Assembly: GCA_016873635.1 (NCBI GenBank) | Contig: VGWJ01000003.1 | Location: 1-64,000, forward strand | Length of the DNA: 64,000 nucleotides | Direction: 5' to 3' | Origin: Lentisphaerota bacterium | Lineage (GTDB): Bacteria; Verrucomicrobiota; Kiritimatiellia; UBA8416; VGWJ01 | Shown here: positions 1-64,000 of the stretch, one piece after another | Layout of the letters: every line of letters begins with the position of its first letter | Numbering within the stretch: position 1 is the first letter of the stretch | Program-made: the position numbers and the translations under genes | The notes under the pieces: generated by a model | What the model saw: only the letters and a program-made list of their open reading frames with translations | Told to the model about the DNA's origin: nothing | The model's database searches: none

Positions 1-683
1 TCCCCGCCGAACCGGCCGTCGGCGGACTGTCCGCGCGCCAGGAAAGCGGCCGCGCGGTCAAGCGCGTCGGCAACGGCCGGCGCCGGTTCCGGGCCGCCCG
101 TCCGGGCCAGCGCCAGCGCGGCCAGGCCGTTGAGCGCCGGAGCGTATTCCGGTCTCCCGCCCAGCTTCTCCACGTCCCACCCGCCGGACGGCGCCTGGCG
201 GGCCAGGAGCCAGGCCAGGCCGCGATCGGCCGCCGGCGGGACGCGTTCCTTGTGGAAGCGGACGTCCCCGTCCGCTCCCGGACCGGCGGCGGGCCGGCGG
301 CTTCCGCCCTGCAGCCATACCGCCGCCAGCGCCACGCCCAGCAGGAGCAGCAGCGCCGCCGCGAAGCGGACAAACCGCCGGGCCGGAGAAACCCGATTGA
401 AGCGCAGAACCCGCGGCGGCGATGCGCGCCAGCGTTTTGCCGGAATCCGTTCCAGGACGCCCGGAAGCAGGTCGCGAACGACCGTCGCCGCGTCCGAACG
501 CCTCAACGCGGCAACGGTCTTCCGCGCGTCCCGGAAAAGCTCCCCGCATTGCGGGCATGCCTGCGCGTGCCGCCTGGCCGCCTCGCCGCCGGCGTCCGGC
601 TCCTGCGAAACCGCCAGCGCCACGAGCTCCTCCGGGGCAGGACACGCATCGGTCCCGTTGCGGGTCTCACGCCGCGTCTTCAC
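1..683 (-). CDS. Membrane anti-sigma factor with C-terminal toroid domain (partial, runs off left edge)
   Basis: Likely binds and silences the ECF sigma factor encoded just upstream. The reading frame begins at a GTG at 683, inside the last codons of the sigma gene, with AAGGAG about 10 bases before it. The first ~45 residues hold a zinc-binding anti-sigma motif HAQACPQC (H-x3-C-x2-C). A single hydrophobic segment lies near residues 108-128. After a linker comes the start of an alpha/alpha-toroid repeat of the squalene cyclase/prenyltransferase type (GLAWLLARQ, SGGWD, AAAFLARGQ). The topology implies a cytoplasmic zinc finger and a periplasmic toroid sensor. The 3' end lies outside the window, so the size and completeness of the toroid are unknown. 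The start and overlap with the sigma gene are read directly; the regulatory role is inferred from family and context. Confidence 0.75.
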   Translation of the reverse strand, partial: MKTRRETRNGTDACPAPEELVALAVSQEPDAGGEAARRHAQACPQCGELFRDARKTVAALRRSDAATVVRDLLPGVLERIPAKRWRASPPRVLRFNRVSPARRFVRFAAALLLLLGVALAAVWLQGGSRRPAAGPGADGDVRFHKERVPPAADRGLAWLLARQAPSGGWDVEKLGGRPEYAPALNGLAALALARTGGPEPAPAVADALDRAAAFLARGQSADGRFGG

Positions 684-1236
684 CGGTCAAGGTCTCCTTC
701 AGCTTGCGCAACGCATGAAACATGCGGCTCTTGACCGTGCCTTCCGGCACGCCGAGGATCCGCGCGATCTCCCGGTACTTGAAGCCCTGATACACGCTCA
801 TCACCACCACGGCCCGCATGTCGCCGGTCAGCCCGCCCAGCGCCGCGGCCACGCGCGCCTTGGCGTCGTCCAGCGCATCGGTTCCCGCCGCCTGTCCGAG
901 TTCAGCCTCGGCCGCCGCCCCCTCGCTTGCCTTGCGGCGGCGCTCCGCGGCCCGCCGGTGGTCGATCCAGGCGCGCCGCGCCAGCAGGTACAGAAACGTC
1001 GTGAACTGCGCCCTGGGACGGTAGCGCTTCCGGTACCTGAAAAGGCGCACGAACGTCTCCTGGGCCAGGTCGTCCGCACTGCTATGATCGCCCATGCGCC
1101 GGAAAAAGTTCACGAGCCCGGCCTGATGCCGCCGCACCAGGACGGCAAACGCGTCCCGGTCCCGCGCCGCGACAAGTCCCATCAGAGCCTGGTCCGAGAG
1201 CGCCGCCGGCTCCGTCACCGTGGTTGGATGCGTCAT
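667..1236 (-). CDS. ECF-type RNA polymerase sigma factor
   Basis: A small sigma-70 family factor (189 residues) expected to redirect RNA polymerase in response to an envelope signal. Region 2 is visible as RDAFAVLVRRHQ followed by DDLAQETFVRLFR (region 2.2) and TFLYLLARRAWIDHRR. Region 4 is YREIARILGVPEGTVKSR, a typical helix-turn-helix. The ATG at 1236 (MTHPTTV) is preferred over a more upstream in-frame ATG because the ECF family starts about 20 residues before the conserved region 2. The anti-sigma gene follows with a 17-base overlap, the usual arrangement for such pairs. It resembles SigW/RpoE-like factors; its regulon cannot be read from here. Confidence 0.92.
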   Translation of the reverse strand: MTHPTTVTEPAALSDQALMGLVAARDRDAFAVLVRRHQAGLVNFFRRMGDHSSADDLAQETFVRLFRYRKRYRPRAQFTTFLYLLARRAWIDHRRAAERRRKASEGAAAEAELGQAAGTDALDDAKARVAAALGGLTGDMRAVVVMSVYQGFKYREIARILGVPEGTVKSRMFHALRKLKETLTGEDAA

Positions 1237-1285
1237 CTCTCCCCGCCGTCTCAAGCGCCGCCCGCGGCGCGGCCGCGCGGAATGA

Positions 1286-1837
1286 ACCATTCGCGCCGCT
1301 CGAACGATTAAACCACATCGTCAGGCGCACGGCCAGATCATCCTCCGGGCGCGGGCGTTCCTGGCCGGAAGTCAGCTGGTCGGCGACTCGCCCGGCGCCG
1401 GCGGTTTCGGCTACGATCCGCCCGCGCCCGGCGGCGCGGAGCGCAAAGGCCCCGCGGACCGCGCCGACCTGAGCAACACCGGCTGGGCCGTGCAGGCCAT
1501 GCGGGTGACCCAGGACCTGGAAGATCCGCGCGTGCAGTCGGCGCGGCACTGGACGGCGCGGCATTGGTCCGTGGAAGAGAACCCGGGCATGGGCCGGCAG
1601 GGGCTTTTCTACTACTACAACATCATGGCCAAGGCGCTGGCCCTGAGCGGATCCGACGCGCTCCGCCGCCCGGCGGGCGACGCGATCCCCTGGAAGCGGG
1701 ACCTCGTCGCGAAACTGGCCGCGATACAGCGCGACGACGGCAGCTGGGTCAACGCCGACAACCAGCTCTGGGAGGGCGACCCCGCGCTCGTCACCTCGTA
1801 TTGCGTCCTCGCCCTGGAATACGCCCTGAGCATGTAG
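1286..1837 (+). pseudogene. 5'-truncated squalene cyclase-like toroid protein
   Basis: An open frame starts after a TGA at 1283-1285 and has no ATG before position 1499; the only plausible internal start is the GTG at 1490. The translated sequence is nevertheless protein-like from about 1325. It carries features I know from the C-terminal half of planctomycete and verrucomicrobial prenyltransferase/squalene-oxidase repeat proteins: GGFGYDPP, DLSNTGWAVQAM, NPGMGRQGLFYYYN, DDGSWVN and GDPALVTSYCVLALEYAL. The N-terminal toroid helices and a proper start are missing, so I read it as a decayed or truncated gene. It lies head-to-head with the sigma gene, whose partner anti-sigma factor carries the same kind of domain. 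A short functional protein from 1490 cannot be excluded. Confidence 0.65.
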
Positions 1838-1905
1838 GGCAGGGCCGCGGCGTCCTTCACGCGCTGCGCGCGGGGAGCGGCCCGGCATTCCCCCGACGGC
1901 GGCGA

Positions 1906-4494
1906 TCAATGCGCCGGCGGCGCCTCGATCCTGGCGAGAACCAGCCGTTCCAGCGTCATGTCCGCGCGCCGCGCGAACATGAAATGAAGGTCCAGCGGCA
2001 GGTTGTCCGGGTGCTCCAGCACGCCCGCGGCCGGCTCGCCCGCGGTGACCGACATGACCGGCGCCGTGCCCCGCGCGGTCCACGCGTGCCACGAACCCAG
2101 GTGCGTGCCCGCGGGCGCCGGCGAGGCGAAGTCCAGCGTAACCCGGTAGCGTCCCGCCGGCAGCGGCAAGTTCGGGCCGCGCACGGGATCGTGCTTGGTG
2201 CGTTCGGCGGAAAGGATCAGCGCGCCGGTTTCGGGAACGCTCTCGGCCTCGCGCAGCAGGGCCGCCGCGGGAATCACGATGGGGCCGTCCGCGGGCCAGT
2301 CCCCCGACGCGAGCGCGATCAGGTCTATCTCCGCGCGGCCCGTTTCCCGTGCCAGGCGCAGGCCCGCCGGTCCGAGCCCTTCATACGCGGGAACCGGCAA
2401 AGCCGCCCACTGCCACGCCTCGCCTTCGAGGTCCACAAACACGGCCCGGTTGGTTTCGGCGCCCAGGCTCAGATACGCCGCAACCCGTCCGGGACCGCGC
2501 GCGCGGACCATCCAGCGCATGTCCGGCAGGTGAGGCGTGCGCGGCGGCAGGGGCCGCGGACCGGCTCCGACCCACGCGCCCTCGCGCCGCAGGTCGGCGA
2601 AAGCCCCGCCGCTCGCCGCTTCGTCGGCGCCGGTCGCGGCCATCCACTGGCCGGACCGCTCCGCTTCCCACATCCGGGTCGGCGCGAAGAAGCCGCACGA
2701 CGCGAACGCCGGCGGCCGCGGTTCGGGTTCGGACTCGATCCGGAACGCCCACACGCCGTCGGCCCGCGCCAGCGGACTGAGCCGCGGATTCTGAAGCAAC
2801 TGCCGCAGGGTGAAGCCGGCGGAAAGGGGGCTGACCTGGTCCGGGAACGCGAGTTCGTGCAGGATGATGTAGTCGATGCCGGCTTCGCGCAGCGCGTCCA
2901 GATCGGCGTCGCCCGGCATGCCCTGGTTCACGGCGCGGAATCGGTCAAAAACCGTGTGCCGGTAGTCGGACGGCACCACCGGCGAGTAGCCGTTGATCAT
3001 GCGGATGCGGTACAGCGCGACGTAGTGCTGGTAGATCGACGACCAGGAGGTATCGCCGGGCCACAGCGGCACGGCCAGAACATGCGGGCGCACGCCGCGG
3101 CGGGCGGCGTCTTCGGCCACGGCGCGGTAGCAGGGCTGCTCCGCGTCCACCAGGCACACCGTCGGCCGGATGTGCACCCCGTACTCGAAGCCCGCGCCCG
3201 CCGTCAGCACAGTCATGCAGACCGCCGGCAGAAGAACGCGCCCGGGGCGGACGGAGAACAGGCTCTCCATCGCCAGCGCCGCCAGCAGCGCCAACAGGGT
3301 GGGCATCAGGCAATAGATCTTGGTGGCCTGCCGGATCATGTCGTAGAGCGGCAGCAGCTTGCGCGCGACGCGGAGGACCAGCCCGTCCCACGGGCCGTGC
3401 GCGCCCATCGCCAGCAGCACCACCACCGCGACACCCCCGGCCAGCGCCGCCGTCAACGCCGCGCGGCGCGCGGCGCCGGCCGGCCGGCCCCGCACGCGGA
3501 TCAGCGCCGCCAGCCCGCCGGCCAGGATCGCCGGCGGCAGAAGCAGTCCGGTGAAGACGTGATGGTCCGCTCCCGGCACGGCCGTCCACGTGAAGAAGGA
3601 TCTCCAGTCGCGCGGCGAATTCAAAGCCACCTCGTGCCAGGAGCGCCCCTCGCTCATGGTGCTGCCCTCCAGCATGGAGGCGTGCAGGTGGAAGGCAAGG
3701 AACGCGGCCACGGCCACGAAAAGGCCGATCGGAGCCAGGGCGAGCAGGCGCCGTCCGTACGCGGCCGGTTCGCGCCAGCGCATCCCCTCCGCGGCGGACA
3801 GGGCGGGAACCGTCCAGCCGGCGGCCGCCAGCGCGCAGAAGAAGAAAAGTTGCACGTCGCTGCCGTATGCCAGCAGGATCGAAGCGCCCGCGAGAACGCC
3901 GCCCGCCGGCCGGCCGTCCCGCACCGCCAGGTCGACGCCCAGCAGGACCCACGGGATCCAGGCCAGCGACAACCCCATCGGGCTGCCGCCCAGGAGCGGA
4001 ATCCAGCGATAGGGAAGCATGATGCCGATCGCCGCGGCGGCGGCGGCGGCCGCCTCGCCGCGCGTGTAGCGGCGCGCCAGCAGCCACGTCCCCAGGCAGG
4101 ACAGCCACAGCGAAAGCAGCCCGAGCGCGTTGTACGCCGCGGAACGGCCCGCGAACGGCGCCAGCGCGCCGAACGCGGCGCAGAACGGAAAATAGTACGT
4201 GCGGGCCTGGAACCGGTCGCCGTCATCGCCGGCGTTGAACTCGTACACGTTGTACAAGGGGCGCGTGTGGCCGGAGAGCATGTCCGCGCCCAGCCACATG
4301 AAGTACATGAGCTGCAGGTGGTCGCCCTGGATCATGCGCCGGACGGCGCCCAGCTCCGCGTTCTCGCTGGCGCAGGGAATGCCCGTCCGCACGAAACGCG
4401 GCAGGGGCCACGCGAAGAAACACCACACCAGGACGGTAAACAGCAGCGCAAGCACGGAGCGGGACAGACCGGACGGTATGCGCGGCGCGCTCAT
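1906..4494 (-). CDS. Large multi-pass membrane protein with C-terminal periplasmic domain, GT-C/YfhO-like
   Basis: An 862-residue protein. The N-terminal ~500 residues contain many hydrophobic segments (for example LALLFTVLVWCFFAWP near residue 15, and long Ala/Leu-rich helices). The first periplasmic loop is acidic and rich in aromatics, as in GT-C fold glycosyltransferases and YfhO-like proteins. The phrase LREAGIDYIILHE near residue 545 is typical of the soluble tail of YfhO-type proteins. The rest (from about 590) looks like a beta-rich extracytoplasmic domain. No catalytic motif can be assigned, so a sugar-transfer role is only a guess. It is transcribed divergently from the flippase-like gene at 4610. 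Confidence 0.6.
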   Translation of the reverse strand: MSAPRIPSGLSRSVLALLFTVLVWCFFAWPLPRFVRTGIPCASENAELGAVRRMIQGDHLQLMYFMWLGADMLSGHTRPLYNVYEFNAGDDGDRFQARTYYFPFCAAFGALAPFAGRSAAYNALGLLSLWLSCLGTWLLARRYTRGEAAAAAAAAIGIMLPYRWIPLLGGSPMGLSLAWIPWVLLGVDLAVRDGRPAGGVLAGASILLAYGSDVQLFFFCALAAAGWTVPALSAAEGMRWREPAAYGRRLLALAPIGLFVAVAAFLAFHLHASMLEGSTMSEGRSWHEVALNSPRDWRSFFTWTAVPGADHHVFTGLLLPPAILAGGLAALIRVRGRPAGAARRAALTAALAGGVAVVVLLAMGAHGPWDGLVLRVARKLLPLYDMIRQATKIYCLMPTLLALLAALAMESLFSVRPGRVLLPAVCMTVLTAGAGFEYGVHIRPTVCLVDAEQPCYRAVAEDAARRGVRPHVLAVPLWPGDTSWSSIYQHYVALYRIRMINGYSPVVPSDYRHTVFDRFRAVNQGMPGDADLDALREAGIDYIILHELAFPDQVSPLSAGFTLRQLLQNPRLSPLARADGVWAFRIESEPEPRPPAFASCGFFAPTRMWEAERSGQWMAATGADEAASGGAFADLRREGAWVGAGPRPLPPRTPHLPDMRWMVRARGPGRVAAYLSLGAETNRAVFVDLEGEAWQWAALPVPAYEGLGPAGLRLARETGRAEIDLIALASGDWPADGPIVIPAAALLREAESVPETGALILSAERTKHDPVRGPNLPLPAGRYRVTLDFASPAPAGTHLGSWHAWTARGTAPVMSVTAGEPAAGVLEHPDNLPLDLHFMFARRADMTLERLVLARIEAPPAH

Positions 4495-4594
4495 TTCCGC
4501 CCGGCATCGTACAGGGCGGGGAAGCGCTTCGCAACCGGTTGTTGCCGCCCCCCGCGCTTTGCGCTAACCTCGGGTGGCTCGCGGAGTTCCGCGC

Positions 4595-4603
4595 GGGAAG
4601 GAG
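4595..4603 (+). promoter_or_regulatory. Shine-Dalgarno that fixes a TTG start
   Basis: GGGAAGGAG lies six bases before the TTG at 4610. A GTG at 4574 opens the same frame further upstream but has no comparable purine-rich tract in front of it. The TTG is therefore the likelier initiator of the flippase-propeller gene. Confidence 0.6.
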
Positions 4604-4609
4604 CGCTTC

Positions 4610-6691
4610 TTGCTGACACCCGGTCGAGTGCGCGGCGCGGTCTACGCGCTGTTCAGCGCGGCCGTCACGGCCGGCGTGTTCGGCTACCTGTTCACGCACG
4701 TTTCCCCGGACGACGTGCTGGAGACCGTCCGCGACGCCGACCCGCGCTGGATCGGCGTGTTCATCCTGCTTTCGCTGGCCATGAGCATTTTCCGCACGTG
4801 GCGCTACGGGCTGATCCTGGGCGTCTCCGGGCATGCGCCGGGCAACGCGGCCCTGTTTCTGACCGTGCTCGTGCGCAATCTCTTCTCGGACCTGCTCCCC
4901 GCCCGGATCGGCGCGCTGGTCTACGTCTACATCGTCACCGGCCGGCTCGGCATTCCCTTCGGCGCGGCCGCTTCCAGCTTCGCGCTGTCGTTTCTGTTCG
5001 ACCTGATGGCGATCGCGCCCATGATCGCCGCGGCTTCGCTGTGGGTGGGCGCCGGCATGAGCCTCTCGGCGCCGCGCCTGCTGGCCTTCGGCGCGACGCT
5101 GGTCGCCGCGGTGGGCGCGTTCCTGCACTGGCTGCCCGCCCTGACGCGCCTGGCGGGGAAGACGCTGGCGCGGCTGCGCCTTGCGGGTCCGGCGCGGCGC
5201 GCGCGCTGGTGCGCGGCGGTTGCCGACGCCGAGATACAGATCGTGCGCGCGCGCGAGTCCGGCGTCCACTTCCGCCTGTTCATGCTGTCCGTGGGCGTGC
5301 GCGCGGCAAAGTACGCCGCGCTGTACGCGCTGCTGCTCGGCCTGCTCCTGCCGCTGGGCTACCGGTGGCGCGAAGTGAGCGCGGCCAAGGTGTTCCTGGC
5401 GATCTGCTCTTCCGAGGCGGCGGCCAGCACGCCCTTCTCGGGCATCGCGGGATTCGGCGTCTACGAGGGCGTATGGGCCGCGGTCTTCGCGCTCCTGGGC
5501 TTTCCGGCCCGGATCGCGCGGCTCACGAGCATCTCGCATCACCTCCTCACGCAGATCTTCGGCTATTCGCTGGGCGCGCTGGCCCTCCTGGCGCTGCTCC
5601 TGCCCCTCTTCAGGGCGCGCGGCGCGACGGCCGTGCCCACGCGCAACGGCGGACCGGCGGTTGTTTTCTACGGCCGGCTGCTCGCGCTTGCGCTGGCCAC
5701 GGCGCTGACGGCGGCCGCCGCATTCGGCGCGCTGAACCTGCTGCGCGGCGCGCGCGCGGCGGAAACCGGCGACGCGAACGCCCCCCGCCCACTCCCCGCC
5801 GCGGCCGACGGCCCGCCGGACCCCGCCGCGCTCCGCGCCGCCACCGCGGCCATGCGCGGCCGCATCGTCTTCGACTCCAGCCGCGGCAACGGCTTCGGCG
5901 TCTTCAGCATGCGGCCGGACGGCACGGATATCCGCGCGCTGTTCGACGCCGAAACCAGCGACATCTTTCCCGACCCGTCTCCCGACGGGCGCCTGATCGT
6001 GTTCGCACGGGCCATGTCGCCGCACCGCAATGCCCCTTCCGCGGTGTGGATCTGCCGGCGCGACGGGTCCGGCGCGAAGAAGCTCGCGGATGACGGCACC
6101 TTCCCCACCTTCGCCGCCGACGGACGCACCGTGTACTTCGAGCGCAACCGGAAGAAGGTCATGGCCGCGGACGTTGAAGGCCGGAACGAACGCGAGGTGT
6201 TTCCCGGCGCGGACCAGGCCTTCGCTTCCCACGCCGTGGTGAAGCCGCGCGTGTCGCCCGACGGCCGCTTTGCGGCCTTCATCTCCGACCGGAAAGGGCG
6301 CTGGAACACGTGGGTGGCGGAGCTGGGGACCGCCGAAGCGATGCACCTGGGCGCGGGCTGCGAGCCGGCCTGGTTCCCCGACAGCCGGCGCGTGGCGTGG
6401 GTCAGGGAGCGCGGGGCGCGCCAGGGCGCCGGGCTGTTTGTCCGCGACCCGCGCGGCGGGGAAGCGTCCGAGCTGCACGACGCCGGCCCGCCCCTGGGGC
6501 ACGAGTATTTTCCAACCGTGTCGCGCGACGGCCGCTTCCTGCTGTGGTCGGCCTGCCCCGAGGGCCAGCACGCGCACGAATCCGCGAACTACCAGATCTT
6601 CGCGAAGGATCTCGCCTCGGGCGCCGTGGCGCGCCTGACCCGGGACGCCTACTGCAACCGCTGGCCCAAGCTGCTGCCCGATAAGCAGTGA
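4610..6691 (+). CDS. LPG synthase/flippase-like membrane domain fused to TolB-like beta-propeller
   Basis: A 693-residue fusion. The first ~345 residues form an integral membrane domain of the lysylphosphatidylglycerol synthase TM/UPF0104 family: GVFILLSLAMSIFRTWRYG, RNLFSDLLPARIGALVY and EAAASTPFSGIAGFGVYEG are the family's usual landmarks. After a Pro/Ala linker (about residues 395-410) the rest resembles WD40-like PD40/TolB propeller blades, seen as repeated phrases such as FPDPSPDGRLIVFAR, KPRVSPDGRFAAFISDR and FPTVSRDGRFLLWS. The family membrane domain moves or modifies lipids, and the propeller would probably face the periplasm. The 5' end is set by the strong Shine-Dalgarno before TTG 4610. 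It converges on the next gene with only four bases between. The fusion is seen directly; its function is unknown. Confidence 0.75.
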   Translation: MLTPGRVRGAVYALFSAAVTAGVFGYLFTHVSPDDVLETVRDADPRWIGVFILLSLAMSIFRTWRYGLILGVSGHAPGNAALFLTVLVRNLFSDLLPARIGALVYVYIVTGRLGIPFGAAASSFALSFLFDLMAIAPMIAAASLWVGAGMSLSAPRLLAFGATLVAAVGAFLHWLPALTRLAGKTLARLRLAGPARRARWCAAVADAEIQIVRARESGVHFRLFMLSVGVRAAKYAALYALLLGLLLPLGYRWREVSAAKVFLAICSSEAAASTPFSGIAGFGVYEGVWAAVFALLGFPARIARLTSISHHLLTQIFGYSLGALALLALLLPLFRARGATAVPTRNGGPAVVFYGRLLALALATALTAAAAFGALNLLRGARAAETGDANAPRPLPAAADGPPDPAALRAATAAMRGRIVFDSSRGNGFGVFSMRPDGTDIRALFDAETSDIFPDPSPDGRLIVFARAMSPHRNAPSAVWICRRDGSGAKKLADDGTFPTFAADGRTVYFERNRKKVMAADVEGRNEREVFPGADQAFASHAVVKPRVSPDGRFAAFISDRKGRWNTWVAELGTAEAMHLGAGCEPAWFPDSRRVAWVRERGARQGAGLFVRDPRGGEASELHDAGPPLGHEYFPTVSRDGRFLLWSACPEGQHAHESANYQIFAKDLASGAVARLTRDAYCNRWPKLLPDKQ

Positions 6692-6695
6692 GGGA

Positions 6696-7922
6696 TCACA
6701 CGGCCGCGCCGGGTCCGAAGAGCCGCGCGAATTCGGCGTCCAGGTTTCCGCCGCGATGCAGACAGGCCACCAGCTCAGCCGAGCGATTCGCCTTCGCGCG
6801 AAGGTCGGGAATCAGGCGGCGTAAACGGTCCTTCGTCGCCCGGCGCGCGTTCCAGGCGTTCAGCACGTGCCGCACGAGCGCCTCTTCGGAGAAATGCTCG
6901 AAACCCAGGCTGTGCTCGGGCATGCCCAGCACCCGGAAGTAGTGATGAACCTTGGGTTGATACGCCAGGCCCGCGATGGGGGTCAGCCCCGACGAGGCCA
7001 GGATCATCGAATGCAGGCGCATCGCGAAAAGCAGCCGCACGCGGCTGAGCACGCCCTTGACCGCGTAGTGGCTCAGTTCCCGGTTGGAGATCATGCGAAC
7101 AGGCGCGTCCGATTTCAGGCGGCCCATCAGCTCGCGCGTGATCGGCACGTCCAGATGCTGCGTGGCCACCAGCAGCACCGGGACCCGCAACTTCGCGATC
7201 ACGCGGTTCATCGCCGCGGCGTACACGCGCAGGAATTCCTCCTTCGTCAGCGCCGCGGCGGAGGTTCCGGACCACGTGCCCAGGTAGGCGTTGATGTTCA
7301 GCGCCAGGATTTCCGCGCCCGGGTTGAGCCCCAGGCCCGCGAAAACGCGCGCGGCCTCCGCATCGCCGCACGGCACGGCGTTCAGCGCCGCGTCCGCCCC
7401 GATTCCGACGCGCGGGTTGGACACGCCGATCTGCCTCAGCGCGTCGAACGACGCCTCGTCGCGCACGGTGATGAAGTCCATCATGTCGGCCAGCCGCCGC
7501 AGCATGGCGCGGCCCGCGGGCCGCGTGACCGGACCGATGCCCACGTTGTAGCAGGCCAGCAGCTTGCCGCGCCGCCGGGCCAAAGGCAGGACCAGGGCCA
7601 GCGTGGACAGGAAATTGAACAGCGGATTGTACAGGGCGCGGTCGAAGAGCACCGCGTCGAAGATCAGCGTCAGATCCGTGCGCATGACCGACCGGTAGAG
7701 AGGCAGTCCGAGCATCTTGACCGACAGATTCCACGGCAGCGTGCCCACCGGCCGCACGCGCTGCCGGTAATTGTCGCGCACGAAACGGGGCCGGATCGTC
7801 GGAATCTCGTAGCGGAGCGGAGTTCCGCAGGCCGCGTCCACGGCGTCCATGATGCTGGACATCAGCGCCGCGTCGCCGGCGTTGCGCCCGGAAGAGGATC
7901 CGAAGAGAGTCAGCGCCTTCAT
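6696..7922 (-). CDS. Polysaccharide pyruvyl transferase family protein
   Basis: A 408-residue protein with the opening glycine-rich stretch LFGSSSGRNAGDAALMSSI typical of the polysaccharide pyruvyl transferase family (CsaB/WcaK type). Members add ketal pyruvate to cell-wall or exopolysaccharide sugars, or act in related polymer synthesis. The middle contains FITVRDEASFDALRQIGV followed by GADAAL, and later RLHSMILASSGLTPIAG, both usual family positions. Its start overlaps the stop of the upstream lipoprotein gene by ATGA, so the two lipoproteins and this enzyme probably share one mRNA. The substrate polymer is not identifiable. Confidence 0.85.
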   Translation of the reverse strand: MKALTLFGSSSGRNAGDAALMSSIMDAVDAACGTPLRYEIPTIRPRFVRDNYRQRVRPVGTLPWNLSVKMLGLPLYRSVMRTDLTLIFDAVLFDRALYNPLFNFLSTLALVLPLARRRGKLLACYNVGIGPVTRPAGRAMLRRLADMMDFITVRDEASFDALRQIGVSNPRVGIGADAALNAVPCGDAEAARVFAGLGLNPGAEILALNINAYLGTWSGTSAAALTKEEFLRVYAAAMNRVIAKLRVPVLLVATQHLDVPITRELMGRLKSDAPVRMISNRELSHYAVKGVLSRVRLLFAMRLHSMILASSGLTPIAGLAYQPKVHHYFRVLGMPEHSLGFEHFSEEALVRHVLNAWNARRATKDRLRRLIPDLRAKANRSAELVACLHRGGNLDAEFARLFGPGAAV

Positions 7923-8449
7923 GGGTCGAAATACGAAACGGATTCCTCTGCCTGCTGCGCGAGAAGATGCTCGTCGAGACGGATCGTCCGCAGCCCCAGG
8001 GCCGTGCCCGAATGGCCTCCGCCTTCGAACACCAGGTCGTTGATTTCGATCAGGTCGGGAGTGGCCCTGCGCCGGTGGGTGGTCCAGGTCTCCCCGTCGT
8101 ACTGGTCCGTCAGCACCATGTTCCCGGAAGCGTCCAGGTTGCCGTACAAGAAGTGCGCGCGGCCCTGCAGCGAAGTCGTGATTGTCACGCGCGTGTGGTT
8201 CTCTTCATCAAACGCGATCACGGCCGTGATGTCGCGTTCTCCCCGCTTGGAGGCCTTCCCGGCTTCCGCCGGCGCGGGCGCGGAATCGGGGCCCGCGGCG
8301 GTCTTGTCGTATTGGAGGAAGTAGTAGCTGCCCTTCCACTGTCCGGATAGGTCCGGCACCCAGGGCCCGTCGTACTCCTCCTCGCAGCCCGCGGCAAACA
8401 GCGCGGCGAGACCCGCCAGCGCCAACATGGCCCACCCGTTCGTCTTCAT
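7919..8449 (-). CDS. Lipoprotein, paralogue of the gene at 8486-9085
   Basis: A 176-residue protein with an N-terminal signal ending in a good lipobox (LFAAGC), then a short acidic linker and the phrase DGPWVPDLSGQWKGSY. I do not recognise the family. The body is clearly related to the neighbouring upstream protein: both share GPWVPD(L/I)SG, ITAVIAFD, TTSLQGRAH, a DG(E)xWTTHxRRA phrase, (E)INDLV/(E)LNDFV and a C-terminal DxHL...SYF. The repeated small beta-rich blocks suggest a compact extracytoplasmic beta domain. It is co-transcribed with the pyruvyl transferase gene (4-base overlap). Function unknown. Confidence 0.8.
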   Translation of the reverse strand: MKTNGWAMLALAGLAALFAAGCEEEYDGPWVPDLSGQWKGSYYFLQYDKTAAGPDSAPAPAEAGKASKRGERDITAVIAFDEENHTRVTITTSLQGRAHFLYGNLDASGNMVLTDQYDGETWTTHRRRATPDLIEINDLVFEGGGHSGTALGLRTIRLDEHLLAQQAEESVSYFDP

Positions 8450-8485
8450 GCCGGCCTTTCCCGGAAAGGGCGCGATTGCGCCCTG

Positions 8486-9085
8486 TTACGATGCATACCC
8501 GAAATACGAGATGTCCTCCTTGGGCGGGGGAAGATGCTGGTCAAGAAACAAGGTGCGCATCCCGAGGTTTGACTCCGGTCCCCGTTCGCCGGGAAGGACA
8601 AAGTCGTTGAGTTCGACCAGATTGGTGGCGGCGCGCCGGAAGTGCGTGGTCCACAGCTCGCCGTCATACGCGTCGACCATGCGCATGTTTCCCGCGGCGT
8701 CGATCCGGCCGGTCAGATAGTGCGCGCGGCCCTGCAGGGAGGTCGTCACGGTCACGAACGTGTGGTTGGTCGGATCGAACGCGATCACCGCGGTAATCGG
8801 CGTTCCGGACATCTTCGCGGCCGGGTTCCGCTCCCCGGCGGCCTTGTGGCCGTAGTCCGTGAAGGAATAAACGCCTTGCCAGTCGCCCGATATGTCCGGC
8901 ACCCAGGGTCCTTCGTACCTGTCTTCGGGCTCGAGGTAGTCCGAAACCAATCCGTCCTGACCGCCGAAAAGACCCAGGTCCCCGCCTTCGCCGCCCTCGT
9001 ACTCGCAGCTTGCGCACAGCGCCGCGATGATGACGGCCGCGATCGCCGACACAGCCCTGCCGCATCCTATCACCCGTATCTCCAC
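8486..9085 (-). CDS. Secreted or lipid-anchored protein, paralogue of the gene at 7919-8449
   Basis: A 199-residue protein beginning with a hydrophobic signal (AIAAVIIAALCASC); the cysteine after ALCAS is a weaker lipobox than in its paralogue. A Gly/Asp-rich linker of ~30 residues separates the signal from the domain shared with the next gene (GPWVPDISGDWQGVY, ITAVIAFDPTNH, TTSLQGRAHYL, LWTTHFRRAATN). The two genes are 36 bp apart and are best explained as a tandem duplication followed by divergence. A promoter candidate sits just upstream on the same strand (9124-9152). No function can be assigned. Confidence 0.78.
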   Translation of the reverse strand: MEIRVIGCGRAVSAIAAVIIAALCASCEYEGGEGGDLGLFGGQDGLVSDYLEPEDRYEGPWVPDISGDWQGVYSFTDYGHKAAGERNPAAKMSGTPITAVIAFDPTNHTFVTVTTSLQGRAHYLTGRIDAAGNMRMVDAYDGELWTTHFRRAATNLVELNDFVLPGERGPESNLGMRTLFLDQHLPPPKEDISYFGYAS

Positions 9086-9123
9086 TTCGCGCCTTTGCCT
9101 CTGCCTCTGCGCAGGCGGGCGGC

Positions 9124-9152
9124 AATATAAACTCCGCGCCCATCCGGCTCAA
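9124..9152 (-). promoter_or_regulatory. Sigma-70-like promoter for the lipoprotein operon
   Basis: On the minus strand TTGAGC (9152-9147) and TATATT (9129-9124) are separated by 17 bp. Transcription would start near 9117, leaving a ~30-base leader before the ATG at 9085. The AT-rich -10 stands out from the GC-rich surroundings. Confidence 0.5.
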
Positions 9153-9284
9153 GCCCAAGCTTCGGGCTATATCAGGCCCCGCCGCAGGTTGCTGCTTTTT
9201 TGCTTGCCGCCGGACGGCGCCATGTCCACTATCGCCGCTTCGTTTGAGTTCTCAGCCCGCTGACAAGTGCAATTGGAGGCCGCG

Positions 9285-10475
9285 ATGACCATGCCGCAGA
9301 CCGCGCCGGGACTGGTTCGTCCCCATGGCGGAATATTGAAGCCCCTGCTCCTGACGGGCGAAGCGCTGGACGAGGCCCGCGCGCGCGCCGCGTCCCTGCC
9401 CGTCGTGCACATGAGCTCGCGCGAGACGTCCGACCTGATCATGCTCGCCGTCGGCGCGTTCAGCCCCCTGGACGGCTTCATGCGCCGCGACGACTACCGC
9501 GGCGTCGTGCGCGACATGCACATGTCCGACCGCACGCTCTGGCCCGTGCCGATCACCCTTTCCCCGAAACCGGGCGATCCGGACGTGCAGGAGGGCGACC
9601 AGGTCGCGCTCATGGACGAGGAAAGCGGCGAGCTGATGGGCACCCTCCGGATCGAGGAGAAATACGGCTACGACAAGCGGGCCGAGGCGCGCGGCGTGTT
9701 CGGCACCGAGGACGAAGCGCATCCCGGCGTGGCCAAGGTCTACGCCCAGGGCGAAGTCCTGCTCGGCGGCCCGGTGCGCGTCTTCAGCGAACTGCGCTAT
9801 CCCGAGACCTACGGCGAATACTACGCCCGCCCCGCGGACACGCGCCGCGTCTTCGCCGAGAAAGGCTGGAAGACCGTCGCGGCGTTCCAGACGCGCAATC
9901 CCATCCACCGCTCGCACGAGTACTGCACCAAGATCGCCCTGGAGATCTGCGACGGCATCCTGATTCACCCCATCGTCGGCAAGCTCAAGGGCGACGACAT
10001 TCCGGCCGACGTGCGCATGGACTGTTACCGCGCGCTGCTGGACAAGTACTACCCCAGGGACCGCGTGGTCTGCCGCGTGTACCCCATGGAGATGCGCTAC
10101 GGCGGGCCGCGCGAAGCCGTCCTGCACGCGATTTTCCGCCAGAACTACGGCTGCAGCCATCTCATCGTCGGCCGCGATCACGCCGGCGTGGGCAAGTACT
10201 ACGGGCCCTTCGACGCGCAGAACATCTTCGACCGCATCCCGGCCGACGAGCTGGAGATCCGCCCGCTCAAGATCGACTGGACCTTCTGGTGCCGCGCCTG
10301 CGAGGGCATGGCCTCCACGAAGACCTGCCCCCACGCCAAGGAGGAGCGCGTGCTGATCAGCGGCACGGAACTGCGCGCCATGCTGGACGAGGGCAGGCGT
10401 CCGCCGCACGAGTTCACGCGGCCGGAAGTGGCCGACATCCTGATGGCGTACTACCGAAAGGCGCAAGCGCAATGA
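9285..10475 (+). CDS. sat: Sulfate adenylyltransferase (ATP sulfurylase)
   Basis: Makes adenosine 5'-phosphosulfate (APS) and pyrophosphate from ATP and sulfate. The 396-residue length and the motifs [12 protein letters not shown] (the ATP-binding HxxH element), [17 protein letters not shown] and a late CPH segment are those of the single-subunit Sat family. The ATG at 9285 is chosen because GGAGG lies five bases upstream; a GTG at 9267 has no such site. It overlaps cysC by ATGA, giving an APS-to-PAPS operon. No APS or PAPS reductase gene is nearby, so PAPS may serve sulfation as well as assimilation; that is inference. Confidence 0.95.
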
Positions 10476-11089
10476 CCTCGCAGAAAGCGACGAACATCAC
10501 CTGGCACGCGGCAACGATCACGCGCCGGCTGCGCGAGGAGAAGAACGGGCATCGCGGCGTCGTGATCTGGTTCACGGGATTGTCCGGTTCGGGCAAGTCC
10601 ACGCTGTCCCAGGCCGTCGAAGCGGTCCTTTTCGAGCGCGGCTGCCACACCTACACCCTGGACGGCGACAATATCCGCCACGGCCTGAACAAGGACCTCG
10701 GCTTCAGCGCCGAAGACCGCCACGAGAACATCCGGCGCATCGGCGAGGCGGCCAAGCTCTTCGCGGACGCGGGCCTGGTGGTGATGACGGCCTTCATATC
10801 GCCCTACGTCAAGGACCGGCAGATGGCCCGCGGCCTCAACCCGCCCGGCGACTTCATCGAAGTCTTCTGCGACTGTTCGCTGGACGTGTGCGAGGATCGC
10901 GACCCCAAGGGCCTCTACAAGAAGGCGCGCCGCGGCGAGATCAAGCACTTCACCGGCATCGACGATCCCTACGAGGCCCCGCCGGAGCCCGAGATCACGG
11001 TCCACACGGACCGCGAGACCGTGGAGGAAAGCGTGGCGACGATCGTCACCTACCTGGAAGACACGGGGTACATCGCCAAGGGGCAGTAA
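10472..11089 (+). CDS. cysC: Adenylylsulfate kinase
   Basis: Phosphorylates APS at the 3' position to give PAPS, the universal sulfonate donor. The protein has 205 residues with the P-loop GLSGSGKST at residues 36-44, followed by [34 protein letters not shown] and FISPY, all standard for CysC. The [19 protein letters not shown] segment is the substrate lid. It is translationally coupled to sat by an ATGA overlap. The gene ends shortly before a long inverted repeat that may close the transcript. Confidence 0.96.
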
Positions 11090-11103
11090 CCGTGTACGTC
11101 AAC

Positions 11104-11206
11104 CGGTTGCGGTTGCGCGGCTCGAATCGGTCGCCTTTTTCGGCTGCGTGGGAGGACGCCGTGAACTGCATGCGCCTCTTCGCCCGCGGGCACGCAACCG
11201 CAACCG
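11104..11206. repeat. 14-bp perfect inverted repeat between convergent genes
   Basis: CGGTTGCGGTTGCG at 11104-11117 is repeated as its exact reverse complement at 11193-11206, with 75 bp between the arms. Each arm is itself a tandem of GGTTGC units. The spacer has no convincing gene. Placed between the ends of cysC (+) and pgpA (-), it could form a bidirectional terminator or be the terminal repeats of a small element. Confidence 0.6.
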
Positions 11207-11225
11207 CGGCCGACCTTCCCGCTCC

Positions 11226-11693
11226 CTACGTCAGCGCTTTCACCCCGAGCCACACCAGATGATTCACCCCCAGCGCGTAAAGGCTGGAGATGACGTCGTC
11301 GGCCGCCACGCCCAGGCCGCCCTTGAGACGCTGCGCCTGCATGGCCGGCGGCGGCTTGACGATATCCAGGGCGCGGTGCGTCAGGAACGCCAGCCCCAGC
11401 AGCCAGGGGTGTTCCGGCCACGGCAGGCCCACGACGCACAGGGGAAAGGTCAGGTATTCGTCCGCCACGATCCGGCGGTCGTCCTTGCCGCCCAGCCGGT
11501 CTTCGCCGGCCTGGCACAGCGGCACCGCCAGCAGCGCCAGCAGCGCGGCCAGCCCGGCCTGCCACGGCCAGGCCAGCGACCCCGCGGCCGCCGCGATCCC
11601 GACGCCCAGCAGCGTGCCGGCGGTCCCCGGCGCAACCGGGCTGTAACCCAGCCCGAACCCGGTGGCGAGCAGCAGCGTGAGGCGCTTGAACAT
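11226..11693 (-). CDS. pgpA: Phosphatidylglycerophosphatase A family protein
   Basis: Removes the phosphate from phosphatidylglycerophosphate to give phosphatidylglycerol at the inner membrane. The 155-residue protein starts MFKRLTLL and carries the family signature GFGLGYSPVAPGTAGTL, the hydrophobic helices after it, and DDRRIVADEY (the acidic active-site segment), ending with KGGLGVAADDVISS, also conserved in PgpA. The ATG at 11693 was chosen over a GTG at 11732 because the longer version would run into the upstream gene. It follows the GT2 gene by eight bases and is probably co-transcribed. Confidence 0.88.
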   Translation of the reverse strand: MFKRLTLLLATGFGLGYSPVAPGTAGTLLGVGIAAAAGSLAWPWQAGLAALLALLAVPLCQAGEDRLGGKDDRRIVADEYLTFPLCVVGLPWPEHPWLLGLAFLTHRALDIVKPPPAMQAQRLKGGLGVAADDVISSLYALGVNHLVWLGVKALT

Positions 11694-11701
11694 GGGCGGC
11701 G

Positions 11702-12406
<705 letters not shown>

Positions 12407-12546
12407 CGTGCGCCTCGCTTCGATCCGGAACCATAGCAGGCGCCCGAAGCGCGGAAAAGGGGGAATGTGGTTGGCCGCAGTTGCGTCATGCGCGTTCCTT
12501 GCGCCGCGGCCGCGCAACGCGCGGCCCTCCCTAACCGAACAGGAGG

Positions 12547-12576
12547 CTGGCATTCCCCCGGCCCTGTGCGTAGAAT
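12547..12576 (+). promoter_or_regulatory. Weak sigma-70-like promoter before the aldo/keto reductase
   Basis: CTGGCA (12547-12552) and TAGAAT (12571-12576) with 18 bp between. AAGGAGG follows at 12594-12600, ten bases ahead of the ATG at 12611. A perfect 8-bp GC palindrome (12508-12526, loop AAC) lies just upstream of the -35 box and might be an operator, but this is unproven. Confidence 0.35.
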
Positions 12577-12610
12577 ATTGTTTCTTGCGCAACAAGGAGG
12601 AACCGCCGCG

Positions 12611-13756
12611 ATGTCCGTAACCGCTCCGTCGCACGGCGAGCCCCTCATCCGCGGCGATAACAGCATGCGCTACAGGCCGTTCGGCAAGACCGGGCTGCAG
12701 GTTTCGGCGCTCTCCTTCGGCTGCATGCGCTTTTCCGAGGACCAGGACCTGAACACGGCGCTCGTTTCAAAGGCCATTGACTGCGGGGTCAACTACTTCG
12801 AAACGACGCGCTACTACATCAACGGCTCCTGCCAGCACAAGACCGCCCCCGGGCTGGCCGGCAAGGCCGCGGGCGTGATCGTCTCGGGGAAGGAAGGCAT
12901 CAACCCCAACCAGACGGCCTACCTGTTCCTCAGGGAAATCGAGCGCCAGCTGGACATACTCAAGCTGACGCATTTCAAGTTTTTCCAGGTCGGCTGGTTC
13001 TCCTGGGCGATGATGCCGCACCTGCTGAAGCGCGGCGGCGTGCTCGACGGCATACGCGAGGCCGTGGACCGCGGGCTGGTTCAACACATCGGTTTCACGG
13101 GCCACGACTCGCCCGAGAACTTCATCAAGTGCATCGAGACCGGCCTCTTCGACTCCATCACCGTGCCCTACAACATGATCAACCGCAGCTACGAGCCGAC
13201 GATCAAGCGGGCCGGCGAGCTCGGCGTGGGCGTGGTGGCGATGTGTCCCGTGGCGGGCGGCGTGCTGGCCTGGGACTCGGACAAGCTGAAGGACGCGGTC
13301 GGCATGGATATGCCCCAGGCGGCCATGGCCTTGCGGTTCGTGCTTGCGAACCCCGACGTCAGCACGGCCTGCTCCGGCATGAACACCATGGAGCAGCTGG
13401 ACCGGAACATCGCCACGGCCAGGGATTTCGACCCGGCCGCCGGCGGGTTCGAGACGATGTGCGAAGGGCTGGACCGCCTGCGGGCGGAACTCGGCGACAC
13501 CTTCTGCACCGCCTGCCGCTACTGCATGCCCTGCCCGCAGGGGATCGATATTCCCCGCCACATGCAGGCCCACCGCAACTGGCGCTGTTTCGGCCTGGAC
13601 GCCTGGGCCCGCGAGGAACTCAAGCGCATTCCCGCGGAGCAGAGCCTGGACAACTGCGACCGCTGCGGCGCGTGTGAAGAGAAGTGCCCCGGCCGGCTCG
13701 GCGTGCGCGAAATGCTGGAGGAGCTGGCGGGCCTCAGGAACGGCGGCAAAAAATGA
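12611..13756 (+). CDS. Aldo/keto reductase with C-terminal 4Fe-4S ferredoxin domain
   Basis: A 381-residue oxidoreductase. The N-terminal TIM-barrel part begins MRYRPFGKTGLQVSALSFG; the usual aldo/keto reductase tyrosine region reads FETTRYYING. The C-terminal ~100 residues contain CTACRYCMPCPQGIDIP and later CDRCGACEEKCPGRL, two cysteine clusters that should hold Fe-S centres as in the 'aldo/keto reductase with 4Fe-4S dicluster' family. These enzymes are common in anaerobes, and the substrate is generally unknown. A strong Shine-Dalgarno (AAGGAGG) supports the ATG at 12611. It stands alone ahead of the nusA operon, which has its own promoter. Confidence 0.9.
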   Translation: MSVTAPSHGEPLIRGDNSMRYRPFGKTGLQVSALSFGCMRFSEDQDLNTALVSKAIDCGVNYFETTRYYINGSCQHKTAPGLAGKAAGVIVSGKEGINPNQTAYLFLREIERQLDILKLTHFKFFQVGWFSWAMMPHLLKRGGVLDGIREAVDRGLVQHIGFTGHDSPENFIKCIETGLFDSITVPYNMINRSYEPTIKRAGELGVGVVAMCPVAGGVLAWDSDKLKDAVGMDMPQAAMALRFVLANPDVSTACSGMNTMEQLDRNIATARDFDPAAGGFETMCEGLDRLRAELGDTFCTACRYCMPCPQGIDIPRHMQAHRNWRCFGLDAWAREELKRIPAEQSLDNCDRCGACEEKCPGRLGVREMLEELAGLRNGGKK

Positions 13757-13768
13757 CAAGGTTGCGGC

Positions 13769-13797
13769 TTGACTCAAACGGCGGACGGGCCTAAATT
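13769..13797 (+). promoter_or_regulatory. Strong sigma-70-type promoter of the nusA-pnp cluster
   Basis: TTGACT (13769-13774), a 17-bp spacer, then TAAATT (13792-13797): the closest match to a housekeeping promoter that I see in the window. The start would be near 13804, giving a ~105-base leader containing a terminator-like hairpin. Confidence 0.75.
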
Positions 13798-13827
13798 GCT
13801 TTTTGGCCTGAAAACGGAAACTGGCGC

Positions 13828-13852
13828 AGAGTGGGCCGCCGCCCACTCTTTT
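13828..13852 (+). terminator. Attenuator-like hairpin in the nusA leader
   Basis: AGAGTGGGC (13828-13836) pairs perfectly with GCCCACTCT (13841-13849) around a CGCC loop and runs straight into TTTT. It sits between the nusA promoter and the nusA start, so it would act as a leader terminator or antitermination target. A role in NusA autoregulation is plausible but inferred. Confidence 0.65.
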
Positions 13853-13910
13853 GCGTCTAGGGGAACGTTGAAGACGCATCGGATGCGGTTTCGGAAGGCG
13901 GGACGCGGCC

Positions 13911-15167
13911 ATGAACAGCGAGTTGGTCAGCATACTCAATTACATGGAGAAGGAGCGCGGCCTGGACCGCGAAGTCCTGATCCAGGCGGTGGAGTATGCC
14001 CTCGAATCGGCCGCGCGCAAGAGCGTTGACCCCGCCGGCGACCTGCGCGTCGAAGTCAACCGCGAAACCTTCGATATCAGGGCCTTCGCCAAGGCCACGG
14101 TCGTGGCGGGCCAGCCCGCCGACAAGCATCAGATCGCCCTGGCCGACGCCCGCCGCATCAAGCGCGACGCGGCCGTGGGCGAGACGGTCGACGTCGAAGT
14201 CACCCCGCGCAACTTCGGACGGATCGCGGCCCAGACGGCCAAGCAGGCGATTCTGCAGAAGATCCGGCAGGCCGAGCGCGAAATCGTTTTCGACGAGTAC
14301 AAGGACCGCGTGGGCGACATCGTCAGCGGCGCCGTCCGCCAGTTCGTACGCAGCGACATCATCGTGGACCTGGGCCGCGCCGAGGCGGTGATCCCCTCCA
14401 AGGAACGCGTGCCCACCGAGGAATACCAGATCGGCGACCGTATCCGCGCCTACGTGCTCGACGTGCAGAGCAACGCCGCCGGGCCCAGCATCATCCTCAG
14501 CCGCAGTCATCCCGATTTCGTCCGGCAGCTCTTCCGCCTCGAAGTGGCCGAGATCGCCGACGGCATCGTGGAGATCAAGGGCATCGCCCGCGAGCCCGGC
14601 TACCGCACCAAGATCGCGGTGGTTTCGCACGACGAGAAGGTCGACCCCGTGGGCGCGTGCGTGGGCATGCGCGGCATCCGCGTGAAAAGCATTGTCCGCG
14701 AGCTCTCCGGCGAGAAGATCGATATCGTGCGCTGGAGCGGCGACATCAAGACCTACGTGACCAACGCGCTTTCCCCGGCCAAGCTCAGCAAGGTCTGGAT
14801 CGACGAAGAGCAGGACCGGCTCATCCACGTCGTCGCCGACGCCGAACAGCTTTCGCTGGCCATCGGCAAGCGGGGGCAGAACGTGCGCCTGACCGCCAGG
14901 CTGCTGGGATGGAAGGTCGACATCCAGAAAGACGAGGCCGCGGTGAGCTTCGAAGAAAAGGTCGCCCGGGCCATAGGCGCCCTGGCTTCCGTGGAAGGCA
15001 TCAGCGCCGAAACGGCCAAGTCCCTCGTGAACGCGGGTTTCCTGACCCTGGAAGGCATCCTGGTGGCGGAACCCAGCGACCTGGAACAGATGGCGGGGCT
15101 CGACCCGGAAACCGCCCGGGCCGTCCGCGCCGCGGCAGAGGCCGCGCACGAAGGCGCGGCGGAGTAA
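13911..15167 (+). CDS. nusA: Transcription termination/antitermination factor NusA
   Basis: Binds RNA polymerase and nascent RNA and controls pausing, termination and antitermination. The 418-residue protein has an N-terminal polymerase-binding domain (LNYMEKERGLDREVLIQAVE), an S1 domain (GDIVSGAVRQFV near residue 140), two KH domains (VGACVGMRGIRVKSIVREL; LAIGKRGQNVRLTARL) and a short helix-hairpin-helix tail (VEGISAETAKSLVNAGF). In many bacteria rimP precedes nusA; here no rimP is present between the promoter and nusA. The ATG at 13911 gives the standard N-terminus. infB follows after nine bases. Confidence 0.97.
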   Translation: MNSELVSILNYMEKERGLDREVLIQAVEYALESAARKSVDPAGDLRVEVNRETFDIRAFAKATVVAGQPADKHQIALADARRIKRDAAVGETVDVEVTPRNFGRIAAQTAKQAILQKIRQAEREIVFDEYKDRVGDIVSGAVRQFVRSDIIVDLGRAEAVIPSKERVPTEEYQIGDRIRAYVLDVQSNAAGPSIILSRSHPDFVRQLFRLEVAEIADGIVEIKGIAREPGYRTKIAVVSHDEKVDPVGACVGMRGIRVKSIVRELSGEKIDIVRWSGDIKTYVTNALSPAKLSKVWIDEEQDRLIHVVADAEQLSLAIGKRGQNVRLTARLLGWKVDIQKDEAAVSFEEKVARAIGALASVEGISAETAKSLVNAGFLTLEGILVAEPSDLEQMAGLDPETARAVRAAAEAAHEGAAE

Positions 15168-15176
15168 GACAGGCCG

Positions 15177-17405
15177 GTGAGAGTACACGAACTGGCGCAG
15201 GAATTGGGCGTATCGAGCAAGGACATTATCGCCCGGCTCAACGCGCTCGGCGTCGAAGCCAAGAGCCAGATGAGCTCGGTGGAAGACGACGCCGTCGCCC
15301 TGCTGATCGAGGAGCACAAGGCCGGCGGCCTGCCCCCCGCCCCGCCTCCGTCGGCGGCCAGGCCTCGCGCCCCCGTCCCGGCAGCCAAGCCCCCGGCGCC
15401 CGCAGCCAAACCCCCTGTGCCGGCGAAACCTGCCGCGCCCGTGGCCGCGCCCGCTCCCCTGCCCGCCCCGGCGCCCGCGGCCGCCGTCCCGTCCGCCCCG
15501 GTACGCCCGCCGGCGCCTGCTTCCATGCCTGCTCCCCCGGCTGCGCCTTCACCCGCGGCGGCCCCGGCCGCCGCGCCCGCAAGACCACACGCTCCCGAAG
15601 CCGAGGCGGGACTCAGCGTGGAAGGCCGCGTCGTGCGCGCGCGCGGGCCCATCGTGGTCAAGGAGCTGGCCGACGCCCTCAAGCTCAAGCCCGCGGAACT
15701 GATCGCCGAGCTGATGGGCCAGAACATCCTGGCATCGATCCATGAGCGCATCGACATCGCGGCCGCCAAGCGCGTCGCCCAGAAACACGGCTTCACGCTC
15801 GAACATGTCAAACGCGGCGCCGAGCACCGCCCGCCGCTTCCGCGCCGCGTCGAGGCCGACGTCGAAGAAAAGGAAGACCGCCCGGAAGACCTGCTCCCGC
15901 GCCCGCCGGTGGTCACCTTTCTAGGCCACGTCGACCACGGCAAGACGTCCCTGCTGGACCGCATCCGCAACACGCGGGTCGTGGATTCCGAATCCGGCGG
16001 CATCACCCAGCATATCGGCGCCTACACCGTCGAGAGCGGCGGCCGCCAGATATGCTTCCTTGACACGCCCGGCCACGCGGCGTTCACGGCCATGCGCGCG
16101 CGGGGGGCCAACCTCACGGACATCGCCGTCATTATCATCGCGGCCGACGACGGCGTAATGCCGCAGACCGAGGAAGCCGTCTCCCACGCCAAGGCCGCCG
16201 GCGTGTCCATGCTTGTGGCCATCAACAAGATCGACCTGCCCTCGGCCGTCGTGGACCGCGTCAAGCAGCAGCTGCAGCAACTGGGCATGACGCCCGAGGA
16301 CTGGGGCGGCGACACGATCTGCTGTCCCGTGAGCGCGCAAACCGGCCAGGGTATAGACCATCTGCTGGAAATGATCCTGCTGCAGGCCGACGTGCTCGAG
16401 CTCAAAGCCAATCCCGCGCGGCGGGCGTCCGGCTTCGTGATCGAGGCGCAGCTCGAGCCCGGCATGGGCCCCACGGTCAACCTGCTGGTAACGCGCGGAA
16501 CGCTCAAACTGGGCGATGCCGTGTGCTGCGGCGCGCAGTGGGGGCGCGTGCGCGCCCTGATCAACGACCACGGCCGCAAGGTGAAATCCGCGACGCCCTC
16601 CACGCCGGTCAAGTGCCTCGGCCTGTCGGGCGTGCCCGCCGCCGGCGAGGCGTTCCGCGTCTGCGCCAGCGACCGCGCGGCGCGCGCCGCGGCCGAGGAG
16701 GTCGCCCGCCGCCAGAAGGCGGCGCAGGTCGCCCCGCCGCGCCAGCAGGCGTCGCTGGCCGACCTGTACGAGCGCATGAGCGCCGGCGAGCAACTGCAGC
16801 TCAACGTCGTGCTCAAGACCGATACGCAGGGCTCGGCGGAAGCCATCCTGCACGCCCTGGGCGAGATCCAGAGCGCGAAGATCAGGCTCAACGTCGTGCT
16901 CAGCGGCACCGGCAACATCACGGAGAACGACGTGCTGCTGGCCAGCGCCTCCCAGGCGGTCGTGCTGGGCTTCCACGTGGCCAAGACGCCCGGCGTGGAC
17001 GGGCTGGCCAAGCGCGAGGGCGTTGAAATCCGTCTGCACAGCATCATCTACGAGCTGCTCGACCAGGTGCGCGACGCCATGACCGGCCTGCTGCCGCCCG
17101 TGATCAAGGAGCGCATCCTGGGCGTGGCGGAAATCAAGCAGATCTTCCAGCTCAGCCGCGGCGGCGTGGTGGCCGGGTGCCTCGTGGCGTCCGGAACCGT
17201 CACGCCGCGCCACCGCGCGCGCGTCAGGCGGGGGGTGGAAGTCCTCTACGAGGGCGCCGTGGCCTCGCTCCGGCACTTCCATGACGAGGTCTCCGAAGTC
17301 CGCCAGAGCCAGGAATGCGGCGTGCGGCTCGACAACTTCACGGCCTTCGCGCCCGGCGACAAGATCGAATTCTACGAGCTGGAGGAGACCAGGCAGACCC
17401 TGTGA
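15177..17405 (+). CDS. infB: Translation initiation factor IF-2
   Basis: GTPase that brings initiator fMet-tRNA to the 30S subunit. The 742-residue protein starts at GTG 15177 with an IF2_N domain (RVHELAQELGVSSKDIIARL), then a Pro/Ala-rich low-complexity linker of ~95 residues, then a second IF2_N-like domain (VVKELADALKLKPAELI). The GTPase core has G1 GHVDHGKTSLLD near residue 250, DTPGHAAFTAMRARGA (G3) and NKID (G4), followed by the C-terminal beta-barrel and tRNA-binding domains ending in ECGVRLDNFTAFAPGDKIE. The G1 strand reads VTFLGHV, a mild variant of the common VTIMGHV. It is co-transcribed with nusA. Confidence 0.97.
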   Translation: MRVHELAQELGVSSKDIIARLNALGVEAKSQMSSVEDDAVALLIEEHKAGGLPPAPPPSAARPRAPVPAAKPPAPAAKPPVPAKPAAPVAAPAPLPAPAPAAAVPSAPVRPPAPASMPAPPAAPSPAAAPAAAPARPHAPEAEAGLSVEGRVVRARGPIVVKELADALKLKPAELIAELMGQNILASIHERIDIAAAKRVAQKHGFTLEHVKRGAEHRPPLPRRVEADVEEKEDRPEDLLPRPPVVTFLGHVDHGKTSLLDRIRNTRVVDSESGGITQHIGAYTVESGGRQICFLDTPGHAAFTAMRARGANLTDIAVIIIAADDGVMPQTEEAVSHAKAAGVSMLVAINKIDLPSAVVDRVKQQLQQLGMTPEDWGGDTICCPVSAQTGQGIDHLLEMILLQADVLELKANPARRASGFVIEAQLEPGMGPTVNLLVTRGTLKLGDAVCCGAQWGRVRALINDHGRKVKSATPSTPVKCLGLSGVPAAGEAFRVCASDRAARAAAEEVARRQKAAQVAPPRQQASLADLYERMSAGEQLQLNVVLKTDTQGSAEAILHALGEIQSAKIRLNVVLSGTGNITENDVLLASASQAVVLGFHVAKTPGVDGLAKREGVEIRLHSIIYELLDQVRDAMTGLLPPVIKERILGVAEIKQIFQLSRGGVVAGCLVASGTVTPRHRARVRRGVEVLYEGAVASLRHFHDEVSEVRQSQECGVRLDNFTAFAPGDKIEFYELEETRQTL

Positions 17406-17494
17406 GAAGTTGCCGGCTGTTCGCGGCCCGCCGCGGATACCGCGCGAATCGCCGCCGCGCGCTCGCCGGGGCGCCATCGGCCGCCGCTTTCCCC

Positions 17495-17878
17495 ATGAAC
17501 GTCAGCCGCGTCGTCAGACTCAACGAACTGCTCCGCCGCGAAATCGGCGAGGCGATCTTCCGCGTCGTGCGCGACGAGCGCTTTGACATGTCCGCCGTGA
17601 CGGTCACGCGCGTGATCACCAGCCGCGACCTGCGCCACGCGCGGGTCATGGTCTCGATCCGCGAGCACCGCGACGAGCGCGGGCACATGCTGGACGCGCT
17701 GCGCGGCTGCCGCGCGCGCATCCAGAGCGCCATCAATCGCGATCTCGCCCTCAAGTATACGCCGCGGCTGATATTCGAACTGGACGAGTCCATCGCGAAG
17801 GGCGACGATGTGCTGGGTATTCTGTCCGAGCTGGACACCGAACCGCCGGCGGCCGAAGACGGAGACGGACAGCCATGA
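17495..17878 (+). CDS. rbfA: Ribosome-binding factor A
   Basis: Binds the immature 30S subunit and helps 16S rRNA 5' end maturation. The 127-residue protein starts MNVSRVVRLNELLRREI and has the KH-like fold landmarks VTVTRVITSRDLRHARVMVSI and RIQSAINRDLALKYTPRLIFELDESI. It overlaps truB by ATGA. About 90 bases separate it from infB, and the open frame extends upstream in that gap, but the ATG at 17495 matches the family start. Confidence 0.92.
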   Translation: MNVSRVVRLNELLRREIGEAIFRVVRDERFDMSAVTVTRVITSRDLRHARVMVSIREHRDERGHMLDALRGCRARIQSAINRDLALKYTPRLIFELDESIAKGDDVLGILSELDTEPPAAEDGDGQP

Positions 17879-18645
17879 CATATCGCGGCGCGCGCCACGG
17901 GCATCCGGCCGCCCCGGCCGGAGTCGAATACACGGACGGCATCCTGCTGGTCGACAAACCTTCCGGTCCGACGTCGCACGACGTCGTGCACCGCATCCGG
18001 CGGCGCTTCGGCTTCCGCAAGGTGGGCCACGGCGGGACCCTCGACCCGCAGGCCACGGGCCTGCTGGTCATCCTGGTGGGCCGCACCACGAAGCTTTCCA
18101 GCCGCTTCCTGACCTCCGACAAGAGCTACGAGGGAGCCATGTGCCTGGGCGTGGCGACCGACTCGCAGGACGCCCAGGGCCAAGTCGTCGCCACGCGCGA
18201 CTTCGCGGGCGTGACGCGGGCGCAGGTGGAAGCCGGCATGGCCCGCCGCACCGGCGACATCCTGCAGATCCCGCCGATGGTATCGGCCAAGAAGGTCGAG
18301 GGCGTGCCGCTGTACAAGCGCGCGCGCCGGGGCCAGGTCCTGGAGCGCGAAGCCAAGCCGGTGCACGTCTACGAGTTCACGCTCACCGCGTTCGCCCCGC
18401 CGCGCGTCGCGTTCCGCCTGCGCTGCAGCAAAGGCACCTACGTGCGCACGCTGTGCGCCGATATCGGCGAAGAACTGGGCTGCGGCGCCCACCTGGCGGA
18501 GCTGCGGCGCACGCGCAGCGGAGACTACACGCTGGCCGACGCGCTGCCGCTGGACGCGCTCCTGGAAATGAATCTGGACGGACTGCTCACGCACATGATC
18601 CCGCTGCGCGAGGTGGCCGCCGCGCTGCGGCCGGGCCCGCGCTAG
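17875..18645 (+). CDS. truB: tRNA pseudouridine55 synthase
   Basis: Converts U55 of the tRNA T-loop to pseudouridine. The 256-residue protein contains GILLVDKPSGPTSHDVV and VGHGGTLDPQATGLLVI, in which Asp57 is the catalytic aspartate. SKGTYVRTLCADIGEELGC is the conserved C-terminal motif. A ~20-residue extension precedes the usual start of the fold. It is translationally coupled to rbfA, and ribF follows 64 bases later. Confidence 0.96.
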   Translation: MTYRGARHGHPAAPAGVEYTDGILLVDKPSGPTSHDVVHRIRRRFGFRKVGHGGTLDPQATGLLVILVGRTTKLSSRFLTSDKSYEGAMCLGVATDSQDAQGQVVATRDFAGVTRAQVEAGMARRTGDILQIPPMVSAKKVEGVPLYKRARRGQVLEREAKPVHVYEFTLTAFAPPRVAFRLRCSKGTYVRTLCADIGEELGCGAHLAELRRTRSGDYTLADALPLDALLEMNLDGLLTHMIPLREVAAALRPGPR

Positions 18646-18709
18646 CCGCGGGGGGTTCCGCCGCGAAGACGCGCGAAATGCGCGCCGCGGGGCCGGATTG
18701 CCGGACCGT

Positions 18710-19711
18710 ATGAAAGTGTTGCCCGACTGGAACCTGCTCGGACGCCGGCGCCGGCCCGTGGCCCTGGCGGTCGGCTTCTTCGACGGCCTGCACCGCGGGC
18801 ACCGCCGCGTGATCGAAGAGGCGCGGCGCGCGGCGCGGGCCATGCGGGGCGAGGCCTGGGTGCTGACCTTCGCCAACCACCCGCTGAGCGTCCTCCGGCC
18901 GGAGGCGGCCCCGCGGCTGCTCACCGCCGCGCGCCACAAGGTCGCGCTGATCGCCCGGCTGGGCGCGGACGGCTGCCTGCTCATGCCTTTCACCAGGCGG
19001 TTCGCGGCGCTGCGACCGGAGGAATTCGCGGCGCGGCTGATTGACGCCGTCAGACCCCTGCGCGCGATCGTTACGGGCGCCGGCTGGCGCTTCGGCCGTG
19101 ACGGCGCCGGAACCGCGGCGCGCCTGGCTGACCTGGCCGGAGCGCACGGCATCGCGGTCAAGGGCGTGCGCCCCGTGATGCGCCGGCGCCTCCCCATCTC
19201 CAGCACGCGCATCCGCACGGAAGTCGCGGCCGGCCGCCTGGACGAGGCCGCCGCCATGCTCGGCCGCCCCTTCAGCATCCTGGGCACGGTCACGCGCGGA
19301 ACCGCCCTGGGCCGCCGCCTCGGCTTTCCCACGGCCAACCTCGACCCCCACAACGAAGTGCTGCCGCCCGGCGGCGTCTACGCGGTCTTCGCGCGCCGCC
19401 AGCGCCCTCCCGGGCGCGGACGGCGCCGCGCGGAGCCGCTGCGCGCGGGCGTGCTGAACCTGGGCCTGGCGCCCACCGTCGGGCTCGCCTCCGCCCCGCG
19501 CATCGAACTGCACCTGCTGGATTTCAAGGGCGACCTGTACGGCGCAGACATCGAGGTCTGGTTCGTCAGGCGGCTGCGCGACGAGGCCCGCTTCTCCTCC
19601 GCGGCCGACTTGCGCGCCGCCATCGCCCGCGACGCCGCGGCCGCGCGACGCACTCTGGCCCGCAAGAAAGACAAAGAATCGCTTTACAGCCCCGCCGCCG
19701 AAGCTCTATAG
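18710..19711 (+). CDS. ribF: Bifunctional riboflavin kinase/FAD synthetase
   Basis: Phosphorylates riboflavin to FMN and adenylates FMN to FAD. The N-terminal nucleotidyltransferase half shows VGFFDGLHRGHRRVI and the ISSTRIR motif near residue 162. The C-terminal flavokinase half has LGRRLGFPTANLD, GVYAVFARR and NLGLAPTVG. The 333-residue length is normal. An in-frame TTG lies at 18698, but the ATG at 18710 is preferred. The position between truB and rpsO is a common bacterial arrangement. Confidence 0.94.
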   Translation: MKVLPDWNLLGRRRRPVALAVGFFDGLHRGHRRVIEEARRAARAMRGEAWVLTFANHPLSVLRPEAAPRLLTAARHKVALIARLGADGCLLMPFTRRFAALRPEEFAARLIDAVRPLRAIVTGAGWRFGRDGAGTAARLADLAGAHGIAVKGVRPVMRRRLPISSTRIRTEVAAGRLDEAAAMLGRPFSILGTVTRGTALGRRLGFPTANLDPHNEVLPPGGVYAVFARRQRPPGRGRRRAEPLRAGVLNLGLAPTVGLASAPRIELHLLDFKGDLYGADIEVWFVRRLRDEARFSSAADLRAAIARDAAAARRTLARKKDKESLYSPAAEAL

Positions 19712-19774
19712 TCCGCGCCAACAAACGGACGAAAGGACCAAGGCAAGAGAAAAGGAAGGGGACCTCGCGAGGGT

Positions 19775-20038
19775 ATGAGCCAGGTGGACAAGACGACGGT
19801 CCAGGAGAAATTCCGGCGGCACGAGACCGATACCGGATCCTCCGACGTGCAGGTGGCTCTTCTCTCCAAGCGCATTGAGATGCTCACCGAGCACCTCAAG
19901 AAGCACAAGAAGGACCACAGCTCGCGCTACGGACTGATCAAGATGGTCAGCGCCCGGCGCCGTCTGCTGGACTACCTGAAGCAGAAGGACGGGGAGCGCT
20001 ACCAGCGCCTCATCAAAGAACTGAGCATCCGGCGCTAG
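19775..20038 (+). CDS. rpsO: 30S ribosomal protein S15
   Basis: Primary 16S rRNA-binding protein of the small-subunit platform. The 87 residues match the family end to end: [34 protein letters not shown] and [16 protein letters not shown]. The leader (19712-19774) is purine-rich and could carry an S15 autoregulatory structure, but I cannot show one. pnp follows after ~100 bases containing a strong hairpin. Confidence 0.98.
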
Positions 20039-20053
20039 TCTGCGTCGAACCCC

Positions 20054-20074
20054 ATGCCCGCCGGCTGCGGGCAT
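20054..20074 (+). terminator. Stem-loop between rpsO and pnp
   Basis: ATGCCCGC (20054-20061) pairs perfectly with GCGGGCAT (20067-20074) around a CGGCT loop. There is no T-tract, so it is more likely a processing or stability element, or a partial terminator, than a full intrinsic terminator. In E. coli the equivalent spacer holds RNase III and PNPase control structures. Confidence 0.5.
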
Positions 20075-20137
20075 CCCGCTACGGCCCGCCACTCAAGCGC
20101 CACGTCGCCTCTCTCCGGCAAACACAGAAGAGGAGCC

Positions 20138-22339
20138 ATGAACCAGGAACAAACCGTAACAGTCAACGTAGGCGGCAAGGACATCACGCTGTCGGCGGGC
20201 CTTCTGGCCCGGCAGGCGGCGGGCGCCACCACCATCCGGATCGAGGACACGCTGCTGTTCTCCGCGGTGACATGCGCCGCCGAGCCGCGCGAAGGCATCG
20301 ACTACTTCCCCATGCAGGTGGAATACCGGGAGAAATTCTACGCCGCGGGAAGATTCCCCGGCGGATTCTTCAAACGCGAGTCGCGTCCCGCCGAAAAGGA
20401 AGTCCTGGCCGCCCGCATGACCGACCGGCCGATCCGCCCGCTCTTTCCGAAATCGTACCGCAACGACGTGCAGATCAACAACATGGTGCTGTCGGCGGAC
20501 GGCAAGAACGATCCCGACGTGCTGAGCGTCACCGCGGCCAGCGCCTCGCTGACGATCTCCGCGATACCCTTCCTGGGACCCATCGCCGCCGTGCGCGTGT
20601 GCCGGATCGGAGGCGAGTTCATCATCAACCCGACGCACGACGAGCGCGACGTGGCCGACCTGGACATGGTCTACGCCTCCACGCGCGACCTGCCCCTCAT
20701 GATCGAGGGCGGCGCCAAGGAAGTGCCCGAAGACGTCGTGGTCGCCGCCATGCGGCGGGCGCATCCCGAATGCGTCAAGCTCATCGACGCGCAACTCGAG
20801 TTGCGCCGGAAGCTCGGACTGCCGGACAAGGTCGTGCCGCCGGAGCAGCCGGATACCGCCGCGCTGGACGCCGCCCGGGAATTCGCGGGCGCGGACTTCG
20901 CCGCCGCGCTCGACATCGACGGCAAGATCGAGCGCGAGGACCGCATCAGCGCCATCAAGGCCGGGCTGCGGTCCAGGATGGCCGAGCGCTTCCCCGAGAT
21001 GACCGCGGAGCAGTTCCGCGCCGTTTTCGACGAGCTGGAAATCGAAACCGTGCGCGCCGCCGTCCTCGATCGCAACCACCGCGTCGGCGGCCGCGGCTTT
21101 GAAGAGATCAGGCCTCTGCACGGCCTGGCGGGCATCCTCCCGCGGGCCCACGGCTCCGCCCTGTTCAGCCGCGGCGAAACGCAGGCCGTGGGCACGGTCA
21201 CGCTCGGAACGAAGTCCGATACGCAGGGCCTGGACGCCGTCACGGGCGGCCCGGAAGAGAAGCAGTTCATGCTGCACTACAACTTCCCGCCTTACAGCGT
21301 CGGCGAAGTCGGCCGCCTGGGTTCGACCGGGCGCCGCGAGATCGGCCACGGCGCCCTCGCGGAACGGTCGCTGCAGCCGATCCTGCCGCCGGACTATCCC
21401 TACACCGTGCGCCTGGTGTCCGATATCATGGGGTCGAACGGATCCTCCTCCATGGCCAGCGTGTGCGTGGGCAGCCTGGCCCTCATGGACGCGGGCATCC
21501 CCGTGACCAGGGGCGTGGCCGGCATCTCGATCGGCCTGTTCACCGGTCCGGGCAGGGACGTGCTCGTGACCGACATCATCGGCGCCGAGGATCACTGCGG
21601 CGACATGGACTTCAAGGTCGCCGGAACGAGCGACGGCATCACCGGTTTCCAGGTTGACCTGAAGATCCCCGGTTTGAAGTGGGAACTGGTCGAGGGCGCT
21701 TTCGGCCAGGCGCGCCGCGCGCGCCGCGCGCTGCTCGACTTCATGTCGACGGTGATCGCGGCGCCGCGCGCCGACCTGGCCCAGCACGCGCCGCGCATCC
21801 GCCAGCTCCGCATCGACCCCGAGAAGATCGGCGAGCTGATCGGCCCGGGCGGCAAGAACATCCGCCGCATCACGGACCTGTCCGGGGCGCAGATCGATAT
21901 CGAAGACGACGGCACCGTGAGCATCTTCGCCACCAGCAAGGACTCCATGGACCTCGCCGTCAGGGAAGTGGAAATGGTCACGGCGGAACCGGAAGTGGGC
22001 ATGGTCTACGAGGGCGTGGTCACGGGGATCAAGGAGTTCGGCGCCTTCGTGCAGATTCTGCCGGGCAAGGACGGCCTGGTCCATATCAGCGAGCTGGCCG
22101 ACTACCGCGTCGGCCGGGTCGAGGATATCTGCCGCATCGGCGACCGCATGACCGTCAAGTGCCTGGGCGTGGACGAGCGCGGCAAGGTGCGGCTCAGCCG
22201 CCGGGCCCTGCTGCGCGACGCGGAAGGCGGCGCGCCCGAGGGCGCGCCCGCGCCGGACGCCGGCGCGCCGGACGCGCCTTATGAGCGGCGCGAGCGTCCG
22301 CCCCGGTCGCGCGACCGGCGGCACCGCCGCGATCGGTAA
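20138..22339 (+). CDS. pnp: Polyribonucleotide nucleotidyltransferase (PNPase)
   Basis: Phosphorolytic 3'-5' exoribonuclease of RNA decay. The 733-residue protein has two RNase PH-like domains (FFKRESRPAEKEVLAARMTDR in the first; TLGTKSDTQGLD and DIMGSNGSSSMASVC in the second) and an all-alpha linker. These are followed by a KH domain (ELIGPGGKNIRRI) and an S1 domain (GMVYEGVVTGIKEFGAFV). The C-terminus is a short Arg/Asp-rich tail. AGGAG precedes the ATG at 20138. The stop codon overlaps the start of the next gene (TAATG), so the ABC transporter genes downstream may be read through from this operon. Confidence 0.97.
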   Translation: MNQEQTVTVNVGGKDITLSAGLLARQAAGATTIRIEDTLLFSAVTCAAEPREGIDYFPMQVEYREKFYAAGRFPGGFFKRESRPAEKEVLAARMTDRPIRPLFPKSYRNDVQINNMVLSADGKNDPDVLSVTAASASLTISAIPFLGPIAAVRVCRIGGEFIINPTHDERDVADLDMVYASTRDLPLMIEGGAKEVPEDVVVAAMRRAHPECVKLIDAQLELRRKLGLPDKVVPPEQPDTAALDAAREFAGADFAAALDIDGKIEREDRISAIKAGLRSRMAERFPEMTAEQFRAVFDELEIETVRAAVLDRNHRVGGRGFEEIRPLHGLAGILPRAHGSALFSRGETQAVGTVTLGTKSDTQGLDAVTGGPEEKQFMLHYNFPPYSVGEVGRLGSTGRREIGHGALAERSLQPILPPDYPYTVRLVSDIMGSNGSSSMASVCVGSLALMDAGIPVTRGVAGISIGLFTGPGRDVLVTDIIGAEDHCGDMDFKVAGTSDGITGFQVDLKIPGLKWELVEGAFGQARRARRALLDFMSTVIAAPRADLAQHAPRIRQLRIDPEKIGELIGPGGKNIRRITDLSGAQIDIEDDGTVSIFATSKDSMDLAVREVEMVTAEPEVGMVYEGVVTGIKEFGAFVQILPGKDGLVHISELADYRVGRVEDICRIGDRMTVKCLGVDERGKVRLSRRALLRDAEGGAPEGAPAPDAGAPDAPYERRERPPRSRDRRHRRDR

Positions 22340-23325
22340 TGCTCCGAATCAGACAGGTGCTCGTGCTGGCGGGGCTGACGGCGCTGGAAGCCCTGCGGCA
22401 GCCCATCTGCCTGCTCCTCACGGGCACGTGCGTGCTGCTGACGGCCCTGGCTCCCATGCTGGTCATGCACGTGTTCGGCGAGGAAGGCAAACTCGCGCGC
22501 GACAGCGGCCTGGCCTTTCACTTCGTGTTCGGCATGTTCGTGGCCGGCCATGCGGCCTGCGCCTGCGTCGCGCGGGAGATACGCTGCGGCACCACCGCCA
22601 CGGTCCTGAGCAAACCCGTGGGCCGGACCCTCTTCTTCGCGTCCAAGTTCGCCGGCGTGGCCGCGGTCGTGCTGGCCTTTTCCGCCTGCGCGACGCTCGC
22701 CACGCTGCTGAGCGAACGGGTGGCCGAGAAGCTCCACACGGGCCCCGAAGGCTGGGGCTACGTGACCGACTGGCGCGCCGGCTGGCTCCTGGCGGCGGCG
22801 CCGTTCGCCGCCGCCGCCGCCGCCGGCGCGATCAACTGGGCCCTGAGACGCCCCTTCGAATCCACGGCCTTCCTGCTGCTGCTGTGCGCCGTGCCGGCCG
22901 CGTTCTTCATCTGCGGCTTCTTCGACCGCCTGGGGCGGCCCGCGCCGCTGGACTTCCGCGTGGACTGGCGCATTCTGCCGGCCGCGGCCCTCATCGCCAT
23001 GGCCCTGCTGGTGCTGGCCGCGGCGGCCATGGCCGTCGCGACCCGCCTGCCGACCGTCCCGACCCTGACCGTGGTCGCCGGGCTCTTTCTGGCCGGCCTG
23101 GTCTCCGACCATTTCCTGGGACGGCGCGCCGCGGCGTCGCCCGCGGCGCTCTTCCTGTACCGGCTCATACCCAACTGGCAGAACTTCTGGCTGTGCGACG
23201 CCCTGACGGGCGGCGGCGCGATCGCGTGGAGCTACGTCGCGCAGGCCGGCCTCTACGCGGCCGCCTGCGTCACGGCGTTCCTCGGCCTGGGCGCGCTGTC
23301 GTTCGCGCACGTGGAGATGAAGTGA
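22339..23325 (+). CDS. ABC exporter permease (ABC-2-like membrane protein)
   Basis: A 328-residue protein with about seven hydrophobic segments. The N-terminal helix (LVLAGLTALEALRQPICLL) and the phrase REIRCGTTATVLSKPVGRTLFFASKF are those of ABC-2 type permeases, in which KPVGR/KPV motifs follow the first cytoplasmic loop. The second permease at 24364 has the matching VSKPVRPAEIWLGKWLG. It starts on the stop codon of pnp and lies 15 bases before the ATPase gene. Substrate unknown. Confidence 0.78.
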   Translation: MLRIRQVLVLAGLTALEALRQPICLLLTGTCVLLTALAPMLVMHVFGEEGKLARDSGLAFHFVFGMFVAGHAACACVAREIRCGTTATVLSKPVGRTLFFASKFAGVAAVVLAFSACATLATLLSERVAEKLHTGPEGWGYVTDWRAGWLLAAAPFAAAAAAGAINWALRRPFESTAFLLLLCAVPAAFFICGFFDRLGRPAPLDFRVDWRILPAAALIAMALLVLAAAAMAVATRLPTVPTLTVVAGLFLAGLVSDHFLGRRAAASPAALFLYRLIPNWQNFWLCDALTGGGAIAWSYVAQAGLYAAACVTAFLGLGALSFAHVEMK

Positions 23326-23340
23326 TGGAGGAAGGGACCC

Positions 23341-24300
23341 ATGTCCGCGCCATCCGCCGTTGAGTCCGCGGCGCCGGCCGTGGTGGAAATCCGCGGGTTG
23401 ACCAAGATCTTCCGCGATTTCTGGCGGCGCCCGAAGGTGCGCGCCGTTGACGGGCTGGACCTGGAAGTGCGTCCGGGCGAGATCTTCGGGCTCCTCGGCC
23501 CCAACGGCTCGGGCAAGACCACGACCCTCAAGATCATGCTGGGCCTGCTGTTCCCCAGCGGCGGCGAAGTCCGTGTCTTCGGGCGCCCGCCGCACGACAT
23601 CGCCACCAAGCGCCGCATCGGCTACCTGCCCGAAGAGTCCGCCCTCTACGGCTACCTCACCCCCCGCGAGACGCTGGACTTCTACGGACGGCTCTTCGCC
23701 CTCCCGGCCGCGCCGCGCCGGGAACGCGCCGGCCAGCTGCTGCGCATGGTCGGCCTCGCGCACGCCGCGGAACGGCCCGTGGGCGAGTTCTCCAAGGGCA
23801 TGAGCCGCCGCATCGGCCTGGCCCAGGCCCTGATCAACGACCCCGAGCTGGTGGTGCTCGACGAACCCACCGCCGGCCTCGATCCCATCGGCTGCCGGCA
23901 GATCAAAGACCTGATGCTGGCCCTGGCCCGCCGCGGCAAAACGATCGTGCTGTCGTCGCATCTGCTGGCCGACGTGGAAGACGTGTGCGACCGCATCGTG
24001 ATCCTTTACAACGGCCGCATCCGCGCCCAGGGCGGCGTGACGGATCTGCTCGAGAAGAAGGACCTGACGCGCATCACCGTGCCGGCGGTGCCGGCCGAAA
24101 CCCTGCGCGCGGTGATCGGCATGCTCCGGGAAAGCACCGGCCGCGCGCCGGAGGTCGAGCACCCCACCATGGATCTGGAACACTTCTTCCTGCAGGTCGT
24201 GGAAGAAGCGCACCGTTCGTCGCAAGCGCCGTCCGGAGTCGGACGCGCCGACGGCACGGCCCGCTACCTGGACGGCCGCGAAGCCGGCCGGGGAAATTGA
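23341..24300 (+). CDS. ABC transporter ATP-binding protein
   Basis: A 319-residue ATPase of the ABC-2 exporter type. It has Walker A GPNGSGKTT, Q-loop region GYLPEESALYGYLT, signature FSKGMSRRIGLAQAL, Walker B LVVLDEPTAGLDP and H-switch SSHLL. The ~100-residue tail after the core, with a conserved-looking DLEHFFLQVVEEA end, is usual for this subgroup. It lies between the two permease genes, so the three products plus the TPR protein downstream most likely form one exporter complex. What it exports cannot be read. Confidence 0.92.
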   Translation: MSAPSAVESAAPAVVEIRGLTKIFRDFWRRPKVRAVDGLDLEVRPGEIFGLLGPNGSGKTTTLKIMLGLLFPSGGEVRVFGRPPHDIATKRRIGYLPEESALYGYLTPRETLDFYGRLFALPAAPRRERAGQLLRMVGLAHAAERPVGEFSKGMSRRIGLAQALINDPELVVLDEPTAGLDPIGCRQIKDLMLALARRGKTIVLSSHLLADVEDVCDRIVILYNGRIRAQGGVTDLLEKKDLTRITVPAVPAETLRAVIGMLRESTGRAPEVEHPTMDLEHFFLQVVEEAHRSSQAPSGVGRADGTARYLDGREAGRGN

Positions 24301-24363
24301 CCCGCCGCGGCGCCCCGCGCCGCCGGGAACAGCGCAACGGAGCGCCAAGGGGGAACGCGAACG

Positions 24364-25803
24364 ATGCAGACGGAATGCGGAGTTGCCGGGCCCGGCGGGT
24401 TCCTGATCCGCGTGGGGGGCATGGCGCGCCTGACCTTCCGCTCCGCGGTGCGCTCCCGCCTGGTGCTGACGCTGGCCCTGGTGCTGCTGGCCGTCGTCGC
24501 GGGACTGCCCGCGACGCTCAAAGGCGACGGCACGCCCGCAGGCGGCGCGCGGGTGATCCTGCACTATACGCTGGGCCTTGCCGCGCTGGTCCTCGGCGTT
24601 GTCACGCTGTGGACCGCCTGCGGCGCCATCGCCGAAGAGGTCGAGCGCAAGCATATCCAGCTGCTGGTGTCGAAGCCGGTGCGCCCCGCCGAAATCTGGC
24701 TGGGCAAGTGGCTGGGCATCCTTTGCATGGACGCGCTTTTCCTGGGCGCGGCCGGACTGGCGGTTTACGCGCAGGCGGCGCGCTACGCGGCGGCGCTGCC
24801 GCCCGCCGCCCGACAGGGCCTGCGGCAGGAGGTGCTCGCCGCCCGCCGCGCGTGGCGCCCCGCGGCCGATCCCGTCGAAGAAACCGTCGACGCCGCGTAC
24901 CGCAGCCTGGCCGCGCGCCGCGCCCTGCCCCCGAACGTGCCGGCGCGCGAGACGCGCGCGGAGCTGCGCAAGCAGGCGCTCGCCCGGTTCACGGTCGTGC
25001 CGCCCGGAACCGCGCGCGTCTGGGACCTTCCCGCGTCGCGGCGGGTCCGCGTTCCCGCCGCCGGCACGCCGCTCACGCTGCGCTACCGCCTGGTGTCGAC
25101 CGGACCGGGCCGCTTCGCGGCCGCCGGCGTCTGGCGCATCGGCACGGCCGAGAACCCCGCGCTGGCGGAGGAGGCCGCCAGGATCATGCGGGCGGGCACG
25201 CACGATCTGACGTTCCCCGCCGGAGCCCTGGCCCGGGCCGCCGGCGAAGGACGCGCTTTGCGAATCGAATTCCGCAACGGCGACGCGGAAACGTCCGCGG
25301 CGGTCGTGTTCGATCCGGAAGAGCCGGTCCGGATCCTCGCGCCCGGCGGGTCTTTCGGCGGCAACTGCGCGCGGACCGTGCTTGTGCTGCTGTGCGTCAT
25401 GGCGCTCGTCGCGGCCGTGGGCCTCGCGGCAAGCAGCGCGCTGTCGTTCCCCGTGGCCACGTTCGCCGCCGCCGCCGCCATCGCCGCCGCGCTGATGATC
25501 CGCTACTTCGCGGCCGCCGCCGCGGAACCCGAGGCCGGACACGTTCATCGCCACGGCCACGCACAGGCGACGGACGGGCAGTCGGCCTGGCTGCGGGCCG
25601 GGGAGCGCGTCATACCGGCGCTGGATGTTCTTGTGGCGCCGGCCACGCGCTTCGCGCCCCTCGGCCGCTTCGCCGACGGCGTCCTCGTGTCCTGGGGCTT
25701 CCTGGGCGGCGCCGCCGGCGTGCTCGGCGTGGGCTATCCCGCGCTGCTGGCTTTGCTTTCGATCGGCGTGCTGCGCCGGCGCGAAGTCGCGCTGCCCGCG
25801 TGA
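24364..25803 (+). CDS. ABC-2 type permease with large periplasmic domain
   Basis: A 479-residue membrane protein. There are three hydrophobic segments in the first ~140 residues, a hydrophilic beta-rich domain of about 190 residues (roughly 150-335) that should lie outside the membrane, and further helices to the C-terminus. EEVERKHIQLLVSKPVRPAE is the cytoplasmic loop motif of the family. A His-rich stretch (HVHRHGHAQ) lies near residue 395. It is organised with the ATPase (63-base gap) and the TPR-like protein (21-base gap). The periplasmic insert distinguishes it from simple ABC-2 permeases. Confidence 0.75.
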   Translation: MQTECGVAGPGGFLIRVGGMARLTFRSAVRSRLVLTLALVLLAVVAGLPATLKGDGTPAGGARVILHYTLGLAALVLGVVTLWTACGAIAEEVERKHIQLLVSKPVRPAEIWLGKWLGILCMDALFLGAAGLAVYAQAARYAAALPPAARQGLRQEVLAARRAWRPAADPVEETVDAAYRSLAARRALPPNVPARETRAELRKQALARFTVVPPGTARVWDLPASRRVRVPAAGTPLTLRYRLVSTGPGRFAAAGVWRIGTAENPALAEEAARIMRAGTHDLTFPAGALARAAGEGRALRIEFRNGDAETSAAVVFDPEEPVRILAPGGSFGGNCARTVLVLLCVMALVAAVGLAASSALSFPVATFAAAAAIAAALMIRYFAAAAAEPEAGHVHRHGHAQATDGQSAWLRAGERVIPALDVLVAPATRFAPLGRFADGVLVSWGFLGGAAGVLGVGYPALLALLSIGVLRRREVALPA

Positions 25804-25824
25804 CCGGAGGGATGAGATAGAGCA

Positions 25825-27225
25825 ATGAACAGACGCGCCTCCGCCGTGCTGCTCGGCGTCACCGTCGCGGCTTTCGCGCTGGCCGGCGGCCTGGGCGCGC
25901 GTCTGGTGTCGGAACGGTCGGCAAGCGCGCCGGCGGGCGGCGAGCCGCTCGACAGCGCACCCCCGCCGGTCGTGTTCACGACCATCGTCCTGGGCGGGTT
26001 CCGCGGCGTGCTGGCGGATATCCTGTGGCTTCGCGCGTCCCGCCTCCAGGACCAGGGCCGCTACTTCGAACTCGTGCAGCTCGCGGAATGGATCACCGCC
26101 CTCGAGCCGCGCCATACCGAGGTCTGGGCCTTCCACGCCTGGAACATGGCCTACAACGCCAGCGTCATGATGCCCGACCCCGAGGACCGCTGGCGGTGGG
26201 TGCAGAACGGCATCGATCTGCTGCGGCGGGACGGGCTGCGCTACAACCCGGGCGATCCCCTGCTCTACCGCGAGCTCGGCTGGCTCTTCCAGAACAAGAT
26301 CGGCACGGTCAACGATCGCGACAACCGGTTCTACCGGATGCGCCTGGCGCGCGAGATGGACGCGCTGTTCGCCGGCGCGCGACCGGATTTCGATGCCCTG
26401 TCGTCCAATCCCGACAGGCTGCGGGCCATGCGCGCGCTGCAACTCGCGCCCGGGATCATGCGCGCGGTTGACGCGCGGTACGGCCCGCTCGACTGGCGCC
26501 TGCCCGAAACGCACGCGGTCTACTGGGCCGCGCGCGGACTGCGCCATGCCGGGCATGCGGACGGCCTGATGTGCGAGCGCATGATCTACCAGTCGCTGGC
26601 GGCCCTGTTTCTCCAGGGGCGCCTGCTTTTCGCGCCGGAACGCGACGTCTACCTGACGGGCCCCGAGCTGGACCTCTTCCCCCGAATCATGGGGGCGCTG
26701 GATGAGGCCCGGGAAAGGCACGGCGAAACGATCGACGCCGCCTGCCGGGGCTTTCTGAACGAAGCGGTGCTGCTGCTGCACCTGTTCGGCCGCGACGGGC
26801 AGGCGCGCGCGGCTTTCGCGCGCCTGCGGGAGCTTTATCCGTCGGACGCGACGGCCGGAGGCTACGAGCGCTGCGTTGAGACGCTGCTTGCCTCGGCTTC
26901 CGCAATGGACGGTCCCGCGCCGCTGGTGTCGGCCGTGGCCCAAGGCTGGTGCTATCGCGCGCGCCTGCTGCAGGCCGGGGGACGGGCGGATGAAGCGGCC
27001 GATGAGCTGCGCCGGGCCGGGGAAAAGTGGAACGCCTACCTGGCCGGCATGCCGCCCGAGCGCCGCGCGCGCCTGCGCCTGCCCACGTACGAGGAGCTTC
27101 AGCAACTGGCGGACGACCGCGCCCGTCGGGAACTCGCCCCGGCGCAGAGCCCGCCGCCGCGGGAAGATGGCGTCCCGCCGCCGCCGGCCGCGGGCAATCC
27201 CACCCCGGAAGAGCCCGCACCATGA
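25825..27225 (+). CDS. Membrane-anchored TPR-like protein of the exporter cluster
   Basis: A 466-residue protein with an N-terminal hydrophobic segment (AVLLGVTVAAFALAGGL) and then helical, TPR-like repeats. The first ~150 residues after the anchor have strong conserved-looking phrases: VLGGFRGVLADILWLRAS, YFELVQLAEWITALEP, EVWAFHAWNMAYN and PLLYRELGWLFQ. I recall the same block from PVC genomes in association with ABC permeases, but cannot verify it here. The C-terminus is Pro-rich and ends in a low-complexity tail. It overlaps an in-frame ATG of the apbE region by ATGA. Probably a periplasmic partner of the exporter. Confidence 0.7.
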   Translation: MNRRASAVLLGVTVAAFALAGGLGARLVSERSASAPAGGEPLDSAPPPVVFTTIVLGGFRGVLADILWLRASRLQDQGRYFELVQLAEWITALEPRHTEVWAFHAWNMAYNASVMMPDPEDRWRWVQNGIDLLRRDGLRYNPGDPLLYRELGWLFQNKIGTVNDRDNRFYRMRLAREMDALFAGARPDFDALSSNPDRLRAMRALQLAPGIMRAVDARYGPLDWRLPETHAVYWAARGLRHAGHADGLMCERMIYQSLAALFLQGRLLFAPERDVYLTGPELDLFPRIMGALDEARERHGETIDAACRGFLNEAVLLLHLFGRDGQARAAFARLRELYPSDATAGGYERCVETLLASASAMDGPAPLVSAVAQGWCYRARLLQAGGRADEAADELRRAGEKWNAYLAGMPPERRARLRLPTYEELQQLADDRARRELAPAQSPPPREDGVPPPPAAGNPTPEEPAP

Positions 27226-27314
27226 TCCCGGGACCACGTGTTCAAGCGCCCCTTCCGTCAGGGGCGGCCCGCGCCCGCGGGCGCCGGCAAGGGCTTTCCG
27301 AAAACGGACGCCGG

Positions 27315-28385
27315 ATGCTCCGCGCGAATGCCCGGCGCATGCTCTTCGGCGCGCTTGTTCTCCTCGCGGCCGGCTGCCGCGGCCCGTCCGAACGCCGGCG
27401 CGTCGCCTGGCCGGCCATGGGCACGCTGGCAAGCATTACCGCCGCGGGAAGCGACCGCGCGCGAAGCGACGAATTCGCCGCCGGGGCGAAGTTGCGCCTG
27501 TCGCGGCTCGAAGCGGCGCTGAGCGTCTACGTCGCGGACAGCGACGTCTCACGCCTCTCCCGCGCGGCCGGCGGCCCCGCGATCCCCGTGAGCGCCGACG
27601 CCGCCCGGCTGCTGCTCCTCGCGCGGCATTACGGCGAGGTCAGCGGAGGGGCGTTTGATCCGACCGTGACCCCCGTCATGAAACTCTGGGGTTTCAGCGG
27701 CGGCGCAAAGCCCGATCGGGTGCCCGACGAAGCCGCCGTCGCGGCCGCGCTTGCCGGCGTCGGCTTCCGCCGCATGCACGCGGACCTTCCGCCGCCCGGC
27801 GCAACCGGCCCGCCGACGGCGCGGCTCGACGCGCCCGGCATGGCGCTGGATCTGGGCGGCCTCGCGAAGGGCTACGCCGTGGACGTCTGCTACGCGGCCC
27901 TGCGCGAAACGGGCGCCGCGCGCGTCATCGTGGATCTCGGCGGCAACATGCGCTGCATCGGCGCGCCGTCGTCGGCGCGGCCGTGGCGCATCGGTGTGCG
28001 CAACCCCTTCAATCGCGACGAGGTCGTCGGCCGAATCGGCCTCGCCGACGGCATGGCGGTGTCCACCTCCGGCGACTACGAGCGCTTCGTGACCGTCAAC
28101 GGCGAGCGTTTCGGACACATCATGGACCCGCGCACGGGGCGCCCCGTCAAAGGCATGGCGGGCGTGACCGTCACGGCCCGTACCGCCGCGGAAGCGGACG
28201 CCATGTCCACGGCCCTGTTCGTTCTCGGGCCCGGCAAGGGCCTGGCCGCCCTGGAGCGGCTGGAGGGTTGCGAGGCCCTCTGGATTCCCGACGAGCGCCC
28301 CTTGCGCATTCTGCTGACCCCGGGCATGTCCCGCCTGTTCACCCCCGCCCCCGCCCTGCGCGCCCGCGTGACCGTGTTGAGATAG
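27315..28385 (+). CDS. apbE: FAD:protein FMN transferase lipoprotein
   Basis: Transfers FMN from FAD to a Thr/Ser of partner flavoproteins such as Nqr/Rnf subunits, in the periplasm. The 356-residue protein starts MLRANARRMLFGALVLL with lipobox LAAGC. It carries the ApbE signatures MGTLASITA, GGAFDPTVTPVMKLWGF, DLGGLAKGYAVD, GGNMRCIG and FGHIMDPRTGRPV, plus the Mg-binding EADAMSTALFVLG. A longer form from ATG 27222 (coupled to the upstream stop) is possible but would bury the signal peptide 31 residues in. The partner flavoprotein is not in this window. Confidence 0.92.
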   Translation: MLRANARRMLFGALVLLAAGCRGPSERRRVAWPAMGTLASITAAGSDRARSDEFAAGAKLRLSRLEAALSVYVADSDVSRLSRAAGGPAIPVSADAARLLLLARHYGEVSGGAFDPTVTPVMKLWGFSGGAKPDRVPDEAAVAAALAGVGFRRMHADLPPPGATGPPTARLDAPGMALDLGGLAKGYAVDVCYAALRETGAARVIVDLGGNMRCIGAPSSARPWRIGVRNPFNRDEVVGRIGLADGMAVSTSGDYERFVTVNGERFGHIMDPRTGRPVKGMAGVTVTARTAAEADAMSTALFVLGPGKGLAALERLEGCEALWIPDERPLRILLTPGMSRLFTPAPALRARVTVLR

Positions 28386-28437
28386 CTCGTCTTTCTGCTT
28401 GTGTCCGCCCGGCAAGGTGGTAAGGTCTGCGGCTGTA

Positions 28438-28704
28438 ATGGCAAAGACCCAGATAACCAGGAAGAAAGTCTCCTTCCGCGCGCCCATGCCGGCGGAGGCT
28501 CCCAGGGAGAGCGCCCCTGCGCAGACCATGGTCTCCGTGACGGCGCCCGTGGGCGCGGCGGGGCAGGCTGCCGGATCGTCGTACACCTGGGCGGCGATCG
28601 TGGCGATCGTGGCGATCCTGCTTTTCGCCGCGCTGCTCCTCCTGCAGTTCTCCGAGTACAGGATTCTGGAACTGTCTTTCCCGGTCACGGCCAAGACGCT
28701 CTGA
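28438..28704 (+). CDS. Small single-pass membrane protein
   Basis: 88 residues: a polar, Lys-rich N-terminus (MAKTQITRKKVSF), a Pro/Ala-rich stretch, one clear transmembrane helix (AAIVAIVAILLFAALLLL), and a short tail. It lies in line between apbE and rlmN. I do not recognise the family. The coding call rests on frame, codon use and the clean helix. Confidence 0.6.
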   Translation: MAKTQITRKKVSFRAPMPAEAPRESAPAQTMVSVTAPVGAAGQAAGSSYTWAAIVAIVAILLFAALLLLQFSEYRILELSFPVTAKTL

Positions 28705-28733
28705 ACCCGAGTCCGTCATCCCTCGCTTCAGCC

Positions 28734-29813
28734 GTGGATTCCCCGGCCGCGAAGCCGCCTGCCCCGCTGCTGATCCACGGCCTGACCCGCGACGAGCTCG
28801 CGCGCGTATGCCGCGAAGCCGGCGCCCAGCCGTATCGCGCGCGACAGGTCTGGGACTGGCTCTATCGCAAACGGGTGTCCGAATGGGACGCCATGACCAA
28901 TCTGCCTCCCGCGCTGCGCGCCGCGCTGTCCGGGCGCTGCCTGCTGCGGCCGGCCGAAGCGCTGCGCGTGGAGGGCCGGCCCGGACATACGCGCAAGATC
29001 CTGGCCGGACTGGCCGACGGCGAGCAGGTCGAGGAAGTGCTGATTCCGGCCGCGCGGCGGCGCACGGTGTGCGTATCCTCGCAGGTGGGCTGCCGGTTCA
29101 GGTGCGCCTTCTGCGCCAGCGGCCAGGCGGGTTTCCGCCGCAACCTCGAAGCGGGGGAAATGGTCGGCCAGGCGCTGCTGGCCGCGCGCCTTCTCGAAGC
29201 GGCGCCCACGCACGTGGTGTTCATGGGCGTGGGCGAACCGCTGGACAACTACGACGCGGTGCTCCGGGCCGTGCGCATCCTGAACGACGCCGACGGCCTG
29301 GCCGTCGGCGCCCGCCGCATCACCATCAGCACCTGCGGGCTGGTTCCGGGCATCGCGCGCCTGGCCGGCGAAGGGCTGCAGGTTGAGCTGTCGGTCTCGC
29401 TGCACGCCCCGACCGACGCGCTGCGCGCGGAGCTGATGCCGGTGAACCGGCGCTACCCGCTGGCCGTCCTGCTGGAAGCCTGCCGCGACTACACGGCGCG
29501 CACCGGCCGCATCGTCACCTTCGAATACACGCTCATCCGCGGCTGCAACGACGCGCGGGAGCACGCCCGCGCCCTGGCCGCCCTGTTGAAGGGCCTGGCC
29601 TGCCGCGTGAACCTGATCCCGCTCAGCCCCGTGGCGGAGTTCGGGTACGCCGCCTCCGACGCGGCCGCCGCCCGCCTCTTCACGGAGACCCTCTCCCGCG
29701 CCGGCATCAACGCCACCCTGCGCATTTCGCGCGGCGCCTCCCTCGACGCCGCCTGCGGCCAGCTCCGCGCGCGGTCCCGGAGCCAACCGTTGCCGGGCGG
29801 GCCGCGCCGTTGA
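28734..29813 (+). CDS. rlmN: Dual-specificity RNA methyltransferase RlmN
   Basis: Radical SAM enzyme methylating C2 of A2503 in 23S rRNA and A37 in some tRNAs. The 359-residue protein has the radical SAM cluster C120-x3-C124-x2-C127 (VGCRFRCAFCASG), FMGVGEPLDNY, STCGLVPGI and the catalytic cysteine Cys341 in AACGQLR near the C-terminus. The GTG at 28734 gives the usual length. A second conserved Cys (TVCVSSQVGC) is in place. The following 560 bp hold only remnants. Confidence 0.95.
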   Translation: MDSPAAKPPAPLLIHGLTRDELARVCREAGAQPYRARQVWDWLYRKRVSEWDAMTNLPPALRAALSGRCLLRPAEALRVEGRPGHTRKILAGLADGEQVEEVLIPAARRRTVCVSSQVGCRFRCAFCASGQAGFRRNLEAGEMVGQALLAARLLEAAPTHVVFMGVGEPLDNYDAVLRAVRILNDADGLAVGARRITISTCGLVPGIARLAGEGLQVELSVSLHAPTDALRAELMPVNRRYPLAVLLEACRDYTARTGRIVTFEYTLIRGCNDAREHARALAALLKGLACRVNLIPLSPVAEFGYAASDAAAARLFTETLSRAGINATLRISRGASLDAACGQLRARSRSQPLPGGPRR

Positions 29814-29825
29814 CTGCCGCGGGCC

Positions 29826-29993
29826 GTGCGGAAAGTGATGGAGCTGGGCGGGCGGACCTGTTCGCCGGAGGCGCATATGTTTCCGGGGTCCTCGGAAGGG
29901 CGGCATCTGACCGAGCGCAGCGCGGAGCGCATCGTGCGGGAAGCCGCGGCCGCCGCCGGCATTTTGAAAGACGTCAGCCTGGAAAGCCACCGA
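29826..29993 (+). pseudogene. Fragment of a tyrosine recombinase/integrase
   Basis: The open frame encodes MFPGSSEGRHLTERSAERI and REAAAAAGILKDVSLESHR. This matches in order and spacing the part of integron/phage-type tyrosine recombinases just before the catalytic HxLRHSFATHL motif (an FPG...LT.RS...KA..AGI..VS.HSLR pattern). The match stops at ESHR; the downstream frame turns into unrelated sequence, and nothing upstream encodes the N-terminal core. The remaining stretch (29994-30379) has no recognisable gene. It holds a 44-bp repeat and the guaB promoter. Recombinase identity is by eye only. Confidence 0.5.
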
Positions 29994-30125
29994 CAGAATG
30001 ACGGCCCAGATCGCCTCTGGGCTCAACTGCTTCAACTGCACTTCCGTGCCCTGCCAGCCTTCGCCCGCATCGCTCCAAGCCTCGGACGTACGCTTCAAGC
30101 GTTCGATCTGGCCGCGAACCTTCAG

Positions 30126-30169
30126 TTCAACAAGAACAGTTCGGCCGCGAAGCGGCTGAACTGCTCTCT
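30126..30169 (+). repeat. 44-bp imperfect palindromic repeat, copy 1 (attC-like?)
   Basis: The core is an inverted repeat: CAGTTC (30137-30142) and GCCGC (30144-30148) pair with GCGGC (30152-30156) and GAACTG (30158-30163) around a GAA loop. A second copy differing at one base lies inverted at 41236-41279. On the minus strand GTTGAAC, which fits the integron core consensus GTTRRRY, lies five bases from the stem. Close to it lies an integrase fragment, so an integron attC site is possible; a small transposon remnant is equally possible. Confidence 0.6.
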
Positions 30170-30290
30170 ATGACGACGTTATGCTGCAAAGACGAGGAAG
30201 AAGCGGTCACGTATTGCCGGCGCTTGGTTGGGCATGGATCTCGACTTCGTGAACGCGGGATTTGCCCTTGATGCTGAGCGCTTTTGATGC

Positions 30291-30319
30291 TTGACCGCGG
30301 GCCGCGGGGCGCGTATGAG
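30291..30319 (+). promoter_or_regulatory. Sigma-70-like promoter of guaB
   Basis: TTGACC (30291-30296), a 17-bp spacer, then TATGAG (30314-30319), about 60 bases before the guaB start. The spacing is ideal; the -10 box matches moderately. Confidence 0.5.
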
Positions 30320-30379
30320 TCTGCGGGCAACGGGCACGGCGTGCGTTGGGGCATCGACGGCCCGCAGCGGAGAACAGCG

Positions 30380-31873
30380 ATGAGCATCAACGAGAGCGTC
30401 GGCGCCTTCATGGCCGGTTTCGTCCACGAGGGCCTCACCTTCGACGACGTTTCACTGGTCACGCAGTACGCCGATTTTCTGCCCGACCAGACGGACATCG
30501 CCAGCCGGCTGACCTCGCGCATCCCGCTCAACATGCCCATGATCAGCGCCGCGATGGACACGGTCACCGAGGCGCCCATGGCCGTGGTCATGGCCCTCTT
30601 GGGCGGCATCGGCGTCATTCACAAGAACCTGACCGTCGAGGAGCAGGCCCGACAGGCGGCAATCGTGAAGCACCACCTGCACGGGCTGATCCGCGATCCG
30701 ATCGTCTTCCGCACCGACCAGACGCTCGAGGACATCAACCGCCGCAAGCGCGAGAAGGACTACAAGTTCAACGGCTTCCCGATCCTGGATGAGCACGACA
30801 ACCTGGCCGGGATCCTGACCGCCACGGACATGAAGTTCGCCCGCGACCGCACGGCCAAGCTGGCGGACATCATGACCAGGGAGGTCATCACCGCACCGCC
30901 CGACACCTCGCTGCAGCAGGCCTGCGAGCTCATGATGAAGCACCGCATCGGCAAGCTGCCGCTGGTCCAGAAGGGCAAGCTGATGGGTCTCTACAGCTTC
31001 ACCGACGTCCGCACGCTGGTGGAGAACGTGCAGCCGCTGTACAACCGCGACGCCAAGTACCGGCTGCGCGTGGCGGCGGCCATCAGCCCGGCCGACTACC
31101 GCCGCGTCGAAGCGCTGGCGGCGGAGGACGTGGACGCCGTCGTGGTGGACAGCGCGCACGGGCACACCAGGGGCGTCATCGAGATGGTGCGCTGGGTGTG
31201 CGCGCACTATCCCGACATCGACGTGATCGCCGGCAACGTGGGCACCGCCGAGGGCGCGCTGGCCCTGCGCGACGCCGGGGCGCACGCCGTCAAGGTGGGC
31301 ATCGGACCCGGCTCGATCTGCACCACGCGCGTGGTCTGCGGCGTGGGTATTCCCCAGATCACGGCCATCTACAACGCCGTGTCCGCGCTGGAGGACAGCG
31401 TGCCGGTCATCGCCGACGGCGGGGTGCGGCATTCAGGCGACGTGCCCAAGGCGCTGGCGGCGGGAGCCGAGAGCGTCATGCTCGGCTCGGTGCTGGCCGG
31501 CACCGAGGAAAGCCCCGGCGAGAAGATCATTCATCAGGGCCGCCAGTACGTGGTCTACCGCGGCATGGGCAGCCTGGCGGCCATGCGCGAGGGCATCGGC
31601 AGCCGGGAACGCTACGGCCAGGCCGGCGTGGAGGACGAGGAGCGTCTCGTGCCCCAGGGCATCGAGGGCATCGTGCCCTACGCCGGGGACGTGCGCAAAG
31701 TCATGACCCAGTTCTGCGGAGGCCTGCGCTCGGCGCTGGGTTACTGCGGATGCCGCTCGGCGCGCGACCTGCGCCGGCGCGCCCGCTTCGTGAGGGTCTC
31801 GCTGGCCGGGCTGGCCGAAGCGCATCCCCACGACGTCAAGATCATGAAGGAGGCGCCGAACTACCGCTCCTGA
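30380..31873 (+). CDS. guaB: Inosine 5'-monophosphate dehydrogenase
   Basis: Oxidises IMP to XMP with NAD+, the committed step of guanine nucleotide synthesis. The 497-residue protein has [17 protein letters not shown] and [12 protein letters not shown] at the N-terminus, then two CBS domains (roughly residues 95-215: [30 protein letters not shown]). The catalytic loop [11 protein letters not shown] contains Cys314, followed by [18 protein letters not shown] and the flap [10 protein letters not shown]...YGQ. The ATG at 30380 is preferred over an upstream ATG at 30284, which lies ahead of the predicted promoter. Confidence 0.97.
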
Positions 31874-31991
31874 CCGGCACGGCCGCGCCGCCCCGTCCCG
31901 CGGCTTCTCCACGCCCCGCGGAAGGTTGTCGCCGCCGCGGAGCCGCACCCGGCGCACGCGCACGCGGAGAGCCGGAAAATGAAGGCGGCCG

Positions 31992-32888
31992 TCAGAAAGC
32001 TCCGAAGAGAATGCTGGTGAAGGACACCACCGGCGAGGTCTCGCGCGAATCGTCGATCCAGGCGCGCAGCTCGCGGATCGCCTGCTCCAGCTCCCGGTAG
32101 AGGCCGTCGTCGCGGATGAGACGTCCCACGACGCCTTCGGATTTCTCGATCTGCTCGGCCGTGCGGCGCAGCGAGGCCGCGGCCGCCGCCAGGTCGCCGT
32201 ATACGGGACTCTTCTCCGCCAGAAGCTGCCCCACGACGCCTTCGCCCTTCTCGAGCCGCTCGGTGAGCACCCTCAGGGAACGGACCATGGCGGTCATCTC
32301 CTCGTAGACCTCCTCGTCTTCCGAGAGGATGCGCCCGAGGGTTCCTTTCCCTTCGCCGACGCGCCGCGCCGTGTCGTGAAAAAGGTCGACCGCTTCCTTG
32401 AGGCTGTCCAGAACCCCCTCCTCGATAATGCCCTTCTTTATGGCGCCCACCAGCTCGGCGGCGTCGGCGACCAGGTCGTAAGGTTTCTCGCCCCGCAGCA
32501 CCGTGTCCGGCGGCAGGAGGGGCCGTTCGGGCGAACCCTCGTATATCTCCAGGTAGCGCCCGCCGAGAACCGAGGACGCCACCACGGCCGCGCTGTAGTC
32601 CTCCCGGATGTGCAGCGGGTACTGGAGCAGCAGATGGGCGTGAACGCCGTCGGGCCTCAACCGCAGGCCGCGCACGCGCCCCACTTCCATGCCGCGCACG
32701 ACCACGCTGTCGCCGTCGCGCAGGCCCATGGTATGGCTGAAGACCACCTCCAGCTCGTGCTTCTCGCCGAACCAGGTCTCGCGGGACAGGATGATCGTGA
32801 AATAGCCCAGCCCGAACAGGACCATGACCATCACCACGCCCACCACGATTTCCGTGGTCAGCTCCCGGACAATCCAGTCTCTCCTCAT
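31992..32888 (-). CDS. MlaD-type MCE-domain lipid-binding protein
   Basis: A 298-residue protein anchored by one N-terminal helix (EIVVGVVMVMVLFGLGYF), followed by an MCE domain (residues ~40-120: VVFSHTMGLRDGDSVVVRG, MEVGRVRGLRL, YLEIYEG). A long helical/coiled tail has repeated phrases of the type ExxEGVVGxLL, giving three similar blocks. The MCE domain holds phospholipid in the periplasm for the MlaFE pump. The last codons of mlaF overlap its start (ATGA). The tail is longer than in E. coli MlaD and resembles PqiB/Mce-type needle helices. Confidence 0.9.
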   Translation of the reverse strand: MRRDWIVRELTTEIVVGVVMVMVLFGLGYFTIILSRETWFGEKHELEVVFSHTMGLRDGDSVVVRGMEVGRVRGLRLRPDGVHAHLLLQYPLHIREDYSAAVVASSVLGGRYLEIYEGSPERPLLPPDTVLRGEKPYDLVADAAELVGAIKKGIIEEGVLDSLKEAVDLFHDTARRVGEGKGTLGRILSEDEEVYEEMTAMVRSLRVLTERLEKGEGVVGQLLAEKSPVYGDLAAAAASLRRTAEQIEKSEGVVGRLIRDDGLYRELEQAIRELRAWIDDSRETSPVVSFTSILFGAF

Positions 32889-33655
32889 CGCGCGTTCCTT
32901 TCCCACACGCCCTCCGCGGTGATGAACTGGGACCGCAGAAAGGCCTGCACTTCTTCGTTTTCGGACTGCATGAACTCCCGGGGCGAAGCCATTTCCACGA
33001 TCGTCCCGCCGTAGAGCATGGCGACCATGGTCCCGATGGAAAGCGCGCTATGCAGGTCGTGCGTGACCACCACGCTGGTGACCCCGAGATCCCGCCCCGC
33101 CCGCGCGATCAGGCGGTCAATGGTCCGCGACGAGACCGGATCCAGCCCGGAGGTGGGTTCGTCGTAAAGGACGATCTCCGGGTTGCGGATGATGGCCCGC
33201 GCCAGTCCGGCCCGCTTGCGCATGCCTCCCGATATCTCCGCGGGCAGCTTCCCGCCGTGCTCTTCGAGGTCCACGAGCCGGAGCGCTTCCGCGACGCGGC
33301 GCTCGATCTCCGCTTCGTCCTCCCGCGTCTTCTCCCTGAGCGGCAGGGCCACGTTCTCGGCCACGTTCAGCCAGGCCAGGAGCGCGCCGCTCTGGAAAAG
33401 GTATCCGAACCGTTCGCGGACCCGGCGCAGCCCCGCTTCCGGGAGCTCCGTGATGTCTTCGCCGTCCACCAGCACCCGCCCCGCGTCGGGCGTCATCAGC
33501 CGCACCATGTGCTTGAGCGTCACGCTCTTGCCGGCGCCCGAGGGGCCCACGATCACGAAGACCTCCCCGCGCCGGACGCGGAAGCTCACGCCGTCCAGCA
33601 CCGCCTGCCCGGCCAGCACCTTGGTCACATTGTCGAATTCGATCAGCGCGCGCAT
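32885..33655 (-). CDS. MlaF-type lipid ABC transporter ATPase
   Basis: A 256-residue ATPase with Walker A GPSGAGKSVTL, signature ISGGMRKRAGLARAI, Walker B IVLYDEPTSGLDP and H-loop VTHDL. The GGMRKR signature and the phrase FGYLFQSGALLAWLNV are characteristic of the MlaF/Ttg2A group. It lies between mlaE and mlaD. It should power phospholipid movement between the inner membrane and the MCE protein. Confidence 0.93.
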   Translation of the reverse strand: MRALIEFDNVTKVLAGQAVLDGVSFRVRRGEVFVIVGPSGAGKSVTLKHMVRLMTPDAGRVLVDGEDITELPEAGLRRVRERFGYLFQSGALLAWLNVAENVALPLREKTREDEAEIERRVAEALRLVDLEEHGGKLPAEISGGMRKRAGLARAIIRNPEIVLYDEPTSGLDPVSSRTIDRLIARAGRDLGVTSVVVTHDLHSALSIGTMVAMLYGGTIVEMASPREFMQSENEEVQAFLRSQFITAEGVWERNAR

Positions 33656-33659
33656 GTGC

Positions 33660-34472
33660 CTACTCGTACAGCAGCCGCGTCACGATGTAGCCCGCCACGA
33701 GGATCAGCAGGAACGCGGTGATGACCGCGCGCCGCGTGGCGTAGCCGACGCCCTGCGCGCCCTGCGTGGCCCCGAACCCCGCGTGGCAGGACACGATCGT
33801 GATGATGATCCCGAAAAGCAGCGCCTTCAACAGGCCCACGTAGAGGTCTTTCACCGCCGCGTAGCGCGTGGCGTTGTAGAAATAGGCGCTCCAGGCCACG
33901 TCGAGCTGCGTGACGCCCACCAGTCCGCCGCCGAGCACACCCATGATCGAAGCGTAGAACGTCAGCACGGGGGTCATGACGGCCATGGCCGCCAGGCGCG
34001 GCATCACCAGGAAGCGCACCGGGTCTATGGACATCAGCTCCAGCGCCTCGATCTCTTCCGAGACCGTCATCGTGGCCAGCCGCGCGGCCATGGCCGAGCC
34101 CACGCAGGCCGCCAGGATCAGCGCCGTCATGAAAGGACCCATCTCCCGCAGCATGGACACCATCACCGCGGCGCCAATGTTGACTTCCTGGTGAAAGCGC
34201 CTCAGCTGCAGCCCGGTCTGCAGCGAGAGAATCATGCCCGTGAACACGGCCACCACCGTGATCACCCCGAGACTGCGCACGCCGGAGACGTACATCTGCA
34301 TGACGATCTCGTGGCGGCTGCGTGCGCTGAACGCGTAGCGCAGGCAGGCTACGGCGCGCGCCAGCAGCACGCCCGCGCGGCCGGCGGCGCGGCACCCGAA
34401 CAGGGCGCGGCGCCCGATGCGGCCCAGCATGTTCAGGGAGGGCGGAAAATACTCGGGCTCCCTAGTGATCAT
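33660..34472 (-). CDS. MlaE-type lipid ABC transporter permease
   Basis: A 270-residue membrane protein with the family core: GVITVVAVFTGMILSLQTG, GPFMTALILAACVGSAMAA, ATMTVSEEIEALELMSIDP and GGLVGVTQLDVAWSAYF. The ATG at 34472 overlaps the end of the upstream gene by 11 bases. The order mlaE-mlaF-mlaD is standard, but the cell's MlaB and MlaC/MlaA partners are not visible here. Confidence 0.93.
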   Translation of the reverse strand: MITREPEYFPPSLNMLGRIGRRALFGCRAAGRAGVLLARAVACLRYAFSARSRHEIVMQMYVSGVRSLGVITVVAVFTGMILSLQTGLQLRRFHQEVNIGAAVMVSMLREMGPFMTALILAACVGSAMAARLATMTVSEEIEALELMSIDPVRFLVMPRLAAMAVMTPVLTFYASIMGVLGGGLVGVTQLDVAWSAYFYNATRYAAVKDLYVGLLKALLFGIIITIVSCHAGFGATQGAQGVGYATRRAVITAFLLILVAGYIVTRLLYE

Positions 34473-35919
34473 CGCAATGAACCCTCGCGAAGTATAGCAG
34501 CCGCAGCTCCTTACGCAAACCTTCACGCCGGTAGCCCAGCAGCCCGCGCAGCAGTTCGCAGGCGCGCGCGCCGTCCCCGTCCGTTTCCCGCGCGACGTTC
34601 AGCAGCGGAAAGAGCGACCACGCGCGGCCGCCCGCGCCGTCGTTGCGGTAGCGGTACAGGCCCCACAGCAGCTCGTGCGCGCGGGCCGCGCCCTCGCGTT
34701 CCCACGTCGCCACGGTCCAGAACGGAGCCAGGTTCTTGTCCACGGCCCGCATGTCCTTGGTCGGCCACAGCTCCAGCGCGCGGACCGCCGCCGCGTCGTG
34801 CTCGCGCCGGTAGGAGAAAAGCGGCCACAGCCGGAAGTACTTCAGGTACGGGTCGGCCTGTTCCGCGCCCGCCGCCTTGCCGCGCCGCGTCTCGGCGTGG
34901 ATCAGGGGGTTCAGCAGGAAGCGGCGCACAACGTATTCCGGCCGCTCGTGCCGGTCAATGAAACAGACCGGCCAGAGCACGCACGCGCGGTCCATGCCCG
35001 CCTGGCTGCGCCGGCCCCACAGCGGCCAGAGATAAAGCGTGCGGGGGTCGTCGGACCGGTACCGCACGAAGGGCCAGGGACAATGCAGCAGCCGGACGTC
35101 GTCGCTGACGGTGTAACGGAACAGGGGCGGCAGCGCCATCCAGGTGCGGCCGTCCTTCACCCGCGCGTAGCCGAAGAGCGGAAAGACCGCGTAGCCGAAG
35201 CCTTCGCCGCCCCGGTAGCGGAACCGGGCGTGGGTCCAGACGGGCCACATCACGAACGCGGCCTCCTGCCGGCCCTCGTTCACGGCGCGGCCGTAGAATG
35301 GAAAGACGCGGAAACGCCGCACGCCTTGGCCCCGCGTGTCCTCGAATACCGGCCAGAGCACGCCGCGCGTGACCACGTCGTTCACCTGCGCCCGCATATA
35401 CAGCGGAAAAAGGACAAAAACAAAGCTGTCGAAACTCAGGAATTCGTTGAACCTGCCCGCGAGGGGGAATACGCCGAAGTACTCCTCGCCGTTGCGGTCG
35501 CGTCCGGCCGCAAGAAAAGGAATGACCACGACTCTGAAGCGCGAACCGCGCGTCGCGGTGTCGTAATCGTTGCCGAAGGCCGTCAGACAATGCCAGCTGC
35601 GCTCCCCGCGCAGATCGCGCACCTCGCACACCGGCCACAGGAACTGGCGCTGCACGCGTTCGCCGGCGGCATCGCGCTCCTCGCTGTAGAAGGGGCGCAC
35701 GGCCAGGAAGGACGCGCCGTCCGGCGCGGTCCGGCGCTCGAAGAACGGACCCAGGACGCGCAGCCGCGCGTTGCCGCGCGCGTCGGTGTCGCGGCTGGCC
35801 AGGCATCCCGCGTCAAAGGGCCGGGATGAAGCGGGCTCGGCGCGCGACGCAACGGCCGCCGCCAGCAGGCCGATCACCCCGGCCAGCCGCGCCGCCGCAA
35901 CCAGTCGCTCAGCCGTCAT
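34462..35919 (-). CDS. Secreted aromatic-repeat protein of unknown function in the mla operon
   Basis: A 485-residue protein with a signal peptide (GVIGLLAAAVASRA). The body is built of many short strands rich in Phe/Trp/Tyr-Pro, such as FLWPVCEV, FGVFPLAGRF, FVLFPLYMRA, FRVFPFYGRA, FVMWPVWTHA, YAVFPLFGYA and LYLWPLWGRR. Each is followed by a charged turn, giving a repeat of about 20-40 residues. This looks like a beta-barrel or beta-solenoid on the cell surface. It overlaps pyrB upstream and mlaE downstream by 11 bases each, so it is translationally linked to the lipid transporter. An outer-membrane partner of the Mla system is a guess. Confidence 0.7.
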   Translation of the reverse strand: MTAERLVAAARLAGVIGLLAAAVASRAEPASSRPFDAGCLASRDTDARGNARLRVLGPFFERRTAPDGASFLAVRPFYSEERDAAGERVQRQFLWPVCEVRDLRGERSWHCLTAFGNDYDTATRGSRFRVVVIPFLAAGRDRNGEEYFGVFPLAGRFNEFLSFDSFVFVLFPLYMRAQVNDVVTRGVLWPVFEDTRGQGVRRFRVFPFYGRAVNEGRQEAAFVMWPVWTHARFRYRGGEGFGYAVFPLFGYARVKDGRTWMALPPLFRYTVSDDVRLLHCPWPFVRYRSDDPRTLYLWPLWGRRSQAGMDRACVLWPVCFIDRHERPEYVVRRFLLNPLIHAETRRGKAAGAEQADPYLKYFRLWPLFSYRREHDAAAVRALELWPTKDMRAVDKNLAPFWTVATWEREGAARAHELLWGLYRYRNDGAGGRAWSLFPLLNVARETDGDGARACELLRGLLGYRREGLRKELRLLYFARVHCDDH

Positions 35920-36973
35920 AGCCCCGGATATCCCCGTCGCGCCCGAAGATCGCGGCGATCAGCGCGGCCCGAATCCACATCCCGTTGCGCATCTGGCGCC
36001 AGTAGACGGCGCGCGGATCGCCGTCGATCTCCACGGCGATCTCCTTGCGCCGGGGAAGCGGATGCATGATCACCGCCGTGGGCTTGATCATCTGCAGGTG
36101 CCGGTGCTCGAGACAGTAGCGGCTGATGTCGATGCGCGCGCTGTCGCCTTCGCGCGCGTCCCACTCGTCCTGGATGCGCGTCATGTAGATCGCGTCGGCG
36201 TCACGGATCGCGCTCTCCATGTCGCCGCCCGTCTCGAAGGCCACGCCCCGCGACGCGAGCGTCTCGCACACGTCGGGGCTGATCTGCAGCGGCTCCGGAG
36301 CCACGAAACGCAGACGCAGGCCGCCGTAGTTCGTCAGCAGCACCGCCAGCGAGCGCACGGTGCGGCCGCGCAGCAGGTCGCCCACGAAGACAATGCACTT
36401 GCCGTCGATGCCGCCCAGGTTCTCGAAGCTGCGCTGCAGCGTGTACACGTCCAGCAGGGCCTGCGTGGGATGCTGGTCGCGGCCCGAGCCGGCGTTGATC
36501 AGCGGGATGGGACGTCCGGCGTTGGACAGCACCCAGGCCATGCGCTCCGCCAGGCCGGCGATCTGGGAGCGCATCACGATCAGGTCGAAGTACGAGCTGA
36601 AAGTCCGCACCGAGTCCTCCGGCGACTCGCCCTTGTATTCGCTCGATGTCGCCGGATCGCGCACCTCGCCGATGGTCAGCCCCAGGATCTGGCAGGCCGC
36701 GCAGAACGACAGGAACGTCCGCGTGCTGGGCTGCGTGAAGTAGAGCATCGCGCGCCTGGCATCCAGCAGGCCTTTCAGGAAACGCCGGCCCTCGTCGCTC
36801 TTGGCAATGAAACGGATGCGCGTGGCCAGCGCGCCCAGGTCCTCGAGCCGCGCGCGGTCGAACTGCTGGGCCAGCAGCACGTGGAACAGGCGCCCGTCCT
36901 CGGCGAAATACGCCGCCTTGGCCTTCGCGTCCAGCCGCCGGAACTCTTCCCATCCGATGCGGTTCAAAGGCAT
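35909..36973 (-). CDS. pyrB: Aspartate carbamoyltransferase
   Basis: Forms N-carbamoyl-aspartate in pyrimidine synthesis. The 354-residue protein has the carbamoyl-phosphate motif PSTRTFLSF (a STRTxxSF form), HPTQALLDVYT, FVGDLLRGRTVRSLA and the C-terminal MHPLPRRKEI. It is longer than E. coli PyrB (311) because of an N-terminal extension of ~40 residues. A ThrArgThrPhe instead of ThrArgThrArg in the binding motif is a small departure. It lies 20 bases after argF, another carbamoyltransferase. No pyrI is present. Confidence 0.93.
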   Translation of the reverse strand: MPLNRIGWEEFRRLDAKAKAAYFAEDGRLFHVLLAQQFDRARLEDLGALATRIRFIAKSDEGRRFLKGLLDARRAMLYFTQPSTRTFLSFCAACQILGLTIGEVRDPATSSEYKGESPEDSVRTFSSYFDLIVMRSQIAGLAERMAWVLSNAGRPIPLINAGSGRDQHPTQALLDVYTLQRSFENLGGIDGKCIVFVGDLLRGRTVRSLAVLLTNYGGLRLRFVAPEPLQISPDVCETLASRGVAFETGGDMESAIRDADAIYMTRIQDEWDAREGDSARIDISRYCLEHRHLQMIKPTAVIMHPLPRRKEIAVEIDGDPRAVYWRQMRNGMWIRAALIAAIFGRDGDIRGYDG

Positions 36974-36993
36974 GCGGCTTCCCTCCCCGAAAG

Positions 36994-38013
36994 CTAGAGC
37001 GCGGCGACAAACAGGGCCTTGATGGTGTGCATGCGGTTCTCCGCCTGGTCGAACACCAGCGACATCTTCGACTCGAACACGTCGTCGGTGACCTCCATGG
37101 CGCCGATATCCTTCGTGAGATCCGTGTTGCGGTCGTGAAACGCGGGGAGACAGTGCAGGAACACCAGCGCGCCGTTCGCCGCGTTGCCCGTGGCGTTCAT
37201 CAAAGCCATGTCGACGCGGTAGGGCTTCAAGAGCGCGATGCGCTCTTCCATTTTCGATTCTTCGCCCATGGACGCCCACACGTCGGTGTAAACCACGTTC
37301 GCACCGCGCACGGCCAGCGCGGGATCGTGCGAAATCGCCACGCTGCCGCCGTTGGCCGCCGCGACGCGCTCCGCCGCCGCGACCAGGTCCCGCGGCGGGG
37401 CCAGGGACGGCGGCGTGCAGTCGACGAAGTCCATGCCCACCTTGGCGCAGCCCGCCATGAGCGAATTGGCGACGTTGTTGCGGCCGTCTCCCACGTAGAC
37501 CACCTTTACGCCTTTGAACGCTCCGAAACGCTCGCGCACGGTCAGCAGGTCCGCCAGCGCCTGCGTGGGATGCGATTCGTCGGTCAGGCCGTTCCATACG
37601 GGCCGCCCGGAATACTCCGCCAGCCACGCGACCCGCTGCTGGCTGTAGCCCCGGAAGAAGATGCCGTCAAACATGCGCCCCAGCACGCGCGCCGTGTCCG
37701 CCACGGATTCCTTCTTGCCGAGGTGAATGTCCCGGGCGGAGAGATATTCCGTGCGCCCGCCCTCATCGGCCGCGGCCACCGCCGCCGCGCAACGCGTGCG
37801 GGTCGAAGTCTTCTCGAAGATCATGGCGATGTGCTTGCGGTGCAGCAGGTTGCCGCGTATGCCGACCCGCTTGCGCTGCTTGAGCTCGGCGGCCAGGTCC
37901 AGCAAGGCCAGCAGCTCGTCGTCGGTAAGATCGTCCAGGCTCAGCAGGCCGCGCCCCTTGAGCGAGGCGCACTGCAACAGCGACACGGGCGGGTCTTCAT
38001 GTCTGGCCGGCAT
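36994..38013 (-). CDS. argF: Ornithine carbamoyltransferase
   Basis: Makes citrulline from ornithine and carbamoyl phosphate in arginine synthesis or catabolism. The 339-residue protein shows EKTSTRTRCA (carbamoyl phosphate site), HPTQALADLLTVRE, VYVGDGRNNVANSL, TDVWASMGEE and the catalytic HCLPAFHD. The ADLLT form rather than LLDVYT separates it from the neighbouring ATCase. GGGAGAA precedes the ATG at 38013. It is read with pyrB, so both carbamoyl-phosphate users are made together. Confidence 0.95.
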   Translation of the reverse strand: MPARHEDPPVSLLQCASLKGRGLLSLDDLTDDELLALLDLAAELKQRKRVGIRGNLLHRKHIAMIFEKTSTRTRCAAAVAAADEGGRTEYLSARDIHLGKKESVADTARVLGRMFDGIFFRGYSQQRVAWLAEYSGRPVWNGLTDESHPTQALADLLTVRERFGAFKGVKVVYVGDGRNNVANSLMAGCAKVGMDFVDCTPPSLAPPRDLVAAAERVAAANGGSVAISHDPALAVRGANVVYTDVWASMGEESKMEERIALLKPYRVDMALMNATGNAANGALVFLHCLPAFHDRNTDLTKDIGAMEVTDDVFESKMSLVFDQAENRMHTIKALFVAAL

Positions 38014-38108
38014 CGGCGTTCTCCCTGCGGCGCATTCGCGCCCCAACCGCGGCCACTATCGCCCCACAGGGCGGCCAATGCAAAGGAAATCGGCCCGAGG
38101 TCGAGGGG

Positions 38109-38798
38109 TCACGAGGACGAGGGCGAGGTGTACTCCGCCTTCACCGGCTCGCGGGCGGCCCAGAGAATGCCGCGCCTGGCGATCTCAAGCGCTTCGGGCA
38201 CCTTGAAGTCGTCCGCAACGTGGCCCAGCGAGGTGTAGAAGACGCGCGCCTTGCCGTAGCGCCGCTTCCACACCACGGGCATGACCGTGCCGCGAATCCA
38301 CGGCACGCCGCCGTGCCGTCCGTTGAACGTCGTCGTCGCCAGCACCTCGTTGGAGGGATCCACGTGCATGTAGTACTGTTCGGATTTCATGCGGAAATCG
38401 CTCAGCCCGCGCGTGATGGGGTCCTTTTCGTCCGTGATGTTGACCGTGTAACCAACGATGCCGCCGGGATGCACGACCCACTGCCCGCCGGTCATGAACT
38501 GGTACTCGGTGTCCTGCCGGAAGGAATCGCACATGCCCCCGTGCCAGCCCGCGAGCCCCACCCCGCCGCGAACCGCGTCGCGCAGGCCGCGGCTCTGGTC
38601 CCCCGTAATCTGGCCCATGGTCCAGATCGGAACGACTACCGCGTATTGCGCCATCTTTTCCCGGTCGAGATAGGCGTCCAGAGTGTCGGACACCGTAACC
38701 CGGAATCCCCTGGACTCCAGCCACGGCGCGAAGATGTCCGCGCATTGCCTCGGAGTGTGCCCGTCCCAACCGCCCCAGACAATCAAGGCCGATTTCAT
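38109..38798 (-). CDS. ThuA-like domain protein
   Basis: A 229-residue protein of the ThuA (trehalose-utilisation) class I glutamine amidotransferase-like fold. It begins [19 protein letters not shown] and has [37 protein letters not shown] and the C-terminal [19 protein letters not shown], all usual for this family. ThuA proteins act in sugar metabolism, but the reaction is poorly defined. A strong Shine-Dalgarno (AAAGGAGG) supports the start at 38798. It is monocistronic or the first gene before argF, with a 95-base gap. Confidence 0.9.
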
Positions 38799-38994
38799 GC
38801 CGCCTCCTTTCGCCGGAAAAAAGGAACCTGATACCGGAAAGTCCAACCTGCGTCGAGCACTACCTTGAGACCCGGGTTTCGCGTGGAGTCGGACCGATCG
38901 TTTGCTCTGGTGCGGCCCCGGAGCCCGGGCTATTCTTTGCAGAGGTTGCGCGCACGGAGATTTTTTCCGGACGCGGCGCACGCGGAGACAAAGC

Positions 38995-40164
38995 ATGAAC
39001 ACCCGAAAGATCACCGACCGCGTGGCATGGATGGGGGCGGCGGACTGGAACCGCCGCCTGTTCGATTCGCTCATCCCGCTGCCCGACGGCACAAGCTACA
39101 ACGCGTACCTGGTGCGCGGCAGCGAGAAGACCGCCCTGCTCGACAGCGCCGACCCGGCCAAGTGCGACGCCCTGATGAGGCAGCTCGCCGACGTCGCGGA
39201 AGTGGACTACCTGGTCGCCCACCACGCCGAACAGGACCACTCCGGATCGCTCCCCGCCGTGGCGGAGCGCTATCCCGCGGCAAAGGTCGTCTGCACCCCG
39301 AAGGCCAAGGGCATGCTGGTCGACCATCTCGGCCTGCCGGAAGAACGCATTGTCGCCGTGGCCGACGGCGAAACCGTCTCGCTGGGCGACCGCACCCTGG
39401 AGTTCATCCACACGCCATGGGTCCACTGGCCCGAGACCATGTGCACGTATCTGCGCGAGGACAAGATCCTGTTCTCGTGCGATTTCTTCGGTTCGCACCT
39501 GGCCACCACCGACCTGTGCGTGACCGACGAAGCCCTCGTCTACGAAGCGGCCAAACGCTACTACGCCGAAATCATGATGCCGTTCCGCACCGTCATCCGT
39601 AAGAACATCGAAAAGGTCGAAGCGCGCGACGTGCGCATGATCGCGCCAAGCCACGGCCCCGTCTATGACCGGCCGGCCTTCATCCTCGACGCCTACAAGG
39701 ACTGGGTTTCCGAGAACGTGAAGAACGAGGTCGTGCTGCCTTACGTGTCCATGCACGGCAGCACCGAGCTGATGGTCCGGCACCTGGTGTCCGCGCTGGC
39801 CTGCCGCGGCGTGCGCGTGCGCGTCTTCGACCTGGCGGTCACCGACCTCGGCAAGCTGGCCATCGCCCTGGTTGACGCCGCCACGCTGGTCGTCGGCACG
39901 CCCACTGTGCACGTCGGGCCGCACCCCGCCGTGTTTTACGCCGCCCACCTGGCCAACGCCCTGCGCCCCAAGCTGCGCTTCGCGGCCGTCATCGGATCGT
40001 ACGGCTGGAGCAGCAAGGCCATCGAGCAGATCGCGGGGCTGATACCGAATCTTAAGGTCGAGATACTGGACTCCGTGCTTTGCCGCGGCCTGCCGCGCGC
40101 GACGGACTTCGCGGCGCTGGATGCGCTGGCCGAATCCATCGCGGCCAGACACGCGGGGCTGTGA
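38995..40164 (+). CDS. Flavodiiron-type protein (A-type flavoprotein)
   Basis: Reduces O2 or NO to harmless products using FMN and a diiron site in anaerobes and microaerophiles. The 389-residue protein has a beta-lactamase-like domain with the ligand set HHAEQDHSG (H77-x-E79-x-D81-H82), [11 protein letters not shown] and [10 protein letters not shown] flavodoxin domain ([15 protein letters not shown] to GSYGWSSKA) follows. The ligands match functional FDPs. The ATG at 38995 follows a purine-rich leader (GGAGACAAAGC). No rubredoxin gene is adjacent. Confidence 0.93.
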
Positions 40165-40225
40165 CGCGACGCACGGATGTCAACGTCCATGAGTGGCAAC
40201 CGGTAGGGAACAGGCAGGCTCCGCC

Positions 40226-41137
40226 GTGAACATCGTCGTCGTCGGCCCCGGCGCCATGGGCTGCCTCTTCGCCGCCCTGCTCAAGGAAGCGGGCCACGAC
40301 GTCCGGCTGCTCGACCGCGACGGCGCGCGCGCCCGCGAGATCACGGAACGCGGTTTGCTGGTTGAAAGCGACGGCGCAACCCGGACGGTTCCCGTGCGCG
40401 CGAGCGCCGATCCCGCGGCCATCCCGCCCGCGCCTCTGGCGATAATCTTCGTCAAGGCCTTCGACACCGCCGCGGCGGCGCGGGCCGCGGCGGCGCGGCT
40501 GACGGAAAACGGCACGATCGTGACCCTCCAGAACGGACTGGGCAACGTGGAGCAGATTGCGCGCTGCGTGCCGCCGGACCGCATCGTGTGCGGAAGCACC
40601 GCGTACGGCGCCGAAACCCTGGGGCGGGGACGCGTCCGGCTCAACGGCGCAGGCCCCACAATCGTGGCGCCGGCCGTGCCGGCGGGCGCGGGCCGCGCCG
40701 CGGCCGTCCGCGAGCTGTTCGCCGCCGCCGGCATTCGGGCCGCGGCGCGGCCCGACGCCGCCTCGGTCCTGTGGAGCAAGCTGGCGATCAACGCCGGCGT
40801 GAATCCCGTCAGCGCGATCTTCGGCGTGGCCAACGGCGCCGTGCCGCGGCTTCCCGGCGCGCGCCGGCTCATGCACGCGGCCGTCTGGGAAGCCGCCCGC
40901 ACGGCCGCCGCGCACGGCATTCGCCTCGGCTATGACGATCCCATCGCCGAGGCGGAGCTCGTGTGCAACCTTACGGCGGGCAACGTCTCATCCATGCTGC
41001 AGGACGTCCGCCGGGGCCGCCGCACCGAGATCGAGCAGATCACGGGCGCCGTCGTAAAGGCCGCGGGGAACAAGAACGTCGCCGCGCCGGCCAACGGTTT
41101 CCTCCTGCGCGCCGTGCCACGGATCACCCGCGCCTGA
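40226..41137 (+). CDS. panE: 2-dehydropantoate 2-reductase (ketopantoate reductase) family
   Basis: NADPH-dependent reduction of ketopantoate to pantoate in CoA synthesis. The 303-residue protein starts at GTG 40226 with a Rossmann motif VVVGPGAMGCLFAALL (GxGAxG). It has FVKAFDT, LQNGLGN and the C-terminal catalytic/substrate segment SKLAINAGVNPVSAIFGVANG. The GTG start places the dinucleotide-binding loop at residue 6, as in the family. A short GC hairpin (41155-41170) follows the stop, but it has no T-tract. Confidence 0.88.
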   Translation: MNIVVVGPGAMGCLFAALLKEAGHDVRLLDRDGARAREITERGLLVESDGATRTVPVRASADPAAIPPAPLAIIFVKAFDTAAAARAAAARLTENGTIVTLQNGLGNVEQIARCVPPDRIVCGSTAYGAETLGRGRVRLNGAGPTIVAPAVPAGAGRAAAVRELFAAAGIRAAARPDAASVLWSKLAINAGVNPVSAIFGVANGAVPRLPGARRLMHAAVWEAARTAAAHGIRLGYDDPIAEAELVCNLTAGNVSSMLQDVRRGRRTEIEQITGAVVKAAGNKNVAAPANGFLLRAVPRITRA

Positions 41138-41235
41138 CCGGCTTGCGTTCCGCCCGCGGGTTTTCCCGCGCGGTCTGCCCGCCCCCTCCCTGCCACCGCG
41201 CGCGGCCGGCCTCGGCGCAGGACCCGTGAACCTAC

Positions 41236-41279
41236 AGAGAGCAGTTCAGGCGCTTCGCGGCCGAACTGTTCTTGTTGAA
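41236..41279 (-). repeat. 44-bp palindromic repeat, copy 2, within a possible 123-bp element
   Basis: Identical to copy 1 (30126-30169) at 43 of 44 bases, in the opposite orientation. The repeat's outer sequence AGAGCAGTTC recurs as its exact reverse complement GAACTGCTCT at 41345-41354. A 123-bp segment (41236-41358) is therefore bounded by inverted ends, like a small non-autonomous element. The rest of the spacer (41138-41235 and 41359-41408) has no gene that I can support. Confidence 0.6.
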
Positions 41280-41408
41280 GTCATTATGGCCGAGCATGGT
41301 GCGTCTGAAGGGGCCGGTTCCGGAGCGTGCACCATTGCGGGACCGAACTGCTCTTTCTAGACCGAACCCACCCCCCGCCGCAGGCTGTCGCGGCCGCCGG
41401 ACGGCGCC

Positions 41409-43163
41409 TTATCGCGCCACCTGCGCCGGAATCCACCCGCGCACCGAGTTCACCAGGAAGAGCCGGTCCGTCGGCCTGAGATCCTCTTTCCGCACTATGC
41501 CCTCGCGCACCTCCCCCCGGCTGAGAAGCCATTCGCGGAATACGCCGGGCAGCAGGCCGCACCCCACCGGCGGCGTTATGCGCCGGCCGTCCTTCTCCAC
41601 GACCACGTTGGCGATCGTGCTTTCGGTGATTTCCCCGGCCGAGTTCCACAGCAGCACGTCGTCCGCGTCGGCGGCGGACGCGCGCGCCCGCTCGTACACG
41701 GCGCGGAAAGTGGTCTTGTGGTAGAGCAAGCGGTCGGCCCGATCCACGGGCGCGGGGGCCAGCGCCACCTTCCACGGCGCGCGCATCTCACCCGCGGGCA
41801 GGGGCGTTGCTTCCACGGCGACGCCGCCGTCCGCCGCCAGGCGCAGGCGCACGCGGCAGCGCGCCGCTCCCGACGCGCGCCCCTGCCGTTCAAGCGTCCC
41901 TCGCAGGCGCGCCTCGTCGCACGCAAAGCCGAAATAGGCGGCCGACCGCGCCAGGCGCCTGAGATGCAGGTCGAGCAGAAAGTATCCCGCGGACCCGTCC
42001 CACAGCATCGTTTCCAGCAGCTCGAACTCGGGCGTTTGTTCCGTGAGCACGGCGCTTTTGACGCGGCACTCGTCGTACTCGGCGCCGGCTTCCGAATCCC
42101 ACACGATCCCGCCGCCGACCCCGTATTCGGCGCGCCCGGCGGCGCGGTCGACCACGGCGGTGCGGATAGCCACGCTGAACTCCGCGCGGCCGCCGGGGGC
42201 CACGCAGCCGATCGCCCCCGTGTACACGCCGCGCGGGGCGGTCTCGAGCTCGCGGATGATCCGCATCGTGCGCACCTTGGGCGCGCCGGTGACTGAAGCG
42301 CACGGGAACAGGGCCCGCATCACCTCGCTGAAAGGCCGCGTCGTGCGGGCCGCCACGGTGGAGGTCATCTGCCACACCGTGGGATGCCGCTCCACCGTGA
42401 ACAGCGCCGGGACGCGCACGCTGCCGGGCGCGGCCACTTTCCCGATATCGTTGCGGATCATGTCCACGATCATCACGTTTTCCGCGCGGTTCTTGGCCGA
42501 GTCGCGCAGCGCGGCCGCGGCGGCATCGTCTTCGTCGCAGGTCCGGCCCCGCGGGGCCGTGCCTTTCATGGGCCGCGAGACCACCGTTTCGCCGTCCAGC
42601 GCGAAGAACAGCTCGGGCGAAGCCGAGCACACGACAAAGCGCCCGGTGTCCAGGAACGCGGCGTAGCCGGGCGGCCGCGCCGCGGCCCAGCGCCGGAAGA
42701 GCTCCCGCGGGTCGCCGCGGCAGGCGGCGCGCAGGCGGAACGAGTAGTTCACCTGGTACGTGTCGCCGGCGTACAGGTAGCGCTTGATGCGTTCGATCGC
42801 CGCGGCGTAGTCCTCCCTCGGCATCGAGGGCTCCCAGGCCGGCGTTTCGAACGGCGCGCCGGCGCGCATGGCGGGAAGAGGGCCCGCGGACGGTGCCTCG
42901 AACAGGCCGAACCACAGCAGAGGCATTTCCGACGCCGCGTGCGTGCGGAAGGCGGGGTCCATGCCGGGCGCGGCCTCGTAGGCCACGTAGCCGGCCGCGT
43001 AAAGCCCGCCGGCCGCGGCCCGTTCCACGCGCCGCAGGGCGGGCAACACGTCCGCCGCATCGCGCGCGGCAATCACTTCAGCCGGCGCGCGGAAGCAGCG
43101 CCATCCCGCGCCGGGCCCTTCGGGCCACAGGTAAACGCATATGTCTCCGGCGTGGTGCGTCAT
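41409..43163 (-). CDS. pabBC: Aminodeoxychorismate synthase component I fused to aminodeoxychorismate lyase
   Basis: A 584-residue fusion of two p-aminobenzoate enzymes. The N-terminal ~375 residues are PabB/chorismate-binding (RYLYAGDTYQVNYSF, VVSRPMKGTAPRG, NVMIVDMIRNDIGKVA, GAPKVRTMRIIRELE, YDECRVKSAVLT). The C-terminal ~200 residues are a class IV PLP aminotransferase fold, 4-amino-4-deoxychorismate lyase (PabC): ELLETMLW, LLYHKTTFRAVY, ITESTIANVV. The fold's PLP lysine is HKT. The fusion of PabB and PabC is known in bacteria. No pabA (glutaminase) lies nearby, so ammonia must come from another subunit. It follows the CDP-alcohol transferase gene by five bases. Confidence 0.94.
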   Translation of the reverse strand: MTHHAGDICVYLWPEGPGAGWRCFRAPAEVIAARDAADVLPALRRVERAAAGGLYAAGYVAYEAAPGMDPAFRTHAASEMPLLWFGLFEAPSAGPLPAMRAGAPFETPAWEPSMPREDYAAAIERIKRYLYAGDTYQVNYSFRLRAACRGDPRELFRRWAAARPPGYAAFLDTGRFVVCSASPELFFALDGETVVSRPMKGTAPRGRTCDEDDAAAAALRDSAKNRAENVMIVDMIRNDIGKVAAPGSVRVPALFTVERHPTVWQMTSTVAARTTRPFSEVMRALFPCASVTGAPKVRTMRIIRELETAPRGVYTGAIGCVAPGGRAEFSVAIRTAVVDRAAGRAEYGVGGGIVWDSEAGAEYDECRVKSAVLTEQTPEFELLETMLWDGSAGYFLLDLHLRRLARSAAYFGFACDEARLRGTLERQGRASGAARCRVRLRLAADGGVAVEATPLPAGEMRAPWKVALAPAPVDRADRLLYHKTTFRAVYERARASAADADDVLLWNSAGEITESTIANVVVEKDGRRITPPVGCGLLPGVFREWLLSRGEVREGIVRKEDLRPTDRLFLVNSVRGWIPAQVAR

Positions 43164-43168
43164 CGGCT

Positions 43169-43783
43169 TCAGGAAACGCCGTGCGAGCCCGGCGGCGTGC
43201 CCGCGTCCGATTCAAGCTCCCGCCGGATGCGGAGGGCGTGTTTGACGGAGGGCACGTCGGCGCGCCATTTGCGGAGGATGAGCGTGATGGCGATCTCCTC
43301 GATCCCGGCCGCGATCATCACGGGCACGGCCAGACGGAAGGGCCAGGCCGCGCCCGTGGCCACGAGCAGCAGCACCCCGGCGCCCATCAGCACCGCCGAG
43401 ACCTTCGCGGCCCACGTGTGAAAGCTCGTCAGGCGCCCGAAGCGGAGCACGCCGATCAGCACGGGGGTCACGTAGCCCACAACCGCGACGCCCACGAAGA
43501 AGGCTTCGCGCCGGATCAGTTCGGGCCACAGGCGCCAGGCGCACGCGGCCAGGCCGGCGTACATGGCGAAGTCGGCGATGCTGTCCAGCCGGGCGCCGGC
43601 GCTGGTGACCATGTGGAGCTTGCGGGCCAGGAAGCCGTCGACGCAGTCGGTGGCCAGCGCCGCGCAGAAGAGGAAAAGAAAAGCCTGGGCCCGGCCCGTG
43701 TATCCCAGGTAAAGCAGCGCCGGCACGGCGGCCAGCCGCAGGCCGCTGAGCGCGTTGGGAATATTCAGCGCGGCGCGCGTCAT
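43169..43783 (-). CDS. CDP-alcohol phosphatidyltransferase
   Basis: A 204-residue integral membrane enzyme that attaches an alcohol head group (glycerol phosphate, serine or similar) to CDP-diacylglycerol. The catalytic signature is complete: DCVDGFLARKLHMVTSAG then ARLDSIAD, fitting D-x2-DG-x2-AR-x8-G-x3-D-x3-D. About five hydrophobic helices follow. The start overlaps the exosortase-TPR stop (ATGA), so it is translationally coupled to that gene. PgsA and PssA subgroups cannot be separated by eye. Confidence 0.9.
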   Translation of the reverse strand: MTRAALNIPNALSGLRLAAVPALLYLGYTGRAQAFLFLFCAALATDCVDGFLARKLHMVTSAGARLDSIADFAMYAGLAACAWRLWPELIRREAFFVGVAVVGYVTPVLIGVLRFGRLTSFHTWAAKVSAVLMGAGVLLLVATGAAWPFRLAVPVMIAAGIEEIAITLILRKWRADVPSVKHALRIRRELESDAGTPPGSHGVS

Positions 43784-46700
43784 GGCGAGGATCTGGCGCG
43801 CTCTTTCATCAGCAGCTTGAGGCGCGAATGCATGTCCCGGGCGCGCGCCTCCACCGCGTCGGAACGGCGCGCGTTGCGCCGCACGGCGTCCACGATCTCC
43901 TGCGCCTTCCCGTAATTGCCCCGGCTCATTTCCAGCTCAGCCGCGTTGAGCCTGACTTCCAGGTCGCCGTAGGCGCCCTCCTCGAGCACGGCCAGCGCCT
44001 TCTCCATATACTCGCGCGCCAGATCCAGGTCCCCGCTCTTCATGTACACCACCGCCGCCGTGTCCAGCGCGGCGTAGGACCGGTTGTCCAGCGCCAGCAG
44101 CGCCGGCAGCATTTCACGCGCCCTGGGCAGCCCGCCGGGCACGCCGGCCAGCGTGTAGACGAGGTTGTTCAGCACGTTGGTGCTGGCGGGGTAGAGCGCG
44201 CGGGCCGTTTCCAGGATCTCCACGGCGCGTTCCGAATGCCCCTGCACCCGCGCGGCCTCGGCGGCGAGCAGAAGCGACGAAGGGCGCATGCCGCGCGCGT
44301 CCAGCTCGAAAGCCTCGTCCAGCACGGTCATCGCCCGGGCCAGGTCGCGCCGGCCGAAGTACGCGAATCCCAGGCGTTCCGCCCATTGGGTCGATTCCGG
44401 GAAGCGCTCTTTGAGGAACTCCAGCGCGGCGATGAGGTCCACGTCCTTCGCGCCTTCGCGCGCCTTTATCCGCACGATCAGCTCGTAGAACACCGTGGGA
44501 TCGCGCGCGTTCTCCGCCGCTTCGAGCGCGGACTTCATGGTCCACGAAACGTCGCCCAGCCGCAGCGCGCAATTCGCCGCCAGCGCCAGCGCCGGCAGGC
44601 AGCCGCGGCCGCGGGCCACGGCGTCGCGCGCCGCCACGGCGGCCGCTTCCGGAAGGTTGTTGCGGAGCAGGAACTGCCCGGCCCGCACCATCGTTCCCGG
44701 CGGATAGGTCTTCGCCGCGGCGGCCGACTGCATTTCGGCCAGGACCCAGGGACCCGGCCCTTCGTCGCGCAGGCGCGCGACCAGCGCGGCCAGCCAGATT
44801 TCGGCGTCGGCGGGGCAGGCCTCCCGCGCGCGCGCCACCGTTTCCCCGTCGCCCTCGCTGAGAGCCACGAGCGTGCGGTGCAGCACGGCCGAGCGCGGCA
44901 GCCGCCGCACCGCCTCGCGGGCGGAGACCAGCGCGCGCTCATGGTCTTTTTGCGTCGCGAGCAGGGCCGTGAGCCGGTGCAGCGCCGCGGCGCTTTCCAG
45001 GTCGTTCCGGCCCACGGCGGCCCAGCGCGCCGGATCGGAGGTCGCGCCCGCGCCGCCCGCGGCATACCACTTCGCCAGCAGCTCGTACAGGCCGCGCACG
45101 AACGGGCTGGTCGACCTCACGGCCTCCGCGGCGTGACGCGCGGCTTCGTCCGCCATCTGCTTCTCCGTGGGCGGCGTCGGCCAGAGGCGCATCACGCTCA
45201 TTTCCGCCGGCGGCGCGCTCAGCACGTCCTTCTCGCGTCCCTCGCGGTCGAGCTTGGCGCCCAGCGCGCGCGCCATGTCTTCGCCCGCCCTGGCGCGCCC
45301 GGTGTCGAGAAGCATCTGCGCCATGCCGGGGGTCACCCCGCCCACGCCTTCGCGGCCCAGGATGAAGAGGGCCTCCTCGCGGAAGCCGAAACCGGCCAGA
45401 ATGGCGGCCTCCGCGATTTCCAGCTGCGCCGCGCCGGGGAAGATCTCGCGCGAGCGCGCCAGCACGTCCAGCGCGCCGACCGCCAGGTTGACGTTCATCA
45501 TGGCGTTGACCAGCATGAGGCGCGAATTGAGGGTGGGAATGGGCGTGATCTCGTCGTAGGCCCGCAGCGCTTCGTAGGATTCCTGCCAGGCGCGCACCTG
45601 GTCGTAGAACACCGCGTGCTGCAGCATGATGGCGTCGTCCCGGTCCGGGTAGCGCGTCAGCAGCTCGTCGAGCTGCGCGTGCGCCTCGGCGAAGCGTCCG
45701 GCCATGCCCAGCGCCACGGGATAGCTCATCTCCATGGTGGGCGTCAGCGCGCCTTCGCGGTCGCGGCGCTCCAGTTCGGCGATGGCCTCGTCGAGATAGC
45801 GCCGCCGGACCGCGGTCGGGTCCCCTTCGCCCAGTTCGTCCGCCAGCGGCACCCGCGACCAGAAGGGCTGCATGGCCGCGACGCCGCGGGTGACGCGGTA
45901 GAGCGGCCGCAGGTCGAGCAGCTCGAACGCGTTGCGGGCCTCGAGACCGAGCTGCCGCCGCCGGAAGGCGAACCACACGCCGCCGTACCGGACGGCCGCC
46001 AGGGCCAGCGCCGGATCGCGGGAATCCAGCTCGCGCAGGCGCGCGAACACCCGCCAGCCCAGGTCCGGGCGGCGCAGCTCGAAGCAGTACGAGAGGTAGG
46101 TCGCCAGGCGGGCGGCGTCGAGCGCGGGCAGGTTCTTTTCCAGCGACTCCGCGAACGCGCGCTCCCAGTTGCCGCCCGGCGCGCCGGAGGCCAGCGCGAA
46201 AAGCGCGGTCAGGAAGCGCGGCTCGTCCGGCCAGTCTTCGAGGCCCTGCTGCAGGATGCGAGCGGCGGCCGACGTTTCGCGCAGGCGCAGGTGCGCGTGG
46301 ACGGCGATGAGGGCCGAAGCGAATTGCCGGTGGCGAACGTGGCTGTCGCAGCCCGCGATGGCCAGCCACTGCTCCCGGGCCGCGAGGTACGGGAAGAGGG
46401 CGCGCACCCGGTCGATCACCATATGCGACCGCGCCGCGAGCACGACGTTGCGCGCCGCTTCATCCGCGCGGTCGCGTTTGGCCGCGTATTCGGCCCTGAC
46501 GATCGCGACGCCCGGATTGCGCTGGACGTTCGCCGGGAGGGCGTCCACCAGCGCCGCGGCCTCTTCGGCGCGGCCGGTGGCCATCAGCACCCAGCTCTTC
46601 AGAATGGTCTCCTCCATGCTCAGGCTTGCGGGCGGCAGACGGTCGAACTGATCGAGGGCCTCGGCGTAGCGCTGCCGCGCCACGTAGAGCCGCGCGCGCT

Positions 46701-47790
46701 TGCCCTGCAGGTCGCGGCTGCCGGGCCTGAGCTCGAGCGCGGCGGCCAGCGCCCGCTCCGCGGCGTCGGGGGACCGGATCATCAGCGCGTCCACCACGCC
46801 GCCGATCATCGCCGCGCGGTGCGCGGGACGGGCCTTGCGGATGCCGATGAACGTCGCGCCGGCCAGGATCACGACCAGGGCCGCCGCCCACGACCACCGC
46901 AGCCCGAGGCGCCAGATTCGCGGCAGCCGGCTGGCGCGATCCGGACGCTCCAGATGCCCGCTGGCGCGGCCTTCCCTGAGCATCTTCCGCCGGGCCCGGA
47001 ACGCGCGCCACCACGTGGCCTCGCCCTGCACCGCGAACAGGCACACCAGCAGGAAGACGCCCAGCGTGTCGTGCAGCACCGTCGCGCTCCACTCCGGCGG
47101 CATGCGGGACGACCACAGCGCCAGCGACACCACTCTCGCGATGTTCAGAAGGAGCACCTGGGCCAGACCCAGCGCGACGAAAGCGAGCGTCTCGAACCAC
47201 CGGAACCGGTAGAGCAGGCACACGCCCAGCGTACAGAGCCCCACCGTGACGCCCGTGCGCATGCCGCTGCACGCCTCCGGCACGCCGAACGTCGCGTGGC
47301 TGAGGTGGATCGTCAGCCCGTCGGCCCAGCACCGCACGTTCAACGCCTGCAGGACGAATTCCGACGCTTCGACGGACATCACCTGCATGGCCATCTGCAG
47401 CTTTCCGAACACCTGGCCGGGCAGCGGATGGATCCAGTAGAGCAGGAACAGCGCGATCAGGATGTCCCTGCCGTACCGGTCCGGCAGGGACCAGCGCAGG
47501 CAGGCGTAAAACAGCAGGACCATCCCGAGCCATTCGAACTGGTGCACGTTGAAAACGATGCCCAGCACGGCCAGCAGGGCGCCGGCGACGGCGACGGCCG
47601 GGATCAGAACGGAAGGCGGGCGGGCGCCGGATCCCGCGGGCTTGGGGCGCAGCAGGATCAGCGTGGCGAAGAGCGTCCCCAGGACAAAGCGGATCAACCC
47701 TTCTTCGATGCCGGTAAGCCGGCCGAAGTTGGCGGCCGCCCAGGCTCCGAACAGCACAAGGGCCGCGGCCAGCACTGCCTTGCGCAGCAT
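43780..47790 (-). CDS. Exosortase-family protease fused to a very long TPR region
   Basis: Exosortases are membrane cysteine proteases that cut C-terminal sorting signals such as PEP-CTERM. The first ~260 residues form an eight-helix exosortase domain with the catalytic triad in place: Cys in VPEACSGMRTG (residue ~174), Arg in LLNIARVVSL (~219) and His in LHDTLGVFLL (~240). A further helix near residue 305-320 leads into ~1000 residues of TPR-like helices (e.g. AERALAAALELRPGSRDL, RYAEALDQFDRLP, AEEAAALVDALP). The ATG at 47790 has GGGGAG six bases upstream, unlike the ATG at 47796 that abuts it. The family is usually ~180-300 residues, so this is a large fusion. The TPR side could face either compartment. 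Confidence 0.82.
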   Translation of the reverse strand: MLRKAVLAAALVLFGAWAAANFGRLTGIEEGLIRFVLGTLFATLILLRPKPAGSGARPPSVLIPAVAVAGALLAVLGIVFNVHQFEWLGMVLLFYACLRWSLPDRYGRDILIALFLLYWIHPLPGQVFGKLQMAMQVMSVEASEFVLQALNVRCWADGLTIHLSHATFGVPEACSGMRTGVTVGLCTLGVCLLYRFRWFETLAFVALGLAQVLLLNIARVVSLALWSSRMPPEWSATVLHDTLGVFLLVCLFAVQGEATWWRAFRARRKMLREGRASGHLERPDRASRLPRIWRLGLRWSWAAALVVILAGATFIGIRKARPAHRAAMIGGVVDALMIRSPDAAERALAAALELRPGSRDLQGKRARLYVARQRYAEALDQFDRLPPASLSMEETILKSWVLMATGRAEEAAALVDALPANVQRNPGVAIVRAEYAAKRDRADEAARNVVLAARSHMVIDRVRALFPYLAAREQWLAIAGCDSHVRHRQFASALIAVHAHLRLRETSAAARILQQGLEDWPDEPRFLTALFALASGAPGGNWERAFAESLEKNLPALDAARLATYLSYCFELRRPDLGWRVFARLRELDSRDPALALAAVRYGGVWFAFRRRQLGLEARNAFELLDLRPLYRVTRGVAAMQPFWSRVPLADELGEGDPTAVRRRYLDEAIAELERRDREGALTPTMEMSYPVALGMAGRFAEAHAQLDELLTRYPDRDDAIMLQHAVFYDQVRAWQESYEALRAYDEITPIPTLNSRLMLVNAMMNVNLAVGALDVLARSREIFPGAAQLEIAEAAILAGFGFREEALFILGREGVGGVTPGMAQMLLDTGRARAGEDMARALGAKLDREGREKDVLSAPPAEMSVMRLWPTPPTEKQMADEAARHAAEAVRSTSPFVRGLYELLAKWYAAGGAGATSDPARWAAVGRNDLESAAALHRLTALLATQKDHERALVSAREAVRRLPRSAVLHRTLVALSEGDGETVARAREACPADAEIWLAALVARLRDEGPGPWVLAEMQSAAAAKTYPPGTMVRAGQFLLRNNLPEAAAVAARDAVARGRGCLPALALAANCALRLGDVSWTMKSALEAAENARDPTVFYELIVRIKAREGAKDVDLIAALEFLKERFPESTQWAERLGFAYFGRRDLARAMTVLDEAFELDARGMRPSSLLLAAEAARVQGHSERAVEILETARALYPASTNVLNNLVYTLAGVPGGLPRAREMLPALLALDNRSYAALDTAAVVYMKSGDLDLAREYMEKALAVLEEGAYGDLEVRLNAAELEMSRGNYGKAQEIVDAVRRNARRSDAVEARARDMHSRLKLLMKERARSSP

Positions 47791-47839
47791 CGTCATCTCC
47801 CCACCCGCGGGTTCAGCACGGCGGCTCCCCTTCGGCCGC

Positions 47840-49381
47840 TCAGAATTCGTGCGCGTAGACGAGGCGCACGCCGTATATCTCGCGCTCGAAGGCCAGCTTC
47901 CGCTCCTCGCTGGTGCGCCGGATATACTGTGCGTAGGCCTCCAGGTCCAATTCGCGCGTCAGCGCCACCAGCAGCGATGCGCTGCTGGCCCACGTAATGT
48001 AGTCGCTGCGCCACTCGGCGTCAATCTCCGGGTCAGGCGCCAGGTCCGCCGCCAGCTCGCGGGGCGCCGCGCCTTCAGGCGTGGCGCGGGTATCGCGCGC
48101 GTCCGGCAACGGCGCGTTCCAGCGCACGCTGTAGACCGTATCGCCCCGCAGCCGCACGTAGGGCGTGATCGGGACTTCCGCGCGCAGGCCGCTGTCCCAG
48201 TCCCGGTAGCCGAGCCACTCGTCGCGCGCCGGATCCACGATGCGCCACTGCGTAAACGCGCCGGCCTTGACCCATTCGCCGCCGAAATCGACCTGGTAGC
48301 GGTAGAGATCGACCGTCGCCAGCGGGTAGTTGAAGTCGGTCACAAGCGACCGGGAAAAGCTCAGCGAATGGGAAAGCTTGCGCGTCAACTGCGTCTTCAA
48401 GCCGGCGAGACCGACGAGCGTGGCGACGTCCGTGCGGCCGGTGTCGCCGGCATGGTAGCTGTGTCCCTGCGAATAGCCGACGCCGACGAAAAGCACGGTC
48501 GAGCGCGTGAGCGGGATGGCGGTGCCCCGCCCGAGGTCCACCCGCAGCAGGTATTCCTCCGTGTCCACGCGCGGGCGGTTGGTGGCCGCGTAGTCGGTCT
48601 GCGAGAAACTGGCCCAGGCGCCTACCGTCGCGCCGGGGACCAGTTCCCACTCGTAGCCCGCGCTTTCGTCGTACGTCACGCGCTCCTGGTCGCTGAATTC
48701 GTCGCTGAACGGAATGAGGTCCGTCCGGCTGCCCCGCAGGGAAACGTCCTGCCGTTCGGACAGCAGCCAGTCGAGATCCGCTCCGAGCCGGTTCTGAAAA
48801 TGCTCGTAGCGCGCGCCGCCGTACGGATCCTCGAGCCCGCGCGTGTCGATGAAGTCGGTGCGATACGCCGCGTCGTCGTAAAGCCGCCCCTTGATGAACG
48901 GCGTCAGCGCGAACTCCGAGGAGATGCTGGCGAACACGCCTTCCTCGGCCAGGTCCACGCGAAACTCGTCCTCCTGCGTCTTGAGAGGGTAATGCTCGTA
49001 GGTCACCCGCACCGACACGTCCAGGTCCGTGGTCGGCGTAACGATCAGGTAATTGCGGAAGATCAGCGACCCGACAATGGGGAAATCGTGCCCGTCCGTC
49101 TGGATGCGGCCGCGCCGGTTCTCGTGGAGAAAGTCCGTGCCCGTGCCGCGGCTTTCGGTGTAGCGCCATCCGGCCTCGATGTACAGCAGGACCGTCGAAT
49201 AGAACGGGCCCAGGCGCAGAGTCACGTAGTCCGGCGGGGCGATGTCGCGGTGGTTGTGGAACCGGAGGCCCTGCGCCACGGCGGCGGCGGGCAGCAGCAG
49301 CAACAGCAGCAGCGTGCCGGACGCGCGGCGCGCGAAGCGCGAAGCGGCCGGCGGCCGACGGTTTTCGGTCCTCGGTTGCAT
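47840..49381 (-). CDS. Predicted outer-membrane beta-barrel protein
   Basis: A 513-residue protein with a signal peptide (TLLLLLLLPAAAVAQG), followed by a long run of alternating-hydrophobic strands (for example LIFRNYLIVTPTTDLDVSV, YLLRVDLGRGTAIPL, TVLFVGVGYSQGHSY). It ends in an aromatic Phe (LVYAHEF), the usual outer-membrane insertion signal. Its position just upstream of the exosortase-TPR gene and downstream of a GT-C protein is like barrels that accompany PEP-CTERM/EPS clusters. It begins with ATG 49381 and was not recognised at family level. Exopolysaccharide export or surface-protein anchoring is speculative. Confidence 0.75.
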   Translation of the reverse strand: MQPRTENRRPPAASRFARRASGTLLLLLLLPAAAVAQGLRFHNHRDIAPPDYVTLRLGPFYSTVLLYIEAGWRYTESRGTGTDFLHENRRGRIQTDGHDFPIVGSLIFRNYLIVTPTTDLDVSVRVTYEHYPLKTQEDEFRVDLAEEGVFASISSEFALTPFIKGRLYDDAAYRTDFIDTRGLEDPYGGARYEHFQNRLGADLDWLLSERQDVSLRGSRTDLIPFSDEFSDQERVTYDESAGYEWELVPGATVGAWASFSQTDYAATNRPRVDTEEYLLRVDLGRGTAIPLTRSTVLFVGVGYSQGHSYHAGDTGRTDVATLVGLAGLKTQLTRKLSHSLSFSRSLVTDFNYPLATVDLYRYQVDFGGEWVKAGAFTQWRIVDPARDEWLGYRDWDSGLRAEVPITPYVRLRGDTVYSVRWNAPLPDARDTRATPEGAAPRELAADLAPDPEIDAEWRSDYITWASSASLLVALTRELDLEAYAQYIRRTSEERKLAFEREIYGVRLVYAHEF

Positions 49382-49449
49382 CCGTGTAACGGCGGACTTC
49401 AGCCTCAGCCTAGCATCGGAACGGCGCACCTCAAGCCGAAATCCGCGCT

Positions 49450-51066
49450 TCAAGACCGCGGAAGCATGATGCGCAGCCCGGTGCCGCCCTGTCCGAATCC
49501 GCCCATGCGCTCGACCTCCCTGAAACGGCGCTCCACTTCGTCCCACAGGGCGCGCCTCTCCCCGTCCGGCAGCGGCGTGACCGACGGGCACTCCACCGCG
49601 AAAGCCCACTCGCTGAAGGCCGCCGCGCGCGCCGGCGTTTCGCGCAGCAGCTCGAACATCATGGCGCGGTTCAGCACATGCAGCCGCGCGGCCCGTTCCC
49701 GGCTCCAGCCCGGGAAGTAGCTGAACGGCCCCATCTCCATGCCGGGCGGCAGGTCCAGGCCGGACTCCACGGCCAGGTACGGATCCTGCGTCAGCAGCAG
49801 ATCGCCCGGCGCGGTCAGCTCGCGCACCTTCGCCGCCGCCTTCCGCAGGTTGCGCAGGGGCGTTTCCGCCTTCAGCGGCCACCAGACGAGGTCGCGCCCG
49901 CGCACGAACCACGCCTGGTTGATGGGCGACGAGAAGGCGGAGACGAGGCACAGCAGCAGGACGGCCAGGGCGAGCGGGCGGGCGCCTGCGCGCGCCGGTT
50001 CGCGGACGGAGGCGAAGAGGCGGAACAGGGCAACGGCGACGCCCGCCGCGAAGAGCGGGAAGACGATGGTCTGATAATCGTCGTAGGGGAACGGCGCGGC
50101 GAAGTGCGCGACGGTCATGGCCAGCGCGCCGAGCCACACCGCGGCCGTCGCCGTGCGGTCGGCGCCCGGCGCGGCCCCCCGCGCCGCCCCGCGGCCGGGG
50201 CGGAACATGAGCGCGGCCAGCCCCAGCCCGCCGGCCACGAGGTAGGCCTGCGCCACGCGCGAGAGGAAGCCCGCCTTGCAGGCCAGGAGGTACAGCGGCC
50301 CGCCGGGCGCGCGCGACGCGTGGTAGCCGAACAGCCCGAACCACAGCCCCCGCGGGGCCGACAGCGCGAACGGCCCGAACGCCGCGGCCGCGGCCGCGGC
50401 CCCGCCCAGCCCGAACCACAGCGCGGGGAAGCGCGGCGCGGGCGACGGGTCGCGGCGCCCGAACGCCAGCAGCGCCAGCGCCACGGGCGCGCACAGCGCC
50501 GCCGAGGTGCGCGCGCCCGCCGCCAGGGCCAGCAGCACGCCCGACCCGAAGCACGCCGCGGCGCCGTGGCGCGCGCGACGCAGCGTGAGCAGGACGAACC
50601 CCCCCGCCAACAGCAGGGCCGTGAGCGCGTAGGTCTTGACGATCGCCGTGAAGTAGCTCTGGTAAACGTTCACGCCGCAGAGGCAGAACGCGGCCAGGGC
50701 CGCGAACCGCCGCGAACCGCCGCCGTCGGCCCCGCCCGACAGCCGCGCCGCCAGCCAGGCCGCGCACAGCGCCGCGGCAAAGCCCAGCGCGGCGCTGAAC
50801 AGCCGGCCGCCGGCCACGCCCATGGCGTCGACCAGCGGGTAGGCGGCCGCGTACACGAACGGCATCACCGGCCCCTGCGGCACGGCGAAATCCGCGTAGG
50901 GCATGCGGCCGCGCGCGACCTGCCGGGCCGCGTAGAGATACCAGCCTTCGTCCTGGTTCAGATCGCCCAGCAGCAGGTTGCAGGCGTAGAGAATGCCGGT
51001 CGCGGCCAGCGCCGCCAGCCACAGCGCCGCAAGCTTTCCGTCGCGCGGTGTTCGCCTTTTGTCCAC
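49450..51066 (-). CDS. GT-C fold glycosyltransferase-like membrane protein
   Basis: A 538-residue multi-pass protein. The first loop after helix one holds DLNQDEGWYLYAARQVARG, an acidic motif like the catalytic loop of polyprenyl-phosphate-dependent GT-C enzymes (PMT/ArnT). Then come about ten hydrophobic helices and a soluble C-terminal ~130-residue domain. It is in the run pyrE-GT-C-barrel-exosortase, where a protein-glycosylation role would fit, but no acceptor is identified. The long Ala/Gly/Leu helices make precise topology uncertain. Confidence 0.72.
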   Translation of the reverse strand: MDKRRTPRDGKLAALWLAALAATGILYACNLLLGDLNQDEGWYLYAARQVARGRMPYADFAVPQGPVMPFVYAAAYPLVDAMGVAGGRLFSAALGFAAALCAAWLAARLSGGADGGGSRRFAALAAFCLCGVNVYQSYFTAIVKTYALTALLLAGGFVLLTLRRARHGAAACFGSGVLLALAAGARTSAALCAPVALALLAFGRRDPSPAPRFPALWFGLGGAAAAAAAFGPFALSAPRGLWFGLFGYHASRAPGGPLYLLACKAGFLSRVAQAYLVAGGLGLAALMFRPGRGAARGAAPGADRTATAAVWLGALAMTVAHFAAPFPYDDYQTIVFPLFAAGVAVALFRLFASVREPARAGARPLALAVLLLCLVSAFSSPINQAWFVRGRDLVWWPLKAETPLRNLRKAAAKVRELTAPGDLLLTQDPYLAVESGLDLPPGMEMGPFSYFPGWSRERAARLHVLNRAMMFELLRETPARAAAFSEWAFAVECPSVTPLPDGERRALWDEVERRFREVERMGGFGQGGTGLRIMLPRS

Positions 51067-51087
51067 GCCGCGGCCTTCCCCGCCTGC

Positions 51088-51660
51088 CTACGAACCGGGA
51101 TGCACCGGCTTGTCGCCCCCGGCGCAAAGGGGGCACGCCTCCGGCTGCCAGGTGACCGGCGTCATCTCCAGCAGGCTGAATGTCGGATACCGGAACCGCG
51201 CCGCGCCGCCGCTGCGGTCCACCAGCACGGCTATGGCCGCCACCCTGCCGCCCCCCGCCTCGACGATGTCCACGGTTTCCTGCACGCGGCCGCCGCGCGT
51301 GATCACGTCCTCGGCCACGACGTAGCTCCGCCCGGCGTCGATCCGGAAACGGCGCAGCGCCAGCCGGCCGTCCTGCTTCTCGGCAAAGATGCAGGGCGCG
51401 TCCAGGGCGCGCGCCAGCTCGTGCCCCACGATGATGCCGCCCAGCGCCGGCGCGATCACCGCGTCCACGGCCGCGTCCGGCAGGGCCGCGCGCAGCCTGG
51501 CGGCCAGCGCCGCGCACAGGTCGCCCGCCACGCGCGGATAGCGCAGCGCGTTGGCGCACTGGAAATAGCGGTCGCTGTGCAGACCCGAGCGCAGCTCGAA
51601 ATGCCCGTTGAGCAGCGCGCCGGTCTGCTCAAGCCGGCGAAGCACCTCGTTCGAAGTCAT
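51088..51660 (-). CDS. pyrE: Orotate phosphoribosyltransferase
   Basis: Transfers ribose phosphate from PRPP to orotate to give OMP. The 190-residue protein has LLNGHFELRSGLHSDRYFQ, IAPALGGIIVGHELA and the PRPP motif VVAEDVITRGGRVQETVD (VEDVITTGG type). The C-terminal Cys-x2-Cys (CPLCAGG) is unusual. It starts the long minus-strand run leading to the exosortase gene. Confidence 0.93.
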   Translation of the reverse strand: MTSNEVLRRLEQTGALLNGHFELRSGLHSDRYFQCANALRYPRVAGDLCAALAARLRAALPDAAVDAVIAPALGGIIVGHELARALDAPCIFAEKQDGRLALRRFRIDAGRSYVVAEDVITRGGRVQETVDIVEAGGGRVAAIAVLVDRSGGAARFRYPTFSLLEMTPVTWQPEACPLCAGGDKPVHPGS

Positions 51661-51836
51661 GGCGTCGGCTCCCGTCGTCGCGCCCCGCGCGCGATGCGGT
51701 AGACGCTAGCAGAGGCGGCGGAAGCTTGTACAGCGAATACCGCGGCCGGGCAATTGCGGGTTCCCGGTGTCGGACGTCGGGCGCCGGCCTCCGTTTCCGG
51801 TAGCCGTCCGCGCCCTTTCTCTCCTATCATCCGCGC

Positions 51837-53111
51837 ATGAGCTTTGCCGTGCCCGACGTCCTGCGCAGGGAGGCGGTATGCCTGGGCGCGCTGAACGCGC
51901 CTTCCGGCCGCGCCGCCCTGACGGATCGCGAAATCCGCGACCGGCTTGAGGCGCCCGTCTGGCCGGGCGGAAGCGGGCCCGCCGTTTTCGAAGTCGTCCG
52001 CCCCGGCGAAAAGGTGTGCTTCGTGATTTCCGACCACACGCGCCGGACGGCCGCCGATCGCGTTCTGCCCGTGCTGCTCTCGGGGCTGGCGGAGCGCGGC
52101 TGCGACGCGCGCGACATGCACCTGCTGGTGGCGACGGGCATTCATCGGCCCCCCGCCCCGGAGGAGCTCGGGCGCATCCTGGGCCCGGCCGTCTACGGCG
52201 AATTCCGCGCGCGCCTGCACGCGCACGATCCCGACGCCGCCGACCTGGTCGAGGTCGGCGCGCTGGCCGACGGGCACCGCGTGCGCGTCAACCGCCGCGC
52301 CCTGGAAGCGGATCGCCTTGTGCCGCTGGGCGCGGCCGGCTTCCACTACCACGCCGGTTTCGGCGGCGGACGCAAGTCGCTCGTGCCGGGCCTGGCCGCG
52401 CGGGCAACCATCGCCCACAACCACAGCCTGGCGCTGGACCCGCGCGAAGACCGCTTGCGCGCCGGCGTCGAGACCGGCCGGCTGGACGGCAACCCCGTGG
52501 CGGAGGAGATGCTGCGGGCGGCGCGGATGTGCGATCCCGACATCATCGTAAACACGGTGCTCTCTCCGTCCGGCGAGCTGGCCGGCGTGTTTTCCGGAGA
52601 GCTCGACGCGGCGCACCGCGCGGCCTGCGCGGCGGTGCGCGAGATGCTGGGCTTCGGCCTGGAGGAGCCGGCCGACATTGTGCTGGCCGACGCCGGGTCC
52701 GCCGGAGACTGGATCCAGAGCCACAAGGCGCTGGTCAATGCGTCGCGGGCGCTGCGTCCCGGCGGGCGCGTGATCCTGCGCGCGCCGTGCCCGGAAGGCC
52801 TGGGCAACGAACGGTTCCGCCATTATCTGCGGATGGAATCGACCGCGCGGATGTGCGCCGCGCTGCGCGCGCAGCCGGAGGTCAACGGCCAGACCGCGCT
52901 CTCGACGCGCGAACGCGGACGTTGCGCCGTCCTGGTCACGGACCTGGGCCCGGAGGATCGGCGGGACCTCGGGATCGCGACCGCGCCGGACCTGGAGTCC
53001 GCGGCGGCGCGCGCGATAAGCGATCTGCGCGCCGGCGGGGTGCGCCGCCCCACTTACCTGATCATGCCTCAGGCGCTGTACACCGTCCCCTTCCCGCGCG
53101 GCGCGGCGTGA
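51837..53111 (+). CDS. LarA-family nickel-dependent racemase-like protein
   Basis: A 424-residue protein of the lactate racemase (LarA/DUF2088) family, which interconverts 2-hydroxyacid stereoisomers using a tethered nickel-pincer nucleotide. It has SDHTRRT, LVATGIHRPP and AGFHYHAGFGGGRKSLVPG, the last including the histidines and Lys that in LarA hold the cofactor. larB, larC and larE, needed for the cofactor, are not in the window. It may have a different hydroxyacid substrate, since the LarA family is broad. It is divergent from pyrE. Confidence 0.86.
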   Translation: MSFAVPDVLRREAVCLGALNAPSGRAALTDREIRDRLEAPVWPGGSGPAVFEVVRPGEKVCFVISDHTRRTAADRVLPVLLSGLAERGCDARDMHLLVATGIHRPPAPEELGRILGPAVYGEFRARLHAHDPDAADLVEVGALADGHRVRVNRRALEADRLVPLGAAGFHYHAGFGGGRKSLVPGLAARATIAHNHSLALDPREDRLRAGVETGRLDGNPVAEEMLRAARMCDPDIIVNTVLSPSGELAGVFSGELDAAHRAACAAVREMLGFGLEEPADIVLADAGSAGDWIQSHKALVNASRALRPGGRVILRAPCPEGLGNERFRHYLRMESTARMCAALRAQPEVNGQTALSTRERGRCAVLVTDLGPEDRRDLGIATAPDLESAAARAISDLRAGGVRRPTYLIMPQALYTVPFPRGAA

Positions 53112-53130
53112 GCGGGCCGGCCGCCGCCGG

Positions 53131-54072
53131 CTACGGGACAAAGGCCGCCTCGCGGGCAAAGGCGGCGAGCTGGTCCTGGTACTCCTTCCAGTCCGGGAAA
53201 CGCCCCTTGAAGGCCTCGGCCCAGTAGGCCAGCAGCTTGCTTTTCAGCTCGTTCTGCAGCAGCGTGTATGAATTCGCCCTGGCCCAGACCCGTTCCCAGA
53301 TCCCCTGCCAGTACTGCCGGTCCTGCTCCACGTCGGCGTTGGGAACGATGGCCCGGGGCGCGCGCTCGAAGCCGCCCGTTTCCTTGAACAGCTTCCTCAG
53401 CTCCGGCTCGTTGGGCGCATTCAGGGTGTAGTGCTCGACCAGCGCGTTGAGCGACCGGAAGGCCTGATCCGGGTTGACGGAACGGAAATCGACGGCGCTC
53501 TGCCGGTACAGTTTCAAGGCTTCCTCGGCCTTGCCCTCCTGCGCCAGCTGCGGAGCCAGTTGATTGATCGCCGCCGCGGTGAGGGGATGCCGACGGTAGT
53601 CGGGATCCGTCGCCATCTCCATCCACAGCCTTGACGCGCCGGGCGTATCCCGGTCCTGCAGGCGGCACTCGGCGCTGAAGTACAGGGCCGGCGCGGCGTA
53701 AGAAACCAGTTCGGGGTAGTAGTCGAGAAGGTCCTCGTACAACCGCAGCGCCTGGACCGAATCCCCGCCGAGCTGCAGGGAGCGCGCCTTCTGTAACCGC
53801 GCGTAGGGTGCGGCCGGGGAGTCCGGAAACTGCTGGACAAACGCTTCGTATTCGGCCGCCGCCTGCCGGAAGGCGTTTTCCCTGTAGTTCTTGTCCGCCC
53901 TGGCCAGCTCGCGCTCCGCGAACCTGTCGAGCTTGTTGCGCTCCGCGTCGGGAAGCGTCACGTCAGGATTGGCCGCGCACAGGCATCGCGCCGTCAAGGC
54001 CGCGCCCGCGGCGATCCAGGCCAGGGCCCGCGCCGCGGCGGCAGGCCTCCCGCATCCGATAGCGTGTCTCAT
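53131..54072 (-). CDS. Secreted TPR/tol-pal-like repeat protein
   Basis: A 313-residue protein starting MRHAIGCGRPAAAARALAW, with a hydrophobic signal segment (IAAGAALTARCLCAANP). The rest is helical with TPR-like phrases, such as FRQAAAEYEAFVQQFPDSPAA and DSVQALRLYEDLLDYYPEL, resembling YbgF/BamD-type tetratricopeptide repeats. GGAGGAAGG lies before the ATG at 54072. It stands alone between larA and the remnant at 54181. No function beyond an envelope scaffold can be suggested. Confidence 0.75.
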   Translation of the reverse strand: MRHAIGCGRPAAAARALAWIAAGAALTARCLCAANPDVTLPDAERNKLDRFAERELARADKNYRENAFRQAAAEYEAFVQQFPDSPAAPYARLQKARSLQLGGDSVQALRLYEDLLDYYPELVSYAAPALYFSAECRLQDRDTPGASRLWMEMATDPDYRRHPLTAAAINQLAPQLAQEGKAEEALKLYRQSAVDFRSVNPDQAFRSLNALVEHYTLNAPNEPELRKLFKETGGFERAPRAIVPNADVEQDRQYWQGIWERVWARANSYTLLQNELKSKLLAYWAEAFKGRFPDWKEYQDQLAAFAREAAFVP

Positions 54073-54180
54073 GGTCGCATCCTTCCTCCACGGGCCGTCC
54101 CCGCCGGCCGGACGGCCGAAGCGAAACGCCCGGCTTGCGCCCGGCGGGAAAGACGAATCCGGGTAGTCTGGACAACTTGA

Positions 54181-54411
54181 GGCGAAGATCAAGCGTTTCT
54201 TGGCCTCCCGACCCAGACGCTGGCCGACGGCATGCGCGAAGACGTTCCGGTGCGCATCATCCACGCCGGCGACGGCACGCTGTGGACCGACCTGGAGAAC
54301 GCCACGACCGGCGAACTGGGCGGCGCGGCGGTTCTGAAAAAGGGCCCTTCCGGATTCAGTGTGGGTAGCCCCAACATATTGTGGTGCTCCCCCTGCGATC
54401 CTGTCGATTAA
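54181..54411 (+). pseudogene. Possible remnant of an unrecognised protein
   Basis: After a TGA at 54178 an open frame of about 76 codons reads like real protein (VPVRIIHAGDGTLWTDLEN, TTGELGGAAVLKKG), but it has no good start or Shine-Dalgarno. The first ATG is at 54232. It occupies a ~370-bp gap between two minus-strand genes. The rest of the gap (54073-54180, 54412-54443) shows nothing else. I treat this as a decayed fragment, not a gene. Confidence 0.3.
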
Positions 54412-54443
54412 GCGAATCGGTCAAGGGTATCCGAGACCGCCGC

Positions 54444-56654
54444 TCATCCCCGCGCGGAAGGCTTGCGCTTCTCCCCGTGCGTCAGTGCCGCCCGCATCTC
54501 CGCGGGCGTGTTGCATCCGAGCAGCGCGGCCCGTCCCTCTTCGTCAAGAACCCGGCTGATCGTCGCCAGGAAACGCACGTGCGGCCCGCTGACGTCCTTG
54601 GGCGAAAGCACCAGAACGAAGATCCGCGACGGTTCGCCGTCCAGGGAGTCGAAGTCCACCCCGTGCTTCTTGAGCCCGACGGCGCACACGATACGGTCCA
54701 CGGCGTCGGTCTTGCCGTGCGGAAGAGCAATGCCGTGCTGCATGCCGGTCGAGCCGGTCTTCTCGCGCGCCAGGACCGCGGCCAGCGCGGGAGCCGCGTC
54801 GCGGACGACGCCGGTGCGCGCCGCCAGGTCAACCAGCTCCGCGATGATCTCTTCCTTGGTCCCGCCCTTGAGGCGCGGCGCAAGCGCGGGCAGAACGATG
54901 TGACCCTCCAGCGCCGCGCCGGCCTCCGCCGGCCCGCCGCCGCCTTCCCGCGACGGCTCCCCGGCCAGGGAAGCGCGGTCAACGGGCTTGGCCAGCTCCG
55001 CCGCCATGCGCTGCAGCTCGCTCACCACCTCCGTCACCGCGGCGCGCACAAAGGCCATGTCCCTCCCGGAACATTCGAACACGACATCCAGCCCGTCCTT
55101 CCGCAACGTGACCACCGAAACGTCCTTGCGCATCTGGTAGATGCCGGCGTCGCGGTCCAGGGTGTGCACGAAGAAGCCGTCATCCTCGAACACCTCCATG
55201 ATCTTGTCCGTCAGAACTTCAACGGCGTCGACGGAAGGCAGCGTGAAACGCGCCGCCTGCTCCTGCCCCGCCGGCGCGGGACGGCGCACGCCCGGCGCGC
55301 CGCCGCGCAGCAGCCCGATCAACGCGGGCGGGGCGATGAGCGTCGTGACGAGGGTCATCAGCACGCCCACGCCGAAAACGTCCTGGCCGACGATGCCCGC
55401 CGCCAGGCCGATGCCCGCCACAATCAGCGCCACTTCGCCGCGCGGGATCATGCCCGCGCCGACGCGCAGGGCGCCGCGCAGGTTGAATCCGCAGGCCAGC
55501 GCCGGCGCGGCGCAGCCCCCGAGTTTCGCCGCCACGGCCACCACCGTGTAGATGCCGCCAAAGGCCAGAACGCGAGGGGAGGCGAGAAGGCGGATGTTGA
55601 CGAGCATGCCCATGACGACGAAGAAGACCGGCACGAACAGGGCGACGACCGGCTCCAGTTTCTCGCGGATCAGATGACACAGATCGGTGCGGGACATGGA
55701 CAGACCCGTCACGTACGCGCCGATGATCATGGCCAGCCCGGCCTCTTCAAACAGCCCGGCCAGAATCAGCGCGATGCCGAGGGACATGATCGCAATGGTC
55801 CGGCGATCGCGGAACAGCTTGAGAAGCAGGCTGATCCGCGGCGACGCGACCAGCCCGACGGTCGTGGCGGCCAGCCAGATGCCGACGGCCTTGGCGGAGA
55901 TGATCCCGATGTGCGCCCAGTCCACCGAGCCGGTCGTGCGCGAGGCGCTGATCATGCCCATGGCGACCGCCAGCATGATTATGCCCAGCACATCGTCGAT
56001 CACCGCCCCGGCCAAAATGGTCACGCCCTCCGGGGAATCCACCTTGCCGCGCTCGGAGAGAATGCGCGCCGTGATGCCGACGGAAGTGGCCGTGGACATG
56101 ACCCCGAGAAACAGCGCCGGGGGCGCCAGGAAGCCTATCGGCGCGGGGGACAGAAGGCGCGAGCACCAGACGGCGACCAGGTCGCCGAGCACGAAGGAAG
56201 CCAGCACGCCGCCCAGTCCCACCATGCTTCCGGCCAGCGAGTAGCGCAGAAAAAGCGGCACGTCCGTTTCCAGGCCGGCGTTGAACAGCAGAACGACCGC
56301 CGCCACGGCGCAGAAGCCGTACAGCTCCGGCGAGACCGGAAACGCGCCCGCGAGCGGGAACAGCCCCTCCGGCAGGCTGGGAAGGGCCGCGCCGCCCAGG
56401 AGGTACGGTCCGATCGCCACGCCGCCGGCGATCTCGCCCAGCACGCCCGGCATTCCGATCTTCTCGAAAAGGCGGGCGGAGAACTTGGCGACGAACAGAA
56501 TCACGCCGAGCTGCAGGACCAGCACCATCATGCGGTGCGTCATCGAGACTTCCGCGTGCGCCGCGCCGCCTTCCCCGCTTCCCGCCCAGGCCGCGCCGGC
56601 GGCCACTCCCGACGCCGCCACGAACAGGGCCGCGAATGCCAGCCGGCTTTTCAT
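54444..56654 (-). CDS. CPA2-type cation:proton antiporter with C-terminal PTS EIIA domain
   Basis: A 736-residue protein. A signal-like first helix precedes about twelve antiporter helices (e.g. RLFEKIGMPGVLGEIAGGV, VLLFNAGLETDV, FFVVMGMLVNIRLLA, GMIPRGEVALIVAGIGL) of the KefB/NapA type. After residue ~440 comes a soluble part, with a middle segment and then a PTS fructose/nitrogen-type EIIA domain (residues ~575-720) containing GIALPHGKTDAVDR; His646 is the phosphorylation site. Such antiporter-EIIA fusions occur in PVC and other bacteria, and may link ion exchange to the PTS phosphorylation state. A short EIIA-like ORF precedes it with a 4-base overlap. Confidence 0.88.
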   Translation of the reverse strand: MKSRLAFAALFVAASGVAAGAAWAGSGEGGAAHAEVSMTHRMMVLVLQLGVILFVAKFSARLFEKIGMPGVLGEIAGGVAIGPYLLGGAALPSLPEGLFPLAGAFPVSPELYGFCAVAAVVLLFNAGLETDVPLFLRYSLAGSMVGLGGVLASFVLGDLVAVWCSRLLSPAPIGFLAPPALFLGVMSTATSVGITARILSERGKVDSPEGVTILAGAVIDDVLGIIMLAVAMGMISASRTTGSVDWAHIGIISAKAVGIWLAATTVGLVASPRISLLLKLFRDRRTIAIMSLGIALILAGLFEEAGLAMIIGAYVTGLSMSRTDLCHLIREKLEPVVALFVPVFFVVMGMLVNIRLLASPRVLAFGGIYTVVAVAAKLGGCAAPALACGFNLRGALRVGAGMIPRGEVALIVAGIGLAAGIVGQDVFGVGVLMTLVTTLIAPPALIGLLRGGAPGVRRPAPAGQEQAARFTLPSVDAVEVLTDKIMEVFEDDGFFVHTLDRDAGIYQMRKDVSVVTLRKDGLDVVFECSGRDMAFVRAAVTEVVSELQRMAAELAKPVDRASLAGEPSREGGGGPAEAGAALEGHIVLPALAPRLKGGTKEEIIAELVDLAARTGVVRDAAPALAAVLAREKTGSTGMQHGIALPHGKTDAVDRIVCAVGLKKHGVDFDSLDGEPSRIFVLVLSPKDVSGPHVRFLATISRVLDEEGRAALLGCNTPAEMRAALTHGEKRKPSARG

Positions 56655-56854
56655 GCCGTCTCCCGCCGGAATACCGCCCGCGCCAGTTCGTCCGCGCCGC
56701 CGACGGAGGAGCTTCGCGCCAAAGCCGCGATCAGAATCCGCAGCGCCTCAGCCTTGGAGGTCACGTCCAGAAAACATACGCGGTCGGGAGACAGAGTCCG
56801 CCTCAGCCAGGCAGCCTTCCCGTCGTCGCCATGTCTGTCCCCGGCGGGTGTCAC
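56651..56854 (-). CDS. Truncated EIIA (PtsN-like) N-terminal protein
   Basis: A 67-residue frame from a GTG at 56854 reads LSPDRVCFLDVTSKAEALRILIAAL, matching the first strand and helices of PtsN/fructose EIIA. It stops before the phosphorylatable histidine region, ending ARAVFRRETA. Its stop overlaps the start of the antiporter by ATGA. It might be a regulatory leader peptide, a broken EIIA gene or the result of a deletion. No ATG exists in the frame. Confidence 0.5.
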   Translation of the reverse strand: MTPAGDRHGDDGKAAWLRRTLSPDRVCFLDVTSKAEALRILIAALARSSSVGGADELARAVFRRETA

Positions 56855-56954
56855 GCCGTTCGCCTTTCTTGCTCCTGGAATACGGCCAAAAACCGGATAT
56901 GTTACGCCTTGGCCCGGCGCCGGTCAACAAGACCGTCGCGCAACGCGAAACCCG

Positions 56955-57125
56955 CCAGTCACGCGGTGAGGCGAGGTCGGGCGGACCGTCCCACCGTCGC
57001 CTTGCGGGCTATGGCAAGCCCGGTCCGCCGCGGCGCGGCCGGCTTGGCGCGCCGGAGCCTCCGGGCGAAGGCGGCACGCCGCGCCCTACCGGCGTGTCTC
57101 CACCGCGTAACTGACCCCTCACCGC
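56955..57125. repeat. Nested inverted-repeat element, MITE-like
   Basis: The ~350-bp spacer between the EIIA-like gene (starts 56854) and the gene at 57203 contains a 170-bp block. The outer arms 56955-56971 and 57098-57116 are imperfect inverted copies (shared CACCGCGT...ACTG core). GCGGTGAGG (56963-56971 area) recurs inverted as CCTCACCGC (57117-57125). Inside, GGCGGACCG (56980-56988) and CGGTCCGCC (57021-57029) are exact complements. No protein is convincing. A TTGACG box at 57133-57138 may be part of the next gene's promoter. Confidence 0.5.
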
Positions 57126-57202
57126 AACGCCATTGACGGGCGCGGCGCACGGAGAGAATATCTCCGGGGCGGGGAAAAGGGGAAGGGAAAGCGCGCGCGC
57201 AA

Positions 57203-58015
57203 ATGGGAACGGGGAATCGCAGATCCAGAACGGCCGGCTTGCCTCCCCTTCGGCTTCTGCCGCTTGCCGCGGCAATGCTCCTGGCCGGCGGCTGCGGCAG
57301 GGAGGGGGCGGCGCCGCGCATTTCCGGATACCGGATCGCGGCGGCCTATCCCCACGATCCCGCCGCCTTCACGCAGGGGCTGGTGTGGCACGCCGGCAGA
57401 CTGTACGAAAGCACCGGCCTGGAGGGGCGCTCGACGTTGCGCGAAGTGGATCTGGCGTCCGGCCGCGTTCTGCGCAGCGCGCCGCTGCCCTCCGAGGCGT
57501 TCGGCGAAGGACTGGCCTCCTGCGCCGGCCGCCTGCTGCAGCTTACCTGGCGCTCGGGAATCGGTTATGTCTGGCGACCCGAGGACTTTGCGCTCCTGGG
57601 CACGTTCTCCTACCCGGGCGAAGGATGGGGCCTGACGTCGGACGGCAACGCGCTGATCATGAGCGACGGCACGGATGTCCTGCGTTTCCTGGACCCCCTG
57701 ACGTTCCGGGAGACGGCGCGGCGGCGCGTGACCGACGAGGGCGCGCCGGTCACGCGCCTGAACGAACTCGAGTACGTCCGCGGCGAAATACTCGCCAACG
57801 TGTGGGGATCCGTCCGCATCGCGCGCATCGATCCCGCCACCGGCAACGTGCTGGGCTGGATCGACCTGCGCGGCCTGCTGACGCCCGAAGAGCAGGCCGC
57901 GGCTGACGTGCTGAACGGCATTGCCTACGATGACCGCCAGGACCGCCTCTTCGTGACGGGCAAGTTCTGGCCCCGGCTCTTCGAGATCGAACTTGTGCCC
58001 CGGCCAAAGGAGTAG
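57203..58015 (+). CDS. Glutaminyl-peptide cyclotransferase-like lipoprotein
   Basis: A 270-residue protein of the plant/bacterial-type glutaminyl cyclase family (five-bladed propeller), which forms N-terminal pyroglutamate. A signal with lipobox (LLAGGC) is followed by AAYPHDPAAFTQGLVW, LYESTGLEGRSTLREVDL, FGEGLASCAGRLLQLTW, LNELEYVRGEILANVW and the C-terminal NGIAYDDRQDRLFVTGKFWPRLFEI, all family landmarks. Being lipid-anchored, it should act on exported peptides. It stands alone between the repeat element and the sigma factor. Confidence 0.9.
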   Translation: MGTGNRRSRTAGLPPLRLLPLAAAMLLAGGCGREGAAPRISGYRIAAAYPHDPAAFTQGLVWHAGRLYESTGLEGRSTLREVDLASGRVLRSAPLPSEAFGEGLASCAGRLLQLTWRSGIGYVWRPEDFALLGTFSYPGEGWGLTSDGNALIMSDGTDVLRFLDPLTFRETARRRVTDEGAPVTRLNELEYVRGEILANVWGSVRIARIDPATGNVLGWIDLRGLLTPEEQAAADVLNGIAYDDRQDRLFVTGKFWPRLFEIELVPRPKE

Positions 58016-58153
58016 GCTCCCTTCTCGCATCCGCTTCTGAGTCCTCCCGTACGCGGTCGCGTTGCCGCTGCATACTGGCAAGCACAGGCAGGGAACCTGC
58101 CGGCCGACCATAACAATCTGACAGACAGCGTGTTGAGCGCAAAGCGGCGCGCT

Positions 58154-58169
58154 TGGCATGGATATAGCA
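58154..58169 (+). promoter_or_regulatory. Possible sigma-54 (-24/-12) promoter before the sigma factor gene
   Basis: TGGCATG (58154-58160), four bases, then TAGCA (58165-58169) fits the TGGCACG-N4-TTGCW consensus at most positions, with the GG and GC dinucleotides ten bases apart. No RpoN or enhancer-binding gene is visible here. A 6-bp hairpin GGCAGG-GAA-CCTGCC lies upstream (about 58087-58101). Confidence 0.25.
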
Positions 58170-58227
58170 TACGGCGCCACTGCTACGGCAAAAGTCTGGT
58201 CGCGACGGCGTCGGGAAAGCACGTTCC

Positions 58228-59160
58228 ATGCTCGACACATCGAACGCATACGAGAGGTACGTGGCCGAGATCGCGCGGTACCCGCGCATTTCTTCGCAGC
58301 GCGAAGCGGAGCTTTCGCGCATTATCCGCGGGGGCCGCAATCGGCGCCGGGTCGAGGCGGCCGTCGAAGAGCTGGTCCATGCCAACCTGCGCCTGGTCCT
58401 GTATTGCCTGAGGAGCTTCGACAGCTACCTGCGCTCGCCCGACGTGCGCGTCTCCCACATGGACCTGGTGGGCGAAGGCAACCTGGCGCTGCTGCGCGCC
58501 GCGCGCAACTTCGATTCCGGCTACAGCCGCGGCGAACCCGCCGGCGGCGGCCGCCACGCCCCCTTCGGACGCTACGCCTGCAAGTGCATCCGCCTGGCCA
58601 TGCTGCGCGCGGTGAAGCTTTCGCGACTCATCCGCGTGCCGGAGTATCACTTCAAGTACTGGGGGCGGATGCGCGCGCTGCGCCGCGAACACGGCGCGGA
58701 TCTGACCGACGAGCTCATGGAGCGCGAATTGCACGTGAACACCGAGGTCTTGTGCATGCTGCGGCGCAGCGAGACCACCGCCACCCTCATGCTGGAGGAT
58801 CTCGGGCGCGAGGATAGCGAGTCGTCGTGGGAAGAGTGGATGCCCGACAACAGTCTCGCCTCGCCGGCGCAGGAAACCGAGAGGAAGGACATGCGCCGCT
58901 TTCTCAACGAGGAGATGGACCGTCTTCCCGCCCGCACGCGGCGGATTCTGCAGCTCCTGTTCATGAGCGATTCGCGGCCGACGCTGGCGGAGCTGGCCGG
59001 ACTGTTCGGGATCTCGGCCGAGCGCTGCCGCCAGGTCTGCGGGCAGGGGCTGGAACGGCTGCGCGCGCAGCTCGAAGGCCGCCTGCAGCGCGTGGATCCA
59101 TCCCTGATCCCGGCCGCGCCGTCCGCGGCCGCGGTCTCCGGCGCCGAAGCGGCCGCGTGA
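58228..59160 (+). CDS. Divergent RpoD-like sigma-70 family factor
   Basis: A 310-residue alternative sigma factor. It has a short region 1.2/2.1 (EIARYPRISSQREAELSRII), region 2 (HANLRLVLYCLR, DLVGEGNLALLRAARNFD) and region 4 (RPTLAELAGLFGISAERCRQVCGQGLERLR). In region 2.3-2.4 the usual YATWWIRQAI is replaced by YACKCIRLAMLRAV, so the tryptophan pair used to melt the -10 element is missing. This suggests altered promoter specificity. An insertion (GEPAGGGRHAP) sits between the two halves of region 2. No anti-sigma gene is adjacent. Confidence 0.88.
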   Translation: MLDTSNAYERYVAEIARYPRISSQREAELSRIIRGGRNRRRVEAAVEELVHANLRLVLYCLRSFDSYLRSPDVRVSHMDLVGEGNLALLRAARNFDSGYSRGEPAGGGRHAPFGRYACKCIRLAMLRAVKLSRLIRVPEYHFKYWGRMRALRREHGADLTDELMERELHVNTEVLCMLRRSETTATLMLEDLGREDSESSWEEWMPDNSLASPAQETERKDMRRFLNEEMDRLPARTRRILQLLFMSDSRPTLAELAGLFGISAERCRQVCGQGLERLRAQLEGRLQRVDPSLIPAAPSAAAVSGAEAAA

Positions 59161-59251
59161 GGTCAGGGAGCGGGAAACAACCCGCGGCCCGCCCGAAGCC
59201 AACAACTCCATTGTCCTTTCCCGCCGTTAGTGCTATTGCACTGCCACGCAC

Positions 59252-59884
59252 ATGGAGGCCGGCCGCCAATTGCGCATCGGAATCGTGGGAGGAACCTTCA
59301 ACCCCGTTCATATCGGGCACCTGATTCTGGCTCAGACGGCCCTGGAATCGTTCGATCTTGCAAAGGTCCTGCTCGTTCCCTGCGCCCGGCCGCCCCACAA
59401 GAATACGGCAGCGCTGATTCCGGCCGAGCACCGCGTGGCCATGCTGGCGGCCGCCCTGGAAGACAGCCTGACGCTGGAGTTGTGCGACGTCGAAGTGCGG
59501 CGCGGAGGGACATCGTATTCCGTGGACACGCTGCGCCAGCTCCGCCGCGCGTATCCGAACGCCGAGCTGTGCTTCGTCATCGGCGCGGACACGCTTCCGG
59601 AGCTTCACGGCTGGCGCGACGTGTACCGGCTGCTCGAGCTGTGCCGCGTGGTGACCTTCAGGCGGCCCGGCGTGACGCCGCGGAATCTGACCCCGGAAGC
59701 GCTGCGCCTGCGGCCGCCGTGGCCCGAACGTCTCCTGCGCGACCTGGTTCCGGGCCGCATGATCGACGTTTCCTCTTCGGACATCCGCCACCGGGTGGCG
59801 GAGGGCATGAGCATACGCTACATGGTGCCGCGGGCGGTGGAAATGTATATCGCCGTGCACGGGCTGTACACGGGAGGAGGCTAG
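59252..59884 (+). CDS. nadD: Nicotinate-nucleotide adenylyltransferase
   Basis: Adenylates nicotinate mononucleotide to deamido-NAD. The 210-residue protein has GIVGGTFNPVHIGHLIL (the HxGH nucleotidyltransferase motif), VPCARPPHK, FVIGADTL and VSSSDIRHRVAEG (an SSTxIR form). rsfS follows nine bases later, a very common pair. The ATG at 59252 gives a seven-residue lead before the fold. Confidence 0.95.
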   Translation: MEAGRQLRIGIVGGTFNPVHIGHLILAQTALESFDLAKVLLVPCARPPHKNTAALIPAEHRVAMLAAALEDSLTLELCDVEVRRGGTSYSVDTLRQLRRAYPNAELCFVIGADTLPELHGWRDVYRLLELCRVVTFRRPGVTPRNLTPEALRLRPPWPERLLRDLVPGRMIDVSSSDIRHRVAEGMSIRYMVPRAVEMYIAVHGLYTGGG

Positions 59885-59893
59885 ACCACGCCG

Positions 59894-60247
59894 ATGGCGG
59901 AGAAACAGACGTTGTCGGGGCTGGAAATCGCGCGCCTCGCGCGGTCGGCGGCGCAAGACAAGAAAGGCGCGGACATCGTCATCCTGGACGTTCGCGGATT
60001 GAGTTCGATCTGCGACTACTGCCTGTTTGTTTCCGGAGACAGCCCGCCTCAGCTGAAGGCGCTCGTCAACGAGATCCAACACGCTCTCAAGCAGCGCGGC
60101 GTGCCGTGTTTCCGGCGGGGCGGACAGCCCGAGTCGGGCTGGATCACGCTCGACTACGTGGACGCGGTCATACACGTGTTTCTGCCGCGGCAACGGGAAT
60201 ACTACGCGATCGAATCGTTGTGGGAGGAAGCTCCGCGTCTGCCGTAG
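59894..60247 (+). CDS. rsfS: Ribosomal silencing factor RsfS
   Basis: Binds ribosomal protein uL14 and blocks subunit joining under nutrient limitation. The 117-residue protein has KKGADIVILDVRGLSSICD, YCLFVSGDSPPQLKALVNEI, GQPESGWITLDYVDAVIHVF and YYAIESLW. AGGAGG lies 13 bases before the ATG. Its last 80 bases overlap, tail to tail, the end of the anti-sigma gene on the other strand. Confidence 0.95.
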   Translation: MAEKQTLSGLEIARLARSAAQDKKGADIVILDVRGLSSICDYCLFVSGDSPPQLKALVNEIQHALKQRGVPCFRRGGQPESGWITLDYVDAVIHVFLPRQREYYAIESLWEEAPRLP

Positions 60248-60770
60248 GCGTTTCCCAGTCGGCCGTCTCATCGTCGGCCAGCCCCTCCACGGCCAGCAGA
60301 CGCCGCGCCAGGGCGCGCAACTGCTCGTCCGCGCCGTCCACGGAAGGCGCTTCGGCCTCGCGGTATTCGACGCTCTCCAGCATGCTCAGCAGCGTTCCGA
60401 GCTGCGCGGTCCGGTCCGCCGGAGCGCGCTCCCGCGCGAGCATGAACCAGCCGCCCGCGACCAGCGCCAGCAGCGCGGCATAGGCCAGCGCCGGCCGCAG
60501 GGCTCGCGGAAAGGCCGTAACCCGCGCCGGCGCGTTCGCCGCGGCGCGCGCCGCGCGCCGCACGGCCTCCCGCGCGCCGGCGCCCGGCTCGCCTGCGGGC
60601 AGGTTGGCCGCGGCCAGGGCCGCCAGCCGGCCCAGGGCCGCGCGGTGGTCCCGGCATGCGCCGCACGCCTGCAGATGCTTCTCCAGCGCCGCGGCGGCGC
60701 GGCCCGTCAGCCCGCCGGCGTCCGCCAGCAGCATGTCGTTCCTGAATCCGTCACACGTCTTCATTTTCAT
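60168..60770 (-). CDS. Zinc-finger membrane anti-sigma factor
   Basis: A 200-residue protein downstream of an ECF sigma gene (start overlap of 20 bases). The N-terminal zinc-binding motif H32-x3-C36-x2-C39 (KHLQACGACRDH) and one transmembrane helix (LAYAALLALVAGGWFML, residues ~93-110) fit the ZAS/RsrA-type anti-sigma topology. The C-terminal ~90 residues should be periplasmic and are unlike any domain I know. The last 80 bases are antisense to rsfS, so transcript interference is possible. Confidence 0.85.
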   Translation of the reverse strand: MKMKTCDGFRNDMLLADAGGLTGRAAAALEKHLQACGACRDHRAALGRLAALAAANLPAGEPGAGAREAVRRAARAAANAPARVTAFPRALRPALAYAALLALVAGGWFMLARERAPADRTAQLGTLLSMLESVEYREAEAPSVDGADEQLRALARRLLAVEGLADDETADWETPTADAELPPTTIRSRSIPVAAAETRV

Positions 60771-61317
60771 CCCGCAAACGGACCCTCAGCTTGGCCAGCG
60801 CGTATTGCATGCGGGCCAGGGCCGTGTTGATCGACACGCCCTGCGCCGCCGCGATCGCCTTGAACGGCAGCTCCGCCTCCACGCGCATCAGAAAAACCTC
60901 CTTCTGCTCAAGGGGCAGCTCCGCCACGGCCGCGGCCACGCGTCGCCCGGTCTCCTCGGCCTTCAGCCGGCCGAGCGGATCGGGCTCTTTTCCCGGCAGC
61001 GTCTCCTCCAGCGGCCGCCCGGCCTCCGGCGCCACGTCGAGGCTTACCTCGGGTTTCCGGCGCCGCGCGCGGTCGATGACGATGTTGCGCGCAATTCGCA
61101 CCAGCCATCCCAGGAAGTTGCCCTGCCGGTACGAGCCGATCGCGCGAATGACCCGGAACCACGTTTCCTGGAAGACCTCGTCGGCCTCGCCCTGCCCCTC
61201 CGTCATGTTCAGGATGAATCCGAACAGGGGCCGCTTGTACTTCTCGACAAGCTCTTCCAGGGCGTCCGCGTCGCCCCGCCGGTACCGGGCCAGGACCTCG
61301 TTGTCCGTCATTTCCAT
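60751..61317 (-). CDS. ECF-type RNA polymerase sigma factor
   Basis: A 188-residue sigma-70 family factor of the ECF group. Region 2 is ALEELVEKYKRPLFGFI...DEVFQETWFRVIRAI and the region 2.4 helix is NFLGWLVRIARNIVIDRARR. Region 4 is LPFKAIAAAQGVSINTALARM. The ATG at 61317 gives the standard length. It forms a pair with the anti-sigma gene at 60168-60770, distinct from the pair at the left edge, so at least two separate envelope-stress circuits are present. Confidence 0.93.
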   Translation of the reverse strand: MEMTDNEVLARYRRGDADALEELVEKYKRPLFGFILNMTEGQGEADEVFQETWFRVIRAIGSYRQGNFLGWLVRIARNIVIDRARRRKPEVSLDVAPEAGRPLEETLPGKEPDPLGRLKAEETGRRVAAAVAELPLEQKEVFLMRVEAELPFKAIAAAQGVSINTALARMQYALAKLRVRLRDENEDV

Positions 61318-61373
61318 GTCCGCCGCCGTCCGCCCCGGTCCGGCCACATTCTTACAACGCGCGGGGCCGCCGG

Positions 61374-62075
61374 TTATTGCCCGCGTTCTTGCGTCGCCCG
61401 CCAGGCCCGCTCGCCCCACCCCCGCGCCACGGCCGCCGCCCGCGCCGTGTTGCGCCCCAGGCCGCGCACCATGTCTTCCAGCGTGGGGCGCGCGACAACC
61501 ACCGTCCACAGGCCGATGCCGAGCACGTTGAGAAGGTAGATCAGGGCATAGGAGAACACCCGCCCGTATTCCTGGATGTCCGTCTGCCGCTGCAGCAGGG
61601 TGGTGATCGTGAAGGTGAAGTGAAAGCCCCAGGTCAGGCCCACGACCGCCAGCCAGGCAAGCTGGTAGCGGGCCGTGTCGAAGAATACGCTGAGCGCGTA
61701 ATAAACGCCGATCGCCAGCATCGTGTAGAGCGGAAAGAAGTAAGGCGCGAGCGTGATCAGGACATTGGTCTTGGTCAGCGTCACCGATCCCCGCTCGCGC
61801 GACACGTTCATCCGCAGCACGCGCGCGCCCATCAGCCAGCCCCACAGCGCGTGCGTGAGCTCGTGCGCCAGCACGTACGAGCGCACCGGCCGCGGCAGCG
61901 CGATGAAGATCAGCAGCCAGGCCAGAAAACCGCCTCCCAGCGCCATGGCGGACGGCGGAAGGGCGGAAGCCGAAGACGGCTGCGCGGCCGTAACCAGCTC
62001 CGCCACGGTGCGCGTCGCCGCCGCGCCCAGGGGCAGCAGCAACAGCCCGACGATCAGCCTGAACAGACCGCGCAT
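61374..62075 (-). CDS. Integral membrane zinc metalloprotease-like protein (M50-type)
   Basis: A 233-residue membrane protein with an HELTH zinc motif at H71-E72-x2-H75 (VLAHELTHALWGWLMGARV) next to transmembrane helices. This fits the M50/site-2 protease or the related membrane metalloprotease families. Further helices (LITLAPYFFPLYTML, LIYLLNVLGIGLW) follow. The ATG at 62075 (MRGLFRL) was chosen because earlier codons are polar and non-conserved-looking. It lies 57 bases upstream of the ECF sigma gene on the same strand, so a role in cutting an anti-sigma factor is possible but unproven. Confidence 0.65.
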   Translation of the reverse strand: MRGLFRLIVGLLLLPLGAAATRTVAELVTAAQPSSASALPPSAMALGGGFLAWLLIFIALPRPVRSYVLAHELTHALWGWLMGARVLRMNVSRERGSVTLTKTNVLITLAPYFFPLYTMLAIGVYYALSVFFDTARYQLAWLAVVGLTWGFHFTFTITTLLQRQTDIQEYGRVFSYALIYLLNVLGIGLWTVVVARPTLEDMVRGLGRNTARAAAVARGWGERAWRATQERGQ

Positions 62076-62258
62076 CAGCGCCAAACCATCGCACAACCCC
62101 GCCCCGCGATGAAGCACCATTTCGCCCGCGCGGCGGTCGGGATGCTTGTTTTTCGGTGGAAACCGGCCGCCCTGCCGCGCCGTCCCCGGAAGCGGCTTGA
62201 CGGCGGGTCGCGGGCCGTACACCATGCGCCGCGCATGGCATCACAGGGAGGTCGACGC

Positions 62259-64000
62259 GTGTCCGCCGCGGAAGAAACCGCGATTTCGGGTGTCGAGCCG
62301 ATCGAATGGCTCCTTTCGCTGCCTCCCGCCTGCGCGCGGCAGTTGGCCGCGATCGCGCCGGACCGCGCCCGATCCCTTTTCGCGGCTTCCGACCCGCCGG
62401 GCCGCCAGCTCGGTTCGGGCGGCGGCACGGCGCACCTCCTCCGGCAGGCCTGGCAGGCCGCCGCGGCCGGCCGCGGCGGCTTCGGGCAGTGGCTGCGGGC
62501 GTCGCGCAAGCTGCTGATCCACGGCAGCGGCGAAAGCCGCCGCCTTCCGGCCTACGCGGCGGCGGGCAAGCCGTTGATACCGATCCCCCCCGTTTCGTCC
62601 ATCGGCGGACAGCGGCCCGACCAGATCCTGCTGGACATGTTGTGCCGCAGCTACGCCCCCCTGCTCTGGCACGCCCCGGATCACTACCGGACCATGATCG
62701 CATGCGGCGATTCGATGGTGCGGGCCGAAGGGCCGCTGCCCCTCTACCCGCGCGCCGACGTCCTGATCGTGGGCCTGGCGGCACCGCCGGAGGAAGCCGA
62801 ACACCACGGCGTCATGATCTGCGCGGAGTCCGAGCCGTGGCGTCTGCAGTCTTTCCTCCAGAAACCTCCGGCCGACAGCCTTCTCCAACTCGCCGCCAAC
62901 CGCCCCTTCTACCTGGACACCGGCGTCTGGCTGCTCTCCGAACGCGCCGTGATGGCGCTGATGGGCAAGTGCGGCTGGAACGACGGGCAGGAAGACTTCG
63001 AAGGCGGCGCCGCGCGGGAATACGACCTGTACGGCCGCTTCGGCCCCCTGCTGGGCGAAAGCCCGCGGGAACGCGACCCCGAGATCGGCCGCCTCACGTC
63101 TGCCGTGCTTCCGCTGGACGACGCGCGGTTCTACCACTTCGGCACCAACCGCAGCCTGCTGGCGTCGGTCCGCCAACTGCAGCATCCTTCGTCCAGGCAG
63201 CGTTCGTTCGGCCACGCCTCCATGAGCGCGCCGGTGGCGCCGGTCGTGCAGCACGCGCAGGTCGACTGCCCGCTGGGACCGGACCAGCGCGACATCTGGA
63301 TCGAGAACGCGCGCATCCCCGCGGGCTGGCGCCTGGCCCGGCGGCACGTGCTGACGAACGTGCCCCCGAACGAATGGTCCCTGGAACTGGAGTCCGGCGT
63401 CTGCCTGGACTTCGCGCCCGTGAACGGCGGCGGCACGTGCGTGCGTTTCTACGGGTTCGACGACGCGCTGCGGGGTCCGCTCGGCGACGGGAACACGCGC
63501 TGGCTGGGACGCCCGGCCCCGGCCTGGTTTGCGGCCCGCGGAATCAGCCCCCCGGAGGCGGGCTGTGCGGAGGATGCCGACATCTTCGACGCGCGCCTGT
63601 TTCCCGTCCTGGCGCCCGCCGATCTTGCGGGGGATTTCGTGGCGTGGCTGTGCGCCGCGTCTCCGCCGCGGCGCGACGACTTCCGCCGCCTGTGGAACGC
63701 GGCGCGCCGCCTTTCCGCGCGCGAGCTGCTGCACGGCGCGGACTGCGTGGCCATGGCCGCGCAGCGCCGGGATCACCTGCGGCGCGCGCTGCGCGGCCTT
63801 GACGGGCCGGCCTGGCTGGAGTCCTGCGCGCGGCTGGACCTGGCCGCGACGGCGGGAGTCCTCCAGGCGGAGAACCTGCAGCCCCCCGCGCTTCCCGCGG
63901 GGAACGCGCCGGCGACGCTGGCGTCGGTCCACGACCGCATGTGCCGGGCGGCGCTGCTGCGCCGCGGAGACGCGAAGGCGGCGGAAGCCGGCGAAGCCTC
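62259..64000 (+). CDS. fkp: Fkp-type fucokinase/fucose-1-phosphate guanylyltransferase (partial)
   Basis: Starts at GTG 62259, with CAGGGAG nine bases upstream, and continues past the right edge (at least 580 residues). The first ~350 residues match the guanylyltransferase half of Bacteroides-type Fkp: a pyrophosphorylase loop GSGGGTAHLL, RKLLIHGSGESRRLPAYA, DSMVRAEGPLPLYPRADVL and FYLDTGVWLLSERAV. The later part (CPLGPDQRDIWIENARIPAG, CVRFYGFDDAL) precedes the GHMP kinase half, which lies outside the window. It would make GDP-L-fucose by salvage for surface glycans. The guanylyltransferase call is solid; kinase activity cannot be seen. Confidence 0.88.
   Translation, partial: MSAAEETAISGVEPIEWLLSLPPACARQLAAIAPDRARSLFAASDPPGRQLGSGGGTAHLLRQAWQAAAAGRGGFGQWLRASRKLLIHGSGESRRLPAYAAAGKPLIPIPPVSSIGGQRPDQILLDMLCRSYAPLLWHAPDHYRTMIACGDSMVRAEGPLPLYPRADVLIVGLAAPPEEAEHHGVMICAESEPWRLQSFLQKPPADSLLQLAANRPFYLDTGVWLLSERAVMALMGKCGWNDGQEDFEGGAAREYDLYGRFGPLLGESPRERDPEIGRLTSAVLPLDDARFYHFGTNRSLLASVRQLQHPSSRQRSFGHASMSAPVAPVVQHAQVDCPLGPDQRDIWIENARIPAGWRLARRHVLTNVPPNEWSLELESGVCLDFAPVNGGGTCVRFYGFDDALRGPLGDGNTRWLGRPAPAWFAARGISPPEAGCAEDADIFDARLFPVLAPADLAGDFVAWLCAASPPRRDDFRRLWNAARRLSARELLHGADCVAMAAQRRDHLRRALRGLDGPAWLESCARLDLAATAGVLQAENLQPPALPAGNAPATLASVHDRMCRAALLRRGDAKAAEAGEA

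Follow-up and report, generated by a model that had tools for sequence, protein, structure and literature searches.

A membrane-spanning regulatory switch, consisting of an ECF sigma factor and an anti-sigma factor with a squalene-cyclase-like toroid as its outer half, is predicted at one end of the window (the whole stretch of 64,000 nucleotides analysed, from a Lentisphaerota bacterium). We give a probability of about 0.7 to the reading that the toroid is the sensor of this switch, that a TonB-dependent receptor belongs to its regulon, and that the anti-sigma gene has a promoter inside the sigma gene. Patterns in the DNA suggest that an uptake receptor of the outer membrane and a secreted cup-shaped protein are under the control of the switch, which would also regulate its own inhibitor. 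The features of the window are listed in Table 1.

Organization of the anti-sigma–toroid gene

The sequence-only reading had placed a zinc-type anti-sigma (ZAS) domain, a transmembrane helix, and a toroid in a single frame directly 3′ of an ECF sigma gene, and both this arrangement and its coordinates proved correct. The frame (683..3, minus strand) starts with GTG within the 3′ end of the sigma gene and runs off the contig, as base 1 of the window is the end of contig C3. The sequence to its left was obtained from contig C45, whose end carries the same 222 bases with two mismatches and one amino-acid change, and the frame carried on through C45 gave a joined protein of 457 aa. For the fragment in the window, the anti-sigma part matched NCBIfam NF052375 at E = 3.2e-5, which is below the cut-off, and the toroid part matched squalene cyclase models weakly (3e-3 to 0.2). 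The second half of the 457-aa protein alone matched the Pfam model SQHop_cyclase_C at 9.7e-10. An assembly artefact or a frameshift was ruled out by the 222-bp contig overlap and by the fusion ORFs of relatives, which were unbroken in all 53 that were re-read.

The sigma gene matched Pfam Sigma70_r2 (5.7e-14) and Sigma70_r4_2 (8e-16) and also TIGR02937 (3.6e-25). A second ECF-sigma-like region was observed at 60766-61323 of the window (minus strand), inside a 686-aa frame (E = 1.4e-10).

Table 1. Features of the window discussed in the text
Feature	Position in window	Strand	Remarks
Anti-sigma–toroid gene, codons 1-227 of 457	1..683	-	Rest on contig C45 of the same genome
HxxxCxxC of ZAS domain (residues 39-46)	569-546	-	Within the 227 residues in the window
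Hydrophobic transmembrane helix (residues 104-124)	374-312	-	
First QW-type repeat, start of toroid (from residue ~154)	~224	-	Toroid runs to the protein end
ECF sigma factor gene	667..1290	-	ORF as listed; likelier start is the ATG at 1236
Promoter-like element TGAACT-N16-CGATCA	1085..1112	-	In sigma coding sequence, pointing at the anti-sigma gene
Promoter-like element TGAACC-N16-CGATTA	1283..1310	+	Divergent from sigma, toward the toroid relic
Stand-alone secreted toroid, relic	1286..1834	+	C-terminal part only; ~80-residue internal deletion relative to relatives

Conservation of the fusion

A search of 57 genomes from the order and class of the window's bacterium found 11 full-length or nearly full-length one-frame fusion matches and two weaker ones, and a sigma gene was directly upstream in each of these 13. 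A survey of 240 genomes of the class gave at least 54 fusion loci among the matches listed; they were chosen by eye, with at most seven candidates scored per genome, and further rows of the full-length type (G212:C204, G156:C1, G046:C214, and G122:C438) were left out of the 54. All 53 loci outside the window were fetched, and sigma was directly upstream in 50 of them (among the matches listed). Relatives with names belonged to Kiritimatiellae, Lentisphaerales, Verrucomicrobiota, and a few Planctomycetota MAGs. Judging from these sequences, the fusion is real and old. The HxxxCxxC zinc motif was present in the window's protein and in 29 of the 54 fusion proteins overall (among the matches listed), the others being without it, and zf-HC2 matched nine of 14 fusion members.

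Several variants of the locus were observed. In family f5 (L043 6446-7616 and L044 4596-5763), a second ECF sigma gene with its own small zinc-type anti-sigma gene lies directly 5′ of the fusion pair, forming a tandem of two switches. Longer fusion proteins of 577-578 aa are encoded by a Planctomycetota MAG and an uncultured bacterium (L066 2383-4116 and L067 58-1788); L066 has sigma directly upstream, yet neither of the promoter motifs described below. Shortened anti-sigma toroids occur in families f32 and f39 (L320, L321, L322, L323, and L327), with proteins of about 244-317 aa, or 366 aa for L327 if it is read from the first start codon. These shortened forms, which mostly adjoin a receptor or secreted toroid gene, may be a decaying sensor or a minimal form.

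Fold and predicted function of the toroid

In a 14-member fusion profile (A5), positions 22-83 matched RsiW (5wuq, 9.3e-6) and positions 136-231 matched squalene-hopene cyclase (E = 4e-20); the anti-sigma structure 3hug_B was matched at 1.3e-3. For the relative L056, the AlphaFold model (mean pLDDT 86.8) has one toroid of about 300 residues, and the two-toroid (beta-gamma) architecture is absent from it. Residues 122-436 of this model superimposed on squalene-hopene cyclase with Z 28.1 and an rmsd of 2.7 over 285 aligned residues. The profile, the model, and the structural matches rule out a low-complexity helix in place of the toroid and, together with the conserved fusion, support the earlier view that an ECF anti-sigma factor here has a squalene-cyclase-like toroid for its outer half. 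Further toroid proteins were seen in the window's genome (G000:C14, C15, C19, C40, and C59), one of them in a frame of more than 1300 aa.

The catalytic motif DxDD of the cyclase, a hopanoid-producing enzyme, was found in none of the 54 toroids (among the matches listed), the single match being in a linker. Conservation was higher at the starts of the six inner helices (2.3-3.1 bits) than at the outer-helix starts (1.0-1.8 bits). Because DxDD is absent and the inner-helix mouths are conserved, we read the toroid as a binding cup, not a cyclase. The same two features fit the suggestion, made in the sequence-only reading, that the toroid could bind a hydrophobic ligand or polymer.

Since other alpha/alpha barrels, including GH76 and cellobiose epimerase, followed the cyclase at Z 24-26, the fold alone cannot fix the function. 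These matches would suit a toroid that has stayed an enzyme, an alpha/alpha barrel active on glycans or terpenes, with the anti-sigma part serving simply as its membrane tether. We regard this as very improbable, given the missing DxDD and the sequence, which favours the cyclase clan over glycosidases. Moreover, no Asp or Glu occurs in the invariant toroid columns, D366 and D414 being merely nearly invariant, and half of the toroid is gone in families f39 and f32, yet the switch persists, with sigma and the secreted-toroid or receptor neighbour mostly kept. L322 and L327, which have shortened toroids, also keep the outward site described below. These two families thus indicate that a full cup is not always needed.

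Neighbouring receptor and secreted toroid genes

A TonB-dependent receptor of one family was located within 5 kb of the fusion in 15 of the 54 loci (among the matches listed). This family occurred as one receptor per genome in 70 of the 240 genomes, and its co-occurrence with the fusion exceeded expectation among the matches listed (31, 23, 39, and 147 genomes with both, the fusion only, the receptor only, and neither; Fisher 8e-7, relatedness ignored). A receptor of the family above threshold was absent from 23 of the 54 fusion genomes (among the matches listed), and the receptor can therefore not be the target in every genome. The window's genome has its receptor on contig C10, unlinked to sigma and beside a frame that looks TonB-like by eye.

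The STN domain was sought in the 15 receptors adjoining the fusion, one of which is a 296-aa fragment, and was found in none; they consist of plug and barrel only. The receptors resemble heme receptors, with TIGR01785 matching below its cut-off and PhuR as the nearest solved structure. In heme receptors of such type, the stretch from the FRAP to the NPNL box contains a His. With regard to heme as the ligand, this His was absent by eye from the five receptors inspected.

The family of secreted stand-alone toroids was found in 159 of the 240 genomes, and its members also pair with the receptor away from the fusion; 72 rows of the family listing were used. A secreted toroid adjoined the fusion in six of the 54 loci and was not adjacent in the other 48 (among the matches listed). 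In the window, the plus-strand frame 1286-1834 was 60% identical, over the aligned part, to the sigma-linked secreted toroid of G033. A functional stand-alone gene was rejected here, because the open frame lacks its N-terminal part and about 80 residues from within; we therefore read it as a relic.

The outer toroid might instead sense a protein rather than a small molecule, docking on the secreted toroid, the receptor, or a glycan or lipid carrier, with loss or gain of the contact freeing sigma in an RseB/RseA-like manner. In favour of this, the secreted toroid gene is a likely target of the switch and sometimes its neighbour. Toroids such as the TED domain of complement bind proteins, and the corresponding model PF07678 matched four of the 14 fusion members. 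On the other hand, the strongest conservation, at the mouths of the inner helices, suits a pocket more than an outer face, and most loci have no secreted toroid beside the fusion. We consider protein sensing unlikely, and the binding of a ligand in the cup is preferred below.

Outward promoter-like motif and predicted regulon

An ECF-type promoter-like motif, TGAACC-N16-CGTTTA, was found at these loci. In the form TGAAC-N17-CG[ATC]T, it was directed away from sigma in 23 of 51 loci and toward it in one of 51; the shuffle control gave a mean of 0.155 and a maximum of 2, and other spacings gave 0-1 (relatedness ignored). In the stretch read, the outward motif was not found in 28 of the 51 loci. 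One locus, L040, had no site in this count, and its site appeared once a longer stretch was read. Where a receptor or secreted toroid gene adjoins sigma, the motif was present in 16 of 20 loci, a count that includes the window with its relic; where neither does, it was present in seven of 31. In L058, from a Planctomycetota MAG, the in-gene and outward sites are both present, and the outward one faces a divergent secreted toroid.

The sites were also counted from the target side. Away from the fusion, this count covered 20 of the 38 secreted toroids known from fusion genomes and, for fusion-less genomes, 24 of 39 receptors along with 20 of 28 secreted toroids. In 14 of 19 linked loci, a site immediately precedes the receptor or secreted toroid gene; in L048, L161, and L175 it was further upstream of the receptor on the same strand, with a TonB-like frame between site and receptor in L048 and L161, and two other linked loci were without a site. 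Of the linked receptors, 14 of 15 had an operon site (11 directly before the receptor and three further upstream). Unlinked receptors of fusion genomes had a site in 13 of 16, with none of 16 on the reverse strand, and the receptor operon thus has a site in 27 of the 31 fusion genomes with a receptor, L048, L161, and L175 counted. Unlinked secreted toroids had a site in 10 of 20 cases in fusion genomes versus two of 20 in others. Counting against the proposed regulon, receptors of genomes scored as fusion-less had a site in nine of 24; five of these nine genomes hold a shortened fusion.

In the window's genome, the strict pattern occurred at exactly two sites, the outward one in the window and one upstream of the C10 receptor (C10:61079-61106), and the reversed control gave none. 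About two sites would be expected by chance according to our own base-composition estimate, and it is therefore their places, not their number, that count as evidence. When the pattern was loosened to this genome's version of the -10 (CGATNA), just two sites were gained, the in-gene one and another within an unrelated frame on C70. The results suggest that TGAACC-N16-CGTTTA likely marks the sigma regulon, a link first made in this analysis.

Promoter-like element within the sigma coding sequence

The same motif also lies inside the sigma gene in sense orientation, where the codons specify L-N-F-F-x-x-M-G-(V/A); this holds for 52 of 56 genes and 24 of 25 families. The codon holding the last base of the motif ended in T in 54 of 56 genes, compared with the 10.9 that codon usage would predict (z = 15.3). 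The four codon columns with the strongest synonymous constraint among 180 were all within the element. In the same genes, GTN or GCN codons ended in T in 42 of 44 cases at the site versus 180 of 1643 elsewhere; these codons were counted with a protein regular expression that missed 10 of the 56 genes. The motif was absent from all 24 paralogous ECF genes of six genomes, whose toroid-linked sigma genes carried it in six of six. The 24 controls were the matches that became loci, and three further matches were left out.

The in-gene and outward sites share the -35, the -10, and the exact spacing, with a T-tract after the -35. In 17 of 21 loci, the two sites agree in the variable base of the -10 (permutation p = 0.00025, relatedness ignored), and all three sites of the window's genome bear the rarer CGAT. 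The genomes of family f30 (L194 and L195) were without the in-gene motif and had the outward motif, with CGTT.

We infer from this likeness and codon constraint that the element may be an active promoter recognized by the sigma factor in whose gene it lies. It might instead be something other than a promoter, such as a sigma-dependent pause site or an mRNA feature, leaving the outward motif alone as the promoter of the regulon. Intragenic promoter-like sequences can indeed be pause sites or silent binding sites (PMC10771440). The identical -35, -10, and spacing, the T-tract, and the absence from paralogues speak against this explanation, as does a known counterpart in Corynebacterium glutamicum, where the SigH-dependent promoter PrshA within sigH drives rshA (PMC3489674). 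We judge it improbable, and the same counterpart provides a precedent for the negative loop that an in-gene promoter would create.

Proposed switch mechanism

In the proposed switch, the cytoplasmic zinc-type domain would hold the sigma factor, and the outer DxDD-less toroid would serve as the sensor. A compound, or a partner loaded with a ligand, would enter the periplasm via the TonB-dependent receptor and bind the cup, and this binding would make the anti-sigma factor release sigma. The freed sigma factor would transcribe the receptor operon, often with a TonB-like gene, from TGAACC-N16-CGTTTA promoters and, in many genomes, the secreted toroid. It would also transcribe the anti-sigma gene from the promoter hidden in its own coding sequence, closing a negative loop. 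In the window's genome, the receptor is apart from sigma but bears the motif, and the sigma-linked secreted toroid appears to have decayed to the relic.

Receptors of the FecA type pass their signal on by way of an N-terminal domain in contact with the regulator (PMC9249621). The receptors here have no such domain, and the toroid therefore probably receives the signal either in the form of a transported compound or through the secreted toroid. A wider proposal is FecR-independent sensing of TonB-dependent uptake, in which a terpene-cyclase fold acts as a periplasmic ligand cup, the ligand may be shared with, or carried by, a paired secreted cup from that clan, the sigma regulon is class-wide, and the anti-sigma promoter is inside the sigma gene. 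It is put forward tentatively, at somewhat less than even odds.

Many anti-sigma factors have sensor parts without an assigned role. Here, the fold is recognizable, the kind of ligand pocket is known, the predicted regulon comprises very few genes, and the usual signalling domain is missing from the receptor, which opens ligand, route, and release to direct tests. The putative in-gene promoter would be a clear case of protein and regulatory code written on the same bases and readable from codon constraint alone.

Comparison with known systems

No report of a fusion between an anti-sigma factor and a squalene-cyclase-clan toroid was found in the open-licence literature searched. We file the system as a variant of ECF/anti-sigma signalling rather than as a cyclase enzyme or a FecIR member; defining features of the latter two were sought and were not found. 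Like the class I zinc-type membrane anti-sigma factors RsiW, RskA, and RseA, the fusion protein has an N-terminal anti-sigma domain, HxxxCxxC, and one transmembrane helix, and its gene directly follows an ECF sigma gene. By analogy with them, it is a putative inhibitor that binds its cognate sigma factor. It differs from them in its outer part, an alpha/alpha toroid of about 300 residues from the squalene-cyclase clan. This toroid, with its QW-type repeats, is shared with squalene-hopene cyclase and the type II terpene cyclases; however, it is single, without DxDD, and fused to anti-sigma and transmembrane parts.

As in FecI/FecR/FecA, an ECF sigma factor and a membrane regulator are linked to a TonB-dependent receptor, although its regulation here is predicted. 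In contrast to that system, the receptors are without the N-terminal signalling domain, and the toroid replaces the FecR domain, which gave no match at E <= 0.01 in the 14 fusion proteins searched. The sigH–rshA system of C. glutamicum is alike in that a sigma-dependent promoter inside the sigma coding sequence drives the anti-sigma gene (PMC3489674), whereas here such a promoter is predicted from codon constraint in 24 families and would serve a membrane anti-sigma factor with a toroid.

Follow-up and report, generated by a model that had tools for sequence, protein, structure and literature searches.

An exosortase catalytic domain and a long TPR superhelix are encoded by a single gene in the window, the 64,000-nucleotide stretch of Lentisphaerota DNA analysed here. 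We regard its product (paralog A) as a member of a new exosortase subfamily, in which one enzyme would serve one substrate with the help of a built-in, PrsT-like periplasmic TPR adaptor, and which would have arisen by a single fusion followed by duplication; the probability of this reading was estimated at roughly 0.75. With less assurance, the evidence leans towards an undescribed subfamily whose paralogs are each locked to one substrate family by the in-chain TPR and a diverged signal ('PEP-TFR' for A), with co-inactivation revealing the pairing and some members persisting as dead scaffolds. The earlier note on this DNA had proposed the fusion and its novelty, both of which were borne out, but it had missed a second fused paralog (B, on contig 53) and the substrates that belong to each paralog.

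The frame of A was uninterrupted from ATG to TGA, and no stop or frameshift separated the two parts (Table 1). The start at 47790 used previously is the second in-frame ATG (MTM...), the first ATG of the frame being at 47796. A large open reading frame over the same region on the plus strand (43828-47997) represents a high-GC mirror frame, and the homologs sit on the minus frame. The N-terminal part scored 86.9 bits against Pfam Exosortase_EpsH (cutoff 25.7) and 41.5 bits against the NCBIfam exosortase/archaeosortase signature TIGR04178 (cutoff 23), and was thus assigned to exosortases, not to an unrelated membrane family. The Cys, Arg and His residues predicted from the sequence alone were located as C176, R221 and H242, and the full triad was retained in 48 of the 51 aligned fused proteins; the Cys was also absent from two further B-type copies beyond these 51. 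TPR_19, TPR_14 and TPR_2 matched the remainder of the chain above their Pfam cutoffs, in agreement with the long in-frame TPR array noted before. AlphaFold models of A, resting on 32 homologs, displayed eight exosortase TM helices, the domain starting at residue ~3, then a ninth one and an extended helical superhelix (pLDDT 88 for residues 1-620 and 91 for residues 322-1338). Over the homologs, the loop between TM8 and TM9 contained a mean of 8.3 Lys+Arg, and TM9 had a mean hydropathy of 1.67. Because the ninth helix follows a basic cytoplasmic loop, the TPR part was placed in the periplasm on the same side as the active site, and the positive-inside pattern likewise predicts a periplasmic position for all three catalytic residues. 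A conserved basic RPxHR motif right behind TM9 is odd for a periplasmic flank. Sequence and fold searches of the PDB returned TPR proteins and no exosortase structure among the matches listed; the fold matches were generic TPR superhelices (O-GlcNAc transferase, SKI complex, IFT-A, Ctr9 and LbcA).

Table 1 Features of the A-type fusion gene and its neighbours in the window
Feature	Position	Strand	Basis or remark
Fused exosortase-TPR protein, paralog A	43780..47796	-	1338 aa; one open frame and same-architecture homologs in every same-order genome searched
Exosortase/EpsH catalytic domain, residues 42-262	47011..47673	-	PF09721, E 1.8e-24; model pLDDT 88; topology
Catalytic Cys176, in VPEACSGMR	47269..47271	-	Cys in 49/51 aligned fused proteins
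Catalytic Arg221, in NIARV	47134..47136	-	Alignment of fused proteins; Cys instead only in G011 A
Catalytic His242, in LHDTL	47071..47073	-	Alignment of fused proteins
Ninth TM helix, residues 298-320	46837..46905	-	Model and topology; preceded by basic cytoplasmic loop
TPR superhelix, residues 322-1326	43819..46833	-	Pfam TPR models; nearly all-helical model, pLDDT 91
CDP-alcohol phosphatidyltransferase	43169..43783	-	ATG overlaps the stop of the fusion (ATGA); outside the conserved A-type locus
Outer-membrane beta-barrel-like protein, 513 aa	47840..49381	-	Signal peptide, C-terminal Phe; PF13505 E 0.0064, below cutoff
GT-C-like polytopic protein	49450..51066	-	In 10/30 A-type loci
Orotate phosphoribosyltransferase-like gene (pyrE)	51088..51660	-	Head of conserved gene run in 9/30 loci

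None of the named NCBIfam exosortase families recognised A above its cutoff, the classical exosortase model TIGR02602 reaching 58.3 of the required 105.55 bits and the XrtA model TIGR03109 55.7 of 208 bits. The founding paper mentions exosortase fusions only to EpsI and CAAX-protease domains (PMC1569441). No description of an exosortase-TPR fusion was found in the open literature searched, in NCBIfam or in Pfam, and the longest exosortase model among the NCBIfam matches of A spans 522 positions, which agrees with the claim that this architecture is undescribed. With XrtA/EpsH, A shares the 8-TM domain, the Cys/Arg/His triad, PEP-CTERM substrates and an exopolysaccharide locus, but differs in the fused ninth helix and TPR, in having few substrates instead of tens, in that no EpsI partner was found, and in forming its own clade. 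EpsI-fused exosortases (XrtD and others) also carry a C-terminal extension, an EpsI domain of ~200 aa as opposed to ~1000 aa of TPR in A. Dedicated archaeosortases and exosortases with one target gene next door are known as well; A and B resemble them in the one-enzyme, one-target relation, whereas these enzymes are short and unfused, and the A/B pair is fused, duplicated and diverged in its signals.

A protein search over 57 related genomes recovered fused homologs from every one of the 30 other same-order genomes searched, mostly at full length and as fragments in a few. The full-length homologs, of about 1340-1470 aa, were each encoded by one uninterrupted frame. Outside the order, the fusion was found in a minority of the class families (f19, f29, f34, f42 and f43), and 13 of 289 genomes in a phylum sample carried it, all from the same class; the named relatives with the fusion are Kiritimatiellae, 'Lentisphaerae' or 'PVC group' MAGs. 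The fused homologs shared 30-50% identity over their whole length across dozens of genomes, so that the fusion is neither a chance product nor an assembly chimera. Two paralogs, A and B, are usual per genome, with a third copy in a few. In a FastTree phylogeny of the exosortase domain, the fused proteins came out as a single clade with support 1.0, and all standalone exosortases of the same genomes fell outside it; the simplest reading would be one fusion event with duplication afterwards.

The same genomes also contain a standalone exosortase gene with a separate gene for a PrsT-like TPR protein immediately behind it, and the gene order PrsK-PrsR-exosortase-PrsT occurred in three relatives; these names were given by resemblance in size and order together with a TIGR02917 match. 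On contig 5 of the genome under study (49058-52011; loci L178 and L008), a PrsK-like kinase, a standalone exosortase and a PrsT-like TPR protein are encoded in a row, as an unfused counterpart. A derivation of the fusion from a neighbouring exosortase-PrsT operon was unsupported, the exosortases of the operon grouping with the standalone ones in the tree. Self-matches aside, the fused TPR profile nevertheless matched most strongly, among the proteins compared, the PrsT proteins of PrsK/PrsR/exosortase/PrsT operons, although this likeness is weak (67.8 bits at best) and TPRs resemble one another anyway. A itself falls outside PrsT as defined by TIGR02917 score and lipoprotein signal, with 54.7 against 312.2 bits and a TM helix without a lipobox ahead of the TPR. 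PrsT was tied to PEP-CTERM through phylogenetic profiling (PMC1569441), and it is required for floc formation in a system where a PEP-CTERM gene lies immediately upstream (PMC9850573). PrsT and the C-terminal part of A, predicted to be periplasmic too, are both large TPR arrays linked to PEP-CTERM, PrsT as a separate lipoprotein and the TPR of A in one membrane-anchored chain with the enzyme. As a Rosetta-stone argument, the fusion suggests a physical partnership between PrsT-type TPRs and the exosortase, and substrate recruitment is a plausible candidate role for the fused TPR. PMC8764530 and PMC11021448 describe a comparable arrangement in Pseudomonas aeruginosa, where the periplasmic protease CtpA needs the TPR lipoprotein spiral LbcA; that protease is unrelated, the two are separate chains, and the structural match of A to LbcA is a generic TPR match.

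The B gene lies tail-to-tail with a gene for a secreted protein of ~240 residues ending in PEP-CTERM. Counting only loci with enough sequence, this neighbour was present at 18 of 21 B loci with an intact triad and at none of four with a broken one (Fisher p 0.003, kinship uncorrected). The three intact-triad copies without a linked substrate (in the genome under study, G010 and G029) are accompanied by the same substrate family elsewhere in the genome, here at positions 3190-3843 of contig 73, where the encoded protein scored 20.9 bits on the PEP-CTERM model TIGR02595 (threshold 16). The B substrate has a classical VPEP tail with a basic end, and was detected in 21 of the 35 genomes with the fusion and in none of the 22 without it, the genomes not being independent. 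Third paralogs in G023 and G028 each had an adjacent PEP-CTERM neighbour of their own. At L061 (14927-23922) and L246 (404-1462), paralogs without a tail (~340-450 aa, C-terminal ..PYFYKV/YRI) and large secreted proteins are encoded ahead of the substrate genes, and they may be secreted together with the PEP-CTERM protein as its partners.

A second, weaker family surfaced with the B-substrate profile; when aligned, its members have an invariant PEP and a nearly fixed xFR in common. They are secreted proteins of ~250 residues with the signal PEPxTYaxLxFALxSLGxTFRxxL, mostly followed by a further extension, and their tails differ from those of the B substrates within and after the hydrophobic stretch. 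The candidate A substrate of the genome under study, related to its B substrate, is encoded at 20166-20942 of contig 12. As with B, the distribution followed the fusion: the family turned up in 24 of 35 genomes with it, by a strong match in 23 and by a fragment carrying the tail in G007, and in none of the 22 lacking it (genomes not independent). No intact A substrate was detected in nine genomes with A, which include the decayed G011 and are mostly incomplete MAGs, and in G001 and G014 an A-like substrate was present while A was undetected. The absence of a PEP-CTERM gene from the window, stated in the earlier note, was confirmed. Among A-type genes, only that of G024 (L044) had one nearby, the adjoining A substrate, although enzyme and substrate share a contig in several other genomes. 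The genome-wide scan for sorting signals that the note had suggested identified PEP-CTERM or variant proteins outside the window on contigs 11, 12 and 73, those on contigs 11 and 12 scoring 29.2 and 20.9 bits on TIGR02595; E-values for such short signals are weak. Since many A-type substrates were found only by the dedicated profile, the general model under-reports substrates in this lineage. By that same model, class relatives without the fusion (G031-G055) encode 0-106 PEP-CTERM proteins, most of them at least 4, and order members with it 0-4. On contig 11 (L168, 560-1291 and 6195-9530, reverse complement), and also at L169-L175, a few kilobases separate a PEP-CTERM protein from a protein of ~1060 aa that is polytopic at its N-terminus and ends in a TPR part, conserved across the order and in some class members.

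Loss of catalytic residues provided a natural view of the pairing. In G020, B carries Cys-to-Tyr and His-to-Tyr changes and the B substrate next to it stops short of any membrane tail, none being found in the three forward frames examined, while A and its substrate are intact. The reverse was observed in G011, where A carries an Arg-to-Cys change and the A-substrate homolog stops just ahead of the PEP-CTERM segment, again absent from three forward frames, with B and its substrate intact. No B substrate was found in G024 and G030, whose B proteins lack both Cys and His. In G056, where the Cys of B is replaced by Ser, the A-type substrate family was the only one found. Although the cases are few and come from unfinished MAGs, enzyme and substrate appear to decay together, paralog by paralog; as the losses match paralog to substrate, the active site can be argued to act on that signal. 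The B frames of G030 (L161, 1344-5180) and G024 (L162, 2234-6013) have stayed open over 1260-1279 aa despite the loss of Cys and His, so the scaffold may have a catalysis-free job and these two proteins are possibly non-catalytic scaffolds.

The A-type locus has a different setting from that of B. The barrel gene lies 43 nt upstream of A in the window and was the immediate upstream neighbour in 23 of 28 testable A-type loci. On the downstream side, an export gene of Wza type came next in 16 of 24, followed by a Wzc-like tyrosine kinase, a sugar-phosphate transferase and sometimes Wzy. In about a third of the loci, pyrE and the GT-C-like gene precede. The latter had no match in Pfam or NCBIfam, and Wza/Wzc were not found beside A in the stretches of its own genome that were read. 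The A-type locus is an outer-membrane-barrel/exopolysaccharide setting, the general setting of XrtA systems. The co-directional run of barrel and GT-C-like genes described earlier was verified; as for its interpretation as a sorting and glycosylation module, the linkage to the barrel held, but glycosylation fits less well than exopolysaccharide synthesis, given the limited recurrence of the GT-C-like gene and the wider context. At the end of the locus, a ~300-aa membrane-anchored protein (cluster 7; L029, 20474-21412, and homologs) carries the motif VRLVHGYNMxDCMRIKxY and had no family match; its identification as EpsI was dismissed by profile comparison (hhalign probability 0.1). EpsI (DUF3485) itself was not found next to a fused exosortase, the matches listed being to standalone-exosortase loci only. 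A PabB-PabC-type fusion of a chorismate-binding enzyme with a class IV aminotransferase is encoded at 41409-43163 of the window.

The constancy of the barrel gives some weight to the alternative that the fused proteins are exosortases whose TPR docks to the barrel or the exopolysaccharide exporter, substrate choice being made in the membrane domain, which could read the tail differences in and after the hydrophobic stretch. We consider this tentative, at somewhat below even odds, since B retains its entire TPR without a conserved barrel neighbour, and since pairing of TPR proteins with PEP-CTERM genes is also seen where the genes are separate (PrsT; PMC1569441, PMC9850573). It is unlikely that A is instead an exopolysaccharide assembly factor, with the EpsH-like domain handling polymer and the periplasmic TPR bridging Wzc/Wza and the barrel as in alginate/PNAG-type export. 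The position of A between barrel and Wza, Wzc and sugar-phosphate transferase genes in many genomes, its usually unlinked substrate, and the first proposal of EpsH as a flippase or polymerase (PMC1569441) would suit such a factor; however, nearly all copies keep the triad, B adjoins a PEP-CTERM gene and no exopolysaccharide genes, active-site loss goes with loss of the matching sorting signal, and no Wza/Wzc gene was seen beside A in its own genome. Similarly improbable is a division of labour in which ordinary standalone exosortases process both substrates and the fused copies play an accessory part as chaperones or regulators. Most genomes do hold standalone exosortases potentially able to process the same tails, and the open B frames of G024 and G030 would be explained, but the signal was lost from the substrate of the inactivated fused partner while the other pair in the same genome stayed intact, and G008 (93% complete) has both substrate families with only fused exosortases found. 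That two genes were joined by an error of assembly or frame, conceivable for MAG data with a high-GC mirror frame, was ruled out for practical purposes by the same full-length architecture in dozens of independent assemblies.

Under the favoured reading of a one-enzyme, one-substrate subfamily, an 8-TM cysteine transpeptidase/protease domain with a periplasmic active site would be joined through its ninth helix to the ~1000-residue TPR superhelix, which would act as a built-in adaptor, the in cis counterpart of the presumed PrsT role in XrtA systems. A would serve the contig 12 protein with the PEP-TFR signal and B the related VPEP-tail protein of contig 73. After Sec export, the C-terminal helix would keep the substrate anchored in the inner membrane; the TPR would bind the folded domain of the substrate and present the PEP site, where Cys176 would cut, passing the protein on to an acceptor in the envelope. 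The product might then exit with the exopolysaccharide/outer-membrane machinery whose genes lie at A-type loci.

Exosortases, membrane enzymes with a presumed role in trimming and sorting surface proteins, usually have many substrates, so that the residues of enzyme, signal and helper that decide specificity are hard to approach. Paired A and B enzymes, with signals differing in few positions and natural loss mutants, would make exosortase specificity directly testable, and the fused proteins would offer a compact system for exosortase catalysis, the binding partner of the TPR and the reading of the C-terminal signal.
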